Origin: Atribacter laminatus | GTDB lineage: Bacteria; Atribacterota; Atribacteria; Atribacterales; Atribacteraceae | Length of the DNA stretch: 64,000 bases | Reading direction: 5' to 3' | Assembly: GCF_015775515.1 (NCBI RefSeq) | Contig: NZ_CP065383.1 | Location: forward strand, 2,480,001-2,544,000 | In this document: positions 1-64,000 of the stretch, in pieces | Numbering within the stretch: the first letter of the stretch is position 1 | How the letters are laid out: each line of letters starts with the position of its first letter | Position numbers and translations under genes: made by a program | Notes under the pieces: generated by a model | What the model was told of the DNA's origin: nothing | What the model saw: the letters and a program-made list of their open reading frames with translations, nothing else | Databases searched by the model: none

Positions 1-912
1 AAAGACGATGCGAGCCAGGAGCGGTTCACCGGTATAATTTAAGTTCACCACACCGGAACCAATGATATTTCCATTCGGTCTTTTTTGAATCCGGTTGAAA
101 AGAGATGAAAGAGAAAGGGCTTTCCCGCCAAAAGAGTAGTAAATTTTTGGGGTGTTTTTGAGCATACACACCACAGAAAGTCCCCGGGTTGAGCATTTCC
201 GGATGAGGGTTGGGAAGCTAAACCAACTATCAAAAAGGATGGTATGAACCAAGGGACAGCATTTGAGTGCTCCATCTAAGAGTTTCAAAAGCACTTCTGG
301 AGCCTTTTCCTGGGATTCTTTGCGAATTCGAGCCCTGAGGATCCGTCGATCAATAGAAGGATCCATTGGATAGAGTTGGTTTTTGTGGTGATGGGAACTT
401 AAGAGCGAAAAGGAAAAGGGGATGAAGGTGGCTCCATCAGTCAGACCGAGGGTGAGCATCCGGAAACCCCGGCTGAAACGCCCTCTTGAGTGGTCAAAGA
501 ATCGAGAAAGACCTTCGACGCTTGTGCTGCGGGGTCGCTCATAAGGAGAATCATCTACCACCCAGGTATACCGTTTCGGTGTTGTAAAGGGAAGTAGGGC
601 TTCATTCACCACTTTGGCACTCAGTAGAAATAAGAATTTCCGCCAATTACAGCGAGTCTGCTGGAGGAAACGGTAGATGGTATCTTTCTTTCCCTGAAAG
701 GGATTATTCCTGGAATGGAGAAAACCCGAGAAGCTTTTCCCGGTGAAGGCAAGGAGAAAGATCATCTGAAAGACTTCTTTGACTGGGATCCCCTTCTCTT
801 TGTAAATATGACATTTCCGAAACAGTTGGTTCAATTTGAACTCCTTCATAAAGGAGGAAAACATGGGTAACAAGGTCCTTTCATTTTCCACATTTTCTGG
901 TAGTATAGTCAT
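1..912 (-). CDS. IS4-family transposase, C-terminus beyond window
   Basis: This is a DDE transposase of the IS4 superfamily, homologous along its length to the one at 6678-8057. The reading frame appears open from the ATG at 912 to the window edge (about 304 codons visible), and the second-aspartate motif DSWFSF falls near position 210. I chose the ATG at 912 (product starts MTILPEN) because a GAGAGAGG ribosome-binding site precedes it in both copies. An upstream ATG present in the other copy is ATA here. Many silent and some coding differences from the other copy show that the two are not recent duplicates. Whether the unseen end is intact is unknown. Confidence 0.8.
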   Translation of the reverse strand, partial: MTILPENVENERTLLPMFSSFMKEFKLNQLFRKCHIYKEKGIPVKEVFQMIFLLAFTGKSFSGFLHSRNNPFQGKKDTIYRFLQQTRCNWRKFLFLLSAKVVNEALLPFTTPKRYTWVVDDSPYERPRSTSVEGLSRFFDHSRGRFSRGFRMLTLGLTDGATFIPFSFSLLSSHHHKNQLYPMDPSIDRRILRARIRKESQEKAPEVLLKLLDGALKCCPLVHTILFDSWFSFPTLIRKCSTRGLSVVCMLKNTPKIYYSFGGKALSLSSLFNRIQKRPNGNIIGSGVVNLNYTGEPLLARIVF

Positions 913-1042
913 AAAGACACCTCTCTCTTTTTGGGAATTGTTTTATTACCTAAGTCAATTCTACCAAAAAGGAGGGGTGTTTTCATTAAAAATCCCTTTA
1001 ATATCAAGGTTTTTCTGTATTTATTTTGGTGCGAAAGTTGAG
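1..1042 (-). mobile_element. IS4-type insertion sequence, partial (copy 1)
   Basis: The 13-bp end TGCGAAAGTTGAG at 1030-1042 is the same terminal inverted repeat as in the complete element at 6548-8058, so this is a second, diverged copy in the opposite orientation. It runs off the left edge of the window, so its far end and target duplication cannot be seen. Confidence 0.85.
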
Positions 1043-1565
1043 TTATCCATTAAAAAAAACAGATCGGTCAATAATTTCACTTGTTAAAATATATTAGTAT
1101 CGGCGAAACCAAGAAATTATAGTGATATTATTAACCATTATTTCATTATAAGTTTTATTGCTTATCACAGAATGAAAGTTAAGATACTTGAACTCATAGT
1201 AGAAAAAAACCTAAAAAAGTATCAATGAGACCTAGATTATCATCTTTTTTATACATTTTTAATGTTATCAATAAAAAAAATACTTCGAACCAGCAAGAAC
1301 ACATTCAAAGTCATTTTATGCAATCATGATATCAGAAAAGAAATATTCTTATTTATAGATGAATAAATATTTGAATTTCAATTTATTTTAAAATTTTTAC
1401 AATTATATTTTTATTAAGTTAATCAAACCATAATAATAATATTTAATATAATTTATTATATTATACTATAATTTTATATCAGTATAAATGTGAATGAGTT
1501 TTTAATTATCAGTATACTTTTATTCAAATGATTCAAAAATTGAATTAATGCTAAACAAATAATTG
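1043..1565. other. AT-rich intergenic region
   Basis: About 520 bases of very AT-rich sequence between the IS4-type end and the UroD-like gene. No convincing ORF, RNA gene or repeat was found. It probably includes the 3' flank of the minus-strand UroD-like gene. Confidence 0.6.
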
Positions 1566-2771
1566 CTAATCTATCTCTTTTTTAATTTTCTCACCCAAAA
1601 TGACTTTACCAATATGAGCCCATCGATAGATATTATTGAGGTCGTCTTCGAGGGTGCTAATTAATTGCATACCATCAGCTCGGACCGTCACTGGCAAACC
1701 ACTGGTTACTTCTCGAACTGATGTAAGATGAGCTGTTATTTCTTTATCACTTGCTTGTTGAACATCACGCAAAGGATGAAGAACAACCTCTAAGGATATA
1801 CCGGAATCGCGAAAATTTTCTACTGATTTTTGTAGGTTGGTCCATGGGCTAACGTGAACCATTTCTAGGTGAGGAATTGTTTTTATCGTTTTTTGTAACT
1901 TCTCGGTATTACCACAACTATGCCAATACGAAATTCCCCCGTAAAAATTACTAAGTTCAATTTCATAAGGAAGAACCAATTCTTCATAGAATCGGGGAGA
2001 GATCATCGGAACATTCACTTCATCGTTATAGAGGCTTCCTACTTGGATTGGAACACCCATAAAGTCAGCTCTCTGTTTTGACCATTTTTTTCTTGCATCG
2101 GTGGTTAATCTCATTAAATCATGAACAAATGTTGAATCTTCTGTCATATCAATAATAATCTGATCCATTCCTCGCAAATGGCAAGCAAGACCAAAAGGTC
2201 CTCGACACCATTCCGGCATGATTACATTAAAATCACTTGGAATCCTATTTTTTATCTCAAGAAAAAAGGCATGAACTTTTTCCATAATATGACCTTTAAA
2301 AAAATCTGGGATAGATAACCTATCAAGATTCTTGGTATTTTTTAAAATTGGCTCTCGCCCTAACCAGGGATCTTTGTCGCTCGTGTATTTTTGTTCCATT
2401 CCAAAAAGAGAAGACTCAAAACCTGTTCCCATCCATAATGGAATAGCACGACCTATTGGGGTCTCGTCGAGGAATTTTTCAAAACGATAAACTTTCATGT
2501 TTAATTCAGCTAATAAGTAAGTTGAAGGATTATTGTAATAATCATTAAGATGGAATTCTAAAATTTTACCCCACATCTCGTGCTCGGGTTCAATCGTAAT
2601 AGGTATATATGATAGATCTTTTTTGGGTTTACCATGCCAATACGCTTCTGCAGTATTAACAATAGGAACCCATGCGTTATTACGCCTTTCATTTTCTTTT
2701 GAATTTTCAAGATTTCTTATTTTCTCAAAAAGGTAATCCAAATCAGTATTTAACATTTCTGTATTCCTCAT
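1566..2771 (-). CDS. UroD-like (MtaA/CmuA superfamily) protein
   Basis: 401 aa, a member of the uroporphyrinogen decarboxylase-fold superfamily that includes corrinoid:CoM methyltransferases (MtaA/MtbA/CmuA). It is clearly paralogous to the gene at 29346-30515: both share WLGREP/WLDREP, PEW-RGPFG, YNDEVN and YWHSCG blocks. The H-x-C of YWHSCGN corresponds to zinc ligands in the methyltransferase branch. Where the paralogue has a Cys (LEKCLMP), this protein has Val followed later by His (LEVVLHP), so the third ligand may be altered. Methyl transfer or another UroD-fold chemistry is inference. It stands alone, between insertion sequences. No strong Shine-Dalgarno precedes the ATG. Confidence 0.75.
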   Translation of the reverse strand: MRNTEMLNTDLDYLFEKIRNLENSKENERRNNAWVPIVNTAEAYWHGKPKKDLSYIPITIEPEHEMWGKILEFHLNDYYNNPSTYLLAELNMKVYRFEKFLDETPIGRAIPLWMGTGFESSLFGMEQKYTSDKDPWLGREPILKNTKNLDRLSIPDFFKGHIMEKVHAFFLEIKNRIPSDFNVIMPEWCRGPFGLACHLRGMDQIIIDMTEDSTFVHDLMRLTTDARKKWSKQRADFMGVPIQVGSLYNDEVNVPMISPRFYEELVLPYEIELSNFYGGISYWHSCGNTEKLQKTIKTIPHLEMVHVSPWTNLQKSVENFRDSGISLEVVLHPLRDVQQASDKEITAHLTSVREVTSGLPVTVRADGMQLISTLEDDLNNIYRWAHIGKVILGEKIKKEID

Positions 2772-3158
2772 TTCATTTATTTTATTATATAGGGAATAGG
2801 ATTAAAGCATATTAAAAAAATGGTATTAGTTGATTTTTATAATAAGAATTTTTACAGGTTTTTTTAATTTTTTCTCTTTTCTTAAGAATGAAAAATTTTT
2901 GGCAGTTTATCAAAAGAAAATAATGAATGAAAAAAAAGTATGGTTCTATCAAAAATAATTTGCTTGATAACTCGAAGCACTTTAAGTTTATTATTAGTAC
3001 ACTACAAAATTATACAAGCTGATAGGGTATATGAATTGCATTTGTTGAAAAAATTCTTCAATAAAAACCAATAGAATAGATAGTTTCGAATTATTCTAAA
3101 CACTAATAGGGTATTTCTATATGTTTACAAATATATTAATACCAATTCGTTAACTTTA
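2772..3158. other. AT-rich intergenic region
   Basis: No gene was recognised. The region should hold the promoter of the minus-strand UroD-like gene. It ends at the IS21-family insertion point, where CTTTA (3154-3158) is the left target duplication. Confidence 0.5.
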
Positions 3159-3524
3159 TGTTTATTGTCTTATGATAAACCCAGTAGTATGATGTTTTAG
3201 ACCCATCGAGTGCACCAAATAAATCCACTAGGTGCATACGTTAACTCCATAGCTATATATGACGGTTTAAATGAACCACAATAGCTATAAGCCCACTTTT
3301 CCGAATCATGAGTTTTACTGTTCTGAGAATAGTACTCTTTGATGGGTAGTTTGAAGGAACAAGATTAAGATTTCTATAGAACACCAGATGCCGAGGCTGT
3401 GGAGAGCGTGAACAACGTGTTTTGGTCGTCCACGAAGCGGAGGGTTGTCCACAAGAGGTCGGTACTATCCATCAGCCTCTTTAACCGGCAGACATAAATA
3501 CACTCTTAATTACTTAGTTCTGGC

Positions 3525-4268
3525 TCAATTTTTAATCCCATGTCGTTCCCTCATTGACACTTTGCCGTCAATAAGGATGGTATAGGAATCATGGACAATA
3601 CGATCAAGAATGGCATCTGCTAGTGTATCTTCGCCGATCTTTTCATGCCACCCACGTGGAGCAAATTGGGTGCAAAAAATAGTAGAAGCATTCTGATGTC
3701 TTGCTTCAACGATCTCAAGGAGATCCATTGCCTGGGTGTCTTTAAGTGGAGTTAAGAGCCATTCATCCAAAATGAGTAAGCCAACCTTTTTGTACTTCTT
3801 CATCACCATCTGATAGACACCTTCACCTCGAGCCACTGCCAGTTCATCCAGAAGATCCGGTAGTCGGATATACTTAACGGTATAATAGTTGCGACAAGCC
3901 GCCATACCAAAAGCACAGGCAACATAAGATTTCCCGTTTCCAGAGGCACCCATGATGATGAGGTTGCGTTTCTCCTGGATGTAAGCGCACCCAGATAGCC
4001 GTAGGATTTGTGCCTTATCTAGTTTCCTGTCGGCATGGTATTCAATATCTTCAATGCTAGCCTGAGGATAGCGGAAATCTGCTTTTTTAATGAGATGGAG
4101 CAGTTTATTGCTTCTGCGTTTAGCCCATTCCACATCAACAAGAATACCAACCCGTTCTTCAAACGATAGCTCCTGATATTTCTCATCAGACAGTTGGCGT
4201 TTGAAAGCATCCGCCATAGCGGAGAGTCGCATGTCATGCAGCTTGTTCATGGTCGTAGAATTAATCAT
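3525..4268 (-). CDS. istB: IS21-family helper ATPase IstB
   Basis: AAA+ ATPase related to DnaC that assists IstA in target selection. The Walker A is GASGNGKS and the Walker B LLILDEW. The C-terminal block LADAILDRIVHDSY is the usual IstB signature. I chose the ATG at 4268 (MINSTTMNKL, 247 aa) because GGAGG lies 8 bases upstream and the ORF then overlaps the end of istA by 8 bases, as is normal for IS21. The longer open frame back to 4451 lies inside istA. About 320 non-coding bases separate istB from the element end. Confidence 0.93.
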   Translation of the reverse strand: MINSTTMNKLHDMRLSAMADAFKRQLSDEKYQELSFEERVGILVDVEWAKRRSNKLLHLIKKADFRYPQASIEDIEYHADRKLDKAQILRLSGCAYIQEKRNLIIMGASGNGKSYVACAFGMAACRNYYTVKYIRLPDLLDELAVARGEGVYQMVMKKYKKVGLLILDEWLLTPLKDTQAMDLLEIVEARHQNASTIFCTQFAPRGWHEKIGEDTLADAILDRIVHDSYTILIDGKVSMRERHGIKN

Positions 4269-5814
4269 TGTCTTTTCCTCCATAGTAGCCGGCACCCCGG
4301 ACAAATCCGTAGATGTTGGGATTGTCTTTTGTCGCTTTTTGTCGATCTGATTGGACTGATATTCTATCCTGACCGGTTTTGAGGATGGTCTGGATGATTT
4401 TGAAACTCGGACTGGGCGTGTAACAAAGTGCCCGCTGGCACGCTTCTTCAAAGCGGGATAAAGAATACTTGTCAGCGAGTTTCATAAGCGATGTACAAGA
4501 ACGGTAACCTTGTTTCTCAACTCTTGATGCTGACAAAAGAGCATTCACCACAATGACGGCATGAGGTCCAATGGAAGCAGCCCAATTCCTAAAATGATCA
4601 GCATTTACAGCCAGGTACTGTTTATGTTTCTCTGGCATGTGATCCGGTACCGTGACAATCTGGCCTTCCTGACCGCGAATCCGAATATGGGAAGCAATGC
4701 GATGATTGTGGTAAAAAACTTCAACAGTTTTGCTGGTTATACGTACCTCCACTTGATGCCGGATGTACTCATAGGGCACTGAGTAGTGATTTTTATCCAC
4801 AATTATGTGATAATCGTACTGTACGGACGCCGTTGACCAGGTGGCAAGCTCGTATGGGGAAGTAGGCAAAGGCAAAAGCAGTGCTTTTTCCTCTTCTAGG
4901 AAGGCGCTTTTCCTGCTTCCCGGCTTCTTTTGAAAAGGTTTCTGGTTGAATTCTTCCAGCTTAAGACGGATGGCGCTATTCAGTTCGTGTAATGAAAAGA
5001 ACTGTTGGTTTCGCAAAGAGGCAATGATCCAGGTGGAAATAATACCCACCGTACTTTCGGCATGGGGCTTGTCTTTGGGGCGCCTGACTCGGGCTGGAAT
5101 GACTGCTGTCCCGTAATGCTCGGCCATTTCTTGATAGGTTCTATTAATCTTGGGATCTGGTCGAGAGGCTTTATCTACACTGGTTTTTAAATTGTCTGGC
5201 ACGAGGATTCTGGCCACTCCACCAAAGTATTTGAACGCATGAACATGAGCATTGACCCAGCTTTCCATATCCATTGACAGGAAGGCTTCTACATAGGCAT
5301 ACTGGCTGCAAGATAGGCTCGCTACGAAGATATAGGCTGGAATAAGTTCACCGGTTAGATTATCAACAATAAAACCAGTCTTTCCAGCCCAGTCCACTTC
5401 CAGCATTTCACCGGGTTTGCGCTTAATGCGCATAGTGGCTTTGGTGGTATTGGCATACTTATGATAATACCGACAGAATTGGCTGTACATGAGTGGGATT
5501 TCACCATTGAAGCGGCATTGTTCATGGTACTCATGCCACAACAAACTTAAGGTGACACCACTTTTGGCCATTTCTTTATGAACATATTCGCAATCCGGTA
5601 TTTTTCGATTGGACTGACTCCTTTTTTCCGGAAAAAGGAGTTCCTGAAGATCTGCATCCGACATGTTTTTATCGAAAGGCCATGAAATCTCATGCCTTTC
5701 TGCCCGTTCAACCACATTACGGATTGTGGTCCGTGAGCACTGGCAACTGGCAGCAATGCCACGTTGACTCACACCTTGGCTGTGAAGCCGAAGAATTTCT
5801 CGATACTTGATCAT
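4261..5814 (-). CDS. istA: IS21-family transposase IstA
   Basis: 517-aa DDE transposase. There is an N-terminal helix-turn-helix of the GIAASCQCSRTTIRNVV type (about residues 19-36). Catalytic acidic residues are expected at EVDWAG, VPDNLK and HAESTVG. A Mu-transposase-type C-terminal domain follows. The ATG at 5814 is preceded by a GGAGG (AGGAGGCTGATCAAAT on the minus strand). Full length for the family and apparently intact. Confidence 0.95.
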   Translation of the reverse strand: MIKYREILRLHSQGVSQRGIAASCQCSRTTIRNVVERAERHEISWPFDKNMSDADLQELLFPEKRSQSNRKIPDCEYVHKEMAKSGVTLSLLWHEYHEQCRFNGEIPLMYSQFCRYYHKYANTTKATMRIKRKPGEMLEVDWAGKTGFIVDNLTGELIPAYIFVASLSCSQYAYVEAFLSMDMESWVNAHVHAFKYFGGVARILVPDNLKTSVDKASRPDPKINRTYQEMAEHYGTAVIPARVRRPKDKPHAESTVGIISTWIIASLRNQQFFSLHELNSAIRLKLEEFNQKPFQKKPGSRKSAFLEEEKALLLPLPTSPYELATWSTASVQYDYHIIVDKNHYSVPYEYIRHQVEVRITSKTVEVFYHNHRIASHIRIRGQEGQIVTVPDHMPEKHKQYLAVNADHFRNWAASIGPHAVIVVNALLSASRVEKQGYRSCTSLMKLADKYSLSRFEEACQRALCYTPSPSFKIIQTILKTGQDRISVQSDRQKATKDNPNIYGFVRGAGYYGGKDND

Positions 5815-5968
5815 TTATTTGATCAGCCTCCTAATGAAGATTTACACTTTACAGTGTATTTCCTCATTATATGTCAGGTGGATCTCTCCATGACCAAGGT
5901 GGGCCTATTTGATACTCATGGTGGACCTTTTTGAGTATACGAGTGGGTCTATCCCAAAATATTACTCA

Positions 5969-6547
5969 CTTTATATGTGATGAGGTGAAAAACCGTTTCA
6001 AAATCGCGGTTATTGAGACATCGCCTCCTTATTGTTTGATAAGCTTGTAAATCGCTTTTAATCCTACAAAAAAATTTTTAATATTTATAACCTTTAAAGC
6101 CTGAGTTATTTATTGATTCCAATTATTAACACTAACATGAAAAATAATGAGTGTCCATATAAATCAATAATTTCGTTTATAAATCAATGAAAATTCAAAA
6201 AAAATTACCTTTGATTTAGATCATGCTAATCTTTCTATAATTTATTGCTTTTAAATCAATGAAGTTATGTAAAGTTAGTGAGTATATAACCTAAGCTTTT
6301 AAGTAATTCTTCATTTTATAGTTGAAAAAATTATCCGATTTAAGAAAGTTAGTTGATCAGGAAAATATGAATAAAAAGAAGGATTCTGAAAAGATAGAGC
6401 AAATCATTATAGTTGGCAAATATGGAATTGTGTATTTTTTTTAATTAAAATATTTGTGCTCTTTAGGTTAATAAATAACAGAAGAAATTATTATTTATTT
6501 AAATACTATGATATTATAATTATAATAGATAAATTTATTATTATTAC
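5969..6547. other. AT-rich spacer between two insertion sequences
   Basis: About 580 bases, very AT-rich, lying between the IS21 copy A right target duplication (CTTTA) and the IS4-type element left target duplication (TTATTAC, 6541-6547). No gene or RNA was recognised. Confidence 0.5.
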
Positions 6548-8058
6548 CTCAACTTTCGCACTAAAATAAATGCTGAAAAACCTTGATTTTAAAGGGTTTT
6601 TAATGAAAACACCCCTCCTTTCTGGTAGAATTGACTTAAGGAAAAAAACCAATCACCACAAAGAGAGAGGTGTCTTCATGACTATCCTACCAGAAAATTT
6701 GAAAAATGAAAGGACCTTGTTACCCATGTTTTCCTCCTTTATGAAGGAGTTTAAAGTGAACCAACTGTTTCGAAAATGCCATATGAACAAAAAGAAAGGG
6801 TTCCCAGTCAAAGACGTCTTTCAGATGATCTTTCTCCTAGTCTTTACTCAGAAAAACGTTGCTGGTCTTCTCCAATCTCGACATCCCCTTTTCCAAGGAA
6901 AGAAAGACACTCTTTACCGTTTCCTCCACAAGACCAGTGGGAGCTGGCGAAAATTGCTCTTTCTTTTGAGTACCAAAGTAGTCTCTGAAGCGCTCCTTCC
7001 TTTTACCAGTTTGAAACGCTACACCTGGGTGGTGGATGATTCCCCCTATGAACGGCCTCGGAGCTTGAAAGTTGAAGGGCTCTCTCGATTCTATGATCAC
7101 GCCCAAGGACGGTTCAGTCGGGGTTTCAGAATGCTCACTTTAGGACTCACCGATGGTGCTACCTTCATTCCCTTTGCTTTTTCATTGTTAAGTTCTCACC
7201 GCAAAGAAAACCAGCTCTGTCCCATGGATGCCTCCGTTGATGGGCGGAGCAAAAGAGCTCACCTTCGGAAAGAATCCCAAGAAAAAACTCCAGATGTCTT
7301 CTTCAACCTACTGGATGGAGCCTTAAAACACTGTCCTTTGGTCTCAACTATTCTCTTTGATAGTTGGTTCAGTTTTCCAGCCCTCATCCGCAAATGTGCT
7401 CTTCGCGGATTATCAGTGGTGTGCATGCTCAAAAACACCCCAAAAATTTACTATTCTTTTGGTGGAAAAGTTCTTTCTCTTTCCTCTCTTTTCACCAGAA
7501 TTCAGAAAAGACCACACGGCAATATCATTGGATCGGGTGTCGTGAATCTCAATCTCACTGGGAAACCACTTTTAGCTCGGATTGTCTTTGTCCGAAGTGA
7601 AAAACAAAAATCTCAATGGTTGGCACTGCTTTCAACTGATCTGTCTCTTTCTGAAGACGAGATCGTCACCCTCTATGGGAAACGCTGGGATATCGAGGTT
7701 TTCTTCAAGATGGTGAAATCGGTCTTGAAACTCACTCGGGAATTTCAGGTTCGATCCTATGATGCTCTGGTATCCCATACCAGTATCGTCTTTATCCGCT
7801 ATATCATGCTCGCGGTTATTGCCCGGAGAAACACCGATCCCCGAACCTTTGGCGAGCTTTTCTATGCCTGCTATGATGAAATTCAGGATATCACTCTTAT
7901 GGAAGCACTCACTCTTCTTCTTGAGCTCCTGAAGACGACCATCAAACAGATTCTTGTCCTTTCAGAAGAAAAAGTCAAAGAGCTACTCATCTATTTTGTA
8001 AATAGTCTTCCAGCATGGTTGAGAGAAAAAGTGCTATTATTGAACTGCGAAAGTTGAG
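6548..8058 (+). mobile_element. IS4-type insertion sequence, complete (copy 2)
   Basis: 1511 bp with 13-bp perfect terminal inverted repeats CTCAACTTTCGCA (left) and its complement (right), flanked by a 7-bp direct target duplication TTATTAC at 6541-6547 and 8059-8065. It holds one transposase gene whose TGA stop lies inside the right inverted repeat. Partial copy 1 shares the same terminus. Confidence 0.93.
6678..8057 (+). CDS. IS4-family transposase
   Basis: About 459 aa from the ATG at 6678. The DDE catalytic set is visible: DDSPYERPR (first D), DSWFSF (second D) and the Y-(2)-R-(3)-E-(6)-K signature YGKRWDIEVFFKMVK (E). The frame is open back to an ATG at 6570, but I prefer 6678 because AGAGAGAGG sits 7 bases upstream and the upstream ATG is not conserved in copy 1. 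It appears intact, so the element may be active. Confidence 0.93.
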   Translation: MTILPENLKNERTLLPMFSSFMKEFKVNQLFRKCHMNKKKGFPVKDVFQMIFLLVFTQKNVAGLLQSRHPLFQGKKDTLYRFLHKTSGSWRKLLFLLSTKVVSEALLPFTSLKRYTWVVDDSPYERPRSLKVEGLSRFYDHAQGRFSRGFRMLTLGLTDGATFIPFAFSLLSSHRKENQLCPMDASVDGRSKRAHLRKESQEKTPDVFFNLLDGALKHCPLVSTILFDSWFSFPALIRKCALRGLSVVCMLKNTPKIYYSFGGKVLSLSSLFTRIQKRPHGNIIGSGVVNLNLTGKPLLARIVFVRSEKQKSQWLALLSTDLSLSEDEIVTLYGKRWDIEVFFKMVKSVLKLTREFQVRSYDALVSHTSIVFIRYIMLAVIARRNTDPRTFGELFYACYDEIQDITLMEALTLLLELLKTTIKQILVLSEEKVKELLIYFVNSLPAWLREKVLLLNCES

Positions 8059-8239
8059 TTATTACTTTTTAAAGCTTCATCAACGATAACTTAAAAAAAG
8101 TACATTATTTTAAAGAAATGTATTGATTGATTAACGTTTTATAGAGGTAATGTAATTATAAATAAGCTAAGATTAACCATGAATTTAAAAAAACCGTAAT
8201 TATAATTTAGCACTTTGATTAAAAAATGAGGAGGGCAAA

Positions 8240-8545
8240 ATGTCACTTTCAGAAGCGTTGAGACAATTAGCATCAGTACAACGGATTCAAGCTTATTCCG
8301 ATTCACCATCCTATACCGAGAGAGTAACCGCACCAATTTATGCTGCAATCGGACGAGAAATCGAAGTATTAATCAAGGAAGAAGTCTCCGGTATGAAAAC
8401 TTATATAGCGAATACGATACAGCAAGCAGTACAAGAGGCAGTTCGGGAAGTCGGTCGTGAGGCTATTATTGCTGCAGTCCAATCATTGACTGAAAATGAA
8501 AAAGAGACGAAACAAAAAGATAAATCAAAATCAGATCCGGTTTAG
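8240..8545 (+). CDS. small helical protein upstream of sbcD-like gene
   Basis: 101 aa, not recognised. It is predicted mainly helical, with a charged Lys/Glu-rich C-terminus (about residues 85-101) and no membrane segment or signal peptide. GAGGAGGG precedes the ATG. It lies 10 bases before the SbcD/YhaO-like gene and reads in the same direction, so it is most likely the first gene of that operon and perhaps an accessory factor (inference from position only). Confidence 0.7.
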   Translation: MSLSEALRQLASVQRIQAYSDSPSYTERVTAPIYAAIGREIEVLIKEEVSGMKTYIANTIQQAVQEAVREVGREAIIAAVQSLTENEKETKQKDKSKSDPV

Positions 8546-8555
8546 GAGGTGAAAA

Positions 8556-9761
8556 ATGGCCAGATTTCTGCACACGGCTGATTGGCATTTAGGGATGAAG
8601 TATGCCAAATTAGGTTTGAATGCCGAAAAGGCTCGGGAAGTGAGAATTCAAACCGCCAATGCCGTAATTGAATATGCTCAAAAGCATAATGTCGATTTCA
8701 TCATTGTTGCTGGAGATTTATTTGATAGCAATGATATTGAAAGAGACCTGATTGATACGGTAATTCGCATCTTACAAAAGGCTATGCCAATACCAGTTTA
8801 TATTTTACCGGGAAACCATGACCCCTTGACCATAGATTCCATCTATGCAGATCCTTTCTGGAAAACCCTTTCTAATACTTTTATTATTGACCAGCCTAAG
8901 CCCTTATCCGTTCCAAATATCCCGGTTACCCTCTATCCGTGTCCAGTCACTCAGAAACAAACCAAAAAAGACCTCACTGACTGGATTCAAGTGACCGGTG
9001 GCCAAATCTCTATTGGTATTGCCCATGGGAATCTTCAAATACCAGGGTTTACTGATGATCCCAACTTCCCAATTGATCCCGATCGGGCAGAGCAGTCTGG
9101 TTTGGACTATCTTTCTTTAGGAGAATGGCACTCTTTGTTCTCGCTTAAGGGAAAGGACGGGGCCATCCGAACGCTTTACCCCGGAACCCCAGAACCAACC
9201 AAATCTGGAGAAAACAACTGTGGAAGAGTGGTTATTGTCGAAATTGAAGAACACGGTTCCAAGCCTATTCTACAAGAGGTTGAAATCGGGACTCTCAAAT
9301 GGGAAGAACGATTAATCGAAATTTCCAGCTTCGATGAGATCAAATGTGTTGAGAAAGAACTCAAGGACATAACTGACCCGGAAAACTGGGTTTTAGACCT
9401 TATATTGAAAGGAATCATTGACCAAGAAGCTTTTAATTATTTAGAAGCTATTGAAAACCAATGTGTTAAAAACTTCCTCTATTTTAAATTAAATAAAGAC
9501 AAACTGCATATCAACCCCGACCTGACAAAGCTCAAAAACTTGATTCCAGAAGGAGTATTGTTTGGTAAAGTTATCGATGCCATCGAAGCCTTTAAAAGGT
9601 GTCATCCCAGTCTTCAAGAATTTTCTAATCTGTCCGCTGAAGATGCTGAAATCATGCTCCAAGAATTAACTAATGCAAGTCTTCCGTTGAATCCTTCACC
9701 AGAAGCCTTAGAAAGGGCTCTGATGATTCTCTATCAAATGGCAAGAGAGGTGGCAAGGTGA
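8556..9761 (+). CDS. SbcD/Mre11/YhaO-like DNA repair nuclease
   Basis: 401-aa calcineurin-like metallophosphoesterase. Metal-binding motifs occur in family order: HTADWHLG near the N-terminus, VAGDLFDSND, LPGNHDP, IAHGNLQ and GEWHS. This is the nuclease subunit of an Mre11-Rad50-type complex acting on DNA ends. The length and partner fit the YhaO branch as well as classical SbcD. AGGAGGTG precedes the ATG. Its stop codon overlaps the GTG start of the ATPase gene by 4 bases (GTGA), suggesting translational coupling. Confidence 0.88.
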   Translation: MARFLHTADWHLGMKYAKLGLNAEKAREVRIQTANAVIEYAQKHNVDFIIVAGDLFDSNDIERDLIDTVIRILQKAMPIPVYILPGNHDPLTIDSIYADPFWKTLSNTFIIDQPKPLSVPNIPVTLYPCPVTQKQTKKDLTDWIQVTGGQISIGIAHGNLQIPGFTDDPNFPIDPDRAEQSGLDYLSLGEWHSLFSLKGKDGAIRTLYPGTPEPTKSGENNCGRVVIVEIEEHGSKPILQEVEIGTLKWEERLIEISSFDEIKCVEKELKDITDPENWVLDLILKGIIDQEAFNYLEAIENQCVKNFLYFKLNKDKLHINPDLTKLKNLIPEGVLFGKVIDAIEAFKRCHPSLQEFSNLSAEDAEIMLQELTNASLPLNPSPEALERALMILYQMAREVAR

Positions 9762-12475
9762 TCATCAAGAAAATTTACCTCGAAAATTGGAAAATCTTTA
9801 GAAATCCCTTTGAAAGAGATTTTACCGAAGGCTTGAATATTATCTACGGTCCTAATGAAAGTGGAAAAACCACCTTGATCGATTCAATAAGAACCATCTT
9901 TTTTTCCAAACATACCAGTCAATCGGAGAAAATAAAATCATTAATTCCTTGGGGGTCATCATTGTCTCCTGGTGCAACAATTACCTTCTCTCATCATGAT
10001 GAACTGTATAGAATAACCAAAAAGTTTGTCTCATCTCGAAGTTTAATAGAAAAATTCGCCGGTGGAAGTTGGGAACGAGTTGCTGAAGGTGATAGAGCTG
10101 ACAACGAAATTATCAAATTAATCGGAGGTAAGTTGCCCAGTAGAGGGGATTCCAAACCAGAACTTTGGGGATTAGGCCAAACTCTTTGGATGGTTCAAGG
10201 ACAACCAATAATTGAAAAAGAGCAAAGTTTGAACGAAGAGACTATATCCTCAATTCAAAAGCTAATCGGTGCCGTTGTTGAAACTGATATCGAAAAAAAA
10301 TTATTCAATCAAATCATGGCTCAATTTTTGGATATATATACTGAGAAACGAAGAGATTTTAGAAAAGATTCTAAGGTTTTTATTGTCAAAGAACGAATAG
10401 ATACCTTAGAAAAGGAAAAAGATGAACTTGATCAGAAAAGAGTAGAAAAAGAAAACTTAATACGGGACATTGAAGACAAAGAAATCCTTCTTCAAAAAAA
10501 GAAACCCGGTTTGACAGCAGCCTTGCAAGAAAAAGATGAACTAAAAAGTAAAATAAATTTAGCCCATGAACATCGATTAAACCGAGAAAAACTAAATGAG
10601 GAAGTAAAAAGGATATCCTCTGAATATAAATATTTAACTAACCAAATTGGCGAAATACAAAATAATGAGAATCATATCAAAGAAATTGAATTAAATAATG
10701 AAAAACTAATCAAGGAGAAAATGCTGAGCGAAGAAGATTTAGAAAAACTACTGGAAGAAATCGAGACTTTTAAACAAAATTTAAAGGATCTAACTGAGAT
10801 TTATGAGCAAAAAGAAAGTGAACACCGTTACACCAGAACTGCTCATATTGCAATTCAGGAGGAAATAGAATTAAAAGAAAAAGAAGAGCGGCTTAAAAAA
10901 GTAAACAACTTAGAACAAGAGAAACTGGAAAAAAGGAAAAAATTGGAATCGCTTAAAGCCCCATCACAAAAAGATTTAAATATCATAGAAGACTATTATC
11001 GGAAAATCCATGATACCCAAACCAAATTAGATGGGCTTGGGTTAAAAATCAAGGCAAGTGCTCAAACTAATATATCTGGAACAATCCATTTAGATGATAA
11101 AAGGTTTGAATTCGAAATAAAAAAGGGAAAGAAAAAAGATTGGATCTCCCATGAAGTAGCAAGAATCTCGATTGATAAAGTCGGAGAAATTGAAATCATG
11201 AGTGGGAGCGAAGATGTCAAGGAAATGAAAAAACAATTAGAAGAACTCGAAATTGAGTTTGAAAAAATAACCGCTCCCTACGAAACCAAAGCGATTGAAG
11301 AATTGAGAGACCGTTTCCACCAAAAAAATGAATTGGATAATCATATTAAAAGACTTGAAAATGAAATAAAAGGTCAAACTAAAAATGGAAAAGAAATCTT
11401 AATTGGAGAGATTGCCGAACACAAAAAAAGAATTGAGTCCGACTGGAGTAAAATACCAGAGAATTTTGATTTAATAAAATATGCAGGAAATGAAGACAAG
11501 ATTCAAGCGAAAGAAATATCTGCTAAAAAAATAAATGAATTAGAAAAAGAGCTTGAAGCATACAAAGACAAAGAAAAAAATCTTAAAAAAGAGTTGGAAG
11601 AGTTGAATAATAAAAAAGATGCGGTCCAAAGTAAAATTCGAGATTTTGAAAAAATTCTTCATGGAAATAATGAACGAAAGAGTGCCTTACAAAACAGTTT
11701 AGAAAACCTTCAAAAAGATGGGTTTACTCTGAAAGAAAGGGAAGAAAAACTAAATGATATTTCGATAGAATTGGATCGAAAAGAAAGAGCTCTTCAAAAA
11801 TACACCGAAGATATTGAAGAGATGGAAAATCAGCCGGAAAAAGCCTTTGCTGAATGCGAAAATAAGATTAGAAGATTAGATCAAGATATTCACCAATTAG
11901 AAAAAGACCTTGCCGAGAAAAACGGAAAACTCAATTCCATGTTGGTTTCTTTTAAAGATACCAACCGGATCGAGGAGGAATTGTTTTTTCTCAAAGAAGA
12001 AGAAAAGCGGTTGGAAGTCGAAGCATCAGCGCTTGAATTGCTGTATGATTTAATAAAATATTATAGAACCAAATCAGTAGAAAGCTTATCCGACCCAGTT
12101 AAAAAAATGGTCAATGAAGATTTAAAACGGCTTTTGGGGATTAAATATGCGGTTCATTTAGATGAAGGGATAAAGCCTATCTCGGTAACATCGTCCAGCT
12201 GGGGAACGGTGATTCCCATCGAAAACCTCTCTTTTGGTACCGAAGAACAGATATGGTATCTTTTCAGGTTGGCTTTGGGGAGATTGCTTAGTCATGAAGA
12301 AAGGCAATTAGTCGTTCTTGACGATCCTCTGGCCAATACCGATGCGAGCCGCTTGCACCGTGCTTTGCAAATTTTAGAAGATGCCGCCAATCAGCTCCAA
12401 ATTATTGTGGTAACCTGTGATGTCGATAAATATAACTGGCTCTCCAATGCCAACTATATTACTATGGAAAAATAA
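9758..12475 (+). CDS. SbcC/Rad50/YhaN-like SMC-type ATPase
   Basis: 905 aa from a GTG start overlapping the nuclease gene. The N-terminal Walker A is GPNESGKT (about residues 32-39). A long Lys/Glu-rich coiled coil runs from about residue 190 to 740. The C-terminal ABC signature LSFGTEEQ and Walker B LVVLDDPLANTD follow. It is the ATPase and clamp partner of the upstream nuclease in DNA end processing. I find no CxxC zinc hook in the coiled coil (only isolated cysteines), unlike typical Rad50/SbcC. That favours a YhaN-like protein or another dimerisation mode. Confidence 0.87.
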   Translation: MIIKKIYLENWKIFRNPFERDFTEGLNIIYGPNESGKTTLIDSIRTIFFSKHTSQSEKIKSLIPWGSSLSPGATITFSHHDELYRITKKFVSSRSLIEKFAGGSWERVAEGDRADNEIIKLIGGKLPSRGDSKPELWGLGQTLWMVQGQPIIEKEQSLNEETISSIQKLIGAVVETDIEKKLFNQIMAQFLDIYTEKRRDFRKDSKVFIVKERIDTLEKEKDELDQKRVEKENLIRDIEDKEILLQKKKPGLTAALQEKDELKSKINLAHEHRLNREKLNEEVKRISSEYKYLTNQIGEIQNNENHIKEIELNNEKLIKEKMLSEEDLEKLLEEIETFKQNLKDLTEIYEQKESEHRYTRTAHIAIQEEIELKEKEERLKKVNNLEQEKLEKRKKLESLKAPSQKDLNIIEDYYRKIHDTQTKLDGLGLKIKASAQTNISGTIHLDDKRFEFEIKKGKKKDWISHEVARISIDKVGEIEIMSGSEDVKEMKKQLEELEIEFEKITAPYETKAIEELRDRFHQKNELDNHIKRLENEIKGQTKNGKEILIGEIAEHKKRIESDWSKIPENFDLIKYAGNEDKIQAKEISAKKINELEKELEAYKDKEKNLKKELEELNNKKDAVQSKIRDFEKILHGNNERKSALQNSLENLQKDGFTLKEREEKLNDISIELDRKERALQKYTEDIEEMENQPEKAFAECENKIRRLDQDIHQLEKDLAEKNGKLNSMLVSFKDTNRIEEELFFLKEEEKRLEVEASALELLYDLIKYYRTKSVESLSDPVKKMVNEDLKRLLGIKYAVHLDEGIKPISVTSSSWGTVIPIENLSFGTEEQIWYLFRLALGRLLSHEERQLVVLDDPLANTDASRLHRALQILEDAANQLQIIVVTCDVDKYNWLSNANYITMEK

Positions 12476-12518
12476 TATTTGTAGGGGCACAATGTATTGT
12501 TCCCATTTTTTAATTAAT

Positions 12519-12546
12519 GAAGCGACATGCCATGGCATGTCGCTTC
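12519..12546. repeat. 28-bp perfect palindrome
   Basis: A perfect 28-bp inverted repeat centred on CCATGG, with core CGACATGCCATGGCATGTCG. The 20-bp core recurs at 33831-33850, also in an intergenic space. It lies between two convergent genes, so it could act as a bidirectional hairpin, but it lacks a T-run immediately after the stem. A dispersed chromosomal repeat is equally likely. Confidence 0.75.
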
Positions 12547-12610
12547 TTGGTTTTCATTGTCACCATCTGGTGCCACAAAAGTGACATGAAGGCCTATTAA
12601 AAATAATAAA

Positions 12611-13444
12611 TCACTGAGTTTGTTGTTGCTTCCCCAACTGAAAATGAATCACATACTGTATTCCCAATAAATCTGAAAGAAATCCCATAAACTGGTTACG
12701 AATTCCTTTGAAATGATGGTCTCGGAAATAGTAATAAGTGCCTAGTAATTTGATTCTCTCATCCCAGGCTAAAATATCTTTTTTATTTTTCAATCCCCAT
12801 ACCAAATTCGATTTTTTGTCTAAACCTGAGCTTTCTATAACCTTTTTATTGGCTATTTTCATTCCAAGGGGCGAGCAGACGTCAACCAATAATTCACTTC
12901 CGGGAAAAGTATTCACCAGCGTAATTATAAAATCTCTAATTTCTTGTTCCTGAAAGTAATACAATATTCCTACGGCAATGAACAAAGCCTTTTCTTTGAT
13001 TTCAATTTCGCTCAACCATGCTTTTTCTAAAAAAGAAGAGGCAATGAACTTTCTTCTTGCGCCTTCTTTAATGAACTTTCTTCTTAATTCAATGACATCG
13101 GGTAAATCCAAATCATACCAAATTAAATAGTCATTATCGATTCTTTCAAAAGTCGTATCCAGGCCGCAACCAATATTGACAATGGTTCCTTTTGGAGTGA
13201 GATTGATGAATTTTTTGATAATTTGATCACCGATGAGGCTTCGTTTGATCCAGGCAATTTGGGTTATATCATCCAGGTTCCTGGTCATCAATGAAAAGTC
13301 GAAATTGACTGAATCAATGATTTTCACTGCCAGGTCATCAATGAGCAGAGGGTGAGGTTTTTTTGATTCCATAGCTCGACCCCAAAGCGGTAAGAATAAG
13401 GTTTTCTGAACATCACCCAACTCAACATTTAATTTTGTTATCAT
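12611..13444 (-). CDS. leucine carboxyl methyltransferase-family SAM methyltransferase
   Basis: 277-aa class I S-adenosylmethionine-dependent methyltransferase of the LCM/Tcm O-methyltransferase family. Family blocks are LWGRAMESKKPHPLLIDD near the N-terminus (polyketide O-methyltransferase-like), the SAM-binding IVNIGCGLDT, and WYDLDLPDVI with the acidic residue after strand 2. The substrate cannot be predicted, and there is no neighbouring biosynthetic cluster. A purine-rich GGAGAAAAGGAAAG precedes the ATG. It is transcribed convergently toward the YhaN-like gene. Confidence 0.82.
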   Translation of the reverse strand: MITKLNVELGDVQKTLFLPLWGRAMESKKPHPLLIDDLAVKIIDSVNFDFSLMTRNLDDITQIAWIKRSLIGDQIIKKFINLTPKGTIVNIGCGLDTTFERIDNDYLIWYDLDLPDVIELRRKFIKEGARRKFIASSFLEKAWLSEIEIKEKALFIAVGILYYFQEQEIRDFIITLVNTFPGSELLVDVCSPLGMKIANKKVIESSGLDKKSNLVWGLKNKKDILAWDERIKLLGTYYYFRDHHFKGIRNQFMGFLSDLLGIQYVIHFQLGKQQQTQ

Positions 13445-13857
13445 TTTCTTTCCTTTTCTCCTCTCAAAAAATAGACCTCAATGTTGACCAGCAATCCTAA
13501 ATGAGGACAAAAACCAATTCAGGAATCAAATTCTACTTTTAATAAAAGGAATAAGTTGAGCTTGTAATAAAAGGAAACTGATTGAATTCATTTCAATCTC
13601 TCTTTCGCAAAAGGGAGAAAATGGTATCTTGGACCAAGAAAATATCTCACCGAAGATACCAACAAAACCAAGAATTGGCCATTCAAACATTACTCGAATG
13701 GTAGGCTTTAAAAGAAGATAGCGACTTAAAAATCCCTGCTTTTTCATTTAGGTCAGAGACCCTGGGTAAAAGGTTGTATAATTTTTATTGTATTCATAAT
13801 ATATTATACAATACTGCGGTCTTTTAAGAAGTAAATCAATGTAAGGAGGGACTAAAC
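13445..13857. other. intergenic region upstream of GH1 gene
   Basis: No credible gene. It contains the inverted repeat described separately at 13774-13811 and the AAGGAGGGAC ribosome-binding site of the beta-glucosidase just before 13858. Confidence 0.6.
13774..13811. promoter_or_regulatory. candidate operator: inverted repeat upstream of GH1 gene
   Basis: TTGTATAAT at 13774-13782 is repeated exactly in inverted form as ATTATACAA at 13803-13811, about 45-85 bases before the GH1 start codon. Its position suits a regulator site or overlapping promoter elements. No regulator gene is adjacent and the sequence is AT-rich, so this is tentative. Confidence 0.35.
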
Positions 13858-15198
13858 ATGGTTATCTTTCCTTTGCATTTTATATTTGGAGTGGCAACCG
13901 CTGCTTATCAAATTGAAGGGGCTTGGAATGAAGATGGAAGGGGAGAGAGTATCTGGGATCGCTTTGCTCATTCACCGGGGAAGATTAAAGACGGAACAAC
14001 TGCTGATGTAGCCTGCGATCATTATCATCGTTTCGAAGAAGATATCGCATTTATGAAAGACCTGGGTATTGATGCCTATCGCTTTTCTATTTCTTGGCCC
14101 AGGGTTTTTCCAAAGGGAAAAGGGCAGGTGAATGAGTTGGGAGTTAACTTCTACCATCGATTGATCCAAAAGCTCAAGGCGGTTCATATTCAACCGGTTG
14201 CCACGTTGAATCACTGGGATTTACCCCAAACCCTCCAGGATAAAGGTGGCTGGGAGAACAGAGAAACGATTGATGCGTTTGTTGAATATGCACAATTTCT
14301 TTTCCAGGTTTTTGGCAAAGATGTTCCTTTCTGGATCACGCATAATGAACCATGGGTGGTCGCCTTCCTCGGACACTACGAAGGAAGAATGGCACCGGGG
14401 AAAGATGATTTTGATTCAGCTCTCTTGGTTTCTCGAAATCTTCTCTTGGCTCATGGATTAGCCATTCGAAACTTTCGAGAAGGAAAAGTCAACGGTAAAA
14501 TTGGAATCACTCTCAATTTGTCTCCGGTTCACCCAGCTTCAGACAATAAAGAAGATATAGAAGCGACCAGACGGTTTGATGGATATCTCAACCGGTGGTT
14601 TTTAGATCCTCTTTATCGAAGGCAGTTTCCCGATGACATGATAGATTGGTACCAACGAAAAGGTTTAAATATTACCCCCTTGACTCATGAAGAATCGAAA
14701 GTTGTCTCTCAACCTCTGGATTTTCTTGGTGTGAATTACTACTCACGCCGTATCACAAAAAAAGGAAAAGAGCCGATTCTTGAGAATGATTTAGTTCTCC
14801 CTCCAGAGAGTGAATATGCCGAAATGGAGTGGGAAGTTTATCCTTCGGGAATATATGAGATTATAAAAAGAGTAAGCGAAGAGTATAAACCGGTGGAAAT
14901 CTATCTCACTGAAAATGGTATCTCGATTCAGGATACCATCGATGAAGATGGGAAAGTGAGGGATATTAAAAGAATCGAATATCTCCGTGAGCACTTAAAA
15001 AAAATTTCTCAGACAATGCAGGAAGGATGTCCAGTTAAAGGATATTTTGTCTGGAGTTTGATGGATAATTTTGAATGGGCTCATGGTTTTTCTCAAAGGT
15101 TCGGTTTGATCTATACTGATTACCAAAGTTTGCGAAGAATTCCCAAGGAAAGTTTTTATTGGTATCAGAAAGTCATCCAGAACCGGAGGATCGATTGA
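13858..15198 (+). CDS. GH1 beta-glucosidase
   Basis: 446-aa glycoside hydrolase family 1 enzyme, a retaining beta-glucosidase/beta-glycosidase hydrolysing cello-oligosaccharides or other beta-glycosides. No signal peptide, so cytoplasmic. The N-terminal family block FGVATAAYQIEGAWNEDGRG is present. The acid/base Glu is in THNEPW (about residue 165) and the nucleophile Glu in YLTENG (about residue 350). The SLMDNFEWAHGF block binds the glycone. AAGGAGGG lies upstream of the ATG. Length is normal for bacterial GH1. It may process sugars brought in by the nearby importers (inference). Confidence 0.95.
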   Translation: MVIFPLHFIFGVATAAYQIEGAWNEDGRGESIWDRFAHSPGKIKDGTTADVACDHYHRFEEDIAFMKDLGIDAYRFSISWPRVFPKGKGQVNELGVNFYHRLIQKLKAVHIQPVATLNHWDLPQTLQDKGGWENRETIDAFVEYAQFLFQVFGKDVPFWITHNEPWVVAFLGHYEGRMAPGKDDFDSALLVSRNLLLAHGLAIRNFREGKVNGKIGITLNLSPVHPASDNKEDIEATRRFDGYLNRWFLDPLYRRQFPDDMIDWYQRKGLNITPLTHEESKVVSQPLDFLGVNYYSRRITKKGKEPILENDLVLPPESEYAEMEWEVYPSGIYEIIKRVSEEYKPVEIYLTENGISIQDTIDEDGKVRDIKRIEYLREHLKKISQTMQEGCPVKGYFVWSLMDNFEWAHGFSQRFGLIYTDYQSLRRIPKESFYWYQKVIQNRRID

Positions 15199-15203
15199 GC
15201 AAG

Positions 15204-15345
15204 TTAACTTTCTCTTACCCACACCGTCATTTCTCCAATACCACGATTATTCCAGGCATAATAAGGAATGAATTGAAGTGGTACTTCTTCTACGGAATGC
15301 TTTTCAGAGCTGTAAAGATGCCAAGAGGCGTTCGGCTAGCATGTT
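15204..15345 (-). pseudogene. C-terminal remnant of GH127 (DUF1680) beta-L-arabinofuranosidase
   Basis: In the minus frame ending at the TAA at 15204-15206 the peptide reads PNASWHLY..., then PLQFIPYYAWNNRG and GEMTVWVRES. The PYYAWxNRG...GEMxVW pattern is the conserved C-terminus of GH127/DUF1680 enzymes. A TAG closes this frame upstream near 15345, where the out-of-frame GH51 remnant begins. Only the last ~45 codons of a ~600-aa gene remain. Confidence 0.65.
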
Positions 15346-16423
15346 TCACGAACAAGTCAAAAACATGATAGATCGGTGTCAAAACTATACTTTGGGAATT
15401 GGTTTTTATCATTCCTAAAGCATTGACCATTTGAGCCAGATTGGCCATTTGAACCGAATCACACCTTCGATGCAGGGCAAAAAATACACCGGCAGCAAAC
15501 AAAGCATCTTTTAGAGCATAAGGTTCTTCAAGAAAGACCATCTTTTTTTCTGTTACTTCGGCTTCTGGTATAACCTGATACCAGACGTTCCATTCATCAA
15601 GGGCAATTTTGATATGATCTAGTTGAAGGTGCTTAATTAAGCTGTCTAAAAGTTGTAACCGTTCTTCAACATAGTACGCAGAAGCTACTGTGTCGTAGTA
15701 ATCATCTGAGCCATGGTACTGGTGTATAGAAATATAATCAATTACTTTTCCTGCATGCTTCAATACCGTCAGGTCCCATTCCGGATTATCGGCTCCCACT
15801 GCTATGACTTTTATTGAAGGATCGATACCTTTCATGAACAGGGCATACTGTCATAACTTTTCGGAATATTCATTGGCGCTGCAATGACCAACTTGCCAAT
15901 CACCGTAGACCTCGTTTCCGATCCCCCAATACTTAACTCGGTAAGGATCCGAGTTTCCATATTTTTTGCGCAAATCAACATATTCAGTAGGAGTGTCAAG
16001 GTTGGTGTATTCTAACCAACTCAATGCTTCATCAAGGGTGCTGGTTCCTAAGCTGATAGCGAAGTAGGATTCTACTCCAATTTCCTTACAGTAGTCAATG
16101 AATTCGTCGGTTCCAAATTCATTGCTTTCCAGTCCTCACCAAATATAATTTAACCGAGTCGGTCTTTTATCAAGTGGTCCAATTCCATCTTGCCAGTGAT
16201 AGGCTGATACAAAATTGCCACCGGGCCATCTCAGAATTGGACACTGAATTTTCTTGACAGCTTCTAAAACATCTTTTCGATATCCGCGTTCATCAGACTT
16301 CGGTAAATTCTTATCATAAATACCACCATAAATACATCGACCCAAATGCTCGATGAAATGACCATAAATGAGATCATTTATTTCACCGGTTTTAACTTTC
16401 CATACTTTAACATAACCATCCAT
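15290..16423 (-). pseudogene. GH51 alpha-L-arabinofuranosidase, broken and truncated
   Basis: One minus-strand frame from the ATG at 16423 (GGGAGGGAAGG upstream) encodes GH51 sequence: IYGHFIEHLGRCIYGGI, RWPGGNFVSAYHW, then after an in-frame TGA (16136-16138) GLESNEFGTDEF and the acid/base motif YWGIGNEVYG. A second in-frame TGA (15851-15853) precedes QYALFMKGIDPSIKV, and the nucleophile motif IALDEWNVWY follows. The last recognisable residues are HVFDLFVKHAS near 15345. The remaining ~100-150 C-terminal residues are lost, and out-of-frame GH127 sequence follows. The original enzyme removed arabinosyl residues from arabino-oligosaccharides. Confidence 0.85.
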
Positions 16424-16498
16424 TACCTTCCCTCCCCAATTTATTTCTCTTTCAATCTATTTAAAATATACGAATAAATGAGTTGATAAAAATAGGGA

Positions 16499-17176
16499 TT
16501 ACCGGTATAACCAGCATACAACATAGTGTTGTTGAGAATCAATATTAAGCAGTTCAGGTCTCGAATCGGAACACACTTCTGTACCTCGAGGGCATCTTGG
16601 GCAAAATCTACAACCAGGAGGTGGATTAATAAGACTAACAGGATTCCCTGGGATCGATTTTTTTTCCGTTTTATCACCAATTTTGGGTATTGACGAGAGT
16701 AGAAACTTCGTATAAGGGTGAAGGGGATTGGCAAAAACTGATTCAGTCGAGCCAAATTCTATAATACAACCGCCATACATGATTGCCATCATGTTTGACA
16801 AACCAGGAACCAAGGAAATATCGTGCGTAATAAAAATAAATGTACTTTTTGATTGATTCTGAATAGTGCTTAAAAGTTGCAAAATATCTCGTTGAGTGAC
16901 AACATCCAGTGCCGACGTTGGTTCATCAGCAATGATTACATCTGGTTTTAAAAAGGTAGCTAAAGCTATGACACACCTTTGTCTCATTCCTCCAGAAAGT
17001 TCAAAGGGGTAAATGCGTAAGACATGAGAAGGAAGATTTACCATTTCTAAATGATCTTTTACTTTTTGTTCGTCAAAAGTTTTTCCATGGGAGTTTGCCA
17101 GGTCGGAAAATATATCTTTTAATCTTCTAACCGGATTTAGCGAACTCATTAAAACATAACCACTCAATAAAATCAA
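16499..17176 (-). pseudogene. OppD/DppD-type ABC ATPase, N-terminally truncated
   Basis: The visible protein covers the second half of an oligopeptide/oligosaccharide importer ATPase: SSLNPVRRL, signature LSGGMRQR, Walker B VIIADEPTSALDV, switch His in ITHDISLV, and the complete OppD C-terminal extension (HPYTKFLL..., NPPPGCRFCPRCPRG). The first ~100 residues, including Walker A, are missing, and upstream DNA (17180-17300) shows no recognisable beginning. It probably belonged to the importer serving the adjacent GH51/GH127 genes, all of which are decaying together. Confidence 0.8.
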
Positions 17177-17305
17177 GTTGACAATTTGAAGCTAAAATAT
17201 TTTTTTATAAGGTTTCCAGAAGCTAGAAAACCAAGATGAAGGTTCTCCAAATTCAATCCTTCCTTGCGAATACACTATTTGTTTCTTTTCTTGGTTGCTG
17301 AAAGA

Positions 17306-18355
17306 TTATTGCTTATTAATACCTAATATTCGGCTTAGATTTTTATAATAAACTTTTTCTAATACCTCATCGGGTAAATAAAGCCCATAAATAAACCAGC
17401 GACCTTGTCGTGGTGGGTAAGTGGGATCATAATTAAAATATTCATCATCGGTTTCTAAAAACCGCGCATAGATTTGATACCATACTTTATCGGGAAGTCG
17501 ATCAATTCCAAAAATGATACGGTCAGCATAGTCTAAGAAAAATTTTCTTGTCGTGTAAGGCTGCCTTCCTAATTCACCAATTCTTTCTGAAATATCCACA
17601 TATAAATTGGGACACTCATTTAATAGAGAAGATACCCAAGCAAGATTTTCTGCATAGCTGGCTACATGACAACCAATAAATTGGGTTTTTTTATGGCGAC
17701 GAATCCGATTGGCAAATTGCTCCATAACTTCTAAAAAAGGTGGGAATTGAGAACCAAAAAAACTCCATTCGGGATGCTCTCCAAGGTCATCAATTCTTTC
17801 ATTAAATTGGTCCACGGGATCAAAGAAAGCAACTGGATCTGAGATATGCATATATACCGGAATTTTTAACGAAGCGGCTGTTTCAAAAATTGGATCTAAT
17901 CTTGGATCGTCCACTTTGACTAATTTTCCTTGCGGGCCTTTAACATGAAGCCCCAGATTTTTCCATATTTTAATACCAGAAGCCCCCAATTTTACTTGTT
18001 CTTCAACCCGCTTAGCTGCCCAGTCTCCAAAGTTTTTTCCTTTTTCTTCCCATTTAGACCAATCAATTCCACCCATATGATAAAAACGGTCAGGTGCTTT
18101 AGCTTTAAATCTTTCTATATGAGTTATAAGCATTTCTTCGTTTTCCATGCCATCAAGGTCAACAATCACCTGCACATTCATATCATCCATCATCGCTAAT
18201 AATTCTTCTACTGAATGTTCCATCCAGTAACTTCCCAATATCTCAAGATGGTTGTGACCATCTATCAGGGGAATTTTCGGTTTTTCAATATTGGTTTTCT
18301 TGACAACCAGTTTTGGTGTCGGGTGATATTCGGCAAGTGTAATCTTCTTACTAAT
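17306..18355 (-). CDS. amidohydrolase-family (ACMSD-like) metal-dependent hydrolase
   Basis: TIM-barrel hydrolase of the Amidohydro_2 type. The N-terminal metal motif LIDGHNHLE (D-x-H-x-H, about residues 30-38) is followed by GIKIWKNLG, VYMHISDP, IGCHVASYAEN and the late Asp in IIFGIDRLP. Hydrolytic or decarboxylating activity is family-based and the substrate is unknown. The frame has a TTG at 18238, but that start would remove the metal-binding motif. The frame continues upstream to an ATT at 18353-18355, about 7 bases after AAAGGAGGAG, giving about 349 aa. No ATG, GTG or TTG lies in frame between the ribosome-binding site and the DGHNH motif, so a rare ATT start seems likely. It is the last gene of the transporter operon. 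Confidence 0.75.
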   Translation of the reverse strand: MSKKITLAEYHPTPKLVVKKTNIEKPKIPLIDGHNHLEILGSYWMEHSVEELLAMMDDMNVQVIVDLDGMENEEMLITHIERFKAKAPDRFYHMGGIDWSKWEEKGKNFGDWAAKRVEEQVKLGASGIKIWKNLGLHVKGPQGKLVKVDDPRLDPIFETAASLKIPVYMHISDPVAFFDPVDQFNERIDDLGEHPEWSFFGSQFPPFLEVMEQFANRIRRHKKTQFIGCHVASYAENLAWVSSLLNECPNLYVDISERIGELGRQPYTTRKFFLDYADRIIFGIDRLPDKVWYQIYARFLETDDEYFNYDPTYPPRQGRWFIYGLYLPDEVLEKVYYKNLSRILGINKQ

Positions 18356-18433
18356 CTTGCATCTCCTCCTTTGTCAGGTTGCTATTTTTATTTATGAAAT
18401 TATTTACTAAGCCATTTTTAACTACAAAAGAGC

Positions 18434-19288
18434 TTAACCTTTCACTGCTCCGGAAACCAGACCTTGAACAATATACTTTTGCAACAGTAAGAAAATAATG
18501 ACGATAGGAATTGTAATCAATACTGATCCAGCAAATAAATAACCCCAATCAATCAAATATTGACCACGAGAGCTGCCAAGTGCTAAAGGTACAGTCCAGT
18601 TTTCATAATTATTTAAAAAGGTTAAAGCAAACATGAACTCATTCCAGGAAAGGATTAAAGCTTGAGTAAGGGTGACTACAATGCCTGGGGCTGCCAAAGG
18701 GAAAACAACCCGAAACAAAGCTCCAACTGGACTACAACCATCAACTTTAGCTGCTTCATCGATACCAATCGGAATAGAATCAAAATATCCCTTTAGGAGA
18801 TAAGTGCAATAGGGAAGAGTGAGAGAAGTATAGGCAAAAACCAATCCCATTAAATTATCGATCAACTTTAAATCTCTCATTAATAAATACAGAGGAATTA
18901 ATATCAATGATCCAGGAAGCAGTTGGCTGAAAATGATCATGTATTTTAAAGAAGAATTTCCTCTGAAGCGAAACCGCGAAAGTGAATAAGAAGCGAACGA
19001 AGCTAAAATAACGGTTATTACAGCAGTAAATAATGAGACAACCATGGTGTTCCTCAGAAATTTTCCGAATCCAACACCACCATAGGGTTTTTCACGGATG
19101 AGATTTAAAAAAGCATCAAAGGTTGGTTGCCGGGGAATCCAAACCGGTGGGTAAGTAAATATTTCGGCTCGGGGTTTAAAGGAAGATGAAATCATCCAAA
19201 AAAAGGGGATAAGAACAAAAGAACACAAAAGAATTAGAAGAATATAAACAATTGTCTTTCTCACAAATTTATGTTTTTTAAAGCTCAT
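18434..19288 (-). CDS. carbohydrate ABC transporter permease (MalG/UgpE type)
   Basis: 284-aa inner-membrane permease of the CUT1 sugar-uptake class, with six predicted membrane helices. The first is near residues 11-32 (VYILLILLCSFVLIPFFWM). The cytoplasmic EAA loop reads IDEAAKVDGCSPVGALFRVV, docking the ATPase. It overlaps the upstream permease by 4 bases (ATGA), typical of co-translated permease pairs. No ATPase gene lies in the operon. Confidence 0.93.
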   Translation of the reverse strand: MSFKKHKFVRKTIVYILLILLCSFVLIPFFWMISSSFKPRAEIFTYPPVWIPRQPTFDAFLNLIREKPYGGVGFGKFLRNTMVVSLFTAVITVILASFASYSLSRFRFRGNSSLKYMIIFSQLLPGSLILIPLYLLMRDLKLIDNLMGLVFAYTSLTLPYCTYLLKGYFDSIPIGIDEAAKVDGCSPVGALFRVVFPLAAPGIVVTLTQALILSWNEFMFALTFLNNYENWTVPLALGSSRGQYLIDWGYLFAGSVLITIPIVIIFLLLQKYIVQGLVSGAVKG

Positions 19289-20196
19289 CGTTCACTATCC
19301 ATTCTGTCCAATAGTCTAAGGTAAGCAATTGTAAAAACCATTGTTACGATAAGCACTAAGACGCCAGCAGCTGATGCTTCACCCATTCGCAAAGCTTCAA
19401 AAGCTTTTTGATAAATAAAAATAGTTATATGCTCGGTGGCATGAGCCGGTCCACCTTTATTGAGAACATACACAATATCAAAATCTTTAATCGTCCAGAC
19501 CATTAATAATATAAAAACAGTCAGAGTAACCGGTCTAAGCGTTGGTAAAGTCACATACCAAAACTGCTTAAAATATCCCGCTCCGTCAATTTCAGCAGCT
19601 TCATAATGTTCCTTTTGGATTCCTTGTAGTCCAGCTAAAAGCATTATCGCAACCCAAGGCCACCCTTTCCAAATATTAACAAACATGGCAACTGGTAAGG
19701 CTAAGTCCTTATTCGAAAGCCACTTTACCGGTTCTTTGATAATACCGACAGCTGCTAACATATAGTTAAAAATACCGTATTGGTAATCAAACATCTGGAC
19801 AAACAAAAGGCAAACTACCACAACCGGCATTGCCCAAGGAATAACAACAATCGATCGAGCAATTCCTACTCCTTTTATTTTTTCGTTCAAAAGTAGGGCA
19901 GCAATTAAACCAATCACGAAACGCAACAGCACAGTGATAACCACATACTTGATGGTGATGATAATGGAATTAACAAAATACTTGTCACCAAAGAAGTTCA
20001 TATAATGTTTAAGGCCTACAAAGGGGTTTACACCTGGTCGGGCTAAATAATTCTCAAAAAAACTCATTCCCACAGTTTTAGCTATTGGATAAAGAATAAC
20101 AATTGCCATCATCAATACCATTGGGAATACTAAAACGTAGGGAAGTGACCATTTTCCTAATTTTGGATTTAATATTTTGGCTTCCTTTTTTCTCAT
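19285..20196 (-). CDS. carbohydrate ABC transporter permease (MalF/UgpA type)
   Basis: 303-aa CUT1-class inner-membrane permease. The N-terminal helix is near residues 17-40 (LPYVLVFPMVLMMAIVILYP). The EAA loop YEAAEIDGAGYFKQFWYVTL is in the C-terminal half. It forms the translocation channel with the downstream MalG-type protein and receives sugar from the binding protein encoded just upstream. A hairpin (20239-20274) separates it from the binding-protein gene, suggesting lower expression of the permeases than of the binding protein. Confidence 0.93.
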   Translation of the reverse strand: MRKKEAKILNPKLGKWSLPYVLVFPMVLMMAIVILYPIAKTVGMSFFENYLARPGVNPFVGLKHYMNFFGDKYFVNSIIITIKYVVITVLLRFVIGLIAALLLNEKIKGVGIARSIVVIPWAMPVVVVCLLFVQMFDYQYGIFNYMLAAVGIIKEPVKWLSNKDLALPVAMFVNIWKGWPWVAIMLLAGLQGIQKEHYEAAEIDGAGYFKQFWYVTLPTLRPVTLTVFILLMVWTIKDFDIVYVLNKGGPAHATEHITIFIYQKAFEALRMGEASAAGVLVLIVTMVFTIAYLRLLDRMDSER

Positions 20197-20238
20197 AGGC
20201 CATCCAAGATATTTTTTAATTTTCTTCGACTCATTAAC

Positions 20239-20274
20239 CTCAAGAAGGAAGAAAATTAATCCTTCCTTCTTGAG
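20239..20274 (-). promoter_or_regulatory. intercistronic hairpin between binding-protein and permease genes
   Basis: CTCAAGAAGGAAG at 20239-20251 pairs perfectly with CTTCCTTCTTGAG at 20262-20274 across a 10-base loop. The 13-bp stem lies between the binding-protein stop and the permease start and has no long T-run after it. It probably stabilises the 3' end of the upstream message or partly terminates transcription, as in malE-malF-type operons. The second ABC operon has an analogous hairpin at 27547-27580. Confidence 0.65.
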
Positions 20275-20292
20275 TGCTTTTAAACAATCAGA

Positions 20293-21615
20293 TTACCTAA
20301 AAAGAGCTTTGATTTCTTCGGCAGCTTCATCCAACACGTCGGCAACATCTTCTTGGTTAATAAAGGCTGCTTGGGCGAAATTAATCATTATGCGGTTAAT
20401 CTCTCCGAGTTCAGGTATTTCTGGATCAAGAATAGGAGGTTCATAATATCTTTCCTCAGCCAAACTGGCTAATTTCGCATTCAATGGCCAAGTTTCATAG
20501 TAATCAGCACCAGTTGAGTAATCAGTGTTAGACGGAATCATACCGCATTCCGATACAAGTGCTTGAGCTTCTGGTGTGGTCATCCAAAGGAGAAATTTGA
20601 TAGCTTCATCTGGATTCTTGCTGTTACTCGAAACTAAATGAGTAATACCATAATTCTGTTTGTTGAAGGGATATTGCTCACCATTATAAACAATATCTGG
20701 TGATGCTATGATATCTAAATCGTCCAACAATGCTTCATTGTATTCCTTAGTCATACCAACAAACCATGGTCCGTCAATATTCATTGCTACCACACCATTC
20801 CAAAATAAATCTCTCTCATCGGCTTTGTCGTATGAACCAGGTGCAACCACTTTATGGGTAAATATCATATCTTGCCACCATTTGAAGGCATAATTCCACG
20901 CTTCATTGCCAACAATAATATTATCTGGTTCGTAGGGCGGTTTGTTGAGCGGGGAATAAGTAGCACCGATTGGGTAGCAGATAAAGGTCTTCATTTCATC
21001 ATAAACAAAATCGTGGGTCGAAATTACTGCACCGAAACCATACTGCATGGTTCCATCATCTTTACTTTTAGTTAGTGACTTTGCGACCTCGAGAAAATCT
21101 TCATTGGTGATGATGGTATCCGCATCAATTCCAGCTTCTTCAAATAATGATTTACGGTAATACACTCCACGCATCCCCGTTGCATAGTTAGCGATACCAA
21201 TATAATGACCGTTAAAAACCAATTCTTTTTGTCCAATCAGCTTATCTTCTAATTCCGTTCCTTTAATATATTGATCTAAGTTAACAAAAGCTCCGGTTTC
21301 TCCCTCGCGTAAAGATGCATAAGTAGCATATCGTGCCGCAGCGTCTTGTAACTGGACAATATCTGCTTCAGTCCCGGAAACAATTTCGACAGCAAGTTTA
21401 TCCCAATATTCATCGTAGGCTGGGCCATAGTACACAATTTCTACATTCGGATTTTGTAATTCATAAGCTTCTTTCAACAAATCAAACGCTTTTTTATGAG
21501 GAGCTTCAACATACACCGACATCTCAACCGTTAAGCGGACTTTTTCTTGAGCTACAACTGCAGAAACACAAACCAGAATCAACAATATTACTAATGGTAA
21601 GGTTAACTTCTTCAT
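20293..21615 (-). CDS. ABC transporter sugar-binding protein (family 1)
   Basis: 440-aa extracellular solute-binding protein. The N-terminal signal peptide is MKKLTLPLVILLILVCVSAV with likely cleavage after VVAQ; there is no lipobox cysteine. The mature domain has the family blocks IVQLQDAAARYATYA, GVVAMNIDGPWF and KFLLWMTTPEAQALVSECG. I chose the ATG at 21615 because AAGGAGGT lies just upstream; an in-frame ATG at 21663 has none. It binds an unidentified carbohydrate and delivers it to the two downstream permeases. Confidence 0.92.
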   Translation of the reverse strand: MKKLTLPLVILLILVCVSAVVAQEKVRLTVEMSVYVEAPHKKAFDLLKEAYELQNPNVEIVYYGPAYDEYWDKLAVEIVSGTEADIVQLQDAAARYATYASLREGETGAFVNLDQYIKGTELEDKLIGQKELVFNGHYIGIANYATGMRGVYYRKSLFEEAGIDADTIITNEDFLEVAKSLTKSKDDGTMQYGFGAVISTHDFVYDEMKTFICYPIGATYSPLNKPPYEPDNIIVGNEAWNYAFKWWQDMIFTHKVVAPGSYDKADERDLFWNGVVAMNIDGPWFVGMTKEYNEALLDDLDIIASPDIVYNGEQYPFNKQNYGITHLVSSNSKNPDEAIKFLLWMTTPEAQALVSECGMIPSNTDYSTGADYYETWPLNAKLASLAEERYYEPPILDPEIPELGEINRIMINFAQAAFINQEDVADVLDEAAEEIKALFR

Positions 21616-21765
21616 TTCTACCTCCTTATATTGCAAAAAATCCAATCCCATGATTAAAAACACTTTTTGAAAAATACCAAACCCTCATCTATCACTTTCT
21701 TTTTTAAATTACATTACCACCTCCATATTCGCAGATTTATTTCTTTAAAGAATAACTAAAAAAAG

Positions 21766-22776
21766 CTATAGATTAAGCTCGACAATCTTTCCTGACTCAA
21801 TAGACTTCTCAATGGCTACCACAATTTTTGTATTAATGAGTCCATCTTCAACTCCCACCAAACAGGGTATATCGTTAACAACATGATCAATAAAATGAAG
21901 AATGGGTTCTTTAAAGAAACCGAACATGCGATCGAAACCGTCTTGCCGACCTCCAATAAAAGGTATTTGGTATCCTTCATCAGCACACATCGAAATCCCA
22001 TTAAAGGTGGGTTCTAATTCCATTTTTCCATTGGTTGTAAGTATATCCATTCGAAAGTCGAGTGAAGGCCAGTTTTTTGGGACAATCCATGAAGTATCAA
22101 TGGTAGCGAATGAATCCTCGAATATAAGTTGGGCCTGAATGGCATCATAGGTATCATAGCCAATTGATTTTAAAACTTTTCGCTTTCCTGAAGCGAAAAC
22201 TTTAATTGGTTTTTGCCCATAAATCCAACAAACCAGGTCCACTATGTGGGGTCCTAAAAACCATTGAGGTCCAGATTTTGCGCTCCAAGACAACCATTTG
22301 GTAATCATTATACTGTTAGCTAAGCGAATGTAAGCACTGACTGGTTCACCATATTTTCCTGACTCAAGGTTTTGTTTCGCTTGAATAAAAGGGGTATTCC
22401 AGCGGTTTTGAAAATCGGTCATGAATTTGACGCCTTTTCGCCTTACTGCATCGGTGATGGCCTGAGCATCCTCAATGTTGGTTGCCAGTGGTTTTTCAAC
22501 AATGAGGTTTTTTCCGGCTTCGATAACTTTTAAGCTAATATCTCGATGGGAGAAATCAGGAGTTGCTACGCTAACAATATTAATTGAAGGGTCATTGGTT
22601 ATTTCTTGAAGATCGGTAGTAAAATTGCAATTATATCTTTGTGCTGCTTGTTTTGCCCGTTCTTGATCTTGGTCACAAACCCAAGCTAAATCTACACTGG
22701 GACTTTCTGAATAGGCACGACAATGAGTATCTCCAAATATACCAGCTCCTATAACCGCTGCCTTAATTCTTTCCAT
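21766..22776 (-). CDS. Gfo/Idh/MocA-family oxidoreductase
   Basis: 336-aa NAD(P)-dependent sugar or inositol-type dehydrogenase. The Rossmann motif AVIGAGIFGDTHCRAY is at residues 8-23, the family EKPLATN at about 94-100, and the C-terminal domain holds the likely catalytic GPHIVDLVCW (His). AAGGAGGAAG precedes the ATG. It lies 150 bases upstream of the sugar-binding-protein gene on the same strand, so it probably oxidises the imported sugar or a derivative (inference). Confidence 0.9.
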   Translation of the reverse strand: MERIKAAVIGAGIFGDTHCRAYSESPSVDLAWVCDQDQERAKQAAQRYNCNFTTDLQEITNDPSINIVSVATPDFSHRDISLKVIEAGKNLIVEKPLATNIEDAQAITDAVRRKGVKFMTDFQNRWNTPFIQAKQNLESGKYGEPVSAYIRLANSIMITKWLSWSAKSGPQWFLGPHIVDLVCWIYGQKPIKVFASGKRKVLKSIGYDTYDAIQAQLIFEDSFATIDTSWIVPKNWPSLDFRMDILTTNGKMELEPTFNGISMCADEGYQIPFIGGRQDGFDRMFGFFKEPILHFIDHVVNDIPCLVGVEDGLINTKIVVAIEKSIESGKIVELNL

Positions 22777-22945
22777 AAAGACTTCCTCCTTATTCTTTAA
22801 CGTTAAAAAATAATTGCAACCATATCAATCAGGTTAAAGAATTTACCTTATATGATCATATTTATCAGCACTCCAATATCCATTTTTATCTTTCTAATGT
22901 AAATTAGTCTAACATAATCTATTTTAATTTGCGATAATTTTAACG

Positions 22946-23251
22946 GTAAAGGACAAGAAAGGTATCTATGTCACTGCCGGTGGTCCTTTTGGAGCAGCCA
23001 AAGCCATTAAGGATGCTGGATTGACTGGGAAATTGAAATTGGTGTGCCATGACTGGATGGAAGAAACTGTTGCTTATATCCGGTCGGGTGAAGTCACTGC
23101 CTGCCTCGATCAGGATCCTTTCAACCAAGGGTATGCCCCAGCCGTTTCAGCCTTTAATCAGATCGTCGCTGGTATCGTTCCAGAAGAAATTAACTTTTTC
23201 GAAGGGGATGTTGCTACTCCAGAAAATGTGAACGAGAAGATCCCACAATAA
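22946..23251 (+). pseudogene. C-terminal remnant of RbsB-like periplasmic sugar-binding protein
   Basis: About 101 codons in one frame, from KGIYVTAGGPFGAAKAI through VCHDWMEETVAYIRSGEVTA and DQDPFNQGYAPAVSAF to a TAA at 23249. These are typical of the C-terminal third of type-I (ribose/galactose) binding proteins. No signal peptide, N-terminal lobe or start codon with a ribosome-binding site exists upstream, so the 5' two-thirds has been deleted. A good terminator follows at once. Confidence 0.78.
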
Positions 23252-23273
23252 GAATTAAACAGCTCGGTTTTTT

Positions 23274-23312
23274 ATAGGATTGGGCTAATTGAACGGTCCA
23301 ATCCTATTTTTA
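23274..23312 (+). terminator. rho-independent terminator
   Basis: ATAGGATTGG (23274-23283) pairs with CCAATCCTAT (23298-23307), followed by a run of T. It follows the binding-protein remnant and could also serve the convergent GGDEF gene. Confidence 0.75.
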
Positions 23313-23369
23313 AAAGCCCCTTCACACCAAGGTATTTTTTTTCCTTTATTAGATTCCCAAAAAAGCTTA

Positions 23370-24329
23370 CTAATTTTGACGTTGTGTTTTTTGACAGATG
23401 AAAGTTTGATTTCTTCCCTTCCGTTTTGCCTGGTAAAGCGCATCGTCGGCATTTTTCAAAAGTGATTCAAGAGTATCGTTTGGAGTTTTTTCTGCAACTC
23501 CGAAACTAACAGTGATTCGAAATCCATATTGCGGAAAATGATAATCCTCAACCATTTTCCGAAGACGTTCGGCAAGATTTGCTGCCACTAAGGAATGAGT
23601 TTGTGGAAGAAGAAAAATAAATTCTTCACCACCAAAACGAGCTACGATATCCTCAATTCTGGAATTTTTGATAAAAATATTGCTTACATCAATCAAAACT
23701 TGATCTCCAACACTGTGTCCATGAATATCGTTAACAGTTTTGAAATGATCAATATCAGCCATAACCAAAGATAACGGTGAATGATGGCGCTTGGCAAAAG
23801 AAAAGGCACTTTCTAATTGAATCATAAAATAGCGACGATTCCATAGATTGGTGAGAGGGTCGGTATTCATCAATTTTTGAATAGTATCATTAGCTTTTTC
23901 CAGCGCTTTATTCTTTTTGTTGAGCTCGCGAACCAAGTCAGTCAGCTCGTTATTGAGGCTGGAAATTGTGGAAATTGTATTGTCCCCGGTAAGAACTGGT
24001 TTTTCCCCAATTATTAAATAAGAATCGTTTAAGCCAATAATCGTCCCAAAAACCAGAAAAGAAAAAGTATTTTCTCCCTGAAAAAGGAATTTAAAAGGAT
24101 GAATTTCATTTGGTGAGGGGAGAGGTATCGTTTTTGTCGATTCAGTAGAAATGAAATCCGAAATTGTTCTTCCAATTGGTTCGTGTGAAAGATTCAGAAG
24201 TTTGATTAAGCCCTGATTGCAGCCTATGATTTCCAAATTTGAATTAATAATGACCATAACAATTGAACTCATTTGTTCAAAATACTGGAATAGACTTTCT
24301 TGATAAAGAGAAAGATATTTTTTAAACAT
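23370..24329 (-). CDS. GGDEF diguanylate cyclase with N-terminal PAS-like region
   Basis: 319 aa. The N-terminal ~130 residues resemble a PAS sensor (MVIINSNLEIIGCNQGLIKL), followed by a short coiled coil and a C-terminal GGDEF domain from about residue 155. The active-site motif is GGEEF, and the inhibitory-site RxxD (RIED) stands five residues before it, so the enzyme should make c-di-GMP and be subject to product inhibition. It overlaps the upstream B12-binding gene by 8 bases, making it the likely output of that sensor. No transmembrane helices were seen. Confidence 0.92.
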   Translation of the reverse strand: MFKKYLSLYQESLFQYFEQMSSIVMVIINSNLEIIGCNQGLIKLLNLSHEPIGRTISDFISTESTKTIPLPSPNEIHPFKFLFQGENTFSFLVFGTIIGLNDSYLIIGEKPVLTGDNTISTISSLNNELTDLVRELNKKNKALEKANDTIQKLMNTDPLTNLWNRRYFMIQLESAFSFAKRHHSPLSLVMADIDHFKTVNDIHGHSVGDQVLIDVSNIFIKNSRIEDIVARFGGEEFIFLLPQTHSLVAANLAERLRKMVEDYHFPQYGFRITVSFGVAEKTPNDTLESLLKNADDALYQAKRKGRNQTFICQKTQRQN

Positions 24330-25458
24330 CTAAGGAATTTGCCTCATTCCACCAAGAATTGGCTAATTTTACTGCTTCTAATCCATTTGACGCCCAACCA
24401 TCAGCGCCAATTTTTTGCCAGAGATTAGTTGTATGAAAAAAGGCTAAACCTCCCACCATAATTTTTATAGCATTAAGATCAGGATCATTTTTCACTGACC
24501 AAATGATTTGTCTGGCATTTTCTATAAGATAGGGCATAGTAACCGACAAACCAAACAGAAATGGCTTCTTTCCTTTCAAGTGTTCCAGAAGATCTTGTTG
24601 AGGAATATTCGTCCCTATATAATCCACATTCCAGCCTTCAATTTCAAGTAAATCAGCAACGATACGGCCACCAACTTCGTGAAACTCATTAGGTGCCGAG
24701 GTAATGACTGCATTTCCATATTTTGTATCTATCAAAGGAAACCGTGTATATAAAGAAGCCATTATCCGGCTTACAATAGCCGTAGAAAGATGTTCTATTG
24801 CCACCGATATTTCCCCAATTTGCCAAAGAAAACCCACCCGATATAAAGCTGGTTGAATAACCTGAAGATAAAAGGGGGCTAAGTCGGCGGGGGTTTTCAC
24901 ATTTTTTTCCGAATAAAGAATACAATTTTTATAATCGCCCTGTAGGAGATAATGAAGGAATTGCTCATGTTCTTTTTGAAGGTCCCCATGGAAGGAGAGT
25001 CCAATATCTCGATTGGTTTCCACCAAATCTACCAGAGCAGGATGCCATTTAATTAAAAAATGGTAAACGAGACTCAATGATTGAGCCTCATTTGATTTCA
25101 AATGTTCTTCGATGGCTTTTATCCACTGATGAAAAGCTATAGGAAAATAATCATAATGAAAACCATGAATGTGATAAGTTCGATAAACCCAGGGAATCAT
25201 ATTTATAAGCATATCGAAATCTTGGAGCTTCATAATTTGAATGATTAAGTTAAAATGATACCGGTGGTTGTCATACATCATTTGAAGGGGGTTGTAGCCA
25301 ATTAACCGGTGAATATCAGGAAGCATACTTATTCGCGTATTTACCGTTTCAATGATTAGATCTTTTTTTCCGCATAATTCAGACCAAGAATGAGTTAAAG
25401 TTGTAGTTAACTGTTTGGCATCATTTCTCATCTGGTACAAAACCATTGGTCGGCTCAA
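24322..25458 (-). CDS. CarH-like cobalamin-binding sensor protein
   Basis: 378 aa from the TTG at 25458, chosen because AAAGGAGGTG lies 7 bases upstream (an in-frame ATG follows at 25446). The N-terminal ~150 residues are helical and unrecognised, with no MerR DNA-binding domain. A helical B12-cap module follows and contains W-QIGEISVAI-EH, an exact Wx9EH motif of CarH-type AdoCbl photoreceptors. The Rossmann B12-binding domain has the lower-ligand motif EFHEVGG (His near residue 260), then FGLSVTMPYL and IMVGGLAF. It probably senses light or cobalamin state and passes this to the overlapping diguanylate cyclase (inference). Confidence 0.85.
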   Translation of the reverse strand: MSRPMVLYQMRNDAKQLTTTLTHSWSELCGKKDLIIETVNTRISMLPDIHRLIGYNPLQMMYDNHRYHFNLIIQIMKLQDFDMLINMIPWVYRTYHIHGFHYDYFPIAFHQWIKAIEEHLKSNEAQSLSLVYHFLIKWHPALVDLVETNRDIGLSFHGDLQKEHEQFLHYLLQGDYKNCILYSEKNVKTPADLAPFYLQVIQPALYRVGFLWQIGEISVAIEHLSTAIVSRIMASLYTRFPLIDTKYGNAVITSAPNEFHEVGGRIVADLLEIEGWNVDYIGTNIPQQDLLEHLKGKKPFLFGLSVTMPYLIENARQIIWSVKNDPDLNAIKIMVGGLAFFHTTNLWQKIGADGWASNGLEAVKLANSWWNEANSLDV

Positions 25459-26203
25459 ATTAACACCTCCTTTTTTTAAACTCAAAAAATCTTTGTTTAT
25501 TATACCTTTTTTAATGAGAAGTTATAAAATGATTCCCACTTCATGTTTTTCGTTGATTTTGAATAAGACCAATGCATACCTAACTCGATTGATTTTTAAA
25601 AAGCTTTTTCAAAATAATTTCTTTCCTTCTATTGGATAAACATTTCTTTCTTTTCTTAGTTATTATTCTAAGTTGGGTATTGGGTGAAGTAAGAATCCTA
25701 TCTGATGCTTTGGACGTCATCCTGAACCCGCTTTCTTACTCCTTTTTCTCTCCCTCGCCCCATCGCGCTCTTATTCTCTGAGGGTGTGAATATCCCATCT
25801 GACTCCATCGTCATCCTGAGGATTCGCTTTTCGAAGCCGTGAGAATCTCATCCTTTTTTTTTCCACGATCTCCCAATCCCCAATCCAACCTATATTCTAA
25901 AATCAAAACCTGAACTTCAAGATTTATTAATTCAAATAGCAATAATTTTCATTCATAAATATAATTTAATTAATAATATTAAATAATGATCGAATTCAAA
26001 AATCAAGACATGATGCTCAAGAATTCGTTATACTAAATCAGATAGGGGAAAGAAAGTGGTAAAAAACTAATGAATAATGGAGGAAAATATATTTTATATA
26101 ATTAAATAATTTAAATAATTTATTGAAAAAGCTTGAATTGGCATTTAAAGCCAGTTAGAATGGGTCTTAGTAAAAATTCTTTATAGATAGGAGAGAGAAA
26201 GGA
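25459..26203. other. intergenic region with a diverged hairpin repeat
   Basis: About 745 bases between divergent genes, so it should hold promoters for both. It contains one copy of the GTCATCCTGAG...GTGAGAATCTCATC hairpin repeat at 25809-25854 and, after it, a decayed form of the AATCAAGACCTGA end motif near 25900-25922. The rest is AT-rich. GGAGAGAGAAAGG just before 26204 is the ribosome-binding site of the next gene. Confidence 0.6.
25809..25854 (+). repeat. GTCATCCTGAG hairpin repeat
   Basis: Outer arms GTCATCCTGAGG and GTGAGAATCTCATC surround the inner stem GCTTTTCGAAGC. The same unit occurs many times between 31.9 and 50.4 kb. Confidence 0.7.
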
Positions 26204-27529
26204 ATGATTAAAAAGAGTAAAAAAAGCGTTGTTTTATTAGGACTATCATTTATATTCATTCTTTGTGTTAGTGCTTTTGCTTCAGATTTAGCTGAATTCG
26301 AAAAGGCATCCATTAATTGGAGACAAAAAGAAGGGGAACGACTTCTTGTTGGTATGAACAAACACGGATTTACTGATGCTATCCAACAATTTCTTCCAGA
26401 ATTCGAACAATTAACTGGGATAAAGGTAACCTTGGACGTCTATCCAGAAGAAGAGTTTAGAAAGAAAAGATTGGTTACGATGGCTGGTGGAGGGGGCATT
26501 TACGATGTATTCATGATTGACCAGGCATTATACCAATATGCAGAAGCCGGATGGGTTGAACCTTTAATGACGTATATTGAAAATCCAGATCTTACCGATA
26601 ATAATTGGTATGATTTTGAAGACATATTTGATAAAGCAAGGGGTTTTGGTGAATACAAGGGAGTATTTTATGCATTGCCTATAACCGGAGAAGCCGAGAT
26701 TCTCTTTTATCGTAGCGACCTTAACGAAGAGAAAGGATTGGCAGTTCCACAAAGCATGGATGAGCTCTATGAAAATGCTAAAAAGTTAAAATCAGATTCC
26801 ATAGCTGGTATCGTACTAAGAGGTCAAAGAGGATGGGGTGCCAACGTATGGCCTTGGTCTGGGTTTTTATGGACATATGATGGCAGATATTTTGATGCAG
26901 ATGATAATCCTGCCTTTAATAGTCCAGAAGCAGTAGCAGCAACCGAGATGTACGCAAAGCTACTCATAGATGCTGGTCCTCAAGCCCCAGCTAGCTACAA
27001 CTGGTATGAAGTTCAGTCTGACATAGCGCTCGGAAAAGCGGCAATGGGTATTGACACAGGTATGTTTATGGCCGTTTATGAAGATCCTGAAAAGTCAGAG
27101 GTTGCTGGAAAGATGGGTTATATAACCATGCCAGGAGTAAATGGAAAGAAGTCTGTACCGAACTTCCATTATTGGCAGATAGCTATGGACCCAAAATCAG
27201 TTCATAAAGAAGCAGCTTGGTTGTTTATACAGTGGGCTACCAGTAAAAATATCCTGCTTCCAGTTGCGGTTAAAAATGGAACTGCCCCACGAGCAAGTAT
27301 TTGGAACAATGAGGAATTTCTATCCAAATACTCGAAAGAATGGGCAGAAGCAAGCTCTCAGGGCTTGGCTTCCGCAGACCCTTCACTAGTACCCTATTAT
27401 AAACCTGAATTTTCGGAATTTGGAGAAATTCTCTCAATTGCCATCAGTGATGTAATTACTCAGACCAAAGATTGTCAAGAAGCTCTTAATTTTGCTGTAG
27501 AAGAAACTAAGAAAATATTAAATAAATAA
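26204..27529 (+). CDS. ABC transporter sugar-binding protein (family 1)
   Basis: 441-aa secreted solute-binding protein. The signal peptide has a Lys-rich start and hydrophobic core (VVLLGLSFIFILCVSAF), cleaving near residue 27. The mature part has the family 1 layout, including FEQLTGIKVTLDVYPEEEF, GGIYDVFMIDQALY and KEAAWLFIQWATS. It starts a four-gene operon with two permeases and a UroD-like protein. The substrate is unknown. The UroD-like partner raises the idea of a methylated or methoxylated compound (inference). Confidence 0.92.
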   Translation: MIKKSKKSVVLLGLSFIFILCVSAFASDLAEFEKASINWRQKEGERLLVGMNKHGFTDAIQQFLPEFEQLTGIKVTLDVYPEEEFRKKRLVTMAGGGGIYDVFMIDQALYQYAEAGWVEPLMTYIENPDLTDNNWYDFEDIFDKARGFGEYKGVFYALPITGEAEILFYRSDLNEEKGLAVPQSMDELYENAKKLKSDSIAGIVLRGQRGWGANVWPWSGFLWTYDGRYFDADDNPAFNSPEAVAATEMYAKLLIDAGPQAPASYNWYEVQSDIALGKAAMGIDTGMFMAVYEDPEKSEVAGKMGYITMPGVNGKKSVPNFHYWQIAMDPKSVHKEAAWLFIQWATSKNILLPVAVKNGTAPRASIWNNEEFLSKYSKEWAEASSQGLASADPSLVPYYKPEFSEFGEILSIAISDVITQTKDCQEALNFAVEETKKILNK

Positions 27530-27546
27530 TTATATAAACATTCAAA

Positions 27547-27580
27547 CCATGCCTGAGAATTTCAATCCTCTCAGGCATGG
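27547..27580 (+). promoter_or_regulatory. intercistronic hairpin between binding-protein and permease genes
   Basis: CCATGCCTGAGA (27547-27558) pairs perfectly with TCTCAGGCATGG (27569-27580) across a 10-base loop. It lies just after the binding-protein stop and has no T-run, matching in position and shape the hairpin of the other operon at 20239-20274. Confidence 0.65.
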
Positions 27581-27594
27581 CACCCAAAACTCAT

Positions 27595-28494
27595 ATGAAA
27601 AAAAATAATACACTCAATCTCGAAAATAAAAAATTCATCGTAACGTCTTTGGCTCCAGCATTAATTTCTTTAATATTGATAACGGTTGTCCCTTTTGTAA
27701 TCAATATTATTAACAGTTTAAGAAACTATTATCTGGCAGATCCAAAAGGACCTACATTTGTAGGTTTAGAAAATTTTAAGCAAATCCTTTTTAATGATGC
27801 AAATTTTTGGCATTCACTTTGGATAACACTCCTCTTTACTGCGGGATGTATTTTAATTGAATTTTGGTTAGGATTATATATTGCAGGGCTCCTCAGTTCA
27901 GGCGGTACTTTCCGAAACATAATTCGTTCTCTTTTAATACTCCCGATGGCAGCCACTCCAGTCGCAGTTTCGTTTACTTGGAAGATCATGTACAGTCCCT
28001 CGCTGGGAATTATTAATTATTTTTTAAAGCTATTTAATATTAACGGAGCTGCTTGGGTTGGTGATCCAAAAATTGCCTTATTATCAGTTATTCTTGTTGA
28101 TGTTTGGCAATGGACCCCTTTTATGATGTTAATCATGTTAGCAGGCTATATGTCTCTTCCAACAGAACCCTTTGAAGCGGCTACAGTGGATGGAGCAAAA
28201 GATTGGCATATTTTCAGATATATCACTTTACCGCTTATAAAACCGGTCGCTCTTACAGCTCTGCTATTTCGAGTAATTGACTCCCTGAAGACTTTTGACA
28301 TTATTTTCGTGTTAACCCGTGGTGGTCCAGGAAACACTACTGAAACCCTCAATTTGTATACCTATTTGAAGGGATTTAGCTATTTGCGTATTGGAGAAGC
28401 AAGTGCACTTGCAATTATATTTTTGCTCATTGTGATTGCCATCTCGCAAATATATTTAAAATATGCCGGACTCGAGTTTGGGGGATCAAACTAA
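27595..28494 (+). CDS. carbohydrate ABC transporter permease (MalF/UgpA type)
   Basis: About 299 aa, CUT1-class inner-membrane permease with six predicted helices, the first near residues 14-38. The EAA loop is FEAATVDGAKDWHIFRYITL. The start is uncertain: an ATG at 27577 lies inside the 3' arm of the intercistronic hairpin, so I prefer the ATG at 27595, although neither has a strong Shine-Dalgarno. It pairs with the downstream MalG-type permease. Confidence 0.9.
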   Translation: MKKNNTLNLENKKFIVTSLAPALISLILITVVPFVINIINSLRNYYLADPKGPTFVGLENFKQILFNDANFWHSLWITLLFTAGCILIEFWLGLYIAGLLSSGGTFRNIIRSLLILPMAATPVAVSFTWKIMYSPSLGIINYFLKLFNINGAAWVGDPKIALLSVILVDVWQWTPFMMLIMLAGYMSLPTEPFEAATVDGAKDWHIFRYITLPLIKPVALTALLFRVIDSLKTFDIIFVLTRGGPGNTTETLNLYTYLKGFSYLRIGEASALAIIFLLIVIAISQIYLKYAGLEFGGSN

Positions 28495-28496
28495 CA

Positions 28497-29321
28497 ATGA
28501 GGAAAAACAAACTAAAATACTTTATTCAAAATATCATTCTCATTATTGTCGGAATCTGGGCAATCTTTCCAATTTTCTGGATGTTTTCGATGTCCTTAAA
28601 AAGGAGAGTTGATGCTTTGGCCATGCCACCCAGATGGATTTTTTCCCCAATAATTGACAATTATATTAAAGTATTTAACTCACAAGATTTCACCCGTTTC
28701 TATTTTAACAGCATATTAATTGGTCTTTTTACAATTCTTTTTGTGCTTATCATTGGAATACCCGCTTCATATACTTTGTCGAAAATGAACTTTAGAGGGA
28801 AAAAAGATATTGATTTTTGGATCCTTTCCACCAGAATGGCTCCACCGGTTGGTATATTAATTCCTTATTTTCTCATTTTTAAAAATCTTGGCATTTTAGA
28901 TACAAGAGCCTCAATAGTCATAATGCATATAGCTTTAAATCTTTCTTTTGCCATCTGGGTGATGAAGGGGTTCTTTGCTGAAATCCCAAAAGGAATCGAG
29001 GAAGCCGCCTTGGTTGATGGGTGCTCACACTGGCGTGCATTTATAAGAATTATCCTACCACTTGTTGCACCTGGGTTAGTAGCAACCGCAATAATTGTAT
29101 TTTTATTTTCCTGGAATGAGCTTTTATTTGCGGTTACCCTGGCTGGAAATGCCTCAAAAACGGTACCAGTAGCTCTTTATAACTTTGTATCCTATGAGGA
29201 AATTGATTGGGGCCCACTATCCGCATCTGCCATGTTGGCCCTTATACCAGTTTTAGTATTTATAAGTTTCGTGCAAAAACAGCTAATTAAAGGTTTAACT
29301 TTAGGGGCTATTAGCAAGTAA
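28497..29321 (+). CDS. carbohydrate ABC transporter permease (MalG/UgpE type)
   Basis: 274-aa CUT1-class permease. The N-terminal helix is IILIIVGIWAIFPIFWMFSM, and the EAA loop IEEAALVDGCSHWRAFIRII is in the C-terminal half. It begins 2 bases after the stop of the MalF-type gene. No ATPase is encoded nearby, so the importer probably borrows a shared MsmX/UgpC-like ATPase from elsewhere. Confidence 0.92.
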   Translation: MRKNKLKYFIQNIILIIVGIWAIFPIFWMFSMSLKRRVDALAMPPRWIFSPIIDNYIKVFNSQDFTRFYFNSILIGLFTILFVLIIGIPASYTLSKMNFRGKKDIDFWILSTRMAPPVGILIPYFLIFKNLGILDTRASIVIMHIALNLSFAIWVMKGFFAEIPKGIEEAALVDGCSHWRAFIRIILPLVAPGLVATAIIVFLFSWNELLFAVTLAGNASKTVPVALYNFVSYEEIDWGPLSASAMLALIPVLVFISFVQKQLIKGLTLGAISK

Positions 29322-29345
29322 TTGGAAAGAAAGGGTGGTTTATCT

Positions 29346-30515
29346 ATGCTCGATTCGATTAAAAGGTTGGATGAAAGAATTGATGAATTAATTCACTCTC
29401 AGCGAAATAAAGAAATAACAAACTATTGGGAACCTCAGTTATATACCGCTAAAGACCATTGGAGAGGGATACCCAAGAAAAGCACCGATCTAAACATGAT
29501 TCCTTTTACGGTTGAACCAGAAATTCCTCTTTGGGCAAATATCATTGGATTTGACATTATCGATTACTATAAACAACCACTGGCTTATTTAGAAAATACT
29601 TTAAAAATGATGATTTATCGATTTGAAGTTTTTCAGGATTTTACCTGTATCGAGAAAACCATTCCAATCTGGTTAGGTCCTCCTTTTGAATCAACCCTTT
29701 TAGGAAGCGAAGCTGTTTATGTAAGCGGGGAGAGCCCCTGGCTAGACCGAGAGCCTGTGATTAAAGATTATGATGATCTTTCCAATATTCAAATGCCAGA
29801 TTTTTATAAAACTGGTTTGATGCCGCTGGCCCATAAAATGTATCATGAAATATCTGAAATGGTTGATGGAAAATACACAGTTGTATTTCCCGAATGGGGG
29901 AGGGGCCCTTTTGGTGTGGCATTTCACATCCGTGGTTTTAACAACTTGCTGATGGATATGATTGTCAATCCAAAGTTTGTGCATCAATTGATGGCTTTAA
30001 TAAATGAAGCTCGAAAAGAATGGGTATCAGATCGTGCCCAATTTCTTGGAAGACAGGTAGAGAAGGGAAATCTTTATAATGATGAGGTAAACTGCCCCAC
30101 TTTATCTCCCAATCAGTATGAAGAATTTGTTTTGCCTTACGAAATAGAACTGTGCAATTTCCATGGTGGAATTGTCTATTGGCATAGTTGTGGAGATATT
30201 ACTAAGCTGCTCGAATCAATAAGGCAAATACCACAGATAGATATGCTTCATATTGGTCCCTGGACAAGCCTTCTTGATTCAGAAAGGGTCTTTGGTAAGG
30301 ATACAGCTTTGGAGAAATGCCTTATGCCGACTGAGGACGTTCAGATGGCTTCGCCAAAAGAAATGGAAATAAAGCTTCAAGAAATAAAAAATATATTTGA
30401 AGGAAGCCATTATACTGTGCGCGCTGATGGTCTTCAGTTAATTAATGACGTTAACCATGATGTAGAAGTAATTAATCAGTGGATAAAAATTGCACGAAAA
30501 GTTTTAAAAAATTGA
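29346..30515 (+). CDS. UroD-like (MtaA/CmuA superfamily) protein in transporter operon
   Basis: 389 aa from the ATG at 29346 (AAAGGGTGG upstream; the frame stays open back to a TTG at 29322). It is paralogous to the gene at 1566-2771 and has the UroD-fold blocks WLDREPVI, FPEWGRGPFG, YNDEVNCP and YWHSCGD. The His and Cys of HSCG plus a later Cys (LEKCLMP) match the zinc-ligand pattern of corrinoid:CoM methyltransferase relatives, so this copy looks catalytically complete. It is the last gene of the operon, so it likely acts on the imported compound. The reaction is not known. Confidence 0.8.
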   Translation: MLDSIKRLDERIDELIHSQRNKEITNYWEPQLYTAKDHWRGIPKKSTDLNMIPFTVEPEIPLWANIIGFDIIDYYKQPLAYLENTLKMMIYRFEVFQDFTCIEKTIPIWLGPPFESTLLGSEAVYVSGESPWLDREPVIKDYDDLSNIQMPDFYKTGLMPLAHKMYHEISEMVDGKYTVVFPEWGRGPFGVAFHIRGFNNLLMDMIVNPKFVHQLMALINEARKEWVSDRAQFLGRQVEKGNLYNDEVNCPTLSPNQYEEFVLPYEIELCNFHGGIVYWHSCGDITKLLESIRQIPQIDMLHIGPWTSLLDSERVFGKDTALEKCLMPTEDVQMASPKEMEIKLQEIKNIFEGSHYTVRADGLQLINDVNHDVEVINQWIKIARKVLKN

Positions 30516-31045
30516 AGACTTTAGACTTCCATAGGAAGCAGCTATTCTTAAATAATTAATTTCCTCTTCGTTTTAAATCAGATGCTGCTTCCTTTTTCTT
30601 ATTATTGCTATCATCATGCTTCACAACCACAACAACGCTTTTTGCTATTCTAACACCAATAAAGCTTGAAAAATTTATCATTCTTTATTTTCTGGATGAT
30701 TTCCTTTCAATAACAATTTAGAAAAAATTCACCACTGATCTGAATCTAGAATGAGTATCGTTTATCATGGTCTAGATTTTAGCTAAAAAGCCTTGCAATT
30801 TTTCTTATCAAGGTGAGATTAATCATTCAAATAATTACTTTACTTGGATAAAACGGTACAAAATACAACGGGAAGGATGTTGTATTTTTCATCTTGATCA
30901 CTTGATTCCCAGGGTTTTTACTCAAAAGAGGTATATAATAATCGTGGCAATTGACCTCGAATATGTTTCAATATCACCCATAGGAATAGCTTAGTAACAA
31001 CTGTTGAAAATTTATTATAACAAAACCTAAAGAAGGGAATAGACA
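30516..31045. other. intergenic region with terminator
   Basis: About 530 bases. A terminator-like hairpin lies at its start (separate entry). The rest has no recognised gene and presumably holds the promoter of the membrane protein, whose AAGAAGGG ribosome-binding site lies just before 31046. Confidence 0.55.
30533..30599 (+). terminator. candidate terminator after ABC/UroD operon
   Basis: AGGAAGCAGC (30533-30542) pairs with GCTGCTTCCT (30584-30593), followed by TTTTCTT. The loop is long (about 41 bases), so efficiency is uncertain. Confidence 0.5.
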
Positions 31046-31897
31046 ATGGAAACTAAAAGCATGAGTTTAAAACGGGTCATTATTGTTAGCATTTTAGCTA
31101 TTTTCCTTTCGGCAATTTTTGCTATTTTAGTCCATGCAATTTTACCAGCATCTGTAAATCCTGAGAAATTTAATAGTATTTTGGTTCAATGGCTTGGTTT
31201 TCCTGCTGTAGCAACGTTATATTTTGTTCTCCTATTCACCCATTGTACAATTGGCGTCAGGTATGTAGGGTTAAGAACGGCTGCCTTAAAAATACAAATA
31301 GGTATTCTATTTGGTATAGCTTACGCCATGATTTATTTACTTGGAATGCAAGAGATAATAGTTGATTATTCTCCTTTTTCAACTTGGGGATTGGATTTTA
31401 TTAAATATCAATTTTTAATTGGAATAGGGGATGGCATACCGGCATTTTTATTATGTTTGATTATCTCATATTTTACTTTGAGAAATAACCGTCAAAACAA
31501 AGCGATTCCAACACTGGGTTTGAAGAAAAGCATTGGGGTTATTGCTATCTTGGCGGTGGCCATTTTAGTTGAGAGAACTATTTTCTACCAATTAGGACTT
31601 GTTAATAGTGAACGTGCTACCTATCCAATACCTTGCTACCTTTGGACTGCTTTATTCGGAGTATTAATGGGTCTTATTTATGTCATTTTGCGACCTTTAT
31701 TATCATATGGAAATAGAAGAATATTCTGGGCTATACCGCTAAGGTTTACCTTAACTATTGGATTAAACTGGATTATCTTTAATAGTTTTATGGGTCTTAT
31801 CATCAAAGGTGCTATGCCTCAAATGCTTTTACGAAGCGGATTAGACGTTTTTGTATTATTTCTAATATCAGCTGGGTTGGAAAAACTACTTTCATAG
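31046..31897 (+). CDS. polytopic membrane protein of unknown function
   Basis: 283 aa, strongly hydrophobic with about seven or eight predicted membrane helices. The first (about residues 10-32) reads VIIVSILAIFLSAIFAILV, the last LDVFVLFLISAGL at the C-terminus. No catalytic motif or family was recognised. It is alone between a terminator and a repeat-rich gap, so the context gives no clue. A transporter or membrane sensor are both possible. Confidence 0.75.
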   Translation: METKSMSLKRVIIVSILAIFLSAIFAILVHAILPASVNPEKFNSILVQWLGFPAVATLYFVLLFTHCTIGVRYVGLRTAALKIQIGILFGIAYAMIYLLGMQEIIVDYSPFSTWGLDFIKYQFLIGIGDGIPAFLLCLIISYFTLRNNRQNKAIPTLGLKKSIGVIAILAVAILVERTIFYQLGLVNSERATYPIPCYLWTALFGVLMGLIYVILRPLLSYGNRRIFWAIPLRFTLTIGLNWIIFNSFMGLIIKGAMPQMLLRSGLDVFVLFLISAGLEKLLS

Positions 31898-32352
31898 CAC
31901 CAGATAAGGATTAAAATATATACTCAAGAACTCATCTCCCTTTAGAAAAGGGGGAAGAAGGGGAATTTTAGTTTTTTAATACTCTGTCATTACTAAGAGT
32001 CCATCTCTTCTTTGGTTGGACGCCATGTGAATCCCATCTGGCTCCGCCTTCGTCATCCTGAGGCTTCGCTTTCCGAAGCCGTGAGGATCCCATCTGACTC
32101 CACCGTCGTCATCCTGAGGATTCGCTTTCCGAAGCCGTGAGGATCCCATCTGACTCCACCGTCGTCATCCTGAGGCTTCGTTTTCCGAAGCCGTGAGGAT
32201 CCCATCTTTTATTTTTAGAATTTTAAGATTCAACCTCACGATTCATACTTACTCATTCACTGTATTTTCATAGTAATTATTTACAATACCAGCATTCAAA
32301 TGTATTATGGAAAAAATTAATTTAATATTATATTAAAAAATGGAGGGGTAAC
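31898..32352. other. repeat-rich intergenic region
   Basis: It begins with the CACCAGATAAGGATTAAAAT half of a dispersed hairpin element, then a CCCCTTTAGAAAAGGGGG-like hairpin region near 31940, then the 56-bp tandem array listed separately. TGGAGGGG before 32353 is the ribosome-binding site of the next gene. Confidence 0.6.
32052..32207 (+). repeat. three tandem 56-bp copies of the GTCATCCTGAG hairpin repeat
   Basis: GTCATCCTGAG begins at 32052, 32108 and 32164. Each unit contains an inner stem such as GGCTTCGCTTTCCGAAGCC, then GTGAGGATCCCATC and the spacer TGACTCCACC. The 56-bp period is exact for the three units, with small changes in the stems. Confidence 0.85.
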
Positions 32353-33774
32353 ATGAAAAAATTTAGTCATCATTTCTTCTTCATTACCTGTCTTTTTTTA
32401 ATTATTCTGAGTGGTACTGCTATGGCCACCGAAAACCTTTATGACATTGCTTATCAGACTTGTGTTTATGCCTATCCGTTAGTTTTAACCAAAGCGACTC
32501 AACTCAGTCAGAACATGCCTGATAATCACTTTGGCCACTTTCGGAAACTCCCATCACCCAGTAACCGGGATATCGTCCGACCGAATCGTGATACCATGTA
32601 TTCAATAGCTTGGCTCAACCTTAACAAAGGTCCAATTCTTTTAACTGTTCCTGAGACATTGGACCGCTACTATCTGGTGCAAATAATGGATATGTGGACT
32701 GATACCTTTGCCGGTCCCAGTTCCCGAACCATCGGTCCCAAAGGAGGCCAATTCCTTATTGTTGGTCCCAACTGGGATGGCCAACTTCCCGAAACCACAT
32801 TACCGGAAATCATAGAGCTCACCAATGATTACAGATTAATAAAATCACCAACCAATCAGGTCTGGATTATGGTCAGGATTGAAGCTGGTAGCGAAGCAGA
32901 GTATCCCATCGTCCAAAAAATTCAAGATGGGTATCAGCTTGAGCAAATTGGGATTCCAAAAGATCAATCCAGCCAAACCCTATCAAGTCCACGAAAAGAT
33001 CCTCGTTTTCTTAAAATAACCCAAGCTATTGAAAAGGGAGCTGCAACCCCACCTCAAGTGGTAGAAAAGATGGATGCCGCAACTTTTTTTGAAACCTTCA
33101 CTGAATTGATGATCGAAAATCCTCCCCATATTCAGGATTGGCCGATTGTTGCCCTCATGAGTCAGATAGGAATTATCCCGGGTAAAGTTCTTCACTTTGA
33201 AAGTTTAGATGAGAATGCTCAGGATGCCCTCAATCAAGCAGTTCAAGATGCTTTAAAAGACATCCATGTTCAAACACCGATCCCCTTTCAGGATAACTGG
33301 CGTTTCTTGCCCATGTTTACTGGATCCTACGGCGCCAATTACATGTTCCGAGCGGCTATTGCTTTTACCGGACTGGGGGCGAACCTTCCTGAAGATGCCG
33401 TATATCCAGTGACCAATCTAGATTATAACTCCGAAATTCTTGATGGGAGCAAAAATTATGTAGTTCACTTTGAAAAAGACCAAATCCCACCTACTTATGC
33501 CTTTTGGTCCCTCACCGTTTATGACTCGGAGATATATCTTATCGAGAATCCTATCCATCGCTATAATCTAACCAGCAGACAAAACGTAATGAAGTTCAAT
33601 CCTGACGGTTCTTTAGATATTTACTTGCAGAATTCTTCACCGGGGGCGGAGTTTGAGTCGAATTGGCTTCCGATTCCTTCCGATGAACCGTTCAGCATCA
33701 CCTTGAGAATCTATTGGCCAAAACGGGAAGTTTTGGAAGGAATCTGGAAATTGCCCAAAGTCTGTCCTCGTTAG
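32353..33774 (+). CDS. secreted DUF1254/DUF1214 protein
   Basis: 473 aa. Signal peptide with hydrophobic core FFFITCLFLIILSGTAMA, cleaving near residue 25. The N-terminal DUF1254 domain has YAYPLVLTKAT, RPNRDTMYSIAWLNL and YYLVQIMDMWTDTFAGP. The C-terminal DUF1214 domain has NYVVHFEKDQIPPTYAFWS and FSITLRIYWP. Members are exported proteins of unknown function, and the two domains normally occur together, as here. It stands alone between repeat-rich gaps. Confidence 0.9.
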   Translation: MKKFSHHFFFITCLFLIILSGTAMATENLYDIAYQTCVYAYPLVLTKATQLSQNMPDNHFGHFRKLPSPSNRDIVRPNRDTMYSIAWLNLNKGPILLTVPETLDRYYLVQIMDMWTDTFAGPSSRTIGPKGGQFLIVGPNWDGQLPETTLPEIIELTNDYRLIKSPTNQVWIMVRIEAGSEAEYPIVQKIQDGYQLEQIGIPKDQSSQTLSSPRKDPRFLKITQAIEKGAATPPQVVEKMDAATFFETFTELMIENPPHIQDWPIVALMSQIGIIPGKVLHFESLDENAQDALNQAVQDALKDIHVQTPIPFQDNWRFLPMFTGSYGANYMFRAAIAFTGLGANLPEDAVYPVTNLDYNSEILDGSKNYVVHFEKDQIPPTYAFWSLTVYDSEIYLIENPIHRYNLTSRQNVMKFNPDGSLDIYLQNSSPGAEFESNWLPIPSDEPFSITLRIYWPKREVLEGIWKLPKVCPR

Positions 33775-33780
33775 CAAGGA

Positions 33781-33822
33781 TAGATATCCATGCTGCGAAG
33801 CAGTACCAAATGAGGATGAAAA
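33781..33822 (+). repeat. GATGAGGAT hairpin element
   Basis: Pattern TAGATATCCATGCTGCGAAG, then CAGTACCAAATGAGGATGAA. The variable stem GCTGCGAAGCAG sits between conserved CAT and TACC..GATGA flanks. Related copies occur at 33939, 36700 and 41695. Confidence 0.55.
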
Positions 33823-33830
33823 CAAAAATT

Positions 33831-33881
33831 CGACATGCCATGGCATGTCGCTACATTAATCGGGCGCAATAAAATGCGCCC
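33831..33881. repeat. palindromic repeats: CGACATGCCATGGCATGTCG and GGGCGCA hairpin
   Basis: The 20-bp palindrome at 33831-33850 is the core of the 28-bp palindrome at 12519-12546. It is followed by GGGCGCA-ATAAAA-TGCGCCC (33862-33881) and then a T-rich stretch, which could act as terminator of the DUF1254 gene. Confidence 0.65.
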
Positions 33882-33938
33882 CTACATTTTTTAATTTTTT
33901 TGTAGAGGCTTGATTTATCATGCCCGTAGATTTTCAGA

Positions 33939-33984
33939 ATAGACTTTCATGCCATTTTCATGGCACCAGATAAAGATGAAAATA
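33939..33984 (+). repeat. GATGAGGAT hairpin element
   Basis: AATAGACTTTCATGCCA...TGGCACCAGATAAAGATG. The stem GCCA/TGGC differs from that of the other copies (GCTGC/GCAG, GCCGC/GCGGC) while the flanks are kept. Confidence 0.55.
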
Positions 33985-34015
33985 CTTAACCAGGAATCGT
34001 TTCCCCCTTTAGAAA

Positions 34016-36417
34016 CTCATCGTTACCCATATCTCCCCTGTCTGGACACCGAAGGAGGTTTGCAAGGCGGATCAAATTGACAGTAAGGAAAGAGGACCTT
34101 GTACGTCGAGGTGATATCGTCTAAACGTTGGAGTCCCAACCACATGCTTTTGGTTCCAGGATGGCCATCCCCTTTGCGCCCCAAGAACCCTCCCAAGGAA
34201 GCCACCATCCTGATGGCTTCTTGAAGAGTCGGAGGATGAGCTGGTGGAAGAGGATTGTGAGTAACATAGGCAACTAAAGCTTTCCACTCGGCTTCTTCAA
34301 AGAAAACAGTACAGGGAACATCGGGGGTTTCTCGTCCTTGCTTGGCTAAAAAGAAGATCCGCCAGGCAACCACGAGATCAATAGCCAGACAATTTTCAAT
34401 TCGATCGGCAGTTCGAAGCTGGCGCTCTTCAATTTTGCAGCCACTCTTCAAGGTCCGGTGGTAGATTTCAATCAACCACCGATGACAGTACCACTGTATT
34501 CGTTCACAGGCATCTTGAAAGTGATGAACCGGCATGGTGGTGAGGAGCACCCAGCTGATGGGGTCACTCCCATCGGGAGGAGGAGTCTCTTCTTCCGCGC
34601 TCACCGCCCACAGCGTAACGGGAGGTTCTTGAGGACGGTTGCGAGGCGGTTGAAGGGTCACCTCGCAAAAGCGAACAACGAGTTCGGCGTGACGGGCTCG
34701 ACGGTTTTTCCGTCGGGGAACGGTGATGGGTTGACATCCAGCACCTGGGGTGGTGGCCAGTTTTTGGAGATAGGTTCCTTCTTCTCCAGCCAGAGCTCGT
34801 TTTTGAAAAGCTCGAATGAGCAGTTTGGGAGCGTGGGGATGGGTCGTCGCCCGCACAAAGAGATCATACAGATCAGCTTCCCGATCGGCGATACTCACCA
34901 GAGTGGTCTGAGGGCATTCTTTTTGCAGACGAGCGGTGGCATCAAAACTTGTTAACCAACGCTGGCTTTCTTTTTCTTCTAAGGGAAGCACTGAGCGCCG
35001 GTGTTTTTTCCCGAGGCTTGCTGGATCACGGGCATAACATTGGATATCGACTAATCCTAAAGGAACCCCATTGGGAGTCACGGCTAAGCTAGCATGCAGG
35101 AGGAGTCCAATGGCTTTTTGGGAGCTGGTGCCGATTGGTCCGAACCCTTCGGTCTCAAGATGGGTTTGATAGTTGAGGGTGGTGGTGTCTTGACAGACCA
35201 GAGCCAAGGGTTCTTGAGCGACTCGATGTTGAGTCGAGCGGAAGTGGGGAGCAAGGATGGTCTTCAGGTTCATGGCTGGATGATCGAAAAACCGGTAGCA
35301 CGCCTTGGTTTTGGCTCGGCTGCCACAGACTTGGGGGATATTCCCGGTGGGACAGGCATAGAAATCCCGGACCAGGGTGAGCAAGCGTTTTTTGAGTCGG
35401 AGATCGCCACAGCTGACTCCTTGGAATTCCTCTTCCACCCAATCGGCAAATTCCACTGGGGAGGAAGGAGGAAAAGTAGACACATCTCTTTCATTATACC
35501 GTAAAAGGGTCCGATAGTGACGGTGGAGCGGATAGAGAAAAAGACGTTTGACTGAAACGGGATGCTGGGCGAACCGGTCTTGGCGACCTCGGCCGTTGGT
35601 GAAGCCGGCGTCGATCCAGTTGGCGGCTCGATAAGCGGTTCCTCGATAAAAGCGGGTATCAACAAAAGTTTCAAGGAGCAGCGGCCTCACCTGATAGCGA
35701 TGGTACCAATCAGCAGGAAGCCGACGGATCGCCAGTGAGAGGACAAAAGACGCCAGATTCTTCACCCTTACCTCAGGACGGAGGAGAAACCGGCTGTTAT
35801 TGACCACCTGTGATAAGTTGGCGGCTCGAGTGTGATCATTCCAGCCGATAAAGGTATCTCGGGCTTTCACCCGCCAGGCGGCAGCGCTAAAGGCCAGACC
35901 CCCAATCACTCCATAGCGGTGACTGTGAATGAGGTAGCGAAGCTGGGCTCCGCATAAAGGACCGGATCGCAAGGGATGGTAGCGATCAAAAAGAGTATTT
36001 CAGAGGTGAGAGGCTGATTTATCCTGACTGGTCACCAGCACAAGCTTTGTCTCCCCGAGGTCAGCTATTGAACCAGTGATACCCGGCAAGGGTTCAAGGA
36101 AGGGATCAGGCCCTGATTTTCGTTGAGGAATCGAGCGGTGATGAGGAGCCGGGAGAGTCAGTTTCCCCCATTTTTCTAGGCGAAGGAGTGCCACCCGGGC
36201 GCTCATCTCTTTCCATTTTCCATTGGGGCTTTTCCAGTCCAACCATTCACAGACCAGTCGAGAGAGTGCCCTTCGAGAAATGATCGGTTCCTGGTTGACT
36301 TTTTCTTGTATAGTTTGGATCATCGTATCGGTAAACTCGTGACCGCAGACTTTCATGCGGAGGAGTATAGCACCTTTTGCCCATTGTGTCCAGAGTAAGG
36401 TTATGGGACACGATGAG
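34016..36417 (-). mobile_element. IS4/Tn5-like insertion sequence with DruA-like N-terminal region
   Basis: 2402 bp. Imperfect terminal inverted repeats share CTCATCGT, a CCCATA block and TCTGGACAC on both ends. A 9-bp target duplication CTTTAGAAA flanks it (34007-34015 and 36418-36426), as expected for Tn5/IS50-like transposases. It has inserted into a dispersed TTTAGAAAAGGGGG repeat. The G+C content is visibly higher than that of the surroundings, so it came from elsewhere. Confidence 0.9.
34023..36356 (-). pseudogene. DruA-domain/Tn5-like transposase fusion split by TGA
   Basis: A single frame of about 777 codons from the ATG at 36356 is interrupted only by a TGA at 36000-36002. The first part plus the region after the stop (RYHPLRSGPLCGAQLRYL, RDTFIGWNDHTRAANL, NNSRFLLRPEVRVKNLAS, LETFVDTRFYRGTAYRAANW) is a DUF4338/DruA-type domain. 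A Tn5-like transposase follows: CQDTTTLNY, SIADREADLYDL and the Y-(2)-R-(3)-E-(6)-K signature YCHRWLIEIYHRTLK. The TGA stands where relatives usually have Trp before the YHYLG-like block. The downstream part is open for 649 codons from a TTG at 35972 and might still be translated alone. The final TAA lies in the inverted repeat. Confidence 0.85.
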
Positions 36418-36699
36418 CTTTAGAAAAGGGGGTTAGGGGGATTTGATTTTTTACTGCTCAGTCATTGCGAGAAGTCCAACCAGTTTTTTGTTTGGACGAC
36501 GTGGCAATCTCATCCACCCAGCCTGTCATTCTGAGGAGTCCGGTGTTTTTGCCGGACGAGGTGAGAATCTCATCATTTAAAGTATTTAAAAAAAAGCATA
36601 TAAAAAATGAAATCTTCACGCGGGAAAACACCAATCCGAATGGCACTCTTTTTAAAATCTTTTTTTGGGCTTAGTTTATCATGCCCTTGGGTTTTCGGA

Positions 36700-36745
36700 A
36701 TAGACTCTCATGCTACCTATCAGTACCGGATGAGGATTAGAATAT
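36700..36745 (+). repeat. GATGAGGAT hairpin element
   Basis: AATAGACTCTCATGCTAC...GTACCGGATGAGGATTAG. The upstream flank (TTATCATGCCC...TTTTC-GAATAGACT) also matches the copy at 33939, so the unit extends about 40 bases further left in these two copies. Confidence 0.55.
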
Positions 36746-37039
36746 TTACTCAAGAAACAATTTCCCCCTTTAGAAAAGGGGGGTTAGGGGGATTTGATTT
36801 TTTACTGCTCAGTCATTGCGAGAAGTCCAACCATTTTTTTGGTTGGACGACGTGAGAATCTCACTTGGTTCATCTTTATTATTTTTTTTACATTGTAAAT
36901 CCATTAGTTATCATGACAATTCAAGCCTCTACAAGAGATTTAAAAAAGCTGTTTTCCTGAATCCTCTTCTTTTCTCATTTTTCTCCCCCTCGCCCCCTCA
37001 TTATTTGAGGGCGTGAAAATCTCATCTGACACCACATAT

Positions 37040-37140
37040 GTCATCCTGAGGATTCGCTTTTCGAAGCCGTGAGGATCTCATCTTTTCATTTTTCCATAAC
37101 CCCAATTCACCGAGCTTCAAGAATCAAGACCTGACCCCAC
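37040..37140 (+). repeat. composite ~100-bp repeat ending AAGAATCAAGACCTGACCCC
   Basis: A GTCATCCTGAGG...CCGTGAGGATCTCATC hairpin part, a pyrimidine-rich spacer (TCTTTTCATTTTTCCAT) and the conserved end AAGAATCAAGACCTGACCCC. The end lies 74 bases before the GTG of the next antitoxin gene. Confidence 0.85.
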
Positions 37141-37161
37141 ATTTTTTTTAAGTAGAATAAA

Positions 37162-37170
37162 TGATATAAT
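37162..37170 (+). promoter_or_regulatory. extended -10 promoter TGATATAAT
   Basis: TGnTATAAT pattern 44 bases before the antitoxin start. The same extended -10 form precedes the loci at 41976, 43326 and 49190. Confidence 0.5.
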
Positions 37171-37213
37171 TGTATATATAATTATATATTAAAAGAGTGG
37201 AAGGGATGATAAT

Positions 37214-37495
37214 GTGTTGATTGATAGCGATAACATGATCTCGATAACCAAGTTCCAGAAGGAAATGACGAAAAGGATACGAGAACTCCAAAATACCAAA
37301 AAAGAGCTCTATATCATGAAAAACAATGTGGTGTCCGCCGTTCTTTTAGATCCTGATGAATACTACCATTTGAAAAAACTGGAAGAGGAGCTTGAACAAT
37401 CCTCAATCGCCAATGTGGTTTTGGAAAGAATGGCCAACTATGATCGTGCGAAGAACAAATCCTGGGAAGAAATCAAGCACGATTATGAATTATGA
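37214..37495 (+). CDS. Phd/YefM-family antitoxin
   Basis: 93 aa from a GTG start with AAGGGA upstream. The N-terminal DNA-binding and dimerisation part has ISITKFQKEMTKRIRELQ, then VVSAVLLDPDEYYHLKKLEE, which is the Phd/YefM layout. The acidic C-terminus would wrap the toxin. Its stop overlaps the ATG of the broken RelE-type toxin by 4 bases (ATGA). With the toxin disabled it may be a leftover. Confidence 0.82.
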   Translation: MLIDSDNMISITKFQKEMTKRIRELQNTKKELYIMKNNVVSAVLLDPDEYYHLKKLEEELEQSSIANVVLERMANYDRAKNKSWEEIKHDYEL

Positions 37496-37812
37496 CTCAT
37501 AGAATTGAATTCATCACCGAAGCGGTAGAGGACTTTGGTCGTTTGGATGGATAAGTACGAAAAAAGGTGGCAAAAAAGATCGATGAGTTGGCGGCAAACC
37601 CCTATCTGGGAAAACCACTCGGTAATCTCAATGATATCAACCTCACTGGATTTTATAAGCTCTATACCGATGATAAAAAAATCCGTATCGTTTACCGCCT
37701 TCTTTTAGAAGATAGAGTTATTGTAGAAATCTGGGGAATTGGGAAAAGGGAAAAAAGTCAAATTTACCAAAAGGTAAATCGCAGAGTGCAAAACCGAAAG
37801 AAGAAAAAATGA
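37492..37812 (+). pseudogene. RelE/ParE-type toxin with in-frame stop
   Basis: The frame from the ATG at 37492 reads MTHRIEFITEAVEDFGRLDG, then TAA at 37552-37554, then VRKKVAKKIDELAANPYLGK, LTGFYKLYTDDKKIRIVYRL and VIVEIWGIGKREKSQIY. These are full-length RelE-superfamily features (about 106 codons), so a single nonsense codon after residue 20 has inactivated the ribonuclease. Loss of the toxin with an intact antitoxin is the usual harmless direction of decay. Confidence 0.85.
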
Positions 37813-38979
37813 ATCGACTTCCATATAATTCTTCTAAAATACTTTAAACACCAACGATATGAGTAAAACCCTTAAGATTTTTTTTTATTTTGATTCTCCG
37901 TTTTAATATAGAAAAATGTTTATTGATTATTTAGCAGGATTTGGTTTTTGTATCAGCACAAGCATTGAAGAGAAGCTTGTCATGGGTAGTCGTTTGGAGG
38001 AGAATCAAAAGAGTAAGTCATAGAGGTTCAATTATGAAAAAAAGCTCAGCTGTTTTGCCCATTAGATTGTTTAGCTAAGAAAATTCAAGAATCAAGATTT
38101 GACCCCAGAAATTGTCACGGACCCCAACAGCCACACCCCGGTCTTAAATTGAATACCATATTTAATCTGGAAATCTTTGATTTTCCTTTTATAATTATAT
38201 GATAGACCCCACAGGATTTGATCCCTAAGGTTTCATTGATAATTAATAAATGGGACTTTTCCTTTTAGAGTGGGACTATTATCCCTTAAAAGTTAGAAAA
38301 AATTATGGTATAAAAAATATATATTTTTTTGTTTGAAGATAATCGTTTTTATGTTTGTGACAAGACATAATGCATAATAAATTAGTAAAAGGATATGAAT
38401 AAGATTTAAATCATAATAATTACTAGTACTTTAAAACTTTCGTATACGCTGGAAATATCCTTTTTAAATATTTTTCAGTCTTACTGAATAAATGGTTGTA
38501 TACATTAGTAATTAAAATTGTATTCGTTGTCTTATGAAGAAAAAATACAAAATTATTCTTTTTTTGAAAGTTGAATAAAAAAATGTTTTTGGAAAAATGA
38601 TTAATGAGAAGCCGGTATTACAGATTGAAAAGTAAATAAATTTACTTTTCAAAAGAGGGGGAACTTAGGAAAGGAGTTGAATCTGAGTCTTTTGATATTC
38701 AGGTGGATTTTTATTTATACTAGTTCATTCCTAACTTAATTAAGTAAAGAAAATATAAAGAAAAGGAGGTGTTTCCTGATAAACTTAGAAATTGAAAAGA
38801 GAACAACGTGTTAAACGATCAAACTAAACAACTCATGAATTTTCACTGATCTATCATTTTAATGGCGGCAATAATTTAAAGCTTTTTCGAATTTTGTATC
38901 ATTATGAATAGTATTTATTTGGATTGTAAGGTGTTAATTATTATGAGATTTTACTTAGCATTTATTGGGAGGGAAAACA
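37813..38979. other. long gene-poor AT-rich region
   Basis: About 1.17 kb. A diverged end motif (TTCAAGAATCAAGATTTGAC) lies near 38087-38106. A block around 38118-38150 (CCCCAACAGCCACACCCCGG) resembles one at 57196-57220. A weak hairpin CTTTTAGAGTGGGAC...TCCCTTAAAAG occurs near 38260. An isolated AAGGAGGTG at 38763-38771 has no ORF after it. Nothing else was recognised. Confidence 0.5.
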
Positions 38980-39489
38980 TTGAATAAAAAATTGTTCGTT
39001 GAAATTCTATCCATAACATTGATAATGATGCTCGTTGTAGGTTGTTCGTTAACTAATATTCCTGATGCCCCAAACCTAAATGAAACAAAAAAACCTTCAG
39101 CACAAAGTATGGCACACCAACAGGCTACAGTACATGTTCCAGCGTGGGCACATGCTGCGTTGCCGTTTAGCCCGGTTTGGACTAGTAAAATAGAAATTCG
39201 AGATTATTGGAAAGAAGATAATACTTTTGAAGTAATTAAAATTGGTGACAAAATTATAGCAGAACCTGGTTTGTATACAGGAGTTTATGTAACGAATAAA
39301 AGTGAAATTGAACAAATTTTTGAATGTTTTAAGGGAGATACCTGTATTATGGGACCGTACAGTATTGATCCTAATTATGGATCGATGGTGAAGCTTGACT
39401 ATAACCAATCGCTAACTGGATGCACGCTTGTTAGCGTGGAACCTAAAGAAGATTTTGAGAATTATTGGATAATTAAGTTTTTAGAATAA
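38980..39489 (+). CDS. putative lipoprotein
   Basis: 169 aa from a TTG start, chosen because GGGAGGG lies 8 bases upstream. A type II signal peptide with hydrophobic core ILSITLIMMLVVGC gives a lipobox ending VVGC, so the mature protein should be lipid-anchored. The mature part has an Ala/Pro-rich stretch and then a small beta-rich domain with three further cysteines. No family was recognised. Confidence 0.7.
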   Translation: MNKKLFVEILSITLIMMLVVGCSLTNIPDAPNLNETKKPSAQSMAHQQATVHVPAWAHAALPFSPVWTSKIEIRDYWKEDNTFEVIKIGDKIIAEPGLYTGVYVTNKSEIEQIFECFKGDTCIMGPYSIDPNYGSMVKLDYNQSLTGCTLVSVEPKEDFENYWIIKFLE

Positions 39490-39563
39490 ATATTGAGATA
39501 GAATTTATAAGAACAACATTTTGATTTTTTCGCGTTCATTATTAATAAAAATTATTATAACTA

Positions 39564-39612
39564 AAAAAGGGCGGGAAGGTTCTTAACTGTTTATCTCCGA
39601 CCTTTTTTAGTT
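39564..39612 (+). terminator. candidate terminator after lipoprotein gene
   Basis: AAAAAAGGGCGGGA pairs imperfectly with TCTCCGACCTTTTTT, giving an A/T-flanked stem with a final T-run about 75 bases after the stop codon. It could work in both directions. Confidence 0.55.
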
Positions 39613-39678
39613 CTCATTGATGTATCTGACAAGTCAACCTGCATTTGGCAAATAAAAACTCCAACACCCCATATGAGA

Positions 39679-39800
39679 TTAGTGATTTAAACTTAAATGT
39701 TCCAAACGATAATTCTTTCCTGTAAACACCAATAGATGACAGCGATGGATCAACCAGTCAAGAATAGCACTGATGATCACGTCATCAAAAAATTTCCTAT
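39679..39800 (-). pseudogene. IstB-like ATPase, C-terminal fragment
   Basis: The minus frame reads FFDDVIISAILDWLIHRCH then VFTGKNYRLEH before a TAA at 39679. This is the C-terminal DDVxxxAILDRLLHH...GxSYRL signature of IS21-type helper proteins of a different subgroup from the two complete copies here. It is a relic of an older insertion. Sequence up to about 40250 holds no recognisable continuation. Confidence 0.65.
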
Positions 39801-40303
39801 TCTGTTTACTGAAATATTTTGCTAAATATAAACTAGTCCAAACCGATGGAAATTCATACCAGGTCTTTCCTGAAGCAGACCTTTTACAATTACCAGAACA
39901 AGCTTTTCGATCTTCCCTTCAAATGCTTGGATTGGTATCCGTCCCAACCTCAAATGATAGCTTTCAATATATTGCATCAAAAAAACCCAAGGTATTTCAC
40001 AAAATAACATTTGAGTAGGTTGCAACCATCAAAGAAGAAAATCTCATTCATTTTCATAGCCTTGGAGAAGCCCAAGCTTCAGGGAGAAAAGGGTGTAAGA
40101 ATTGTAAACCCGACAAATAACTCCATTATTCAAAGGAGAAAAGCGGTTGAGAGAGCCATACCAAATAAAATTATAAGGTTTATAATTTATCAAAAGAGGG
40201 GAGTAATTGGTCTAAAATTCAAGAATCAAGACCTGACCCCCCATATATAATCAAAAACTATTTAATAGATTCCATGAATTCTTTTATTAAGTTTAAAATT
40301 AAT
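39801..40303. other. gene-poor region with repeat end motif
   Basis: No credible gene. The region near 40080-40200 (GTGTAAGAATTGTAAACCCG, AAAGCGGTTGAGAGAGCC) is repeated in diverged form at 50450-50530. In both places it is followed by GGTCTAAAATTCAAGAATCA and the CAAGACCTGACCCC end motif (here 40216-40243). Confidence 0.6.
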
Positions 40304-40681
40304 TCAGCTTTTTATTGCTTGCCAACATAAACGAGCTAAGACAATTGCTTCCTCTGCCTCTTCTTTTCCAGGTAAACTTTCATCCAAAATCCCAGGTAAG
40401 GCATCAGGATAGCGGGTAGGAATATAGAAGATATCCATTTGACTCAATCGGCTTCTCAATTCAAAAAGAAAATCTTGAGGAATTAAACTGAAGAGGTCGA
40501 CTATCGAATGGGTTCGAGGTGGTGTTTTCCCTTGATTGGCTAAAATACCCTTAAGACATTTTTCAATGCATTGCTGGCTATGAAAACAAACCTGATTATA
40601 AATTCCATCTTGGTAAGCAAGCTCCGCCATTTGTAAATCTTGCTGGGCAAAAATGAACCATCGGTTACTTGCTTTGTTCAT
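40304..40681 (-). CDS. HEPN-domain toxin
   Basis: About 125 aa from the ATG at 40681 (MNKASNRWFIFAQQDL; the frame is open further upstream but inside the partner gene). Typical HEPN family layout: WFIFAQQDLQMAELAYQDG, YNQVCFHSQQCIEKCLKGIL and PPRTHSIVDLF, with the Arg-x-His active-site region. Such proteins are RNases neutralised by an MNT nucleotidyltransferase, which is encoded immediately upstream with a 17-base overlap. Confidence 0.88.
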   Translation of the reverse strand: MNKASNRWFIFAQQDLQMAELAYQDGIYNQVCFHSQQCIEKCLKGILANQGKTPPRTHSIVDLFSLIPQDFLFELRSRLSQMDIFYIPTRYPDALPGILDESLPGKEEAEEAIVLARLCWQAIKS

Positions 40682-41039
40682 AAATAATCTTTCCTTTAGC
40701 AATGATTTCTTCTCTAAAGAAAGGGCTATTCGCTTGGAGTTGATCAAACTCTTCAGGGGTATACACGACAATATCTAACCCTACCTGTGGTTGGATTAAT
40801 TCTCGAATCTTACGTAGCCTCTGATAAAAAGGTAAATTGCTTTTTTCGACAACCACAAGATCAATATCCGACCATTCATGGAGCTCTCCTTGAGCGAGAG
40901 TTCCGAAAAGAATCAATTTCTCAGGAGAACCGTGTTTGGTCAACAAGCGAATGTAGCGTTTTAATTCCTGGTTCAAAAGCTTCTTTCGATTATTGATCTC
41001 AGTTGAGACTTTAAATGGTTTTTTTCTTCTTTCATTCAT
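40665..41039 (-). CDS. MNT-type minimal nucleotidyltransferase antitoxin
   Basis: 124 aa from the ATG at 41039 (an in-frame ATG at 41093 is less likely). The nucleotidyltransferase signature LFGTLAQGELHEWSDIDLVV has the GS/T-x..SDIDL metal-binding aspartates, and LDIVVYTPEEFDQL supplies the third acidic strand. In MNT/HEPN pairs this protein inactivates the HEPN toxin by modification. First gene of a two-gene operon. Confidence 0.88.
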   Translation of the reverse strand: MNERRKKPFKVSTEINNRKKLLNQELKRYIRLLTKHGSPEKLILFGTLAQGELHEWSDIDLVVVEKSNLPFYQRLRKIRELIQPQVGLDIVVYTPEEFDQLQANSPFFREEIIAKGKIIYEQSK

Positions 41040-41443
41040 CAATAAACCCCATTTGGAAAAAGTCCAATATTTTGAAAGGAATTCATTATACATTTAATCA
41101 CTGTATCTTCCATTCATTATAAAGAATATATTAAACCTGTAAACTACGAGATGAAAAGAGTTCACTTTTTTGTGCCCGACGACGTGGCAATCTCATCCAC
41201 TCCTGCCGTCATCCTTAGGATTCGTACTTAGAATCCATAAGGATCTCTTCTGACAACCTAGGCGTCATCCTGAGCGATGTTTTTCCGCGTGAGGATCTCA
41301 TCTTTCTATCTTTTTCCATTCCCATTTCCCCAAAATTCAAGAATCAAGACCTAGCCACAACTGAATTTTGACTTTAAATTATTGATGAATGATGGAGTAT
41401 AGTAATAAATCAGGGAAGAAAGATACATTTCCGAGGTGAAACA
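41040..41443. other. intergenic region with composite repeat
   Basis: A diverged hairpin repeat at about 41209-41250 (GTCATCCTTAGGATTCG...AAGGATCTCTTC) and a full composite repeat at 41264-41355. The ribosome-binding site GAGGTG lies before 41444. No gene. Confidence 0.6.
41264..41355 (+). repeat. composite ~100-bp repeat
   Basis: GTCATCCTGAGCG...CGCGTGAGGATCTCATC, then the TTTCTATCTTTTTCCATTCC spacer and the end AAGAATCAAGACCTAGCC. The end lies about 89 bases before the DUF433 start codon. Confidence 0.8.
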
Positions 41444-41668
41444 ATGGATTATAAGGAAAGGATAGCTTCCGACCCAGATATAATGCTTGGCAAGCCTGTA
41501 ATAAAGGGGACAAGAATTACCATTGAACTCATCTTAAGGAAATTATCTGAGGGAATGGTGATAGAAGAATTACTTGAAGCTTATCCTCATCTGACAAAAG
41601 AAGACATTTTTGCAGCACTTTCTTATTCTGCTGATGTCATATCTCAGGAGGAGTTGATTGAAACTTAG
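41444..41668 (+). CDS. DUF433-family antitoxin
   Basis: 74 aa, with GAGGTG upstream of the ATG. Family pattern: a start like RIASDPDIMLGKPVIKGTRI, ITIELILRKLSEGMVIEEL and YPHLTKEDIFAALSYSA. DUF433 proteins are DNA-binding antitoxins partnered with DUF5615 (PIN-like) toxins. Here the partner directly downstream is truncated, unlike the intact pair at 43326-43960. Confidence 0.85.
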   Translation: MDYKERIASDPDIMLGKPVIKGTRITIELILRKLSEGMVIEELLEAYPHLTKEDIFAALSYSADVISQEELIET

Positions 41669-41697
41669 AATTGTTGCTGATGAAAATGTCGATTATA
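41658..41697 (+). pseudogene. DUF5615 PIN-like toxin, N-terminal stub
   Basis: From a TTG at 41658 with AGGAGG upstream, the frame reads LKLRIVADENVDYR and then runs directly into a dispersed hairpin element. LxxRIVADENVD is the conserved N-terminus (first PIN-like aspartate) of DUF5615 toxins. Everything after about 13 residues is gone. Confidence 0.7.
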
Positions 41698-41740
41698 GAC
41701 CCTCATGCCGCATAGCGGCACCTGATGAGAATGAAAATAC
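41695..41740 (+). repeat. GATGAGGAT hairpin element
   Basis: TATAGACCCTCATGCCGCATAGCGGCACCTGATGAGAATG (41694-41733). The stem GCCGC/GCGGC differs from the stems of other copies while the flanks are conserved. It begins exactly where the DUF5615 homology ends. Confidence 0.6.
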
Positions 41741-41751
41741 CTATTTAAAAC

Positions 41752-41914
41752 CGTCATTGCGAGGAACGCAGTGACGTGGCAATCTCATGTAATGTTTTTT
41801 TTTAAATAATGAAAGGATGAGATCCTCACGCGGGAAAGCACCGCTCAGGATGACAGTCCAATGTAGCCGTAGGCTGCTATCCTGTGTAGTTTACAGGATA
41901 GACTCCACGTTTTC
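41752..41914 (+). repeat. GTCATTGCGAGGAACG repeat and inverted GTCATCCTGAG repeat
   Basis: CGTCATTGCGAGGAACGCAG then TGACGTGGCAATCTCAT (41752-41789), a second hairpin-repeat class also at 50180-50216. It is followed by an inverted copy of the first class (GATGAGATCCTCACGCGGGA...CTCAGGATGAC, about 41817-41852) and a GTAGCCGTAGGCTGC hairpin. Confidence 0.65.
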
Positions 41915-41932
41915 TTTCTTAATTTTCTCTTA

Positions 41933-41941
41933 TGGTATAAT
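41933..41941 (+). promoter_or_regulatory. extended -10 promoter TGGTATAAT
   Basis: TGnTATAAT ending 34 bases before the HEPN start codon. Confidence 0.5.
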
Positions 41942-41975
41942 TTAATCCAATATTTAAGATAATATGAGCTAAATT

Positions 41976-42371
41976 ATGGATAAAAATGCGTTCATATCAT
42001 ATTGGATTGAATCAGCCAATCGTGATTATCAAACCATGCTGAACTTGTATCAAAGCAAGGATTATCACTGGAGTCTGTTCATTGGTCACCTCATAATCGA
42101 AAAACTGATAAAGGCTATCTATGTGAAAAATATCAATGAGAATCCACCAAGAACTCACGATTTGGTGAGGCTAGCTGAAAAAGCTGGAATTGCAACAACT
42201 GAGGAGCAAAAAGATACACTTGATCTCCTTACAACATTCAATATCAAAATTCGATATCCAGATTATGAATTTTTTTTCTATAGGAAATGTGATTACGACT
42301 TTACCACGGAGAATATTAAAAAAATCAATGAGGTCAGGGTATGGCTTCTATCGATGATAGAGAAAGAATAG
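41976..42371 (+). CDS. HEPN-domain toxin
   Basis: 131 aa. HEPN layout: ISYWIESANRDYQTMLNLYQ, WSLFIGHLIIEKLIKAIYV, NPPRTHDLVRLAEKAG. The RTHD segment is the usual active-site position. It overlaps the downstream MNT gene by 31 bases. In contrast to the pair at 40304-41039, the toxin gene comes first. No strong Shine-Dalgarno precedes the ATG. The last ~18 codons are duplicated at about 49855-49910. Confidence 0.87.
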   Translation: MDKNAFISYWIESANRDYQTMLNLYQSKDYHWSLFIGHLIIEKLIKAIYVKNINENPPRTHDLVRLAEKAGIATTEEQKDTLDLLTTFNIKIRYPDYEFFFYRKCDYDFTTENIKKINEVRVWLLSMIEKE

Positions 42372-42661
42372 AAGAAATTGTAAAAGCTTTTGGTAAATTA
42401 ATTAAAGAAAAAATAAGGGTACGACATCTTTATCTCTATGGCTCGTATGCCAAAGGGACTCATTCGCCAGAAAGTGATATCGACGTTGCCGTCGTTGCTG
42501 ATAATTTTAGTGGAGACCCTATTGAAGATACCATGTTACTCATGAAATTGAGGCGGAAAATTGATTATCGCATTGAACCTCATCCATTCAAAACTGAAGA
42601 ATTCAATTTATCCAATCCTTTGGCAAAAGAAATAATCACGACTGGAAAAGAAATTTACTAA
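42341..42661 (+). CDS. MNT-type minimal nucleotidyltransferase antitoxin
   Basis: 106 aa, nucleotidyltransferase signature LYLYGSYAKGTHSPESDIDV with the two aspartates, and a late acidic residue in IDYRIEPHPFKTEEF. It is the intact parent of the frameshifted copy at 49881-50105. Antitoxin partner of the overlapping HEPN gene. Confidence 0.88.
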   Translation: MASIDDRERIEEIVKAFGKLIKEKIRVRHLYLYGSYAKGTHSPESDIDVAVVADNFSGDPIEDTMLLMKLRRKIDYRIEPHPFKTEEFNLSNPLAKEIITTGKEIY

Positions 42662-42716
42662 CTTGAACCATGCTTTCTGTTTCAATTGCTCATAAAATAC
42701 GACCTATCACCTCATT

Positions 42717-43092
42717 AGTAGTTTATTCCTGTTCGTTTCCTCCTTGGCTGTCATTTTTTGGGATGGATTATGCGACCTGGCAATTTCATCTGTTATCGAT
42801 GGTGTCATCCTGAGTGGTGCTTTCCTGCGTGAGGACCCCATCTTTCCATCTTTTTCATAATCCCAAATCCCCGAACTTCAAGAATCAAGACCTGACCCCA
42901 CTAACGAGTAGTTTATTCCTGTTCGTTTCCTCCTTGGCTGTCATTTTTTGGGATGGATTATGCGACCTGGCAATTTCATCTGTTATCGATGGTGTCATCC
43001 TGAGTGGTGCTTTCCTGCGTGAGGACCCCATCTTTCCATCTTTTTCATAATCCCAAATCCCCGAACTTCAAGAATCAAGACCTGACCCCACT
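42717..43092 (+). repeat. 190-bp-period tandem duplication containing the composite repeat
   Basis: 186 bases from AGTAGTTTATTCCTGTTCG (42717) to the end of GACCTGACCCCACT (42902) recur, apparently identically, from 42907 to 43092. Each copy contains a GGGATGGATTATGCGACCTG-type hairpin segment and one composite repeat (42804-42902; 42994-43092). Confidence 0.92.
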
Positions 43093-43193
43093 GATGAACA
43101 ATTCATTTGATGGAATTCTTTCAATTTTAAAAAATGATCAATAATTCAGCAAAATTCCTTTAATGGTTCCTGTCTCTCTTAGATGGTATAATA

Positions 43194-43202
43194 AATTTGA
43201 AA
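43194..43202 (+). promoter_or_regulatory. extended -10 promoter TGGTATAAT
   Basis: TGnTATAAT identical to the sites at 41933 and 49154. The distance to the DUF5615 start (124 bases) is longer than for the other loci. Confidence 0.45.
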
Positions 43203-43325
43203 ATAATTGTTTTAGGGGAAGGACTCTTTCTTAATTTGAATATTATGAGCATTATTATATGGTAAATTATTTTTGGAAACACAAAAAGGAAAATACCAAC
43301 TACTTCAGTAACATTATTAAGTGGA

Positions 43326-43730
43326 ATGAGTGGTAGAAATATGCCTCAGTTTGGAGAAAATGAGACATTGCAATTTCTTGCTGATGTGAATGTTGAAAAA
43401 ACGATTATTGATTTTTTAAGACAGTTTGGGTATTTAGTCCAATCGGTTGCTGAATTAAGTACTTCTATGTTAGATGAAGATATATTAAATTATGCTCAAA
43501 GAAATAATTTTATTCTCATCACGAATGATAAAGACTTTGGTGAATTTGTTTTCCGGCAGAAAAAAATGACAAAAGGAATAATTTTATTCCGGTTTGAAAA
43601 CCAGAAAGCGATTGAAAAAATAACTACCATTCAATTTGTTTTGGAACATCATCAAGATAAAATTGCAAATCATTTCGTTGTTTTATCGCCAAAAAAAGTC
43701 AGATTTATTCCTTTGGAGGTTAATATATGA
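43326..43730 (+). CDS. DUF5615 PIN-like toxin
   Basis: 134 aa (or 129 from the ATG at 43341). PIN-like family pattern: LQFLADVNVEKTIIDFLRQ (first Asp), MLDEDILNYAQRNNFILITN, then NDKDFGEFVFRQ (acidic cluster) and GIILFRFENQK. It overlaps the DUF433 gene by 4 bases (ATGA). A probable RNase toxin. Here the toxin precedes the antitoxin, the reverse of the locus at 41444. Confidence 0.87.
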   Translation: MSGRNMPQFGENETLQFLADVNVEKTIIDFLRQFGYLVQSVAELSTSMLDEDILNYAQRNNFILITNDKDFGEFVFRQKKMTKGIILFRFENQKAIEKITTIQFVLEHHQDKIANHFVVLSPKKVRFIPLEVNI

Positions 43731-43960
43731 GAGAAGACCTTCTTAAAAGAATAGAAACCAATCCTAAGGTGATGTTAGGAAAACCAGTCATTCGTGGAAC
43801 CCGTTTGACGGTAGAAATCATCTTAGAAAAATTATCTTCTGGAATGACCCCTGAAGAAATACAAATGGAATACCCTTTTATTCAAGCAGATGATATTAGA
43901 GCAGCCCTGCTTTATGCCTCTGAATTTCTCTCCCTCACCGGAGAATACACAATTAATTAA
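43727..43960 (+). CDS. DUF433-family antitoxin
   Basis: 77 aa. It shares the family pattern with the protein at 41444: NPKVMLGKPVIRGTRLTVEI, ILEKLSSGMTPEEI, YPFIQADDIRAALLYASEF. It overlaps the toxin stop at ATGA, with GGAGGTT upstream inside the toxin gene. Confidence 0.88.
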   Translation: MREDLLKRIETNPKVMLGKPVIRGTRLTVEIILEKLSSGMTPEEIQMEYPFIQADDIRAALLYASEFLSLTGEYTIN

Positions 43961-44102
43961 TATCTCAAATCCCTGGGGTCTATCTCTTCTTGATTCTTGG
44001 ATTTTTGAAGGAAAAATGACATTTCCTATCTAAATCCGTCATTGCAAAGAGGATAGAGGTGTTGACAACCTCATCCTTTCCTGCACACACAACCTTTTAT
44101 AA

Positions 44103-44128
44103 ATTCAAGAACCAAGACTTGATTCCCA
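44103..44128 (+). repeat. diverged AAGACCTGACCCC end motif
   Basis: AATTCAAGAACCAAGACTTGATTCCC, a diverged end of the composite repeat. It lies 74 bases before the hicB start, the same spacing as at the Phd locus at 37214. The hairpin part is reduced to GTCATTGCAAAGAGG...GACAACCTCATCC near 44038-44070. Confidence 0.65.
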
Positions 44129-44161
44129 TTTTTTTTAATCTTTTATTTAAAAAGGATTCAA

Positions 44162-44170
44162 TGATAAAAT
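44162..44170 (+). promoter_or_regulatory. extended -10-like TGATAAAAT
   Basis: TGnTAAAAT 31 bases before the ATG of hicB. Confidence 0.35.
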
Positions 44171-44201
44171 AGGGCAAACAAAAACAGTGAGGTATTTCTC
44201 A

Positions 44202-44411
44202 ATGAAAGACGAAATTATTTTTTTGGTAGAAGAATCACCAGAAGGAGGGTACGAAGCAAGAGCATTGGGTTTTTCTGTATTCACCGAAGCCGATTCCATT
44301 CCAGAACTAAAAGTAAATATTCAAGAAGCGGTTAAGTGTCACTTTGAAGAGGAAGAATATCCTCTCTATATTCGTCTTCATTTCGTTAAGGATGAAATTA
44401 TCGTTTTATGA
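44202..44411 (+). CDS. hicB: HicB-family antitoxin
   Basis: 69 aa from the ATG at 44202, preferred to the in-frame GTG at 44187 because GAGGT lies 8 bases upstream. HicB partial RNase-H-like fold: IIFLVEESPEGGYEARALGF, TEADSIPELKVNIQEAVKCHF. No C-terminal DNA-binding domain. It overlaps hicA by 4 bases (ATGA). Confidence 0.83.
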   Translation: MKDEIIFLVEESPEGGYEARALGFSVFTEADSIPELKVNIQEAVKCHFEEEEYPLYIRLHFVKDEIIVL

Positions 44412-44656
44412 AAATTCCCCGGAATATAATTGGTAGCCAACTGGCTACATTGTTAGAAGTTTATGGGTATAAGGTAACCCGTCAAATTGGAAGTCATATT
44501 CGACTCACTACTCAGAAAAATGGTGATCATCATATAACCATTCCACTGCACAAAGCTATTCATATTGGTACTTTAAACAATATACTAAAAGCTATTTCCG
44601 ATCATTTGGAAATTGATAAGGAAACGCTTGTTGATGAACTGTTCTCAGCCAGGTAG
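44408..44656 (+). CDS. hicA: HicA-family mRNA interferase toxin
   Basis: 82 aa. Double-stranded-RNA-binding-like HicA fold with the active-site block GSHIRLTTQKNGDHHITIPL (His) followed by HIGTLNNILKAISDHLEI. Full length and intact, unlike the hicA at 48675. Confidence 0.86.
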   Translation: MKIPRNIIGSQLATLLEVYGYKVTRQIGSHIRLTTQKNGDHHITIPLHKAIHIGTLNNILKAISDHLEIDKETLVDELFSAR

Positions 44657-45090
44657 AGTTATATTTTTCATAATTCTCAGTTTATACATTGAAACATACA
44701 ATTGAGAAATTTATTTAGAGAATTCTAAAATATAAAAACTCACTTCTCTATAAATTCCAGTACTCCTTTAGCTTTTTTCATTTTTATCTCGTGCTGCGAA
44801 TCAGCAGGAGTGCCTATCCTGATAAATACCATCAAATGAATTCTTTAATCCGTCATCATGAGGATTTGCTTTGAGAATCTGTGAGGATCTCATCTTTTCC
44901 ATTTTTTTCAAGAGCGTTCCATTACCACGATCTCATTCGAATTTCCATTTTTTAATCTAACTTAATTTCAAAAATCAAGACCAGACTCTCAGGATTCTGT
45001 TGCAAATATTTATTATTCAAGGTATATATAAAACAAAACATTTAACTTATCCTAAAAATTATGAAAACCAAAAAAAGGGAGGATACTCAT
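44657..45090. other. intergenic region with composite repeat
   Basis: A GCTGCGAATCAGCAG hairpin near 44801 (GATGAGGAT-like family) and a longer, diverged composite repeat at 44852-44994. AAAGGGAGGA before 45091 is the ribosome-binding site of the next operon. Confidence 0.6.
44852..44994 (+). repeat. composite repeat, diverged
   Basis: GTCATCATGAGGATTTGC...TGTGAGGATCTCATCTTTTC, then a spacer and the end TTTCAAAAATCAAGACCAGA. It ends about 97 bases before the first gene of the ATPase operon. Confidence 0.7.
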
Positions 45091-45909
45091 ATGGAGTTGA
45101 ATCCAAAAGAAAGTTCACCACCTATCAGCTGGAATTTACTCGAAGATAATACCCATATCTTATCTAAAAGTGTTAAACACCTGAAAAAAGCCCAAAAAAA
45201 TTGGGATTTTCGGTTTTATGAACAGATGAAACAACAATTCCAAGAATCTTTAAATAAAATTAAAAAGTCCTGGGAGGCTTTGGAACCTTATCTTGAAAAC
45301 GAAATGACTCTTCATAAAGAATTTGTAACCAATGAACAATTCATCAAAGACTTTGAGCACGAACTCGCTGAATCAAACATTCTTTTTCAAGGTAAGTTTC
45401 CAGATTATATTTTTCCACCCTATCACCTCCATTTTGATTTGGAAAATTATCAAGTTCTTCTTATCTTGGGTAGGAAAAGTAAACGTTTTTCTGTTTTACA
45501 ACCACAAGAATTGGCAATTTTAATCGCCAATGAATATAAGGCAATATATAACTGGCGTTTTAATTCTAAGATTTTTCTTAAGGATTTACTCAACGCCTAT
45601 AAGATAGCCAATTGCCTTTCATACAAACAAAAGGAAGCTCTATGGGGAAAAGCGGTTTCTCTGGATAAAATTTATGAAATACTCACAGTAAGACGTTCAA
45701 CTCATCAAGAATATCCAAAAATTTTCTTTCAATTTGAATTAGGTCTTTTAAAGGAAAGATTCGATCTTTCATTGAATGAAGAATATGTATTTGAGTTTGG
45801 ATTTACTCGAAGTGCAAGGAAAGCTTTAGTTATTTTAGATAGTCAAGGCAGAGAAAGTCGAATCAGTACTTTAACCATTTACAAGGAGGAACGCCCTCAT
45901 GTTGATTGA
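45091..45909 (+). CDS. protein of unknown function, first gene of ATPase operon
   Basis: 272 aa from the ATG at 45091, chosen for AAGGGAGGA upstream (an ATG at 45061 has none). No family recognised. The N-terminal ~90 residues look helical and charged (SVKHLKKAQKNWDFRFYEQM; LNKIKKSWEALEPYLENEM). The C-terminal half is mixed alpha/beta with aromatic-rich segments (FPPYHLHFDLENYQVLLILG; YPKIFFQFELGLLKERFDLS). No nuclease or membrane motif was seen. It overlaps the first ATPase gene by 11 bases, so it is almost certainly a subunit of the same system, perhaps the effector or adaptor. Confidence 0.75.
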   Translation: MELNPKESSPPISWNLLEDNTHILSKSVKHLKKAQKNWDFRFYEQMKQQFQESLNKIKKSWEALEPYLENEMTLHKEFVTNEQFIKDFEHELAESNILFQGKFPDYIFPPYHLHFDLENYQVLLILGRKSKRFSVLQPQELAILIANEYKAIYNWRFNSKIFLKDLLNAYKIANCLSYKQKEALWGKAVSLDKIYEILTVRRSTHQEYPKIFFQFELGLLKERFDLSLNEEYVFEFGFTRSARKALVILDSQGRESRISTLTIYKEERPHVD

Positions 45910-47098
45910 CGAAAAAGACATCGAGCTTTTAAAAAGAGGGGAACCTCCAATTAATTCTGATATCCTAAAAACTATTACCATTGGTCGTGAACTTTGGCTG
46001 GATTTTTTTAAAGAATACTATCTCAATAATTTTATTTACCAGGGTGGAAGCAAGGTCAAGGTTGTGGTTGGATCAGAAGGAACAGGTAAAACTCAATTAT
46101 TACGCTGCATAGAACAAGAAGCACGTGATCAAGGTTACGCCACCGTATTTTTCTCACTCCGTGATTTTTATTTTAAATTAAATGACCTTACCTCATTGTA
46201 CATAATGATAGTCTCACAAATTGATTTAGAAGAGCTGGTCCGAGGCCTTTGCCGGAAAACAGCCAGTATGCTTGGATATGATAGCAATCATTATGATGGA
46301 TCGGAACGCCTCCTTCCTATAATGGTTGAAGATGGTATGACGAAGGTTACAGCGGAAAAAGAAATTCGCAATACTGCCAGTCAAGTTTTTAAAGATGCTG
46401 ATTTCGGCAGTTCATTCTCAGCATTTGCCTATACAGTAGTTAAAGAACGTATGATAAAAGGCAGGGATGGAACCTTAACGACGGCTTTACGATGGTTGTC
46501 TGGTGAAAAATTAGAGCGACAGGAACGACAAACGACTTATTTATTTGAGAAACTGCAAAAATCGAATGCTCGTTATTGGCTCAATTCTTTGATTCGTCTA
46601 TTGAAGTATGCAGGATGGAGTGGTTTGCTTGTTCTTATCGATGACGTAGATATCATAACCCGCCGTTCTCCAGAAACAGCTCGCTATTATTACACACCAA
46701 ATGCCATTAAAGATGTCTGCGAGATAATACGACAACTTATTGATGACACAGAGTTATTAGAAAGTTTTGTAATGATATTATCTGGTCGATACCCTATGCT
46801 AGAAGATGAAAAAAGGGGATTTAAAAGTTATGAAGCCCTTTGGATGCGCTTACAATCAGGTTTAGTAACAGTTAACCGATTTAATCGTTTTGCTGATATT
46901 GTAAACATGGATGATTTCGTAAAAGCATTGGATGACCAATTAGAAACAAAATTAACTTCTAAAATGAATGAACTTTTTACCTCGGCAGGATATGAACGGA
47001 AATATCTTGAAGTACTCCCTGACACCTCGACCATGAGTAAGCTTCGGGCTGTTGTAATGGAAAATGCCATGTTTATGAAAAAAAAGGAGGGATATTAA
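45899..47098 (+). CDS. BrxD-like (DUF2791) P-loop ATPase, first of two
   Basis: 399 aa. AAGGAGG precedes the ATG. Walker A VVGSEGTGKTQLL (about residues 58-70) and Walker B GLLVLIDDVDII (about 240-251), then TRRSPETARYYYTPNAIKDV and a likely sensor segment SFVMILSGRYPML. The layout fits the BREX-associated ATP-binding family (BrxD/DUF2791), AAA-type proteins of phage-defence loci. It is translationally coupled on both sides. No BREX methylase, PglZ or helicase accompanies it here. Confidence 0.78.
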   Translation: MLIDEKDIELLKRGEPPINSDILKTITIGRELWLDFFKEYYLNNFIYQGGSKVKVVVGSEGTGKTQLLRCIEQEARDQGYATVFFSLRDFYFKLNDLTSLYIMIVSQIDLEELVRGLCRKTASMLGYDSNHYDGSERLLPIMVEDGMTKVTAEKEIRNTASQVFKDADFGSSFSAFAYTVVKERMIKGRDGTLTTALRWLSGEKLERQERQTTYLFEKLQKSNARYWLNSLIRLLKYAGWSGLLVLIDDVDIITRRSPETARYYYTPNAIKDVCEIIRQLIDDTELLESFVMILSGRYPMLEDEKRGFKSYEALWMRLQSGLVTVNRFNRFADIVNMDDFVKALDDQLETKLTSKMNELFTSAGYERKYLEVLPDTSTMSKLRAVVMENAMFMKKKEGY

Positions 47099-47099
47099 T

Positions 47100-48353
47100 A
47101 TGGACCATTATAATGAAAATCGTATGGAAGCCATAAAAGTAGTTGAAGCCCTCCGAACTGGAGTACCAACGCGAATTTCGACGAGAACCTTACCGGATCT
47201 TCGTAAAAACCTCACCGAAACCCTTCGTGCTGACCTCGATTTATTAACCACCGGAAAAATACCTCGTGGTAGATTAATATGGGGTCAATACGGTCAGGGC
47301 AAAACCCACGTTTTAACCACTACCGAACATTTGGCTCTTGATCGACAATTTGCAGTGAGCTTCGTCTCACTCAGTCGTGAGGTATCCTGCCATAATCTTT
47401 TTCATTTTTATGGCCGGGCTGCTTCTCGTTTAAGGACTCCTGATTCTTCGATGTTCGGACTGGAACGTGCTTTATCAAAAAAACATGCCAGCGATCTTCA
47501 AAAAACACCAATACTTGTACCCGACAGATATATACATCCTCTCCCTGCAATTATTATAGAAAATTATTTACATTCAGCTGGAGAAGAGCAGAACTTGCTT
47601 TATGGAGACTTAATGGGTACTCGTATTCCATTGACAGAATTGAAGCGAATCCATCGTCAGAACTGCTCTGAAAAATTTCCCACTTTTGAAACCAGCTTTC
47701 GAATGATTGACCACGCAAAAGCTTACTTTGGATGTTTAGCAGACACGATAGTCTTTTGTGGTTATCGCGGGTGGGTCATTCTTATCGATGAATTAGAACT
47801 TGTGGGACGCTTGGGTAGTCAATCCCGACTCAAAGCTTATCAAAATCTTCAATGGTTGCTTAATTGGTCGAATGCTCATCACTATCCAATTTACGTTATC
47901 GCTGCAGCAGCAACCAGCCTTCAGAGTGAAATGTGGTATGGAGGGAAGGATGATCGTACCCTTATGCCTAAATTAGCTGAAGAAAAGTTTGGAAAAAGCG
48001 CTTATAACGAAATGACGGAGTTTTTTGAATTTGCCCTGAGCCCTCAAAGTTTAGTTGTCACTCCAGTTTCAGAGGAATCCATTTCAGAACTCTTAGAACG
48101 AATCGTCGAATTACATGGAAAAGCCTACAACTGGGATGCAAAGCTTGATGTTAATGCTTTAATTGGTAATTTAGGTGAGACCACACTTCGTACTTATATT
48201 CGAGCCACTCTTGAGAGCTTAGATCATCAGTTCCTCTACCATGAAACTATCCAAACCACTCCGTTCAATTTTAAAGAAAAACCTCTAACTGAAGACGATT
48301 CTTTTTCTTCTAATTCAAATAACCAGGAAAACTTTACAGAAAATAATAAATGA
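47100..48353 (+). CDS. BrxD-like (DUF2791) P-loop ATPase, second of two
   Basis: 417 aa, starting one base after the previous stop, with GGAGGG upstream. The family N-terminus MEAIKVVEALRTGVPTRIST is followed by Walker A WGQYGQGKTHVL (about residues 61-72), FVSLSREVSCHNLFHFYG, Walker B GWVILIDELELVG (about 222-234) and a C-terminal TTLRTYIRATLESLD, all typical of BrxD/DUF2791. The C-terminal ~25 residues are Ser/Asn-rich and probably disordered. Two different family members in tandem suggest a hetero-oligomeric AAA machine. Confidence 0.85.
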   Translation: MDHYNENRMEAIKVVEALRTGVPTRISTRTLPDLRKNLTETLRADLDLLTTGKIPRGRLIWGQYGQGKTHVLTTTEHLALDRQFAVSFVSLSREVSCHNLFHFYGRAASRLRTPDSSMFGLERALSKKHASDLQKTPILVPDRYIHPLPAIIIENYLHSAGEEQNLLYGDLMGTRIPLTELKRIHRQNCSEKFPTFETSFRMIDHAKAYFGCLADTIVFCGYRGWVILIDELELVGRLGSQSRLKAYQNLQWLLNWSNAHHYPIYVIAAAATSLQSEMWYGGKDDRTLMPKLAEEKFGKSAYNEMTEFFEFALSPQSLVVTPVSEESISELLERIVELHGKAYNWDAKLDVNALIGNLGETTLRTYIRATLESLDHQFLYHETIQTTPFNFKEKPLTEDDSFSSNSNNQENFTENNK

Positions 48354-48450
48354 AGATTTGCATAATCACCATTATTAAACATTTTCTCCTTAATACAATG
48401 TAATAGGTAGTGTTTTCGGAAAGAATTATTATTATAGAGGAGGTGTCTCG

Positions 48451-48675
48451 GTGCAGCAACTTAAAATTATTGTGGAAAAGCACCCCGATGGGTATGTGGC
48501 CTACCCTTTGGGACTTCGGGGAGTCGTGGTTGGACAGGGAGAGACCTACGAGGAAGCTCTTCAAGATGTGAAGTCTGCTATCCGATTTCACATTAACACC
48601 TTTGGAAAAGAAGTCTTCGAAATTGACCCACCAATATTAGAGGCATTTGTTGCTGAAACCAATTTTAACCAGTGA
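48451..48675 (+). CDS. hicB: HicB-family antitoxin
   Basis: 74 aa from a GTG start with AGAGGAGGTG upstream. HicB fold: LKIIVEKHPDGYVAYPLGLR, VGQGETYEEALQDVKSAIRFH. Its TGA stop overlaps the ATG of hicA. The partner is frameshifted. Confidence 0.87.
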   Translation: MQQLKIIVEKHPDGYVAYPLGLRGVVVGQGETYEEALQDVKSAIRFHINTFGKEVFEIDPPILEAFVAETNFNQ

Positions 48676-48950
48676 TGTCAAAAAAATTTCCTACTGATGC
48701 CCCAAAGCGAAAAGTCATTCAGTCTTTAGAAATTCTCGGTTTTCGAATTGTGCGCGAGAGAGAACACATTGCCATGATTCGGAAGAACCATGATGGAAGC
48801 ACAACGCCCCTTACAATGCCCAATCATCCACGAATCAAAGCTTCTACCTTAGAACTATCTGTACTCAAGCAGGCATCTCACGGGACGAGTTTCTCAAAGC
48901 CTATGACGAAGTATAATTTGCCCAGTATCGAAAATTTTAGTAAAACCTAA
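48675..48950 (+). pseudogene. HicA-family toxin with C-terminal frameshift
   Basis: From the ATG at 48675: RKVIQSLEILGFRIVREREH, then IAMIRKNHDGSTTPLTMPNH with the active-site His region, and RIKASTLELSVLKQA. At about 48871-48876 one base seems lost: the next frame reads ISRDEFLKAYDEV and ends TAA at 48914, the standard HicA C-terminus. In the existing frame an unrelated tail continues to 48950. The catalytic core is present, so residual activity cannot be excluded. Confidence 0.75.
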
Positions 48951-48953
48951 TTC

Positions 48954-49107
48954 AAAAATTCAAGAATCAAGACCTGACCCCAGAAATTCTGGAAATTTCA
49001 AGCCCCAGGTGTCATCCTGAGCGGTGCTTTCCCGCGTGAGGATCTCATCTTTCCATCTTTTTCCATTCCCATCTCCCCAAAATTCAAGAATCAAGACCTG
49101 ACCCTCA
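48954..49107 (+). repeat. end motif plus full composite repeat
   Basis: AAGAATCAAGACCTGACCCC at 48962-48981, then a complete unit: GTCATCCTGAGCGGTGCTTT at 49011 with CCCGCGTGAGGATCTCATC, the TTTCCATCTTTTTCCATTCC spacer and a second AAGAATCAAGACCTGACCCT end at 49086-49105. It ends 83 bases before the next antitoxin start. Confidence 0.85.
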
Positions 49108-49153
49108 GGATTATAATAAACCAATAAATGATTGCATGATATAGGCATAATTA

Positions 49154-49162
49154 TGGTATAAT
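49154..49162 (+). promoter_or_regulatory. extended -10 promoter TGGTATAAT with upstream TTGCAT
   Basis: TGGTATAAT at 49154-49162, with TTGCAT at 49132-49137 as a possible -35 (19-base spacer). It lies 28 bases before the antitoxin start. Confidence 0.5.
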
Positions 49163-49189
49163 AAGGCCACATTAGGAGGTCAAATAATT

Positions 49190-49450
49190 ATGCCAAAAAT
49201 CATTCCAATTCGCGATTTAAAAAATACAAGTGTGATTTCACAGATGTGTCATGAATCGGATGAGCCTATTTTTATAACTAAAAACGGATACGGGGATATG
49301 GTTATCATGAGCATGAAAATGTATGAAGAAAAGTTATTCATGTCTGATGTATACCGTAAGCTGAATGCTGCTGAAGAGCAATTGACGGAGGGGAAAATAC
49401 TTGACGGGGATGAATCTCTGAAGAGAATTAAAGAAAAGTACAATGTATAA
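49190..49450 (+). CDS. Phd/YefM-family antitoxin
   Basis: 86 aa, TAGGAGGTC upstream. Phd/YefM pattern: PIRDLKNTSVISQMCHESDE, PIFITKNGYGDMVIMSMKMY. The acidic C-terminal half should bind the toxin. It overlaps the ParE/RelE-type toxin gene by 8 bases. Confidence 0.87.
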   Translation: MPKIIPIRDLKNTSVISQMCHESDEPIFITKNGYGDMVIMSMKMYEEKLFMSDVYRKLNAAEEQLTEGKILDGDESLKRIKEKYNV

Positions 49451-49751
49451 GCTGGTTGTCACAGAACTTGCTCATCAGGATTTGGATAGTATTATATCGT
49501 ACATTGCTATCCAATTGGCGAATCCAACGGCTGCGTCAGATTTTCTTTACGAAGTTGACAAATGTTACAGCTATCTGAAAAGCAATCCAGAAATGTATTC
49601 CAAATGTAATTATAGTCGTTTGGAAAAAGAAGACTACCACAAGGCTGTTATAAAAAACTATATCCTTGTCTATAAAGTAGATGAGAGCAATAAAACGGTA
49701 ATTGTTTTAAGGTTCTTCTACGGCGCTAGGGAATATGCCAAATTGTTGTAA
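49443..49751 (+). CDS. ParE/RelE-superfamily toxin
   Basis: 102 aa. Typical features: YKLVVTELAHQDLDSIISYI, NPTAASDFLYEVDKCYSYLK, YHKAVIKNYILVYKVDES, VIVLRFFYGAREYAKLL. Intact. Whether it targets gyrase or ribosome-bound mRNA cannot be told from sequence alone. Confidence 0.88.
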   Translation: MYKLVVTELAHQDLDSIISYIAIQLANPTAASDFLYEVDKCYSYLKSNPEMYSKCNYSRLEKEDYHKAVIKNYILVYKVDESNKTVIVLRFFYGAREYAKLL

Positions 49752-49854
49752 TTATTAATAATTTGGACATGGTAATTGGAGGTTTATAACGGAAATAAAT
49801 GAAAGGATTCAGATTGAGGAACATAACCCTGAGTCTCAGAAATTCATGGAGATT

Positions 49855-50105
49855 CTAAAAAAAATCAATGAGGTCAGGGTATGGCTTCTATCGATGATAG
49901 AGAAAAAATAGTAGAAATTGTAAAAGCTTTTGGTAATTTAATTAAAGAAAAAAATAAGGGTGCGACATCTTTATCTATATGGCTCTTATGCAAAAGGGAC
50001 TCATTCGCCTGAAAGCGATATCGACGTTGCCGTCGTTGCTGATAATTTTAGTGGAGACCCTATTGAAGATACCATGTTACTCATGAAATTGAGGCGGAAA
50101 ATTGA
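49855..50105 (+). pseudogene. duplicated HEPN tail and MNT gene, frameshifted and truncated
   Basis: Nearly identical in DNA to 42316-42564: the end of the HEPN gene, then MNT from the ATG at 49881. An extra A in the run GAAAAAAATAAGG (near 49950) shifts the frame before the GSYAKGTHSPESDIDV motif. Homology stops at GGCGGAAAATTGA (50105), where repeat sequence begins. It is a partial duplication of the locus 7.5 kb upstream. Confidence 0.88.
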
Positions 50106-50831
50106 ACATGAGAATCTTATCTGGCACCACATATGTCATCCTGAGCAGTGCTTTCCTGCGTGAGGAGCACATCAATATAATCCGTCATTGCGAGGAACGA
50201 AGTGACGTGGCAATCTCTACCGGTTCATCTTTATTTTTTTCCCTTAGAAATCAATTCACTGACACGATAAGTCAAGTTCCTACACAAAATAAAAAAATGA
50301 AGTCATCCTTAGTCCACATCTCTTTCATTTTTCTCCCCCTCACCCCCTCATTATTTGAGGGCGTTAGGATCTCATCTTTCCATCTTTTTCATAATCCCAA
50401 ATCCCCAGAATTCAAGAATCAAGACCTGAAACTCTGACTTCTGGTGGGTGAAGATGCAAGAATTGTAAGCCGGAGGAATAATTTCATTATTTCATAGAGG
50501 AAAAGCGGTTGAGAGAGCAACAGTAAAAAACAATAAAGAATAAATGATTATCATGAGAGGAGAGCAGTAGGTCTAAAATTCAAGAATCAAGACCTGACCC
50601 CAGTAATTACGCTTCGCCTTTCTCGCGGTGGATAATTTTATCAAAGAACAGTGCTGTTGGAATTTTCTTGTAAAAGGGCCGAGGATCGGGGAAAAGGTAT
50701 ATTGAAGTTATATTTTATTAATAGCATAATTAACCAAATTAGGGAGATAAAAACCATGATTTCATCGTTAATTTTTTTCCCAATACTAATTGACAATATA
50801 ACAAATGTGTTATATTATTGGTGAACCGTTA
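50106..50831. other. repeat-rich intergenic region
   Basis: A GTCATCCTGAGCAGTG repeat at 50135, a GTCATTGCGAGGAACG...GACGTGGCAATCTC repeat at 50180-50216, a composite-repeat 3' part ending AAGAATCAAGACCTGAAACT at about 50370-50430, the block shared with 40080-40200, and an end motif at 50577-50601. No gene before the TAC locus. Confidence 0.65.
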
Positions 50832-51221
50832 ATGAAGATAGTTTTTTTCCCTTCTGAAATTCGCCCAAATTCGAGAAAATACGTAGAAGATAAATTGTCT
50901 AATATTTCTAAAAAATACCCAAAATTTATTAGTTTATTTGAGGAAATAATTCATAATTTGGGAAAAGATTATGGAAGAGAGCAATTCAAAATATATCAAA
51001 AAATTGAAACCATAACTAATCTAGGGGATGGATTATGGGAATTACGATGTCCAAAACAATCAAAAAGTGCAGTTTTAAGGGTATATTTTGCTTTTTCAAA
51101 TTTAGAAAATAATAAAATTGTATTGCTTGATTGTGAAGTAAAAACAGATAGAAAAGCAAAAACAAGGAATGCGAAAAAGAGACTGATTGAATATAGAAGA
51201 TGGGAAGAGGAGGAAATATAG
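50832..51221 (+). CDS. HigB/Gp49-like (RelE-superfamily) toxin
   Basis: 129 aa from the ATG at 50832 (MKIVFFPSEIRPN; an upstream in-frame ATG at 50805 is less likely). DUF891/Gp49 pattern: KIETITNLGDGLWELRCPKQ, AVLRVYFAFSNLENNKIVLL, KTRNAKKRLIEYRRWEEE. It encodes an mRNA-interferase-type toxin. Its TAG shares a base with the GTG start of the antitoxin gene. First gene of a three-gene toxin-antitoxin-chaperone operon. Confidence 0.88.
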   Translation: MKIVFFPSEIRPNSRKYVEDKLSNISKKYPKFISLFEEIIHNLGKDYGREQFKIYQKIETITNLGDGLWELRCPKQSKSAVLRVYFAFSNLENNKIVLLDCEVKTDRKAKTRNAKKRLIEYRRWEEEEI

Positions 51222-51763
51222 TGGTGGAAAAAACATTAAAGGAATTTTTTAATAATTTAAAAAATAATAAAGAAATTGAGTCCAAGATTGAATATTATAA
51301 GGCTTTATCTCGTTTGGTTTTAGAAGTAGAAGAAGAGAGGCTTTTTAAAAATATTTCTCAAGAAGAACTTGCGAATCGAATGGGAACCAAACAAGAAGCC
51401 ATATCACGTTTTGAAAGCTTAAAACATAAACCAGGATATGATTTTCTTGCCAGATTATCCAAAGCGCTGGGTGGTCGTTTATCAATAACAACAAATGGAG
51501 ATTATGCATTTGTGGTCCCCAATAAATATAGACACATTATTGATAAATGTGCTATGGAAAAAGGAATATTAACGGATGATCTGATTGAAGACCTATTTAC
51601 TCAAAAACTCGAAGAAATGCAATACTCTACTATAAAACATGAAAAGAAACAAATAAATATTTACGAGAAGACAACGAAGAAATACATTATCATGGAAGAT
51701 GATAAAGAGGAATATACTGGTAATTTACAATTATTAGATAAGAATCTGGAATACGCGGCATGA
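51221..51763 (+). CDS. HigA-like XRE antitoxin with long C-terminal extension
   Basis: 180 aa from a GTG start (GAGGAGG upstream; a second GTG follows at once). The helix-turn-helix is NISQEELANRMGTKQEAISR, followed by ARLSKALGGRLSI. About 85 extra residues follow the DNA-binding domain, longer than ordinary HigA. Such an extension is where chaperone-addicted antitoxins carry their ChAD segment. It overlaps the downstream gene by 4 bases (ATGA). Confidence 0.87.
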   Translation: MVEKTLKEFFNNLKNNKEIESKIEYYKALSRLVLEVEEERLFKNISQEELANRMGTKQEAISRFESLKHKPGYDFLARLSKALGGRLSITTNGDYAFVVPNKYRHIIDKCAMEKGILTDDLIEDLFTQKLEEMQYSTIKHEKKQINIYEKTTKKYIIMEDDKEEYTGNLQLLDKNLEYAA

Positions 51764-52185
51764 AAAAAGAAACATTTGAAGACTTTAGAAAAATCTTAGA
51801 TAGTATTGAGTTCGAAGATATAAACATTGCGATTATGGGTTATAAGATTGAAAAGCAACCTGAAAAAGGCGAAATAACAATTAATATTGGAAAAAGTATC
51901 TCTGATCTTAATATTAATCAAAATATTATGGCTGTAAACGCGTCATTTCGAATTGCAATCGAACAGAATAATGAAAAAATAATGAGTTTTCGAGTTGAAT
52001 ATAAACTATTATTTGATATCCAAATTCTTGAACAATTGGAAAAATCATTAAAAAATAATGAAGCAAAAAAGATGTTTATTGAAAATCAAATTCCTAAATT
52101 TGCTTGGTCTTTTTTAAGGGAAGATTTTAGAACAGCTTGTACAAAATTAGGATTGAGACCAATAACTTTAAAAATGATGAAATAA
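51760..52185 (+). CDS. SecB-like chaperone of a TAC system
   Basis: 141 aa. The C-terminal region IPKFAWSFLREDFRTACTKL then GLRPITLKMM matches the SecB-family pattern (YAREx..RGGFPPLxL). The N-terminal half is beta-rich (YKIEKQPEKGEITINIGKSI; MAVNASFRIAIEQNNEKIMS), as in SecB. With HigBA immediately upstream this is the toxin-antitoxin-chaperone (TAC) arrangement, in which a SecB-like protein stabilises the antitoxin. Overall similarity to SecB is weak, so the call rests partly on context. Confidence 0.75.
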   Translation: MKKETFEDFRKILDSIEFEDINIAIMGYKIEKQPEKGEITINIGKSISDLNINQNIMAVNASFRIAIEQNNEKIMSFRVEYKLLFDIQILEQLEKSLKNNEAKKMFIENQIPKFAWSFLREDFRTACTKLGLRPITLKMMK

Positions 52186-52722
52186 TTTATTAAAGATTAT
52201 TAGGAGACATCATCAATGTTAATTTTAATAATTAAATTAAATTTACTTTTCCTTTAAAATCCAAGAATCCGGGAAACTACTGTCGATACATTCAATATAT
52301 CATCAATTAATTTGCTTCCATTTGATATTGACCGAATGGACGAAATAGTTGCTCGATTGTCTTCAGTCTGTAGTTAAAACTAGGAAACAAAGGTCGCTGA
52401 AAAGGGACATATAGAATTTGCATATTTTTCCAGGTACCAAGGAGGATGCTGATCGTCATCGATTAAAAATTTAAAATAATAATCAAACTCTACCCTACCT
52501 GAACATGAGCGTATTCATACCATCCTTCATGAAATTGGATATTTTATACTCCTTGGATAACAGAACCTGTAACTCTTTTTTCTGTCATAAATACCTGGTG
52601 AACCCAGATCGAAAAAGAAGCCGATTCCTTCGCTTGGCTCCTGGTAACAAAAGACATAGCTGAGATGTGCATGTGGAATTTTTTTTCCATTATGCCGATA
52701 ATTAATAATGGAGATTGAAAAT
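52186..52722. other. intergenic region with possible gene debris
   Basis: About 540 bases. Short open stretches (near 52262-52380 and 52500-52560) look like decayed coding sequence but match no family convincingly. ATGGAGA just before 52723 may be the ribosome-binding site of the next gene. Confidence 0.45.
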
Positions 52723-53217
52723 ATGAATAAATATTTACTGATGATAGTATTTGCTATGATAGTATCGTTATTTATTAATGTATCCTCTTTCGCATCTAAT
52801 GGTTTCAGCATCCTTGGTAACAAAGCTCAAGAGGCTTACGAAAAGGGGAATTATCAAAAAGCCATCGATTTCCTCTCGGAAATGATTGAAATCGCACGAT
52901 TAAAAATGGGTGATTCTGAATCCACTAAATTAAATGAGGAATCCTGGAAAGTAATCAAATCGTGGAATGGAAATGGCATCAAGAACACTGAATCGTTTAC
53001 CATCAAATCAGATGAATGGCGAATCAAATGGACAAACAAAGGTATGTTGTTTCAGATATATGTATATCCCAAAGACGAGGACGCATTTTCATTTTTTGAT
53101 ATGGCAGCCAACACTACGGAACCATGTTCAGATGTTTCATATTTTCATAAGCCAGGTGAATACTACTTAACTATCAGTGCAATAGGCAATTGGTCAGTAG
53201 CTGTGGAAGAAAAGTAA
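52723..53217 (+). CDS. secreted protein of unknown function
   Basis: 164 aa from the ATG at 52723 (open to 52708). The signal peptide has hydrophobic core YLLMIVFAMIVSLFINVS, probably cleaved after SSFAS. One TPR-like helix pair follows (AQEAYEKGNYQKAIDFLSEM), then a beta-rich domain with WKVIKSWNGNG, WRIKWTNKG and a C-terminal YYLTISAIGNWSVAVEE. No family named. Read in the same direction as the thermonuclease pseudogene 21 bases downstream. Confidence 0.72.
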   Translation: MNKYLLMIVFAMIVSLFINVSSFASNGFSILGNKAQEAYEKGNYQKAIDFLSEMIEIARLKMGDSESTKLNEESWKVIKSWNGNGIKNTESFTIKSDEWRIKWTNKGMLFQIYVYPKDEDAFSFFDMAANTTEPCSDVSYFHKPGEYYLTISAIGNWSVAVEEK

Positions 53218-54149
53218 AAAAAATCAGGAGAAAGATAATTGAATAAGATTTTCATTATCATCACGTTGATCACCCTGCTCACTCTTCCAACTATTGCACA
53301 AACCTACGAGGTCTCGAGAGTCATTGACGGCGATACCATCGAATTATCAAACGGAGAACAGGTCCGCTATATTGGCATAGACACTCCAGAATTTCACAAT
53401 GGGATACCAAACCCTTACGCTCAAGAATCTTATGAAGCAAACAGAAAATTAGTAGAAGGAAAAGAGGTGTATCTCGAGCTCGATATAAAAGAACGAAACA
53501 AATACGGCAGGATCCTCACTTACGTTTATGTTGATGGCATTTTCGTCAATACCTAGCTTATTGAAAACGGATATGCCCAGATCATGACCATCCCACCGAA
53601 TATTACCCATCAGGAACTATTTTTACCGCCCCAGACCAAAGCACGGGAGGGGAATAGAGGATTATGGGGATTTGAAGGAAATGCAAACATTGAATCCGGT
53701 GATATCATTTATCCGTATGTCGGAAAGCGGAACAGTATGAAATTTCATCATCACTACTATAATTTGGTGAACGATATGAAAGATGTTTATTGTCTTATGA
53801 TAAACCCAGTAGTATGATGTTTTAGACCCATCGAGTGCACCAAATAAATCCACTAGGTGCATACGTTAACTCCATAGCTATATATGACGGTTTAAATGAA
53901 CCACAATAGCTATAAGCCCACTTTTCCGAATCATGAGTTTTACTGTTCTGAGAATAGTACTCTTTGATGGGTAGTTTGAAGGAACAAGATTAAGATTTCT
54001 ATAGAACACCAGATGCCGAGGCTGTGGAGAGCGTGAACAACGTGTTTTGGTCGTCCACGAAGCGGAGGGTTGTCCACAAGAGGTCGGTACTATCCATCAG
54101 CCTCTTTAACCGGCAGACATAAATACACTCTTAATTACTTAGTTCTGGC

Positions 54150-54893
54150 TCAATTTTTAATCCCATGTCGTTCCCTCATTGACACTTTGCCGTCAATAAG
54201 GATGGTATAGGAATCATGGACAATACGATCAAGAATGGCATCTGCTAGTGTATCTTCGCCGATCTTTTCATGCCACCCACGTGGAGCAAATTGGGTGCAA
54301 AAAATAGTAGAAGCATTCTGATGTCTTGCTTCAACGATCTCAAGGAGATCCATTGCCTGGGTGTCTTTAAGTGGAGTTAAGAGCCATTCATCCAAAATGA
54401 GTAAGCCAACCTTTTTGTACTTCTTCATCACCATCTGATAGACACCTTCACCTCGAGCCACTGCCAGTTCATCCAGAAGATCCGGTAGTCGGATATACTT
54501 AACGGTATAATAGTTGCGACAAGCCGCCATACCAAAAGCACAGGCAACATAAGATTTCCCGTTTCCAGAGGCACCCATGATGATGAGGTTGCGTTTCTCC
54601 TGGATGTAAGCGCACCCAGATAGCCGTAGGATTTGTGCCTTATCTAGTTTCCTGTCGGCATGGTATTCAATATCTTCAATGCTAGCCTGAGGATAGCGGA
54701 AATCTGCTTTTTTAATGAGATGGAGCAGTTTATTGCTTCTGCGTTTAGCCCATTCCACATCAACAAGAATACCAACCCGTTCTTCAAACGATAGCTCCTG
54801 ATATTTCTCATCAGACAGTTGGCGTTTGAAAGCATCCGCCATAGCGGAGAGTCGCATGTCATGCAGCTTGTTCATGGTCGTAGAATTAATCAT
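54150..54893 (-). CDS. istB: IS21-family helper ATPase IstB (copy B)
   Basis: Same 247-aa protein as at 3525-4268: Walker A GASGNGKS, Walker B LLILDEW, ATG overlapping the istA stop by 8 bases, GGAGG ribosome-binding site. No differences seen from copy A. Confidence 0.93.
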   Translation of the reverse strand: MINSTTMNKLHDMRLSAMADAFKRQLSDEKYQELSFEERVGILVDVEWAKRRSNKLLHLIKKADFRYPQASIEDIEYHADRKLDKAQILRLSGCAYIQEKRNLIIMGASGNGKSYVACAFGMAACRNYYTVKYIRLPDLLDELAVARGEGVYQMVMKKYKKVGLLILDEWLLTPLKDTQAMDLLEIVEARHQNASTIFCTQFAPRGWHEKIGEDTLADAILDRIVHDSYTILIDGKVSMRERHGIKN

Positions 54894-56439
54894 TGTCTTT
54901 TCCTCCATAGTAGCCGGCACCCCGGACAAATCCGTAGATGTTGGGATTGTCTTTTGTCGCTTTTTGTCGATCTGATTGGACTGATATTCTATCCTGACCG
55001 GTTTTGAGGATGGTCTGGATGATTTTGAAACTCGGACTGGGCGTGTAACAAAGTGCCCGCTGGCACGCTTCTTCAAAGCGGGATAAAGAATACTTGTCAG
55101 CGAGTTTCATAAGCGATGTACAAGAACGGTAACCTTGTTTCTCAACTCTTGATGCTGACAAAAGAGCATTCACCACAATGACGGCATGAGGTCCAATGGA
55201 AGCAGCCCAATTCCTAAAATGATCAGCATTTACAGCCAGGTACTGTTTATGTTTCTCTGGCATGTGATCCGGTACCGTGACAATCTGGCCTTCCTGACCG
55301 CGAATCCGAATATGGGAAGCAATGCGATGATTGTGGTAAAAAACTTCAACAGTTTTGCTGGTTATACGTACCTCCACTTGATGCCGGATGTACTCATAGG
55401 GCACTGAGTAGTGATTTTTATCCACAATTATGTGATAATCGTACTGTACGGACGCCGTTGACCAGGTGGCAAGCTCGTATGGGGAAGTAGGCAAAGGCAA
55501 AAGCAGTGCTTTTTCCTCTTCTAGGAAGGCGCTTTTCCTGCTTCCCGGCTTCTTTTGAAAAGGTTTCTGGTTGAATTCTTCCAGCTTAAGACGGATGGCG
55601 CTATTCAGTTCGTGTAATGAAAAGAACTGTTGGTTTCGCAAAGAGGCAATGATCCAGGTGGAAATAATACCCACCGTACTTTCGGCATGGGGCTTGTCTT
55701 TGGGGCGCCTGACTCGGGCTGGAATGACTGCTGTCCCGTAATGCTCGGCCATTTCTTGATAGGTTCTATTAATCTTGGGATCTGGTCGAGAGGCTTTATC
55801 TACACTGGTTTTTAAATTGTCTGGCACGAGGATTCTGGCCACTCCACCAAAGTATTTGAACGCATGAACATGAGCATTGACCCAGCTTTCCATATCCATT
55901 GACAGGAAGGCTTCTACATAGGCATACTGGCTGCAAGATAGGCTCGCTACGAAGATATAGGCTGGAATAAGTTCACCGGTTAGATTATCAACAATAAAAC
56001 CAGTCTTTCCAGCCCAGTCCACTTCCAGCATTTCACCGGGTTTGCGCTTAATGCGCATAGTGGCTTTGGTGGTATTGGCATACTTATGATAATACCGACA
56101 GAATTGGCTGTACATGAGTGGGATTTCACCATTGAAGCGGCATTGTTCATGGTACTCATGCCACAACAAACTTAAGGTGACACCACTTTTGGCCATTTCT
56201 TTATGAACATATTCGCAATCCGGTATTTTTCGATTGGACTGACTCCTTTTTTCCGGAAAAAGGAGTTCCTGAAGATCTGCATCCGACATGTTTTTATCGA
56301 AAGGCCATGAAATCTCATGCCTTTCTGCCCGTTCAACCACATTACGGATTGTGGTCCGTGAGCACTGGCAACTGGCAGCAATGCCACGTTGACTCACACC
56401 TTGGCTGTGAAGCCGAAGAATTTCTCGATACTTGATCAT
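54886..56439 (-). CDS. istA: IS21-family transposase IstA (copy B)
   Basis: Same 517-aa DDE transposase as at 4261-5814, with EVDWAG, VPDNLK and HAESTVG catalytic segments and an N-terminal helix-turn-helix. The full identity of the two proteins indicates recent transposition and probable activity. Confidence 0.95.
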   Translation of the reverse strand: MIKYREILRLHSQGVSQRGIAASCQCSRTTIRNVVERAERHEISWPFDKNMSDADLQELLFPEKRSQSNRKIPDCEYVHKEMAKSGVTLSLLWHEYHEQCRFNGEIPLMYSQFCRYYHKYANTTKATMRIKRKPGEMLEVDWAGKTGFIVDNLTGELIPAYIFVASLSCSQYAYVEAFLSMDMESWVNAHVHAFKYFGGVARILVPDNLKTSVDKASRPDPKINRTYQEMAEHYGTAVIPARVRRPKDKPHAESTVGIISTWIIASLRNQQFFSLHELNSAIRLKLEEFNQKPFQKKPGSRKSAFLEEEKALLLPLPTSPYELATWSTASVQYDYHIIVDKNHYSVPYEYIRHQVEVRITSKTVEVFYHNHRIASHIRIRGQEGQIVTVPDHMPEKHKQYLAVNADHFRNWAASIGPHAVIVVNALLSASRVEKQGYRSCTSLMKLADKYSLSRFEEACQRALCYTPSPSFKIIQTILKTGQDRISVQSDRQKATKDNPNIYGFVRGAGYYGGKDND

Positions 56440-56676
56440 TTATTTGATCAGCCTCCTAATGAAGATTTACACTTTACAGTGTATTTCCTCATTATATGTC
56501 AGGTGGATCTCTCCATGACCAAGGTGGGCCTATTTGATACTCATGGTGGACCTTTTTGAGTATACGAGTGGGTCTATCCCAAAATATTACTCAAAGAGAA
56601 AAATAAGGTCTTTTTTAAGACAAGGGAAGAAGCGATTGAGGCTGGATATGTGCCGTGTAAAAGGTGTAAGCTATAA

Positions 56677-57345
56677 TTCAAATTTCATAAGGTGGGATAA
56701 ATATGCAATTAGAATGGATTAAGTGTCAAGGAAATATTTGGTGTCCACTGAGTAGTGTAAAATTGAGGGACAAATATTTCGATGACTAAGAAGGGGTTTA
56801 TATTATTTGGTATTAAGATTCTTATGGCTCAATAGTAATAGTACGCGTAGGACAAGGAAATATCAGAGAAAGGCTCCAATCCCATCGTGAAGAATCTTAG
56901 GGTTAGGTCTTGATTCTTGAATTTTTAAAAAATTATTGATGTGGCTCAAGGAAAACAATCTCATTACTCCTGTTTTATACGAATAGGGTACCCTCACCCT
57001 CATTCTTGATTATAATGTTGCCAGATCTGTGAGAGTTGAGTCATAAAGGATTTTTCCCCTTTATGAAAGATATAGACGAGGATGATGCGTATCATGTATA
57101 TGTACCTCGTCCCTATATCATTGGCAGGGACAATAAAAAAACCAGGGCGGCATTTCAAAAGCCCGAGTGAACCCAGTTGCCTAGGTAACGAACCCCGTTA
57201 GCCACACCCCACGTATTAAATAGAAAAACACATTTTAACCGGGGATGTCTTATTGTACTCTTATTATTGTATGATAAACACCAGAAATTCTTCCTAAAAA
57301 CTAAAAAATATCCCTCCACAGGATTCTTCTAAATATATTAAAATT
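56677..57345. other. gene-poor region with remnants
   Basis: Contains the GIY-YIG-like remnant, an inverted diverged copy of the AAGAATCAAGACCTGACCCC motif near 56906-56932 (read on the minus strand) and the block CCCCGTTAGCCACACCCCAC near 57197-57216, shared in diverged form with 38118-38140. No intact gene was seen. It receives the 3' end of the minus-strand defence-type operon. Confidence 0.5.
56703..56895 (+). pseudogene. remnant of small GIY-YIG-like protein
   Basis: From an ATG at 56703 with AAGGTGGG upstream, the frame reads MQLEWIKCQGNIWCPLSSVK, then FDD, TAA, EGVYIIWY, TAA, DSYGS and VRVGQGNIRERLQSHREE. GVYIIWY...RVGQGxIxxRLxxH resembles small GIY-YIG-type proteins. There are two in-frame stops, and the rest is missing where an inverted AAGACCTGACCCC-type repeat begins (about 56906-56932). 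Confidence 0.5.
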
Positions 57346-60300
57346 TTATCCAAGAATTACCTTTAAGTCACTGAAATGGACTTCAACAAATTTGATACTA
57401 GTTTTTAAATTTCCTAATCTTAATTCAATTTCAGGTTTATCATTATTCTTAATAGAGTAATATAGATCATTCATTGTGTTTTCATCGTTCTTTACAAATT
57501 CTTTATACATTGCTGCACATAATGGGCAAAGAGCTAAGAACTGTGCTTCATGCTCTTTTTTAAAAAAATCTCTTGATAAAGCTTCTACTGCCTCGAAATA
57601 ATACTCACCATCACGCTTTTTGAAAGGCATTACATTTTTACAGATCTGGCAAATCATTTCATCATTTTTGTTGGTATATTTGTTTCTTAGCCAAATATTT
57701 GGATCTATCGAACCCCTGGATGTCCTAACGCTTCTTTCAGTTTTTTCGTATTCTTTAATAGAAGCATTTTTAATTTGTTTAAATATTTGTTCTTTTCGAC
57801 GCTCCAAATTATGAGCCGCATCTGTTGGAAAGACTGGCTTTTCGTTTCTCATCGATACACTTTTTTTCCATTGTATGAATTCTTCTGGGTGCAGTTTTAT
57901 AAAATTAATATCCTCAGCATGAATGCCTACTTTTTCTGCAAGCTCAGCAACCATGTTTTTTTTAAATCCTAATAGATTTTCGAGCTTTTTATCACTTTTA
58001 AAAAGTTCAGGAAGTTCGTCAATGTATAATTGACTTGGTTTTTTAAAAACTCCATTAACGTCTGGTAACCAAGAATTTTCCATCAATAATCGTCCAAATT
58101 CGGATATTACCTCTTTTTTTTCACTGTTCAGATAGTTTTGATTGGTTGATTTTTCTACAATACCTCTAATGCAATCAGAATTAGGAATAGCAATAGTGTT
58201 CCAAATATATGCGCTTTTTTCTAAAGAGGGTGATTTCAAAGCATGTTCTAAACCTTCTATTTGAATATCGGGATCAAATCCGTTTAAACCGCGTTTATGG
58301 TCAGCATAATAATCTCTAATTATTACAAACCCTCTTGGATCAGAATTTTTTTTGATAACTTTAACTTTATTTCTAACACCAAGGTCTCTAAATAAATTAA
58401 ATAAGGAATCACTATAATTCGAAGAAACAAATCCAACTGATATATTACCTTCAAAATATATTTTTAATTTCTCATTAAAAAAATAGACCTCTGATGGTTT
58501 ACGATATGTTATCTCATTTGAGCCATTAATTTCAGCTAAAATAAAAGCCGATTTTTCAAGAGCCTTATATAATCTATTTTTTTTATCTTGGGAATCCGTT
58601 TTATATGCATGTTGGATTTTATCGATATCAGAAAGATGATCTTTTAAAGAGGGAGGTTTTGATGTAGATGAGTATTTAGGAATTACATATTTAATGACCT
58701 CCTCTACAATATCCAGCTCTGGAATACCCAATTCTTTTAAAAAAATCCGTGCAGATTTATCGTCAGCGATTTTAGTTTTTACAACTGGTAAAGAAATATC
58801 TCCATTTATTTCAATAGGTAAATAGACATTTGGTAAGCCATCATCACTAAAAGGTTTTACATGCTGTCCATTTTGGGTACGTATAATTGGTTTTTCGCGA
58901 AGAGGTACATCTCCGTTCCAAATGGAATTAGTAAATCTCTTTTTCCACAAATTTCTTTGTTCTATAAGTTGCCTGTAGAACTCAATGAACCATTTATCTG
59001 ATTGTTTTTCAAAAAAGTGAATATCCACCTTACGTGCAAATGTGTCAGGATAAATCACATCTATTTTTAATTCATTTCGAAAAAATTTCCATAAAATAGA
59101 ACTTTCGGTTACATCACTAGAAATCCATTTCAGAGGTGCATTAGTTTTAAATAACTGTTTAAGCTGTTCTTCTCTTAACAATTTTCGTAACCATTCTCCT
59201 CTAGCTAATTTAGCATTTCTAGCAGACACGAATGTCTTATCATCAGTTGGAAGTAATTCAGTATTCAGTAGTACATCACGAACCGCAACGAAAATTGGAT
59301 AAAATATACTATCTTTATCTTCAGAAATGTTATTTAATCTACTAATGAGTGCTTCTAGAAAATTAACTTTTAAAAGATTTCTTTCCTTTAATTCTGGCAA
59401 TGAGGTCTTAACTAGTTCTGATGCGCATGTCATCAACCAACGATTCCACGGCACATCCCTAATATCTTCTCGTGAACTTGGCAAAATAAAGTCACCATTG
59501 ATCAGAAAAGGCAAACCCGAATCAGAACGAACAGGCAAATAGGCAAAAATTTTCCCTATGCCCCTTTGATTATTATTTATTGGAAATGCGATTGATACTT
59601 CTCGTTCTCTGATATTTTCTCGTTTTTCTTGAATAATTTCAGGTGGTCTATTAAAGGATTTAGAAAAAAATAGAAATTCAAAAGAGTCTAAATATGAATT
59701 GACTAACCTCTTTTTCTCAACATAAATTTTGACTAAAGGTAAAAGCGAATCGTCTTTCCATATCCTCATCATACTTACTTTATTAGTTTGGATTCTAATT
59801 TCTTTGATCTTTGTCAAAAAAAGAATTATTTCTGGTTGAATATCATGAAGCATTTTTTCAACGTCTGAATAATTAATTTCAATTTTATTGAGAGGCAATA
59901 TAATAGTAGTATGAGAGTTATTAATTAGTTTATCCGGAAGTTTTTCAACCCATTGGGGTACAATATATCCAAGTCCTGTTATTTCTTCTTCTTCAGGGAA
60001 GCAAATACTATAACCATTAGAAATTATATGAGGTTTTGATGTTACTTTAAAAACGGACTTGAAGCCTATTCCTTTTTCTCCGATATATCCCTGATTTTTT
60101 TTCTTGGTAGATTTTCCTATTGCACAGATTGCTTCAATGTTTTCTGGAGAAAAACCTAACTCATTATTATGAATAATCAATGCTCCATCAGATCCTTTGG
60201 TTTCGGTAGGATCCTTTTGCACTAAATGAAATGACAGACTTGGTTTTGTGTTATGAGGATAAGTATTGTCCTCAGCGTTTTGAATTAATTCAAATATAAA

Positions 60301-60459
60301 GTGAACGTTACTTGAATAAAGGCCATCGGAAAGATGTTTTATAGAATCCATGAGATCTGAAGATAAAGGATTGCGTCCTTTTTTAAGATAACCATTTTCA
60401 TCAATCCAATACTTTTTTAATCTTATCTTATTGATATGTTCACGTGCACCTTTAAACAA
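57346..60459 (-). CDS. sacsin-like GHKL ATPase with C-terminal Cys-rich module
   Basis: About 1037 aa from a TTG at 60459 (GAGGGGGG upstream; overlaps the helicase stop by 8 bases). The N-terminal GHKL/HSP90-like ATPase has N-box FIFELIQNAEDN, then EAICAIGKS and the G2 motif YIGEKGIGFKSVFKV. A long middle region, largely unassigned, follows with FLINGDFILPSSRED (sacsin-repeat-like). Near the C-terminus CQICKNVMPFKKRDGEYYFE and LALCPLCAAMY give two CxxC pairs for a zinc-binding module, possibly nuclease-related. It is paired with the SNF2 helicase upstream. A role in anti-phage defence is inferred from this pairing and the island context. Confidence 0.8.
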   Translation of the reverse strand: MFKGAREHINKIRLKKYWIDENGYLKKGRNPLSSDLMDSIKHLSDGLYSSNVHFIFELIQNAEDNTYPHNTKPSLSFHLVQKDPTETKGSDGALIIHNNELGFSPENIEAICAIGKSTKKKNQGYIGEKGIGFKSVFKVTSKPHIISNGYSICFPEEEEITGLGYIVPQWVEKLPDKLINNSHTTIILPLNKIEINYSDVEKMLHDIQPEIILFLTKIKEIRIQTNKVSMMRIWKDDSLLPLVKIYVEKKRLVNSYLDSFEFLFFSKSFNRPPEIIQEKRENIREREVSIAFPINNNQRGIGKIFAYLPVRSDSGLPFLINGDFILPSSREDIRDVPWNRWLMTCASELVKTSLPELKERNLLKVNFLEALISRLNNISEDKDSIFYPIFVAVRDVLLNTELLPTDDKTFVSARNAKLARGEWLRKLLREEQLKQLFKTNAPLKWISSDVTESSILWKFFRNELKIDVIYPDTFARKVDIHFFEKQSDKWFIEFYRQLIEQRNLWKKRFTNSIWNGDVPLREKPIIRTQNGQHVKPFSDDGLPNVYLPIEINGDISLPVVKTKIADDKSARIFLKELGIPELDIVEEVIKYVIPKYSSTSKPPSLKDHLSDIDKIQHAYKTDSQDKKNRLYKALEKSAFILAEINGSNEITYRKPSEVYFFNEKLKIYFEGNISVGFVSSNYSDSLFNLFRDLGVRNKVKVIKKNSDPRGFVIIRDYYADHKRGLNGFDPDIQIEGLEHALKSPSLEKSAYIWNTIAIPNSDCIRGIVEKSTNQNYLNSEKKEVISEFGRLLMENSWLPDVNGVFKKPSQLYIDELPELFKSDKKLENLLGFKKNMVAELAEKVGIHAEDINFIKLHPEEFIQWKKSVSMRNEKPVFPTDAAHNLERRKEQIFKQIKNASIKEYEKTERSVRTSRGSIDPNIWLRNKYTNKNDEMICQICKNVMPFKKRDGEYYFEAVEALSRDFFKKEHEAQFLALCPLCAAMYKEFVKNDENTMNDLYYSIKNNDKPEIELRLGNLKTSIKFVEVHFSDLKVILG

Positions 60460-63400
60460 TATTATTACCCCCCTCAATGAATAAAATTCCAATTGCAACA
60501 AGGTCTGCAATTATGTCTGCTTTTCTCACAGCAATATCAATATCCTGTATATGTCTTTCGTAATCTGCTTCAGCGGCTAGTATTTGGGATTGGCGCATTC
60601 TTTTAATTTTCTCATCAGATGCACTCTTTAACTGTTCTTCAAGTAGCATTAGCCTTGACCGATGGCTGGTAGATAAACTTTCCCTTCGATATTCAGCCAA
60701 TTCTTGGGTTTGTTGGCGATGCTTATCTCTCGCTTCTGACCATAATTTATAATGTTGCTCATCTAATTCATTCCAAACCGGAATGTTAATAATATCCTGA
60801 ATTTCAACTGTAAAATCTTTCGCTTTTTCAAGTAATTGAGTAAGATGGGGTTTTATTAACTCTGATTTAGCAACCGGACAAAGTACTAAATCTTCCTTGA
60901 TACCATGGAATCTCCATTGATAAATGGCAAATTCATATTGACCCGTTGGAACATCATTAATTTGCACTTTTAATTTAGTTATAACTCGTTGTTTTGCATC
61001 AAATGTATTTGCTGCTTGTTTTACTAAAGGGTGGTGTGGCATTATAAAAGTAGCATTATGGTTATGTAATGCACAGTCCGATTCGAAGGTAATAATAAGA
61101 TGAGGATTGCCTTCTTTTAACCACTTCATCCACTCACGATATTGAATAGTGTTTTGTTTTGGAAGACGTTGAAAATCATGCAAAAGTTTATTCCGTGCGT
61201 CTTGTGATAGGCGGAGGGTCTTTAAGGGCTTTTCGCCAAGAATGTAATCTTGTTCCTTTCCGCATGTTTGTTTTAAATAGCAATCTACCAACCTATAAAT
61301 TGATTTGGGTGATAGCCAATAGCTTGTGGCTTCTTCTATTTCTTTTCTAAATTTATCTTCAGGGAAATGAATTCCAAATAATTCCATCTGCCTTTCTTCA
61401 AGGGATTCTTGCTCTTGTATCAACCTAATCTTGTTATCTGCTAATTGCTGTAGTTTTGATCTTCGTTCTTCTGTGTTTAGGATATAGTTTTCAGCAATGT
61501 TTTTGATCTCCCTAGTAATTTCCCCGAGTATTTCTTCACAGGAACCCAAAGCATTATTAAAAACTCCTATTCGAAGAAGGCAACGCTCATAGATGTCAGC
61601 GTCTACAGTTCCTGGAGTAACCATGTTGATAATGGTTACAGTCTCGCTTTTCTGACCTTTTCTATCAATACGACCAATTCGTTGCTCTACACGCATAGGA
61701 TTCCAAGGTAGATCATAATTAACAATACAATCGCAAAACTGATAATCCAAACCCTCACATCCAACTTCCGAAAATAATAGAAGATCAAGGCTATCTGCTT
61801 CTTCTCGTGGTTTCTCAAAGCGATTTCTCAACGAAACTCGTTCTTCTTCAGGTGTATCACCATGTACCATTCCTACTCGGAAACCCTTTTTTACAAGATT
61901 TTTATAAAGATAATGAAGCGTGTGTCGAAAACTACTAAACAGCATCAATTTATTATTATAGAGGTTTTGCTTATCTCGAATAACGTTATACAAAGCCTCG
62001 AGCTTTGGATCATAAGGATCAAGCAAACGTGCTCTATTAAGCAGTGTCTGAATCTGCATTTGGATTGGAATAACAACATCGTTTTTTGGTATCGTTTCAG
62101 TATCATCAGCTTCATCCCATAACAATTCATCTATGTGGCAGTTTAAAATATCTTCAAGGAAAGGAACGAGTCCAAAAATACAACTTGCCGCTTGGCGCCT
62201 AATAGTTGTCATCATAAACTTGATATTGACATCTCCATGAAGTCTGCTAAATATTTCAGCTTGTAATTGTAGTAACTCATCATGAAGATTTTTTTGAGCA
62301 GGAGTGAATTCAACAGCTACTGTTTCTGGTTTTCGCATTGTAAAATCTCCAATATCTCTACGACGAGTTCTATTAATTATTCCTGCAAATGTATACAAAT
62401 TTTCAATTTCTGTAACTAAATGTATTCTCTCATTATCGTTTATATTTCCTTCAGTCAATCTTGAACATATTCTCGTAAACTCGGGATTATGTCTTAGAAT
62501 TGCTTTGCCCCAATTCGTATTTGCTGCTTGAACAAGGGCTTCAAGTGTTTTGGCAGGCCATTCATTTTCTCGGGTACGAACTAGAGACACTGCTTTATTA
62601 ATGAAAGGATTAGGTTCTGCCATATGTTCATAACTTTCCTGATCTATGATTAAATCTGGCCGAAGAGCATTGAGGAGAACAAAAAGGTCTTGACTTCCTA
62701 ACTGAATTGGTGTTGCCGTCAAAAAAACGACTGCTCCTGCGTAATCACAGAAGAATCTCACTGCTTTATGGCTAAAAGTGTTTTGGTTCCTAATATGATG
62801 AGCTTCATCAACTATAACAAGATCAAACCGTGGGGGTGGGTCGAGATCAAGGAGACCCTTTTTCCGTTTTCTTTTATCACTTGGGTTTGAACCATAAAGT
62901 AGAGCCTCGTCGAATAAAGAATAGGGAATTATTGCCTTATGATATTCTTCTGGCCAAACTCCTTCTAGATCCATCTCTTGAATGCAGTATCGTAAGGTTC
63001 TTCCATCAAGATGAGAAAATCGTTCATCAAAACGCTTCATCTCATTCTGCCATTTACGTTCAGTAATCAGTGGGCGCGGACATATGATTAGAATAGAACG
63101 AATGTCGTGTCTCGCTTGAAGCTCCCGAAGGATTAGGCCTGCTTCAATGGTCTTACCAACACCTACACCATCAGCAATTAGCAACCTCGGTCGATCCGAT
63201 CTGATAAATCTTAAAACAGGTCTGAATTGATATGGGATAAAATCAATTCGGGCTGCATTAAGTGAGTAGAGTGTGGACACACCTGGATATCTTATATGTA
63301 GGGCAGTAAGGTAAGATTGAAATTCCTCACAAGAAAAAAATACATACTCGTTTTCATATATACTTTCAGCATGCAGTTGAGAAGCATAAAACGTTTGAAC

Positions 63401-64000
63401 TTCATTGTCCACAAAGACTTTAATGCGATTCTCTGGCATACTGGGTATAATAGAAATAACAGCACCTCGAACATTTGGGTTCGACTTCAAAAAAACAATT
63501 TGTCCTGGTTCAAACTCTGAATAAAGTTTGTTATCTTGTGACGACAGGGAACCATTTTTTTCATTTCGGTTGCAAAAAATTAATTTATTTGCTAGTACAT
63601 TTTCTTCAATTAAACATAATTCCTTAAACAAATCATCATTTGGTCCAATGATTTCAGAAAAGTTGTGGAGTGTATCTAGATTACGATATAAACTTTCAAG
63701 TGAAAAATCTTTTTCTGTCGTGTAAGACCAACGATTGTACATTAACTGCGTTTTTTTAACGAAATGACGTGCTTTTTCTGTAAGGCCTAATTTAATTGAT
63801 ATTTCATACCAATTTTTATCAAATATTCTAAGCAATCCGTCAAGATCTAATTCTTTGAGAGAGCTAATGTTGTTCTGTTCTACAAAGTGCTTTTGCTGAA
63901 ACGATAAAGAATTTAATACGGCTTGGTTCCACCAATCCTCAAACAAAGATGGCAACATCTTTTCAAGAAATTGAGCAAGTTGTTTAGTTACTATACTTAA
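60452..64000 (-). CDS. SNF2-family helicase, N-terminus beyond window
   Basis: At least 1182 codons, and the frame stays open to the right edge, so the ATG at 63958 (no Shine-Dalgarno) is probably internal. The N-terminal ~130 residues (LFEDWWNQAVLNSLSFQQKH; SLKELDLDGLLRIFDKNWYE) resemble Swt1-like HEPN-type N-domains on large defence proteins (tentative). The helicase core follows: Walker A DGVGVGKTIEAGLIL, DEAH box VIVDEAHHIRN, motif III FLTATPIQLGS, then helicase C VGMVHGDTPEEERV, SEVGCEGLDYQF and EQRIGRIDRKGQ. This fits RapA/DISARM-DrmD-like SNF2 proteins. The C-terminal ~250 residues include charged helices. Confidence 0.87.
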   Translation of the reverse strand, partial: LSIVTKQLAQFLEKMLPSLFEDWWNQAVLNSLSFQQKHFVEQNNISSLKELDLDGLLRIFDKNWYEISIKLGLTEKARHFVKKTQLMYNRWSYTTEKDFSLESLYRNLDTLHNFSEIIGPNDDLFKELCLIEENVLANKLIFCNRNEKNGSLSSQDNKLYSEFEPGQIVFLKSNPNVRGAVISIIPSMPENRIKVFVDNEVQTFYASQLHAESIYENEYVFFSCEEFQSYLTALHIRYPGVSTLYSLNAARIDFIPYQFRPVLRFIRSDRPRLLIADGVGVGKTIEAGLILRELQARHDIRSILIICPRPLITERKWQNEMKRFDERFSHLDGRTLRYCIQEMDLEGVWPEEYHKAIIPYSLFDEALLYGSNPSDKRKRKKGLLDLDPPPRFDLVIVDEAHHIRNQNTFSHKAVRFFCDYAGAVVFLTATPIQLGSQDLFVLLNALRPDLIIDQESYEHMAEPNPFINKAVSLVRTRENEWPAKTLEALVQAANTNWGKAILRHNPEFTRICSRLTEGNINDNERIHLVTEIENLYTFAGIINRTRRRDIGDFTMRKPETVAVEFTPAQKNLHDELLQLQAEIFSRLHGDVNIKFMMTTIRRQAASCIFGLVPFLEDILNCHIDELLWDEADDTETIPKNDVVIPIQMQIQTLLNRARLLDPYDPKLEALYNVIRDKQNLYNNKLMLFSSFRHTLHYLYKNLVKKGFRVGMVHGDTPEEERVSLRNRFEKPREEADSLDLLLFSEVGCEGLDYQFCDCIVNYDLPWNPMRVEQRIGRIDRKGQKSETVTIINMVTPGTVDADIYERCLLRIGVFNNALGSCEEILGEITREIKNIAENYILNTEERRSKLQQLADNKIRLIQEQESLEERQMELFGIHFPEDKFRKEIEEATSYWLSPKSIYRLVDCYLKQTCGKEQDYILGEKPLKTLRLSQDARNKLLHDFQRLPKQNTIQYREWMKWLKEGNPHLIITFESDCALHNHNATFIMPHHPLVKQAANTFDAKQRVITKLKVQINDVPTGQYEFAIYQWRFHGIKEDLVLCPVAKSELIKPHLTQLLEKAKDFTVEIQDIINIPVWNELDEQHYKLWSEARDKHRQQTQELAEYRRESLSTSHRSRLMLLEEQLKSASDEKIKRMRQSQILAAEADYERHIQDIDIAVRKADIIADLVAIGILFIEGGNNIV

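Follow-up and report, generated by a model that had tools for sequence, protein, structure and literature searches.

A split photocobilin-type gene pair predicted to place a diguanylate cyclase under the control of a B12 sensor in Atribacter laminatus

What does a predicted CarH-type B12 photosensor control when it carries no DNA-binding domain and its gene runs into that of a diguanylate cyclase, and which signal does it read? The gene pair that raises this question lies on the minus strand of the window, the 64,000-nucleotide stretch analysed here, which is part of the single-contig 3.1 Mb genome of Atribacter laminatus. An earlier note had proposed that light or B12 state acts at this locus on c-di-GMP instead of transcription. 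In outline the proposal is supported; it is not unprecedented, as such control has been shown in photocobilins (PMC10979010), and B12 light control of c-di-GMP is already established and not new here. The parts worth following are a coiled coil specific to the signalling partner and a changed globin pocket.

The overlapping genes and the B12 module

The upstream gene (24322..25458, minus) encodes a predicted B12 photosensor of 378 residues from a TTG start, in which an N-terminal phycobiliprotein-like globin precedes a CarH-type cobalamin-binding module. The mechanical open reading frame starts at TTG 25485 and spans 387 residues; TTG 25458, the start given earlier, is the better one because a GGAGG lies 7 nt before it. 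Residue numbers here follow the 387-residue frame (minus 9 for the 378-residue protein). The downstream gene (23370..24329, minus; ATG start) encodes a 319-residue diguanylate cyclase with a PAS-like domain, a transmitter coiled coil and a GGDEF domain. As previously described, the two reading frames share 8 bases (24322..24329, minus), an overlap that suggests translational coupling. A promoter-like site, TTTATA-18-TATAAT, assigned by consensus match only, lies upstream of the operon (25499..25528, minus). Pfam finds in the cyclase a weak PAS match and a complete PF00990 (23406..23867, minus; E 1.1e-45). Both of its sites are intact, as claimed: GGEEF at the active site (23619-23633, minus) and, 5 residues before it, RIED as the inhibitory RxxD (23649-23660, minus).

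The B12 module consists of a four-helix cap (PF02607; 24751..24966, minus) and a Rossmann domain (PF02310; 24370..24714, minus). The exact Wx9EH adenosyl-pocket motif that had drawn attention to the protein is WQIGEISVAIEH, at residues 221-232 (24790..24825, minus). The lower axial cobalt ligand, His269, sits in an ExH motif (24679..24687, minus) that reads EFH, and the protein also carries ExHxxG. Across 52 homologues the W, E and H of the adenosyl pocket and the lower-ligand H are invariant, and among the stretches examined around the six B12-domain matches of this genome only the window sensor has Wx9EH; a chance motif was rejected on these grounds. Since the genome encodes a BtuR/CobO adenosyltransferase, AdoCbl can be made from corrinoid, and the residues of the module predict that the sensor binds it.

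The comparison with CarH/LitR proteins (TtCarH) extends to Wx9EH, the ExH lower ligand and the B12-binding fold. It ends at the output, here an enzyme, and at the N-terminus, where Pfam finds no MerR DNA-binding domain, as had been noted, and a globin stands instead; identity as a MerR/CarH repressor was accordingly rejected. Three of the four elements that SignatureFinder lists for light-responsive B12 domains are present, namely GxxW (G218/W221), EH (E231/H232) and GxxxP (G291/P295). The fourth, GxxH, is not: the stretch reads N266-E-F-H269, and the Gly is absent in all 21 members of the clade to which the window sensor belongs, usually replaced by Asn. Moreover, Gln222 takes the place of the upper ligand His132, with which CarH forms its bis-His light state, and this rules out a His ligand switch of the CarH kind. 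The Gln is shared with SasPcob, which responds to light all the same (PMC11796333). Judged from its residues, the window sensor may do so as well.

Several other features of the window can be recorded. On the plus strand just downstream of the cyclase, 22950-23251 holds about 100 open codons with no start region remaining; by reading, the frame resembles the C-terminal part of a sugar-binding transport protein, and a single comparison yielded no match. Two identical 2811-base IS21-family copies (IstA/IstB; 3158-5968 and 53783-56593) attest to recent transposition, and at 34023-35972 (minus) a DruA-like domain (PF14236) is fused to a Tn5-type transposase. Two large overlapping genes at 57346-63958 (minus) form a candidate phage-defence pair; one product is TmtA-like and includes a sacsin-type domain (PADLOC E 6e-104), and the other is an SNF2 helicase that resembles DrmD and has HEPN_Swt1 at its N-terminus (E 5e-111).

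A globin with an altered pocket

The sensor is not an isolated B12 module: the earlier note had missed a globin of about 150 residues. Residues 1-170 have no Pfam match, and several lines of evidence predict an N-terminal helical globin domain of the photoglobin-like type at about residues 12-157 (25015..25452, minus). AlphaFold2 gives a confident helical model (pLDDT 91 for the whole sensor, 90 for the N-terminal domain alone), for which the top 50 Foldseek matches of the domain alone are globins or phycobiliproteins (probability up to 1.00 and TM about 0.55-0.6, though E is only about 0.03). The profile of the window clade's own N-terminal domains finds nothing among PDB sequences. The sensor tree contains a second clade, parted from the window clade by a fully supported branch, and the N-terminal profile of this sister clade matches allophycocyanin (E 2.8e-9) and the SasPcob globin (5e-8); one of its members also lies above the Pfam phycobilisome cut-off. 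Aligned with hhalign, the N-terminal domains of the two clades agree over 113 columns (probability 87, E 3.7e-6). Fold and sister clade together thus identify the domain as a probable phycobiliprotein-like globin.

Since the window sensor joins a globin to a CarH-type B12 module, photocobilins are the right comparison, and they are also the best sequence matches to the whole sensor among solved structures (8j2w/8j2x), with Foldseek in agreement. Photocobilins, for which light-driven Co-C cleavage is a defining trait, bind AdoCbl and biliverdin and fall into groups with the B12 domain at the N- or C-terminus (PMC10979010). AbDPcob, a fusion of B12 module, globin and diguanylate cyclase, and the standalone SasPcob share with the window sensor the CarH-type module and the phycobiliprotein-like globin; AbDPcob is further alike in controlling a diguanylate cyclase, as is predicted here, and SasPcob in its Gln at the position of CarH His132. 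Unlike in both, the globin precedes the B12 module, and the cyclase comes from a gene of its own that overlaps the sensor gene, and has its own PAS domain and transmitter coil. The window protein is therefore best seen, on present evidence, as a standalone photocobilin-like sensor with the globin first.

The pocket of this globin differs from that of SasPcob, in which Asp270 holds biliverdin (PMC10979010). The corresponding stretch reads M70-Y-D-N73-H74-R-Y-H77 (25255..25278, minus), and N73 aligns with Asp270 (published residue numbers differ from the chain index by 5, a shift anchored on Trp61). At this position 20 of 21 window-clade members have Asn and 29 of 31 sister-clade members Asp. 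The window clade also has Met at the Cys position throughout (21/21) and keeps His74 (20/21), His77 (21/21) and W99, the Trp aligned with SasPcob Trp296 (20/21). The sister clade resembles the photoglobin family of Schneider et al. 2022 in its (C/S/T)xQD signature, and the window clade differs from it with M-x-x-N-H-x-x-H; both clades share with that family, as far as it is portrayed in PMC10151467 and PMC10979010, a globin linked to a B12-binding domain and to signal-transduction genes. The pocket Asp is not an absolute photocobilin feature, because AbDPcob, with His in its place, still binds biliverdin at about 20% occupancy (PMC10979010).

The surrounding genes offer a further, weaker contrast. 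Canonical heme oxygenase (PF01126) was not found in this genome; it occurs in 1 of 21 window-clade genomes and 5 of 29 sister-clade genomes, a weak difference. A heme oxygenase (L091) or ABM-family gene lies directly upstream of the sensor in 9 of 31 sister-clade loci and in none of the window clade; ABM is a broad family, not every member of which degrades heme. Heme oxygenase requires oxygen. Most of the window clade comes from lineages known to be anaerobic (Atribacterota, Thermodesulfobacteria, Syntrophomonadaceae). Biliverdin is an unlikely ligand of the window-clade globin, which has probably lost the ability to bind it and would act as a scaffold or hold another ligand. The strict conservation of the Met/Asn/His/His pocket suggests that it has been retained in a different role.

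Smaller pieces of the domain occur elsewhere. One genome (G008, contig 47; L043:2431-2613) contains a 60-residue remnant of the sensor globin domain, 59% identical and with no cyclase nearby, which is a decayed copy within the sensor family. At L102:5977-6417, a small separate open reading frame beside a short B12 protein aligns with the sensor globin, which there forms a gene of its own; two more small frames beside short B12 proteins (L126:5581-5928 and L042:7591-7998) are possible separate globins by size and place only. L102, and possibly L042 and L126, resemble the split genes of BBAG-2 clusters, in which a globin is associated with a separate B12-binding protein (PMC10151467); in contrast, the window protein has both fused and belongs to a family paired with a diguanylate cyclase or kinase.

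A recurring gene pair and its coiled coil

The earlier note had suggested a survey of genomes for the same pair, and such a scan of a genome collection returned 80 sensor loci. A signalling gene follows the sensor, usually with an overlap or gap of a few bases. The pairing recurs across many bacteria and in one archaeon, and is thus present in relatives. GGDEF partners occur in Atribacterota, Thermodesulfobacteriota, Nitrospirota, Bacillota, Spirochaetota and Fusobacteriota (Ilyobacter), and histidine-kinase partners in others, including Paenibacillus, Chloroflexota and the archaeon Methanohalophilus. The expectation that the pair would be out of place in an anaerobe does not hold, given the makeup of the window clade and the occurrence of the same sensor-GGDEF pair in Ilyobacter. 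Parsimony places 6 changes of output type on the sensor tree, at least 3 of them on well-supported branches (a quick tree with some long branches, and outputs scored by simple motifs); with at least 3 such swaps, the response of the sensor may differ between members. What appears to be new is twofold: sensor and partner form a conserved operon of two genes, with GGDEF and histidine-kinase outputs alternating behind one coiled coil of 35 residues, and the window sensor belongs to a mostly anaerobic clade with Asn in place of the bilin-holding Asp.

Across the aligned partners, similarity is slight apart from some 35 residues that immediately precede the output domain. In the window cyclase this shared stretch comprises residues 116-150, DNTISTISSLNNELTDLVRELNKKNKALEKANDTI, and corresponds to a transmitter coiled coil (ISSLNNELTDLVRELNKKN...; 23880..23984, minus) common to the GGDEF and kinase partners of B12 sensors. 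Searched with a profile of the coil, 72 of 80 sensor loci return a partner at E<1e-3, about 30 of these 72 being outside the profile, some of them (Paenibacillus) close kin of its rows; in at least two of the 8 misses (L054, L058) the contig breaks off on the partner side. Outside sensor pairs the best match among 2127 open reading frames reaches E=0.26, and the 16 remaining GGDEF proteins encoded in this genome give no match. Among 101 genomes, strong matches (E<1e-9) occur in exactly the six Atribacterota genomes with a close sensor gene (G000, G003, G004, G020, G027, G041). Three further matches are marginal (E 0.004-0.005), and the scan did not pick up a remoter kinase-type pair (G074), which indicates limited sensitivity. 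In G020 one contig ends at the sensor and another at the coil-bearing cyclase, as would be seen if a single operon had been broken. The coil is a plausible receiver of the sensor's signal. Conservation of the pair across phyla, together with this partner-specific coil, makes the proposed coupling of a CarH-type B12 module to a diguanylate cyclase well supported as a prediction.

Candidate signals and outputs

The available data are compatible with a model, held with somewhat better than even confidence, in which a split photocobilin-type operon encodes an AdoCbl photosensor that controls its own cyclase by protein contact, probably without biliverdin. The sensor would bind AdoCbl between the four-helix cap and the Rossmann domain; His269 would supply the lower ligand, Trp221, Glu231 and His232 would surround the adenosyl group, and the N-terminal globin would pack on the B12 module. 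Loss of the adenosyl group, brought about by green light or in another way, would change the shape or oligomeric state of the sensor, which would contact the PAS/coiled-coil region of its partner, alter the pairing of two GGDEF copies and thereby set GGDEF activity; the window-clade globin, its biliverdin binding probably lost, would contribute as scaffold or as binder of another ligand. The precedent is biochemical: illumination raises cyclase activity more than 10-fold in the AbDPcob fusion, and separate photocobilins alter an isolated cyclase domain in trans by protein contact (PMC10979010). We infer both direct contact between sensor and cyclase and the direction of the effect. The output of the cyclase would enter a network of 17 GGDEF, 1 EAL and 16 HD-GYP-type (HD_5) matches in this genome, in which no PilZ receptor for c-di-GMP was found. 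Since flagellar components were not found in the A. laminatus type strain (PMC11227167), motility is an unlikely output.

Of the possible inputs (light, B12 state and redox state), light is ranked first, with moderate confidence, because of the invariant adenosyl pocket and this precedent. Points against it are the missing GxxH, the Gln in place of CarH His132 and the likely origin of the host in a dark aquifer: strain RT761, its likely source, was obtained from aquifers at depths of 490-900 m by way of a settling pond at the surface (PMC7736352). Some weight, perhaps a quarter of the total, goes to a sensor of B12 status or of redox state and oxygen, which would report bound AdoCbl against other cobalamins or none, or cobalt oxidation, and set c-di-GMP accordingly. 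Such a sensor would suit a probably anaerobic host in the dark subsurface (PMC7736352); photo- and redox chemistry come together in CarH itself (PMC10442372), AdoCbl binding alone lowers the cyclase activity of AbDPcob relative to the apo protein (PMC10979010), and the altered globin pocket suggests that a second chromophore has been lost. It accounts less readily for adenosyl-pocket residues typical of light-responsive B12 domains that are kept without exception, and for relatives apparently from hot springs and the surface, which may meet light.

A full two-chromophore photocobilin, with a globin that takes up biliverdin or some other bilin and so broadens the response to red light, is improbable. 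Homology to the SasPcob globin and phycobiliproteins through the sister clade, the retained W99 and the adjoining heme oxygenase or ABM-family genes of sister-clade loci speak for it; the Asn and Met substitutions, the lack of PF01126 in this genome (with its weak contrast between clades) and the oxygen demand of heme oxygenase weigh more heavily on the other side. A corrinoid shuttle of the methyltransferase type (MtaC/MtbC-like), standing beside the cyclase with no functional link, was rejected as very improbable, since, despite sharing PF02607 and PF02310 and similar Foldseek scores with the sensor, it leaves the adenosyl-pocket motif, the globin, the conserved overlap with signalling partners and the coil unexplained, and no methyltransferase gene directly adjoins the sensor gene.

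Beyond the split photocobilin-type operon favoured here, a broader and more tentative proposal is that B12-globin sensors form a widespread two-gene system that drives interchangeable cyclases or kinases through one coiled-coil plug, and that its mostly anaerobic branch, with the Met/Asn/His/His pocket, senses something other than light plus biliverdin, such as another tetrapyrrole, B12 state, or oxygen and redox. To our knowledge, such a system of B12-globin sensor and coil-bearing output has not been described as such, and photocobilins have so far been studied as single proteins or fusions. The partner-marking coil would provide a sequence handle for the physiological outputs of photocobilin-type sensors, may serve as a modular switch ready for use with cyclases or kinases, and gives a way of asking what maintains a light-type B12 pocket in anaerobes that live in the dark. 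In turn, the clade with Asn for Asp would offer a direct test of globin function without biliverdin.
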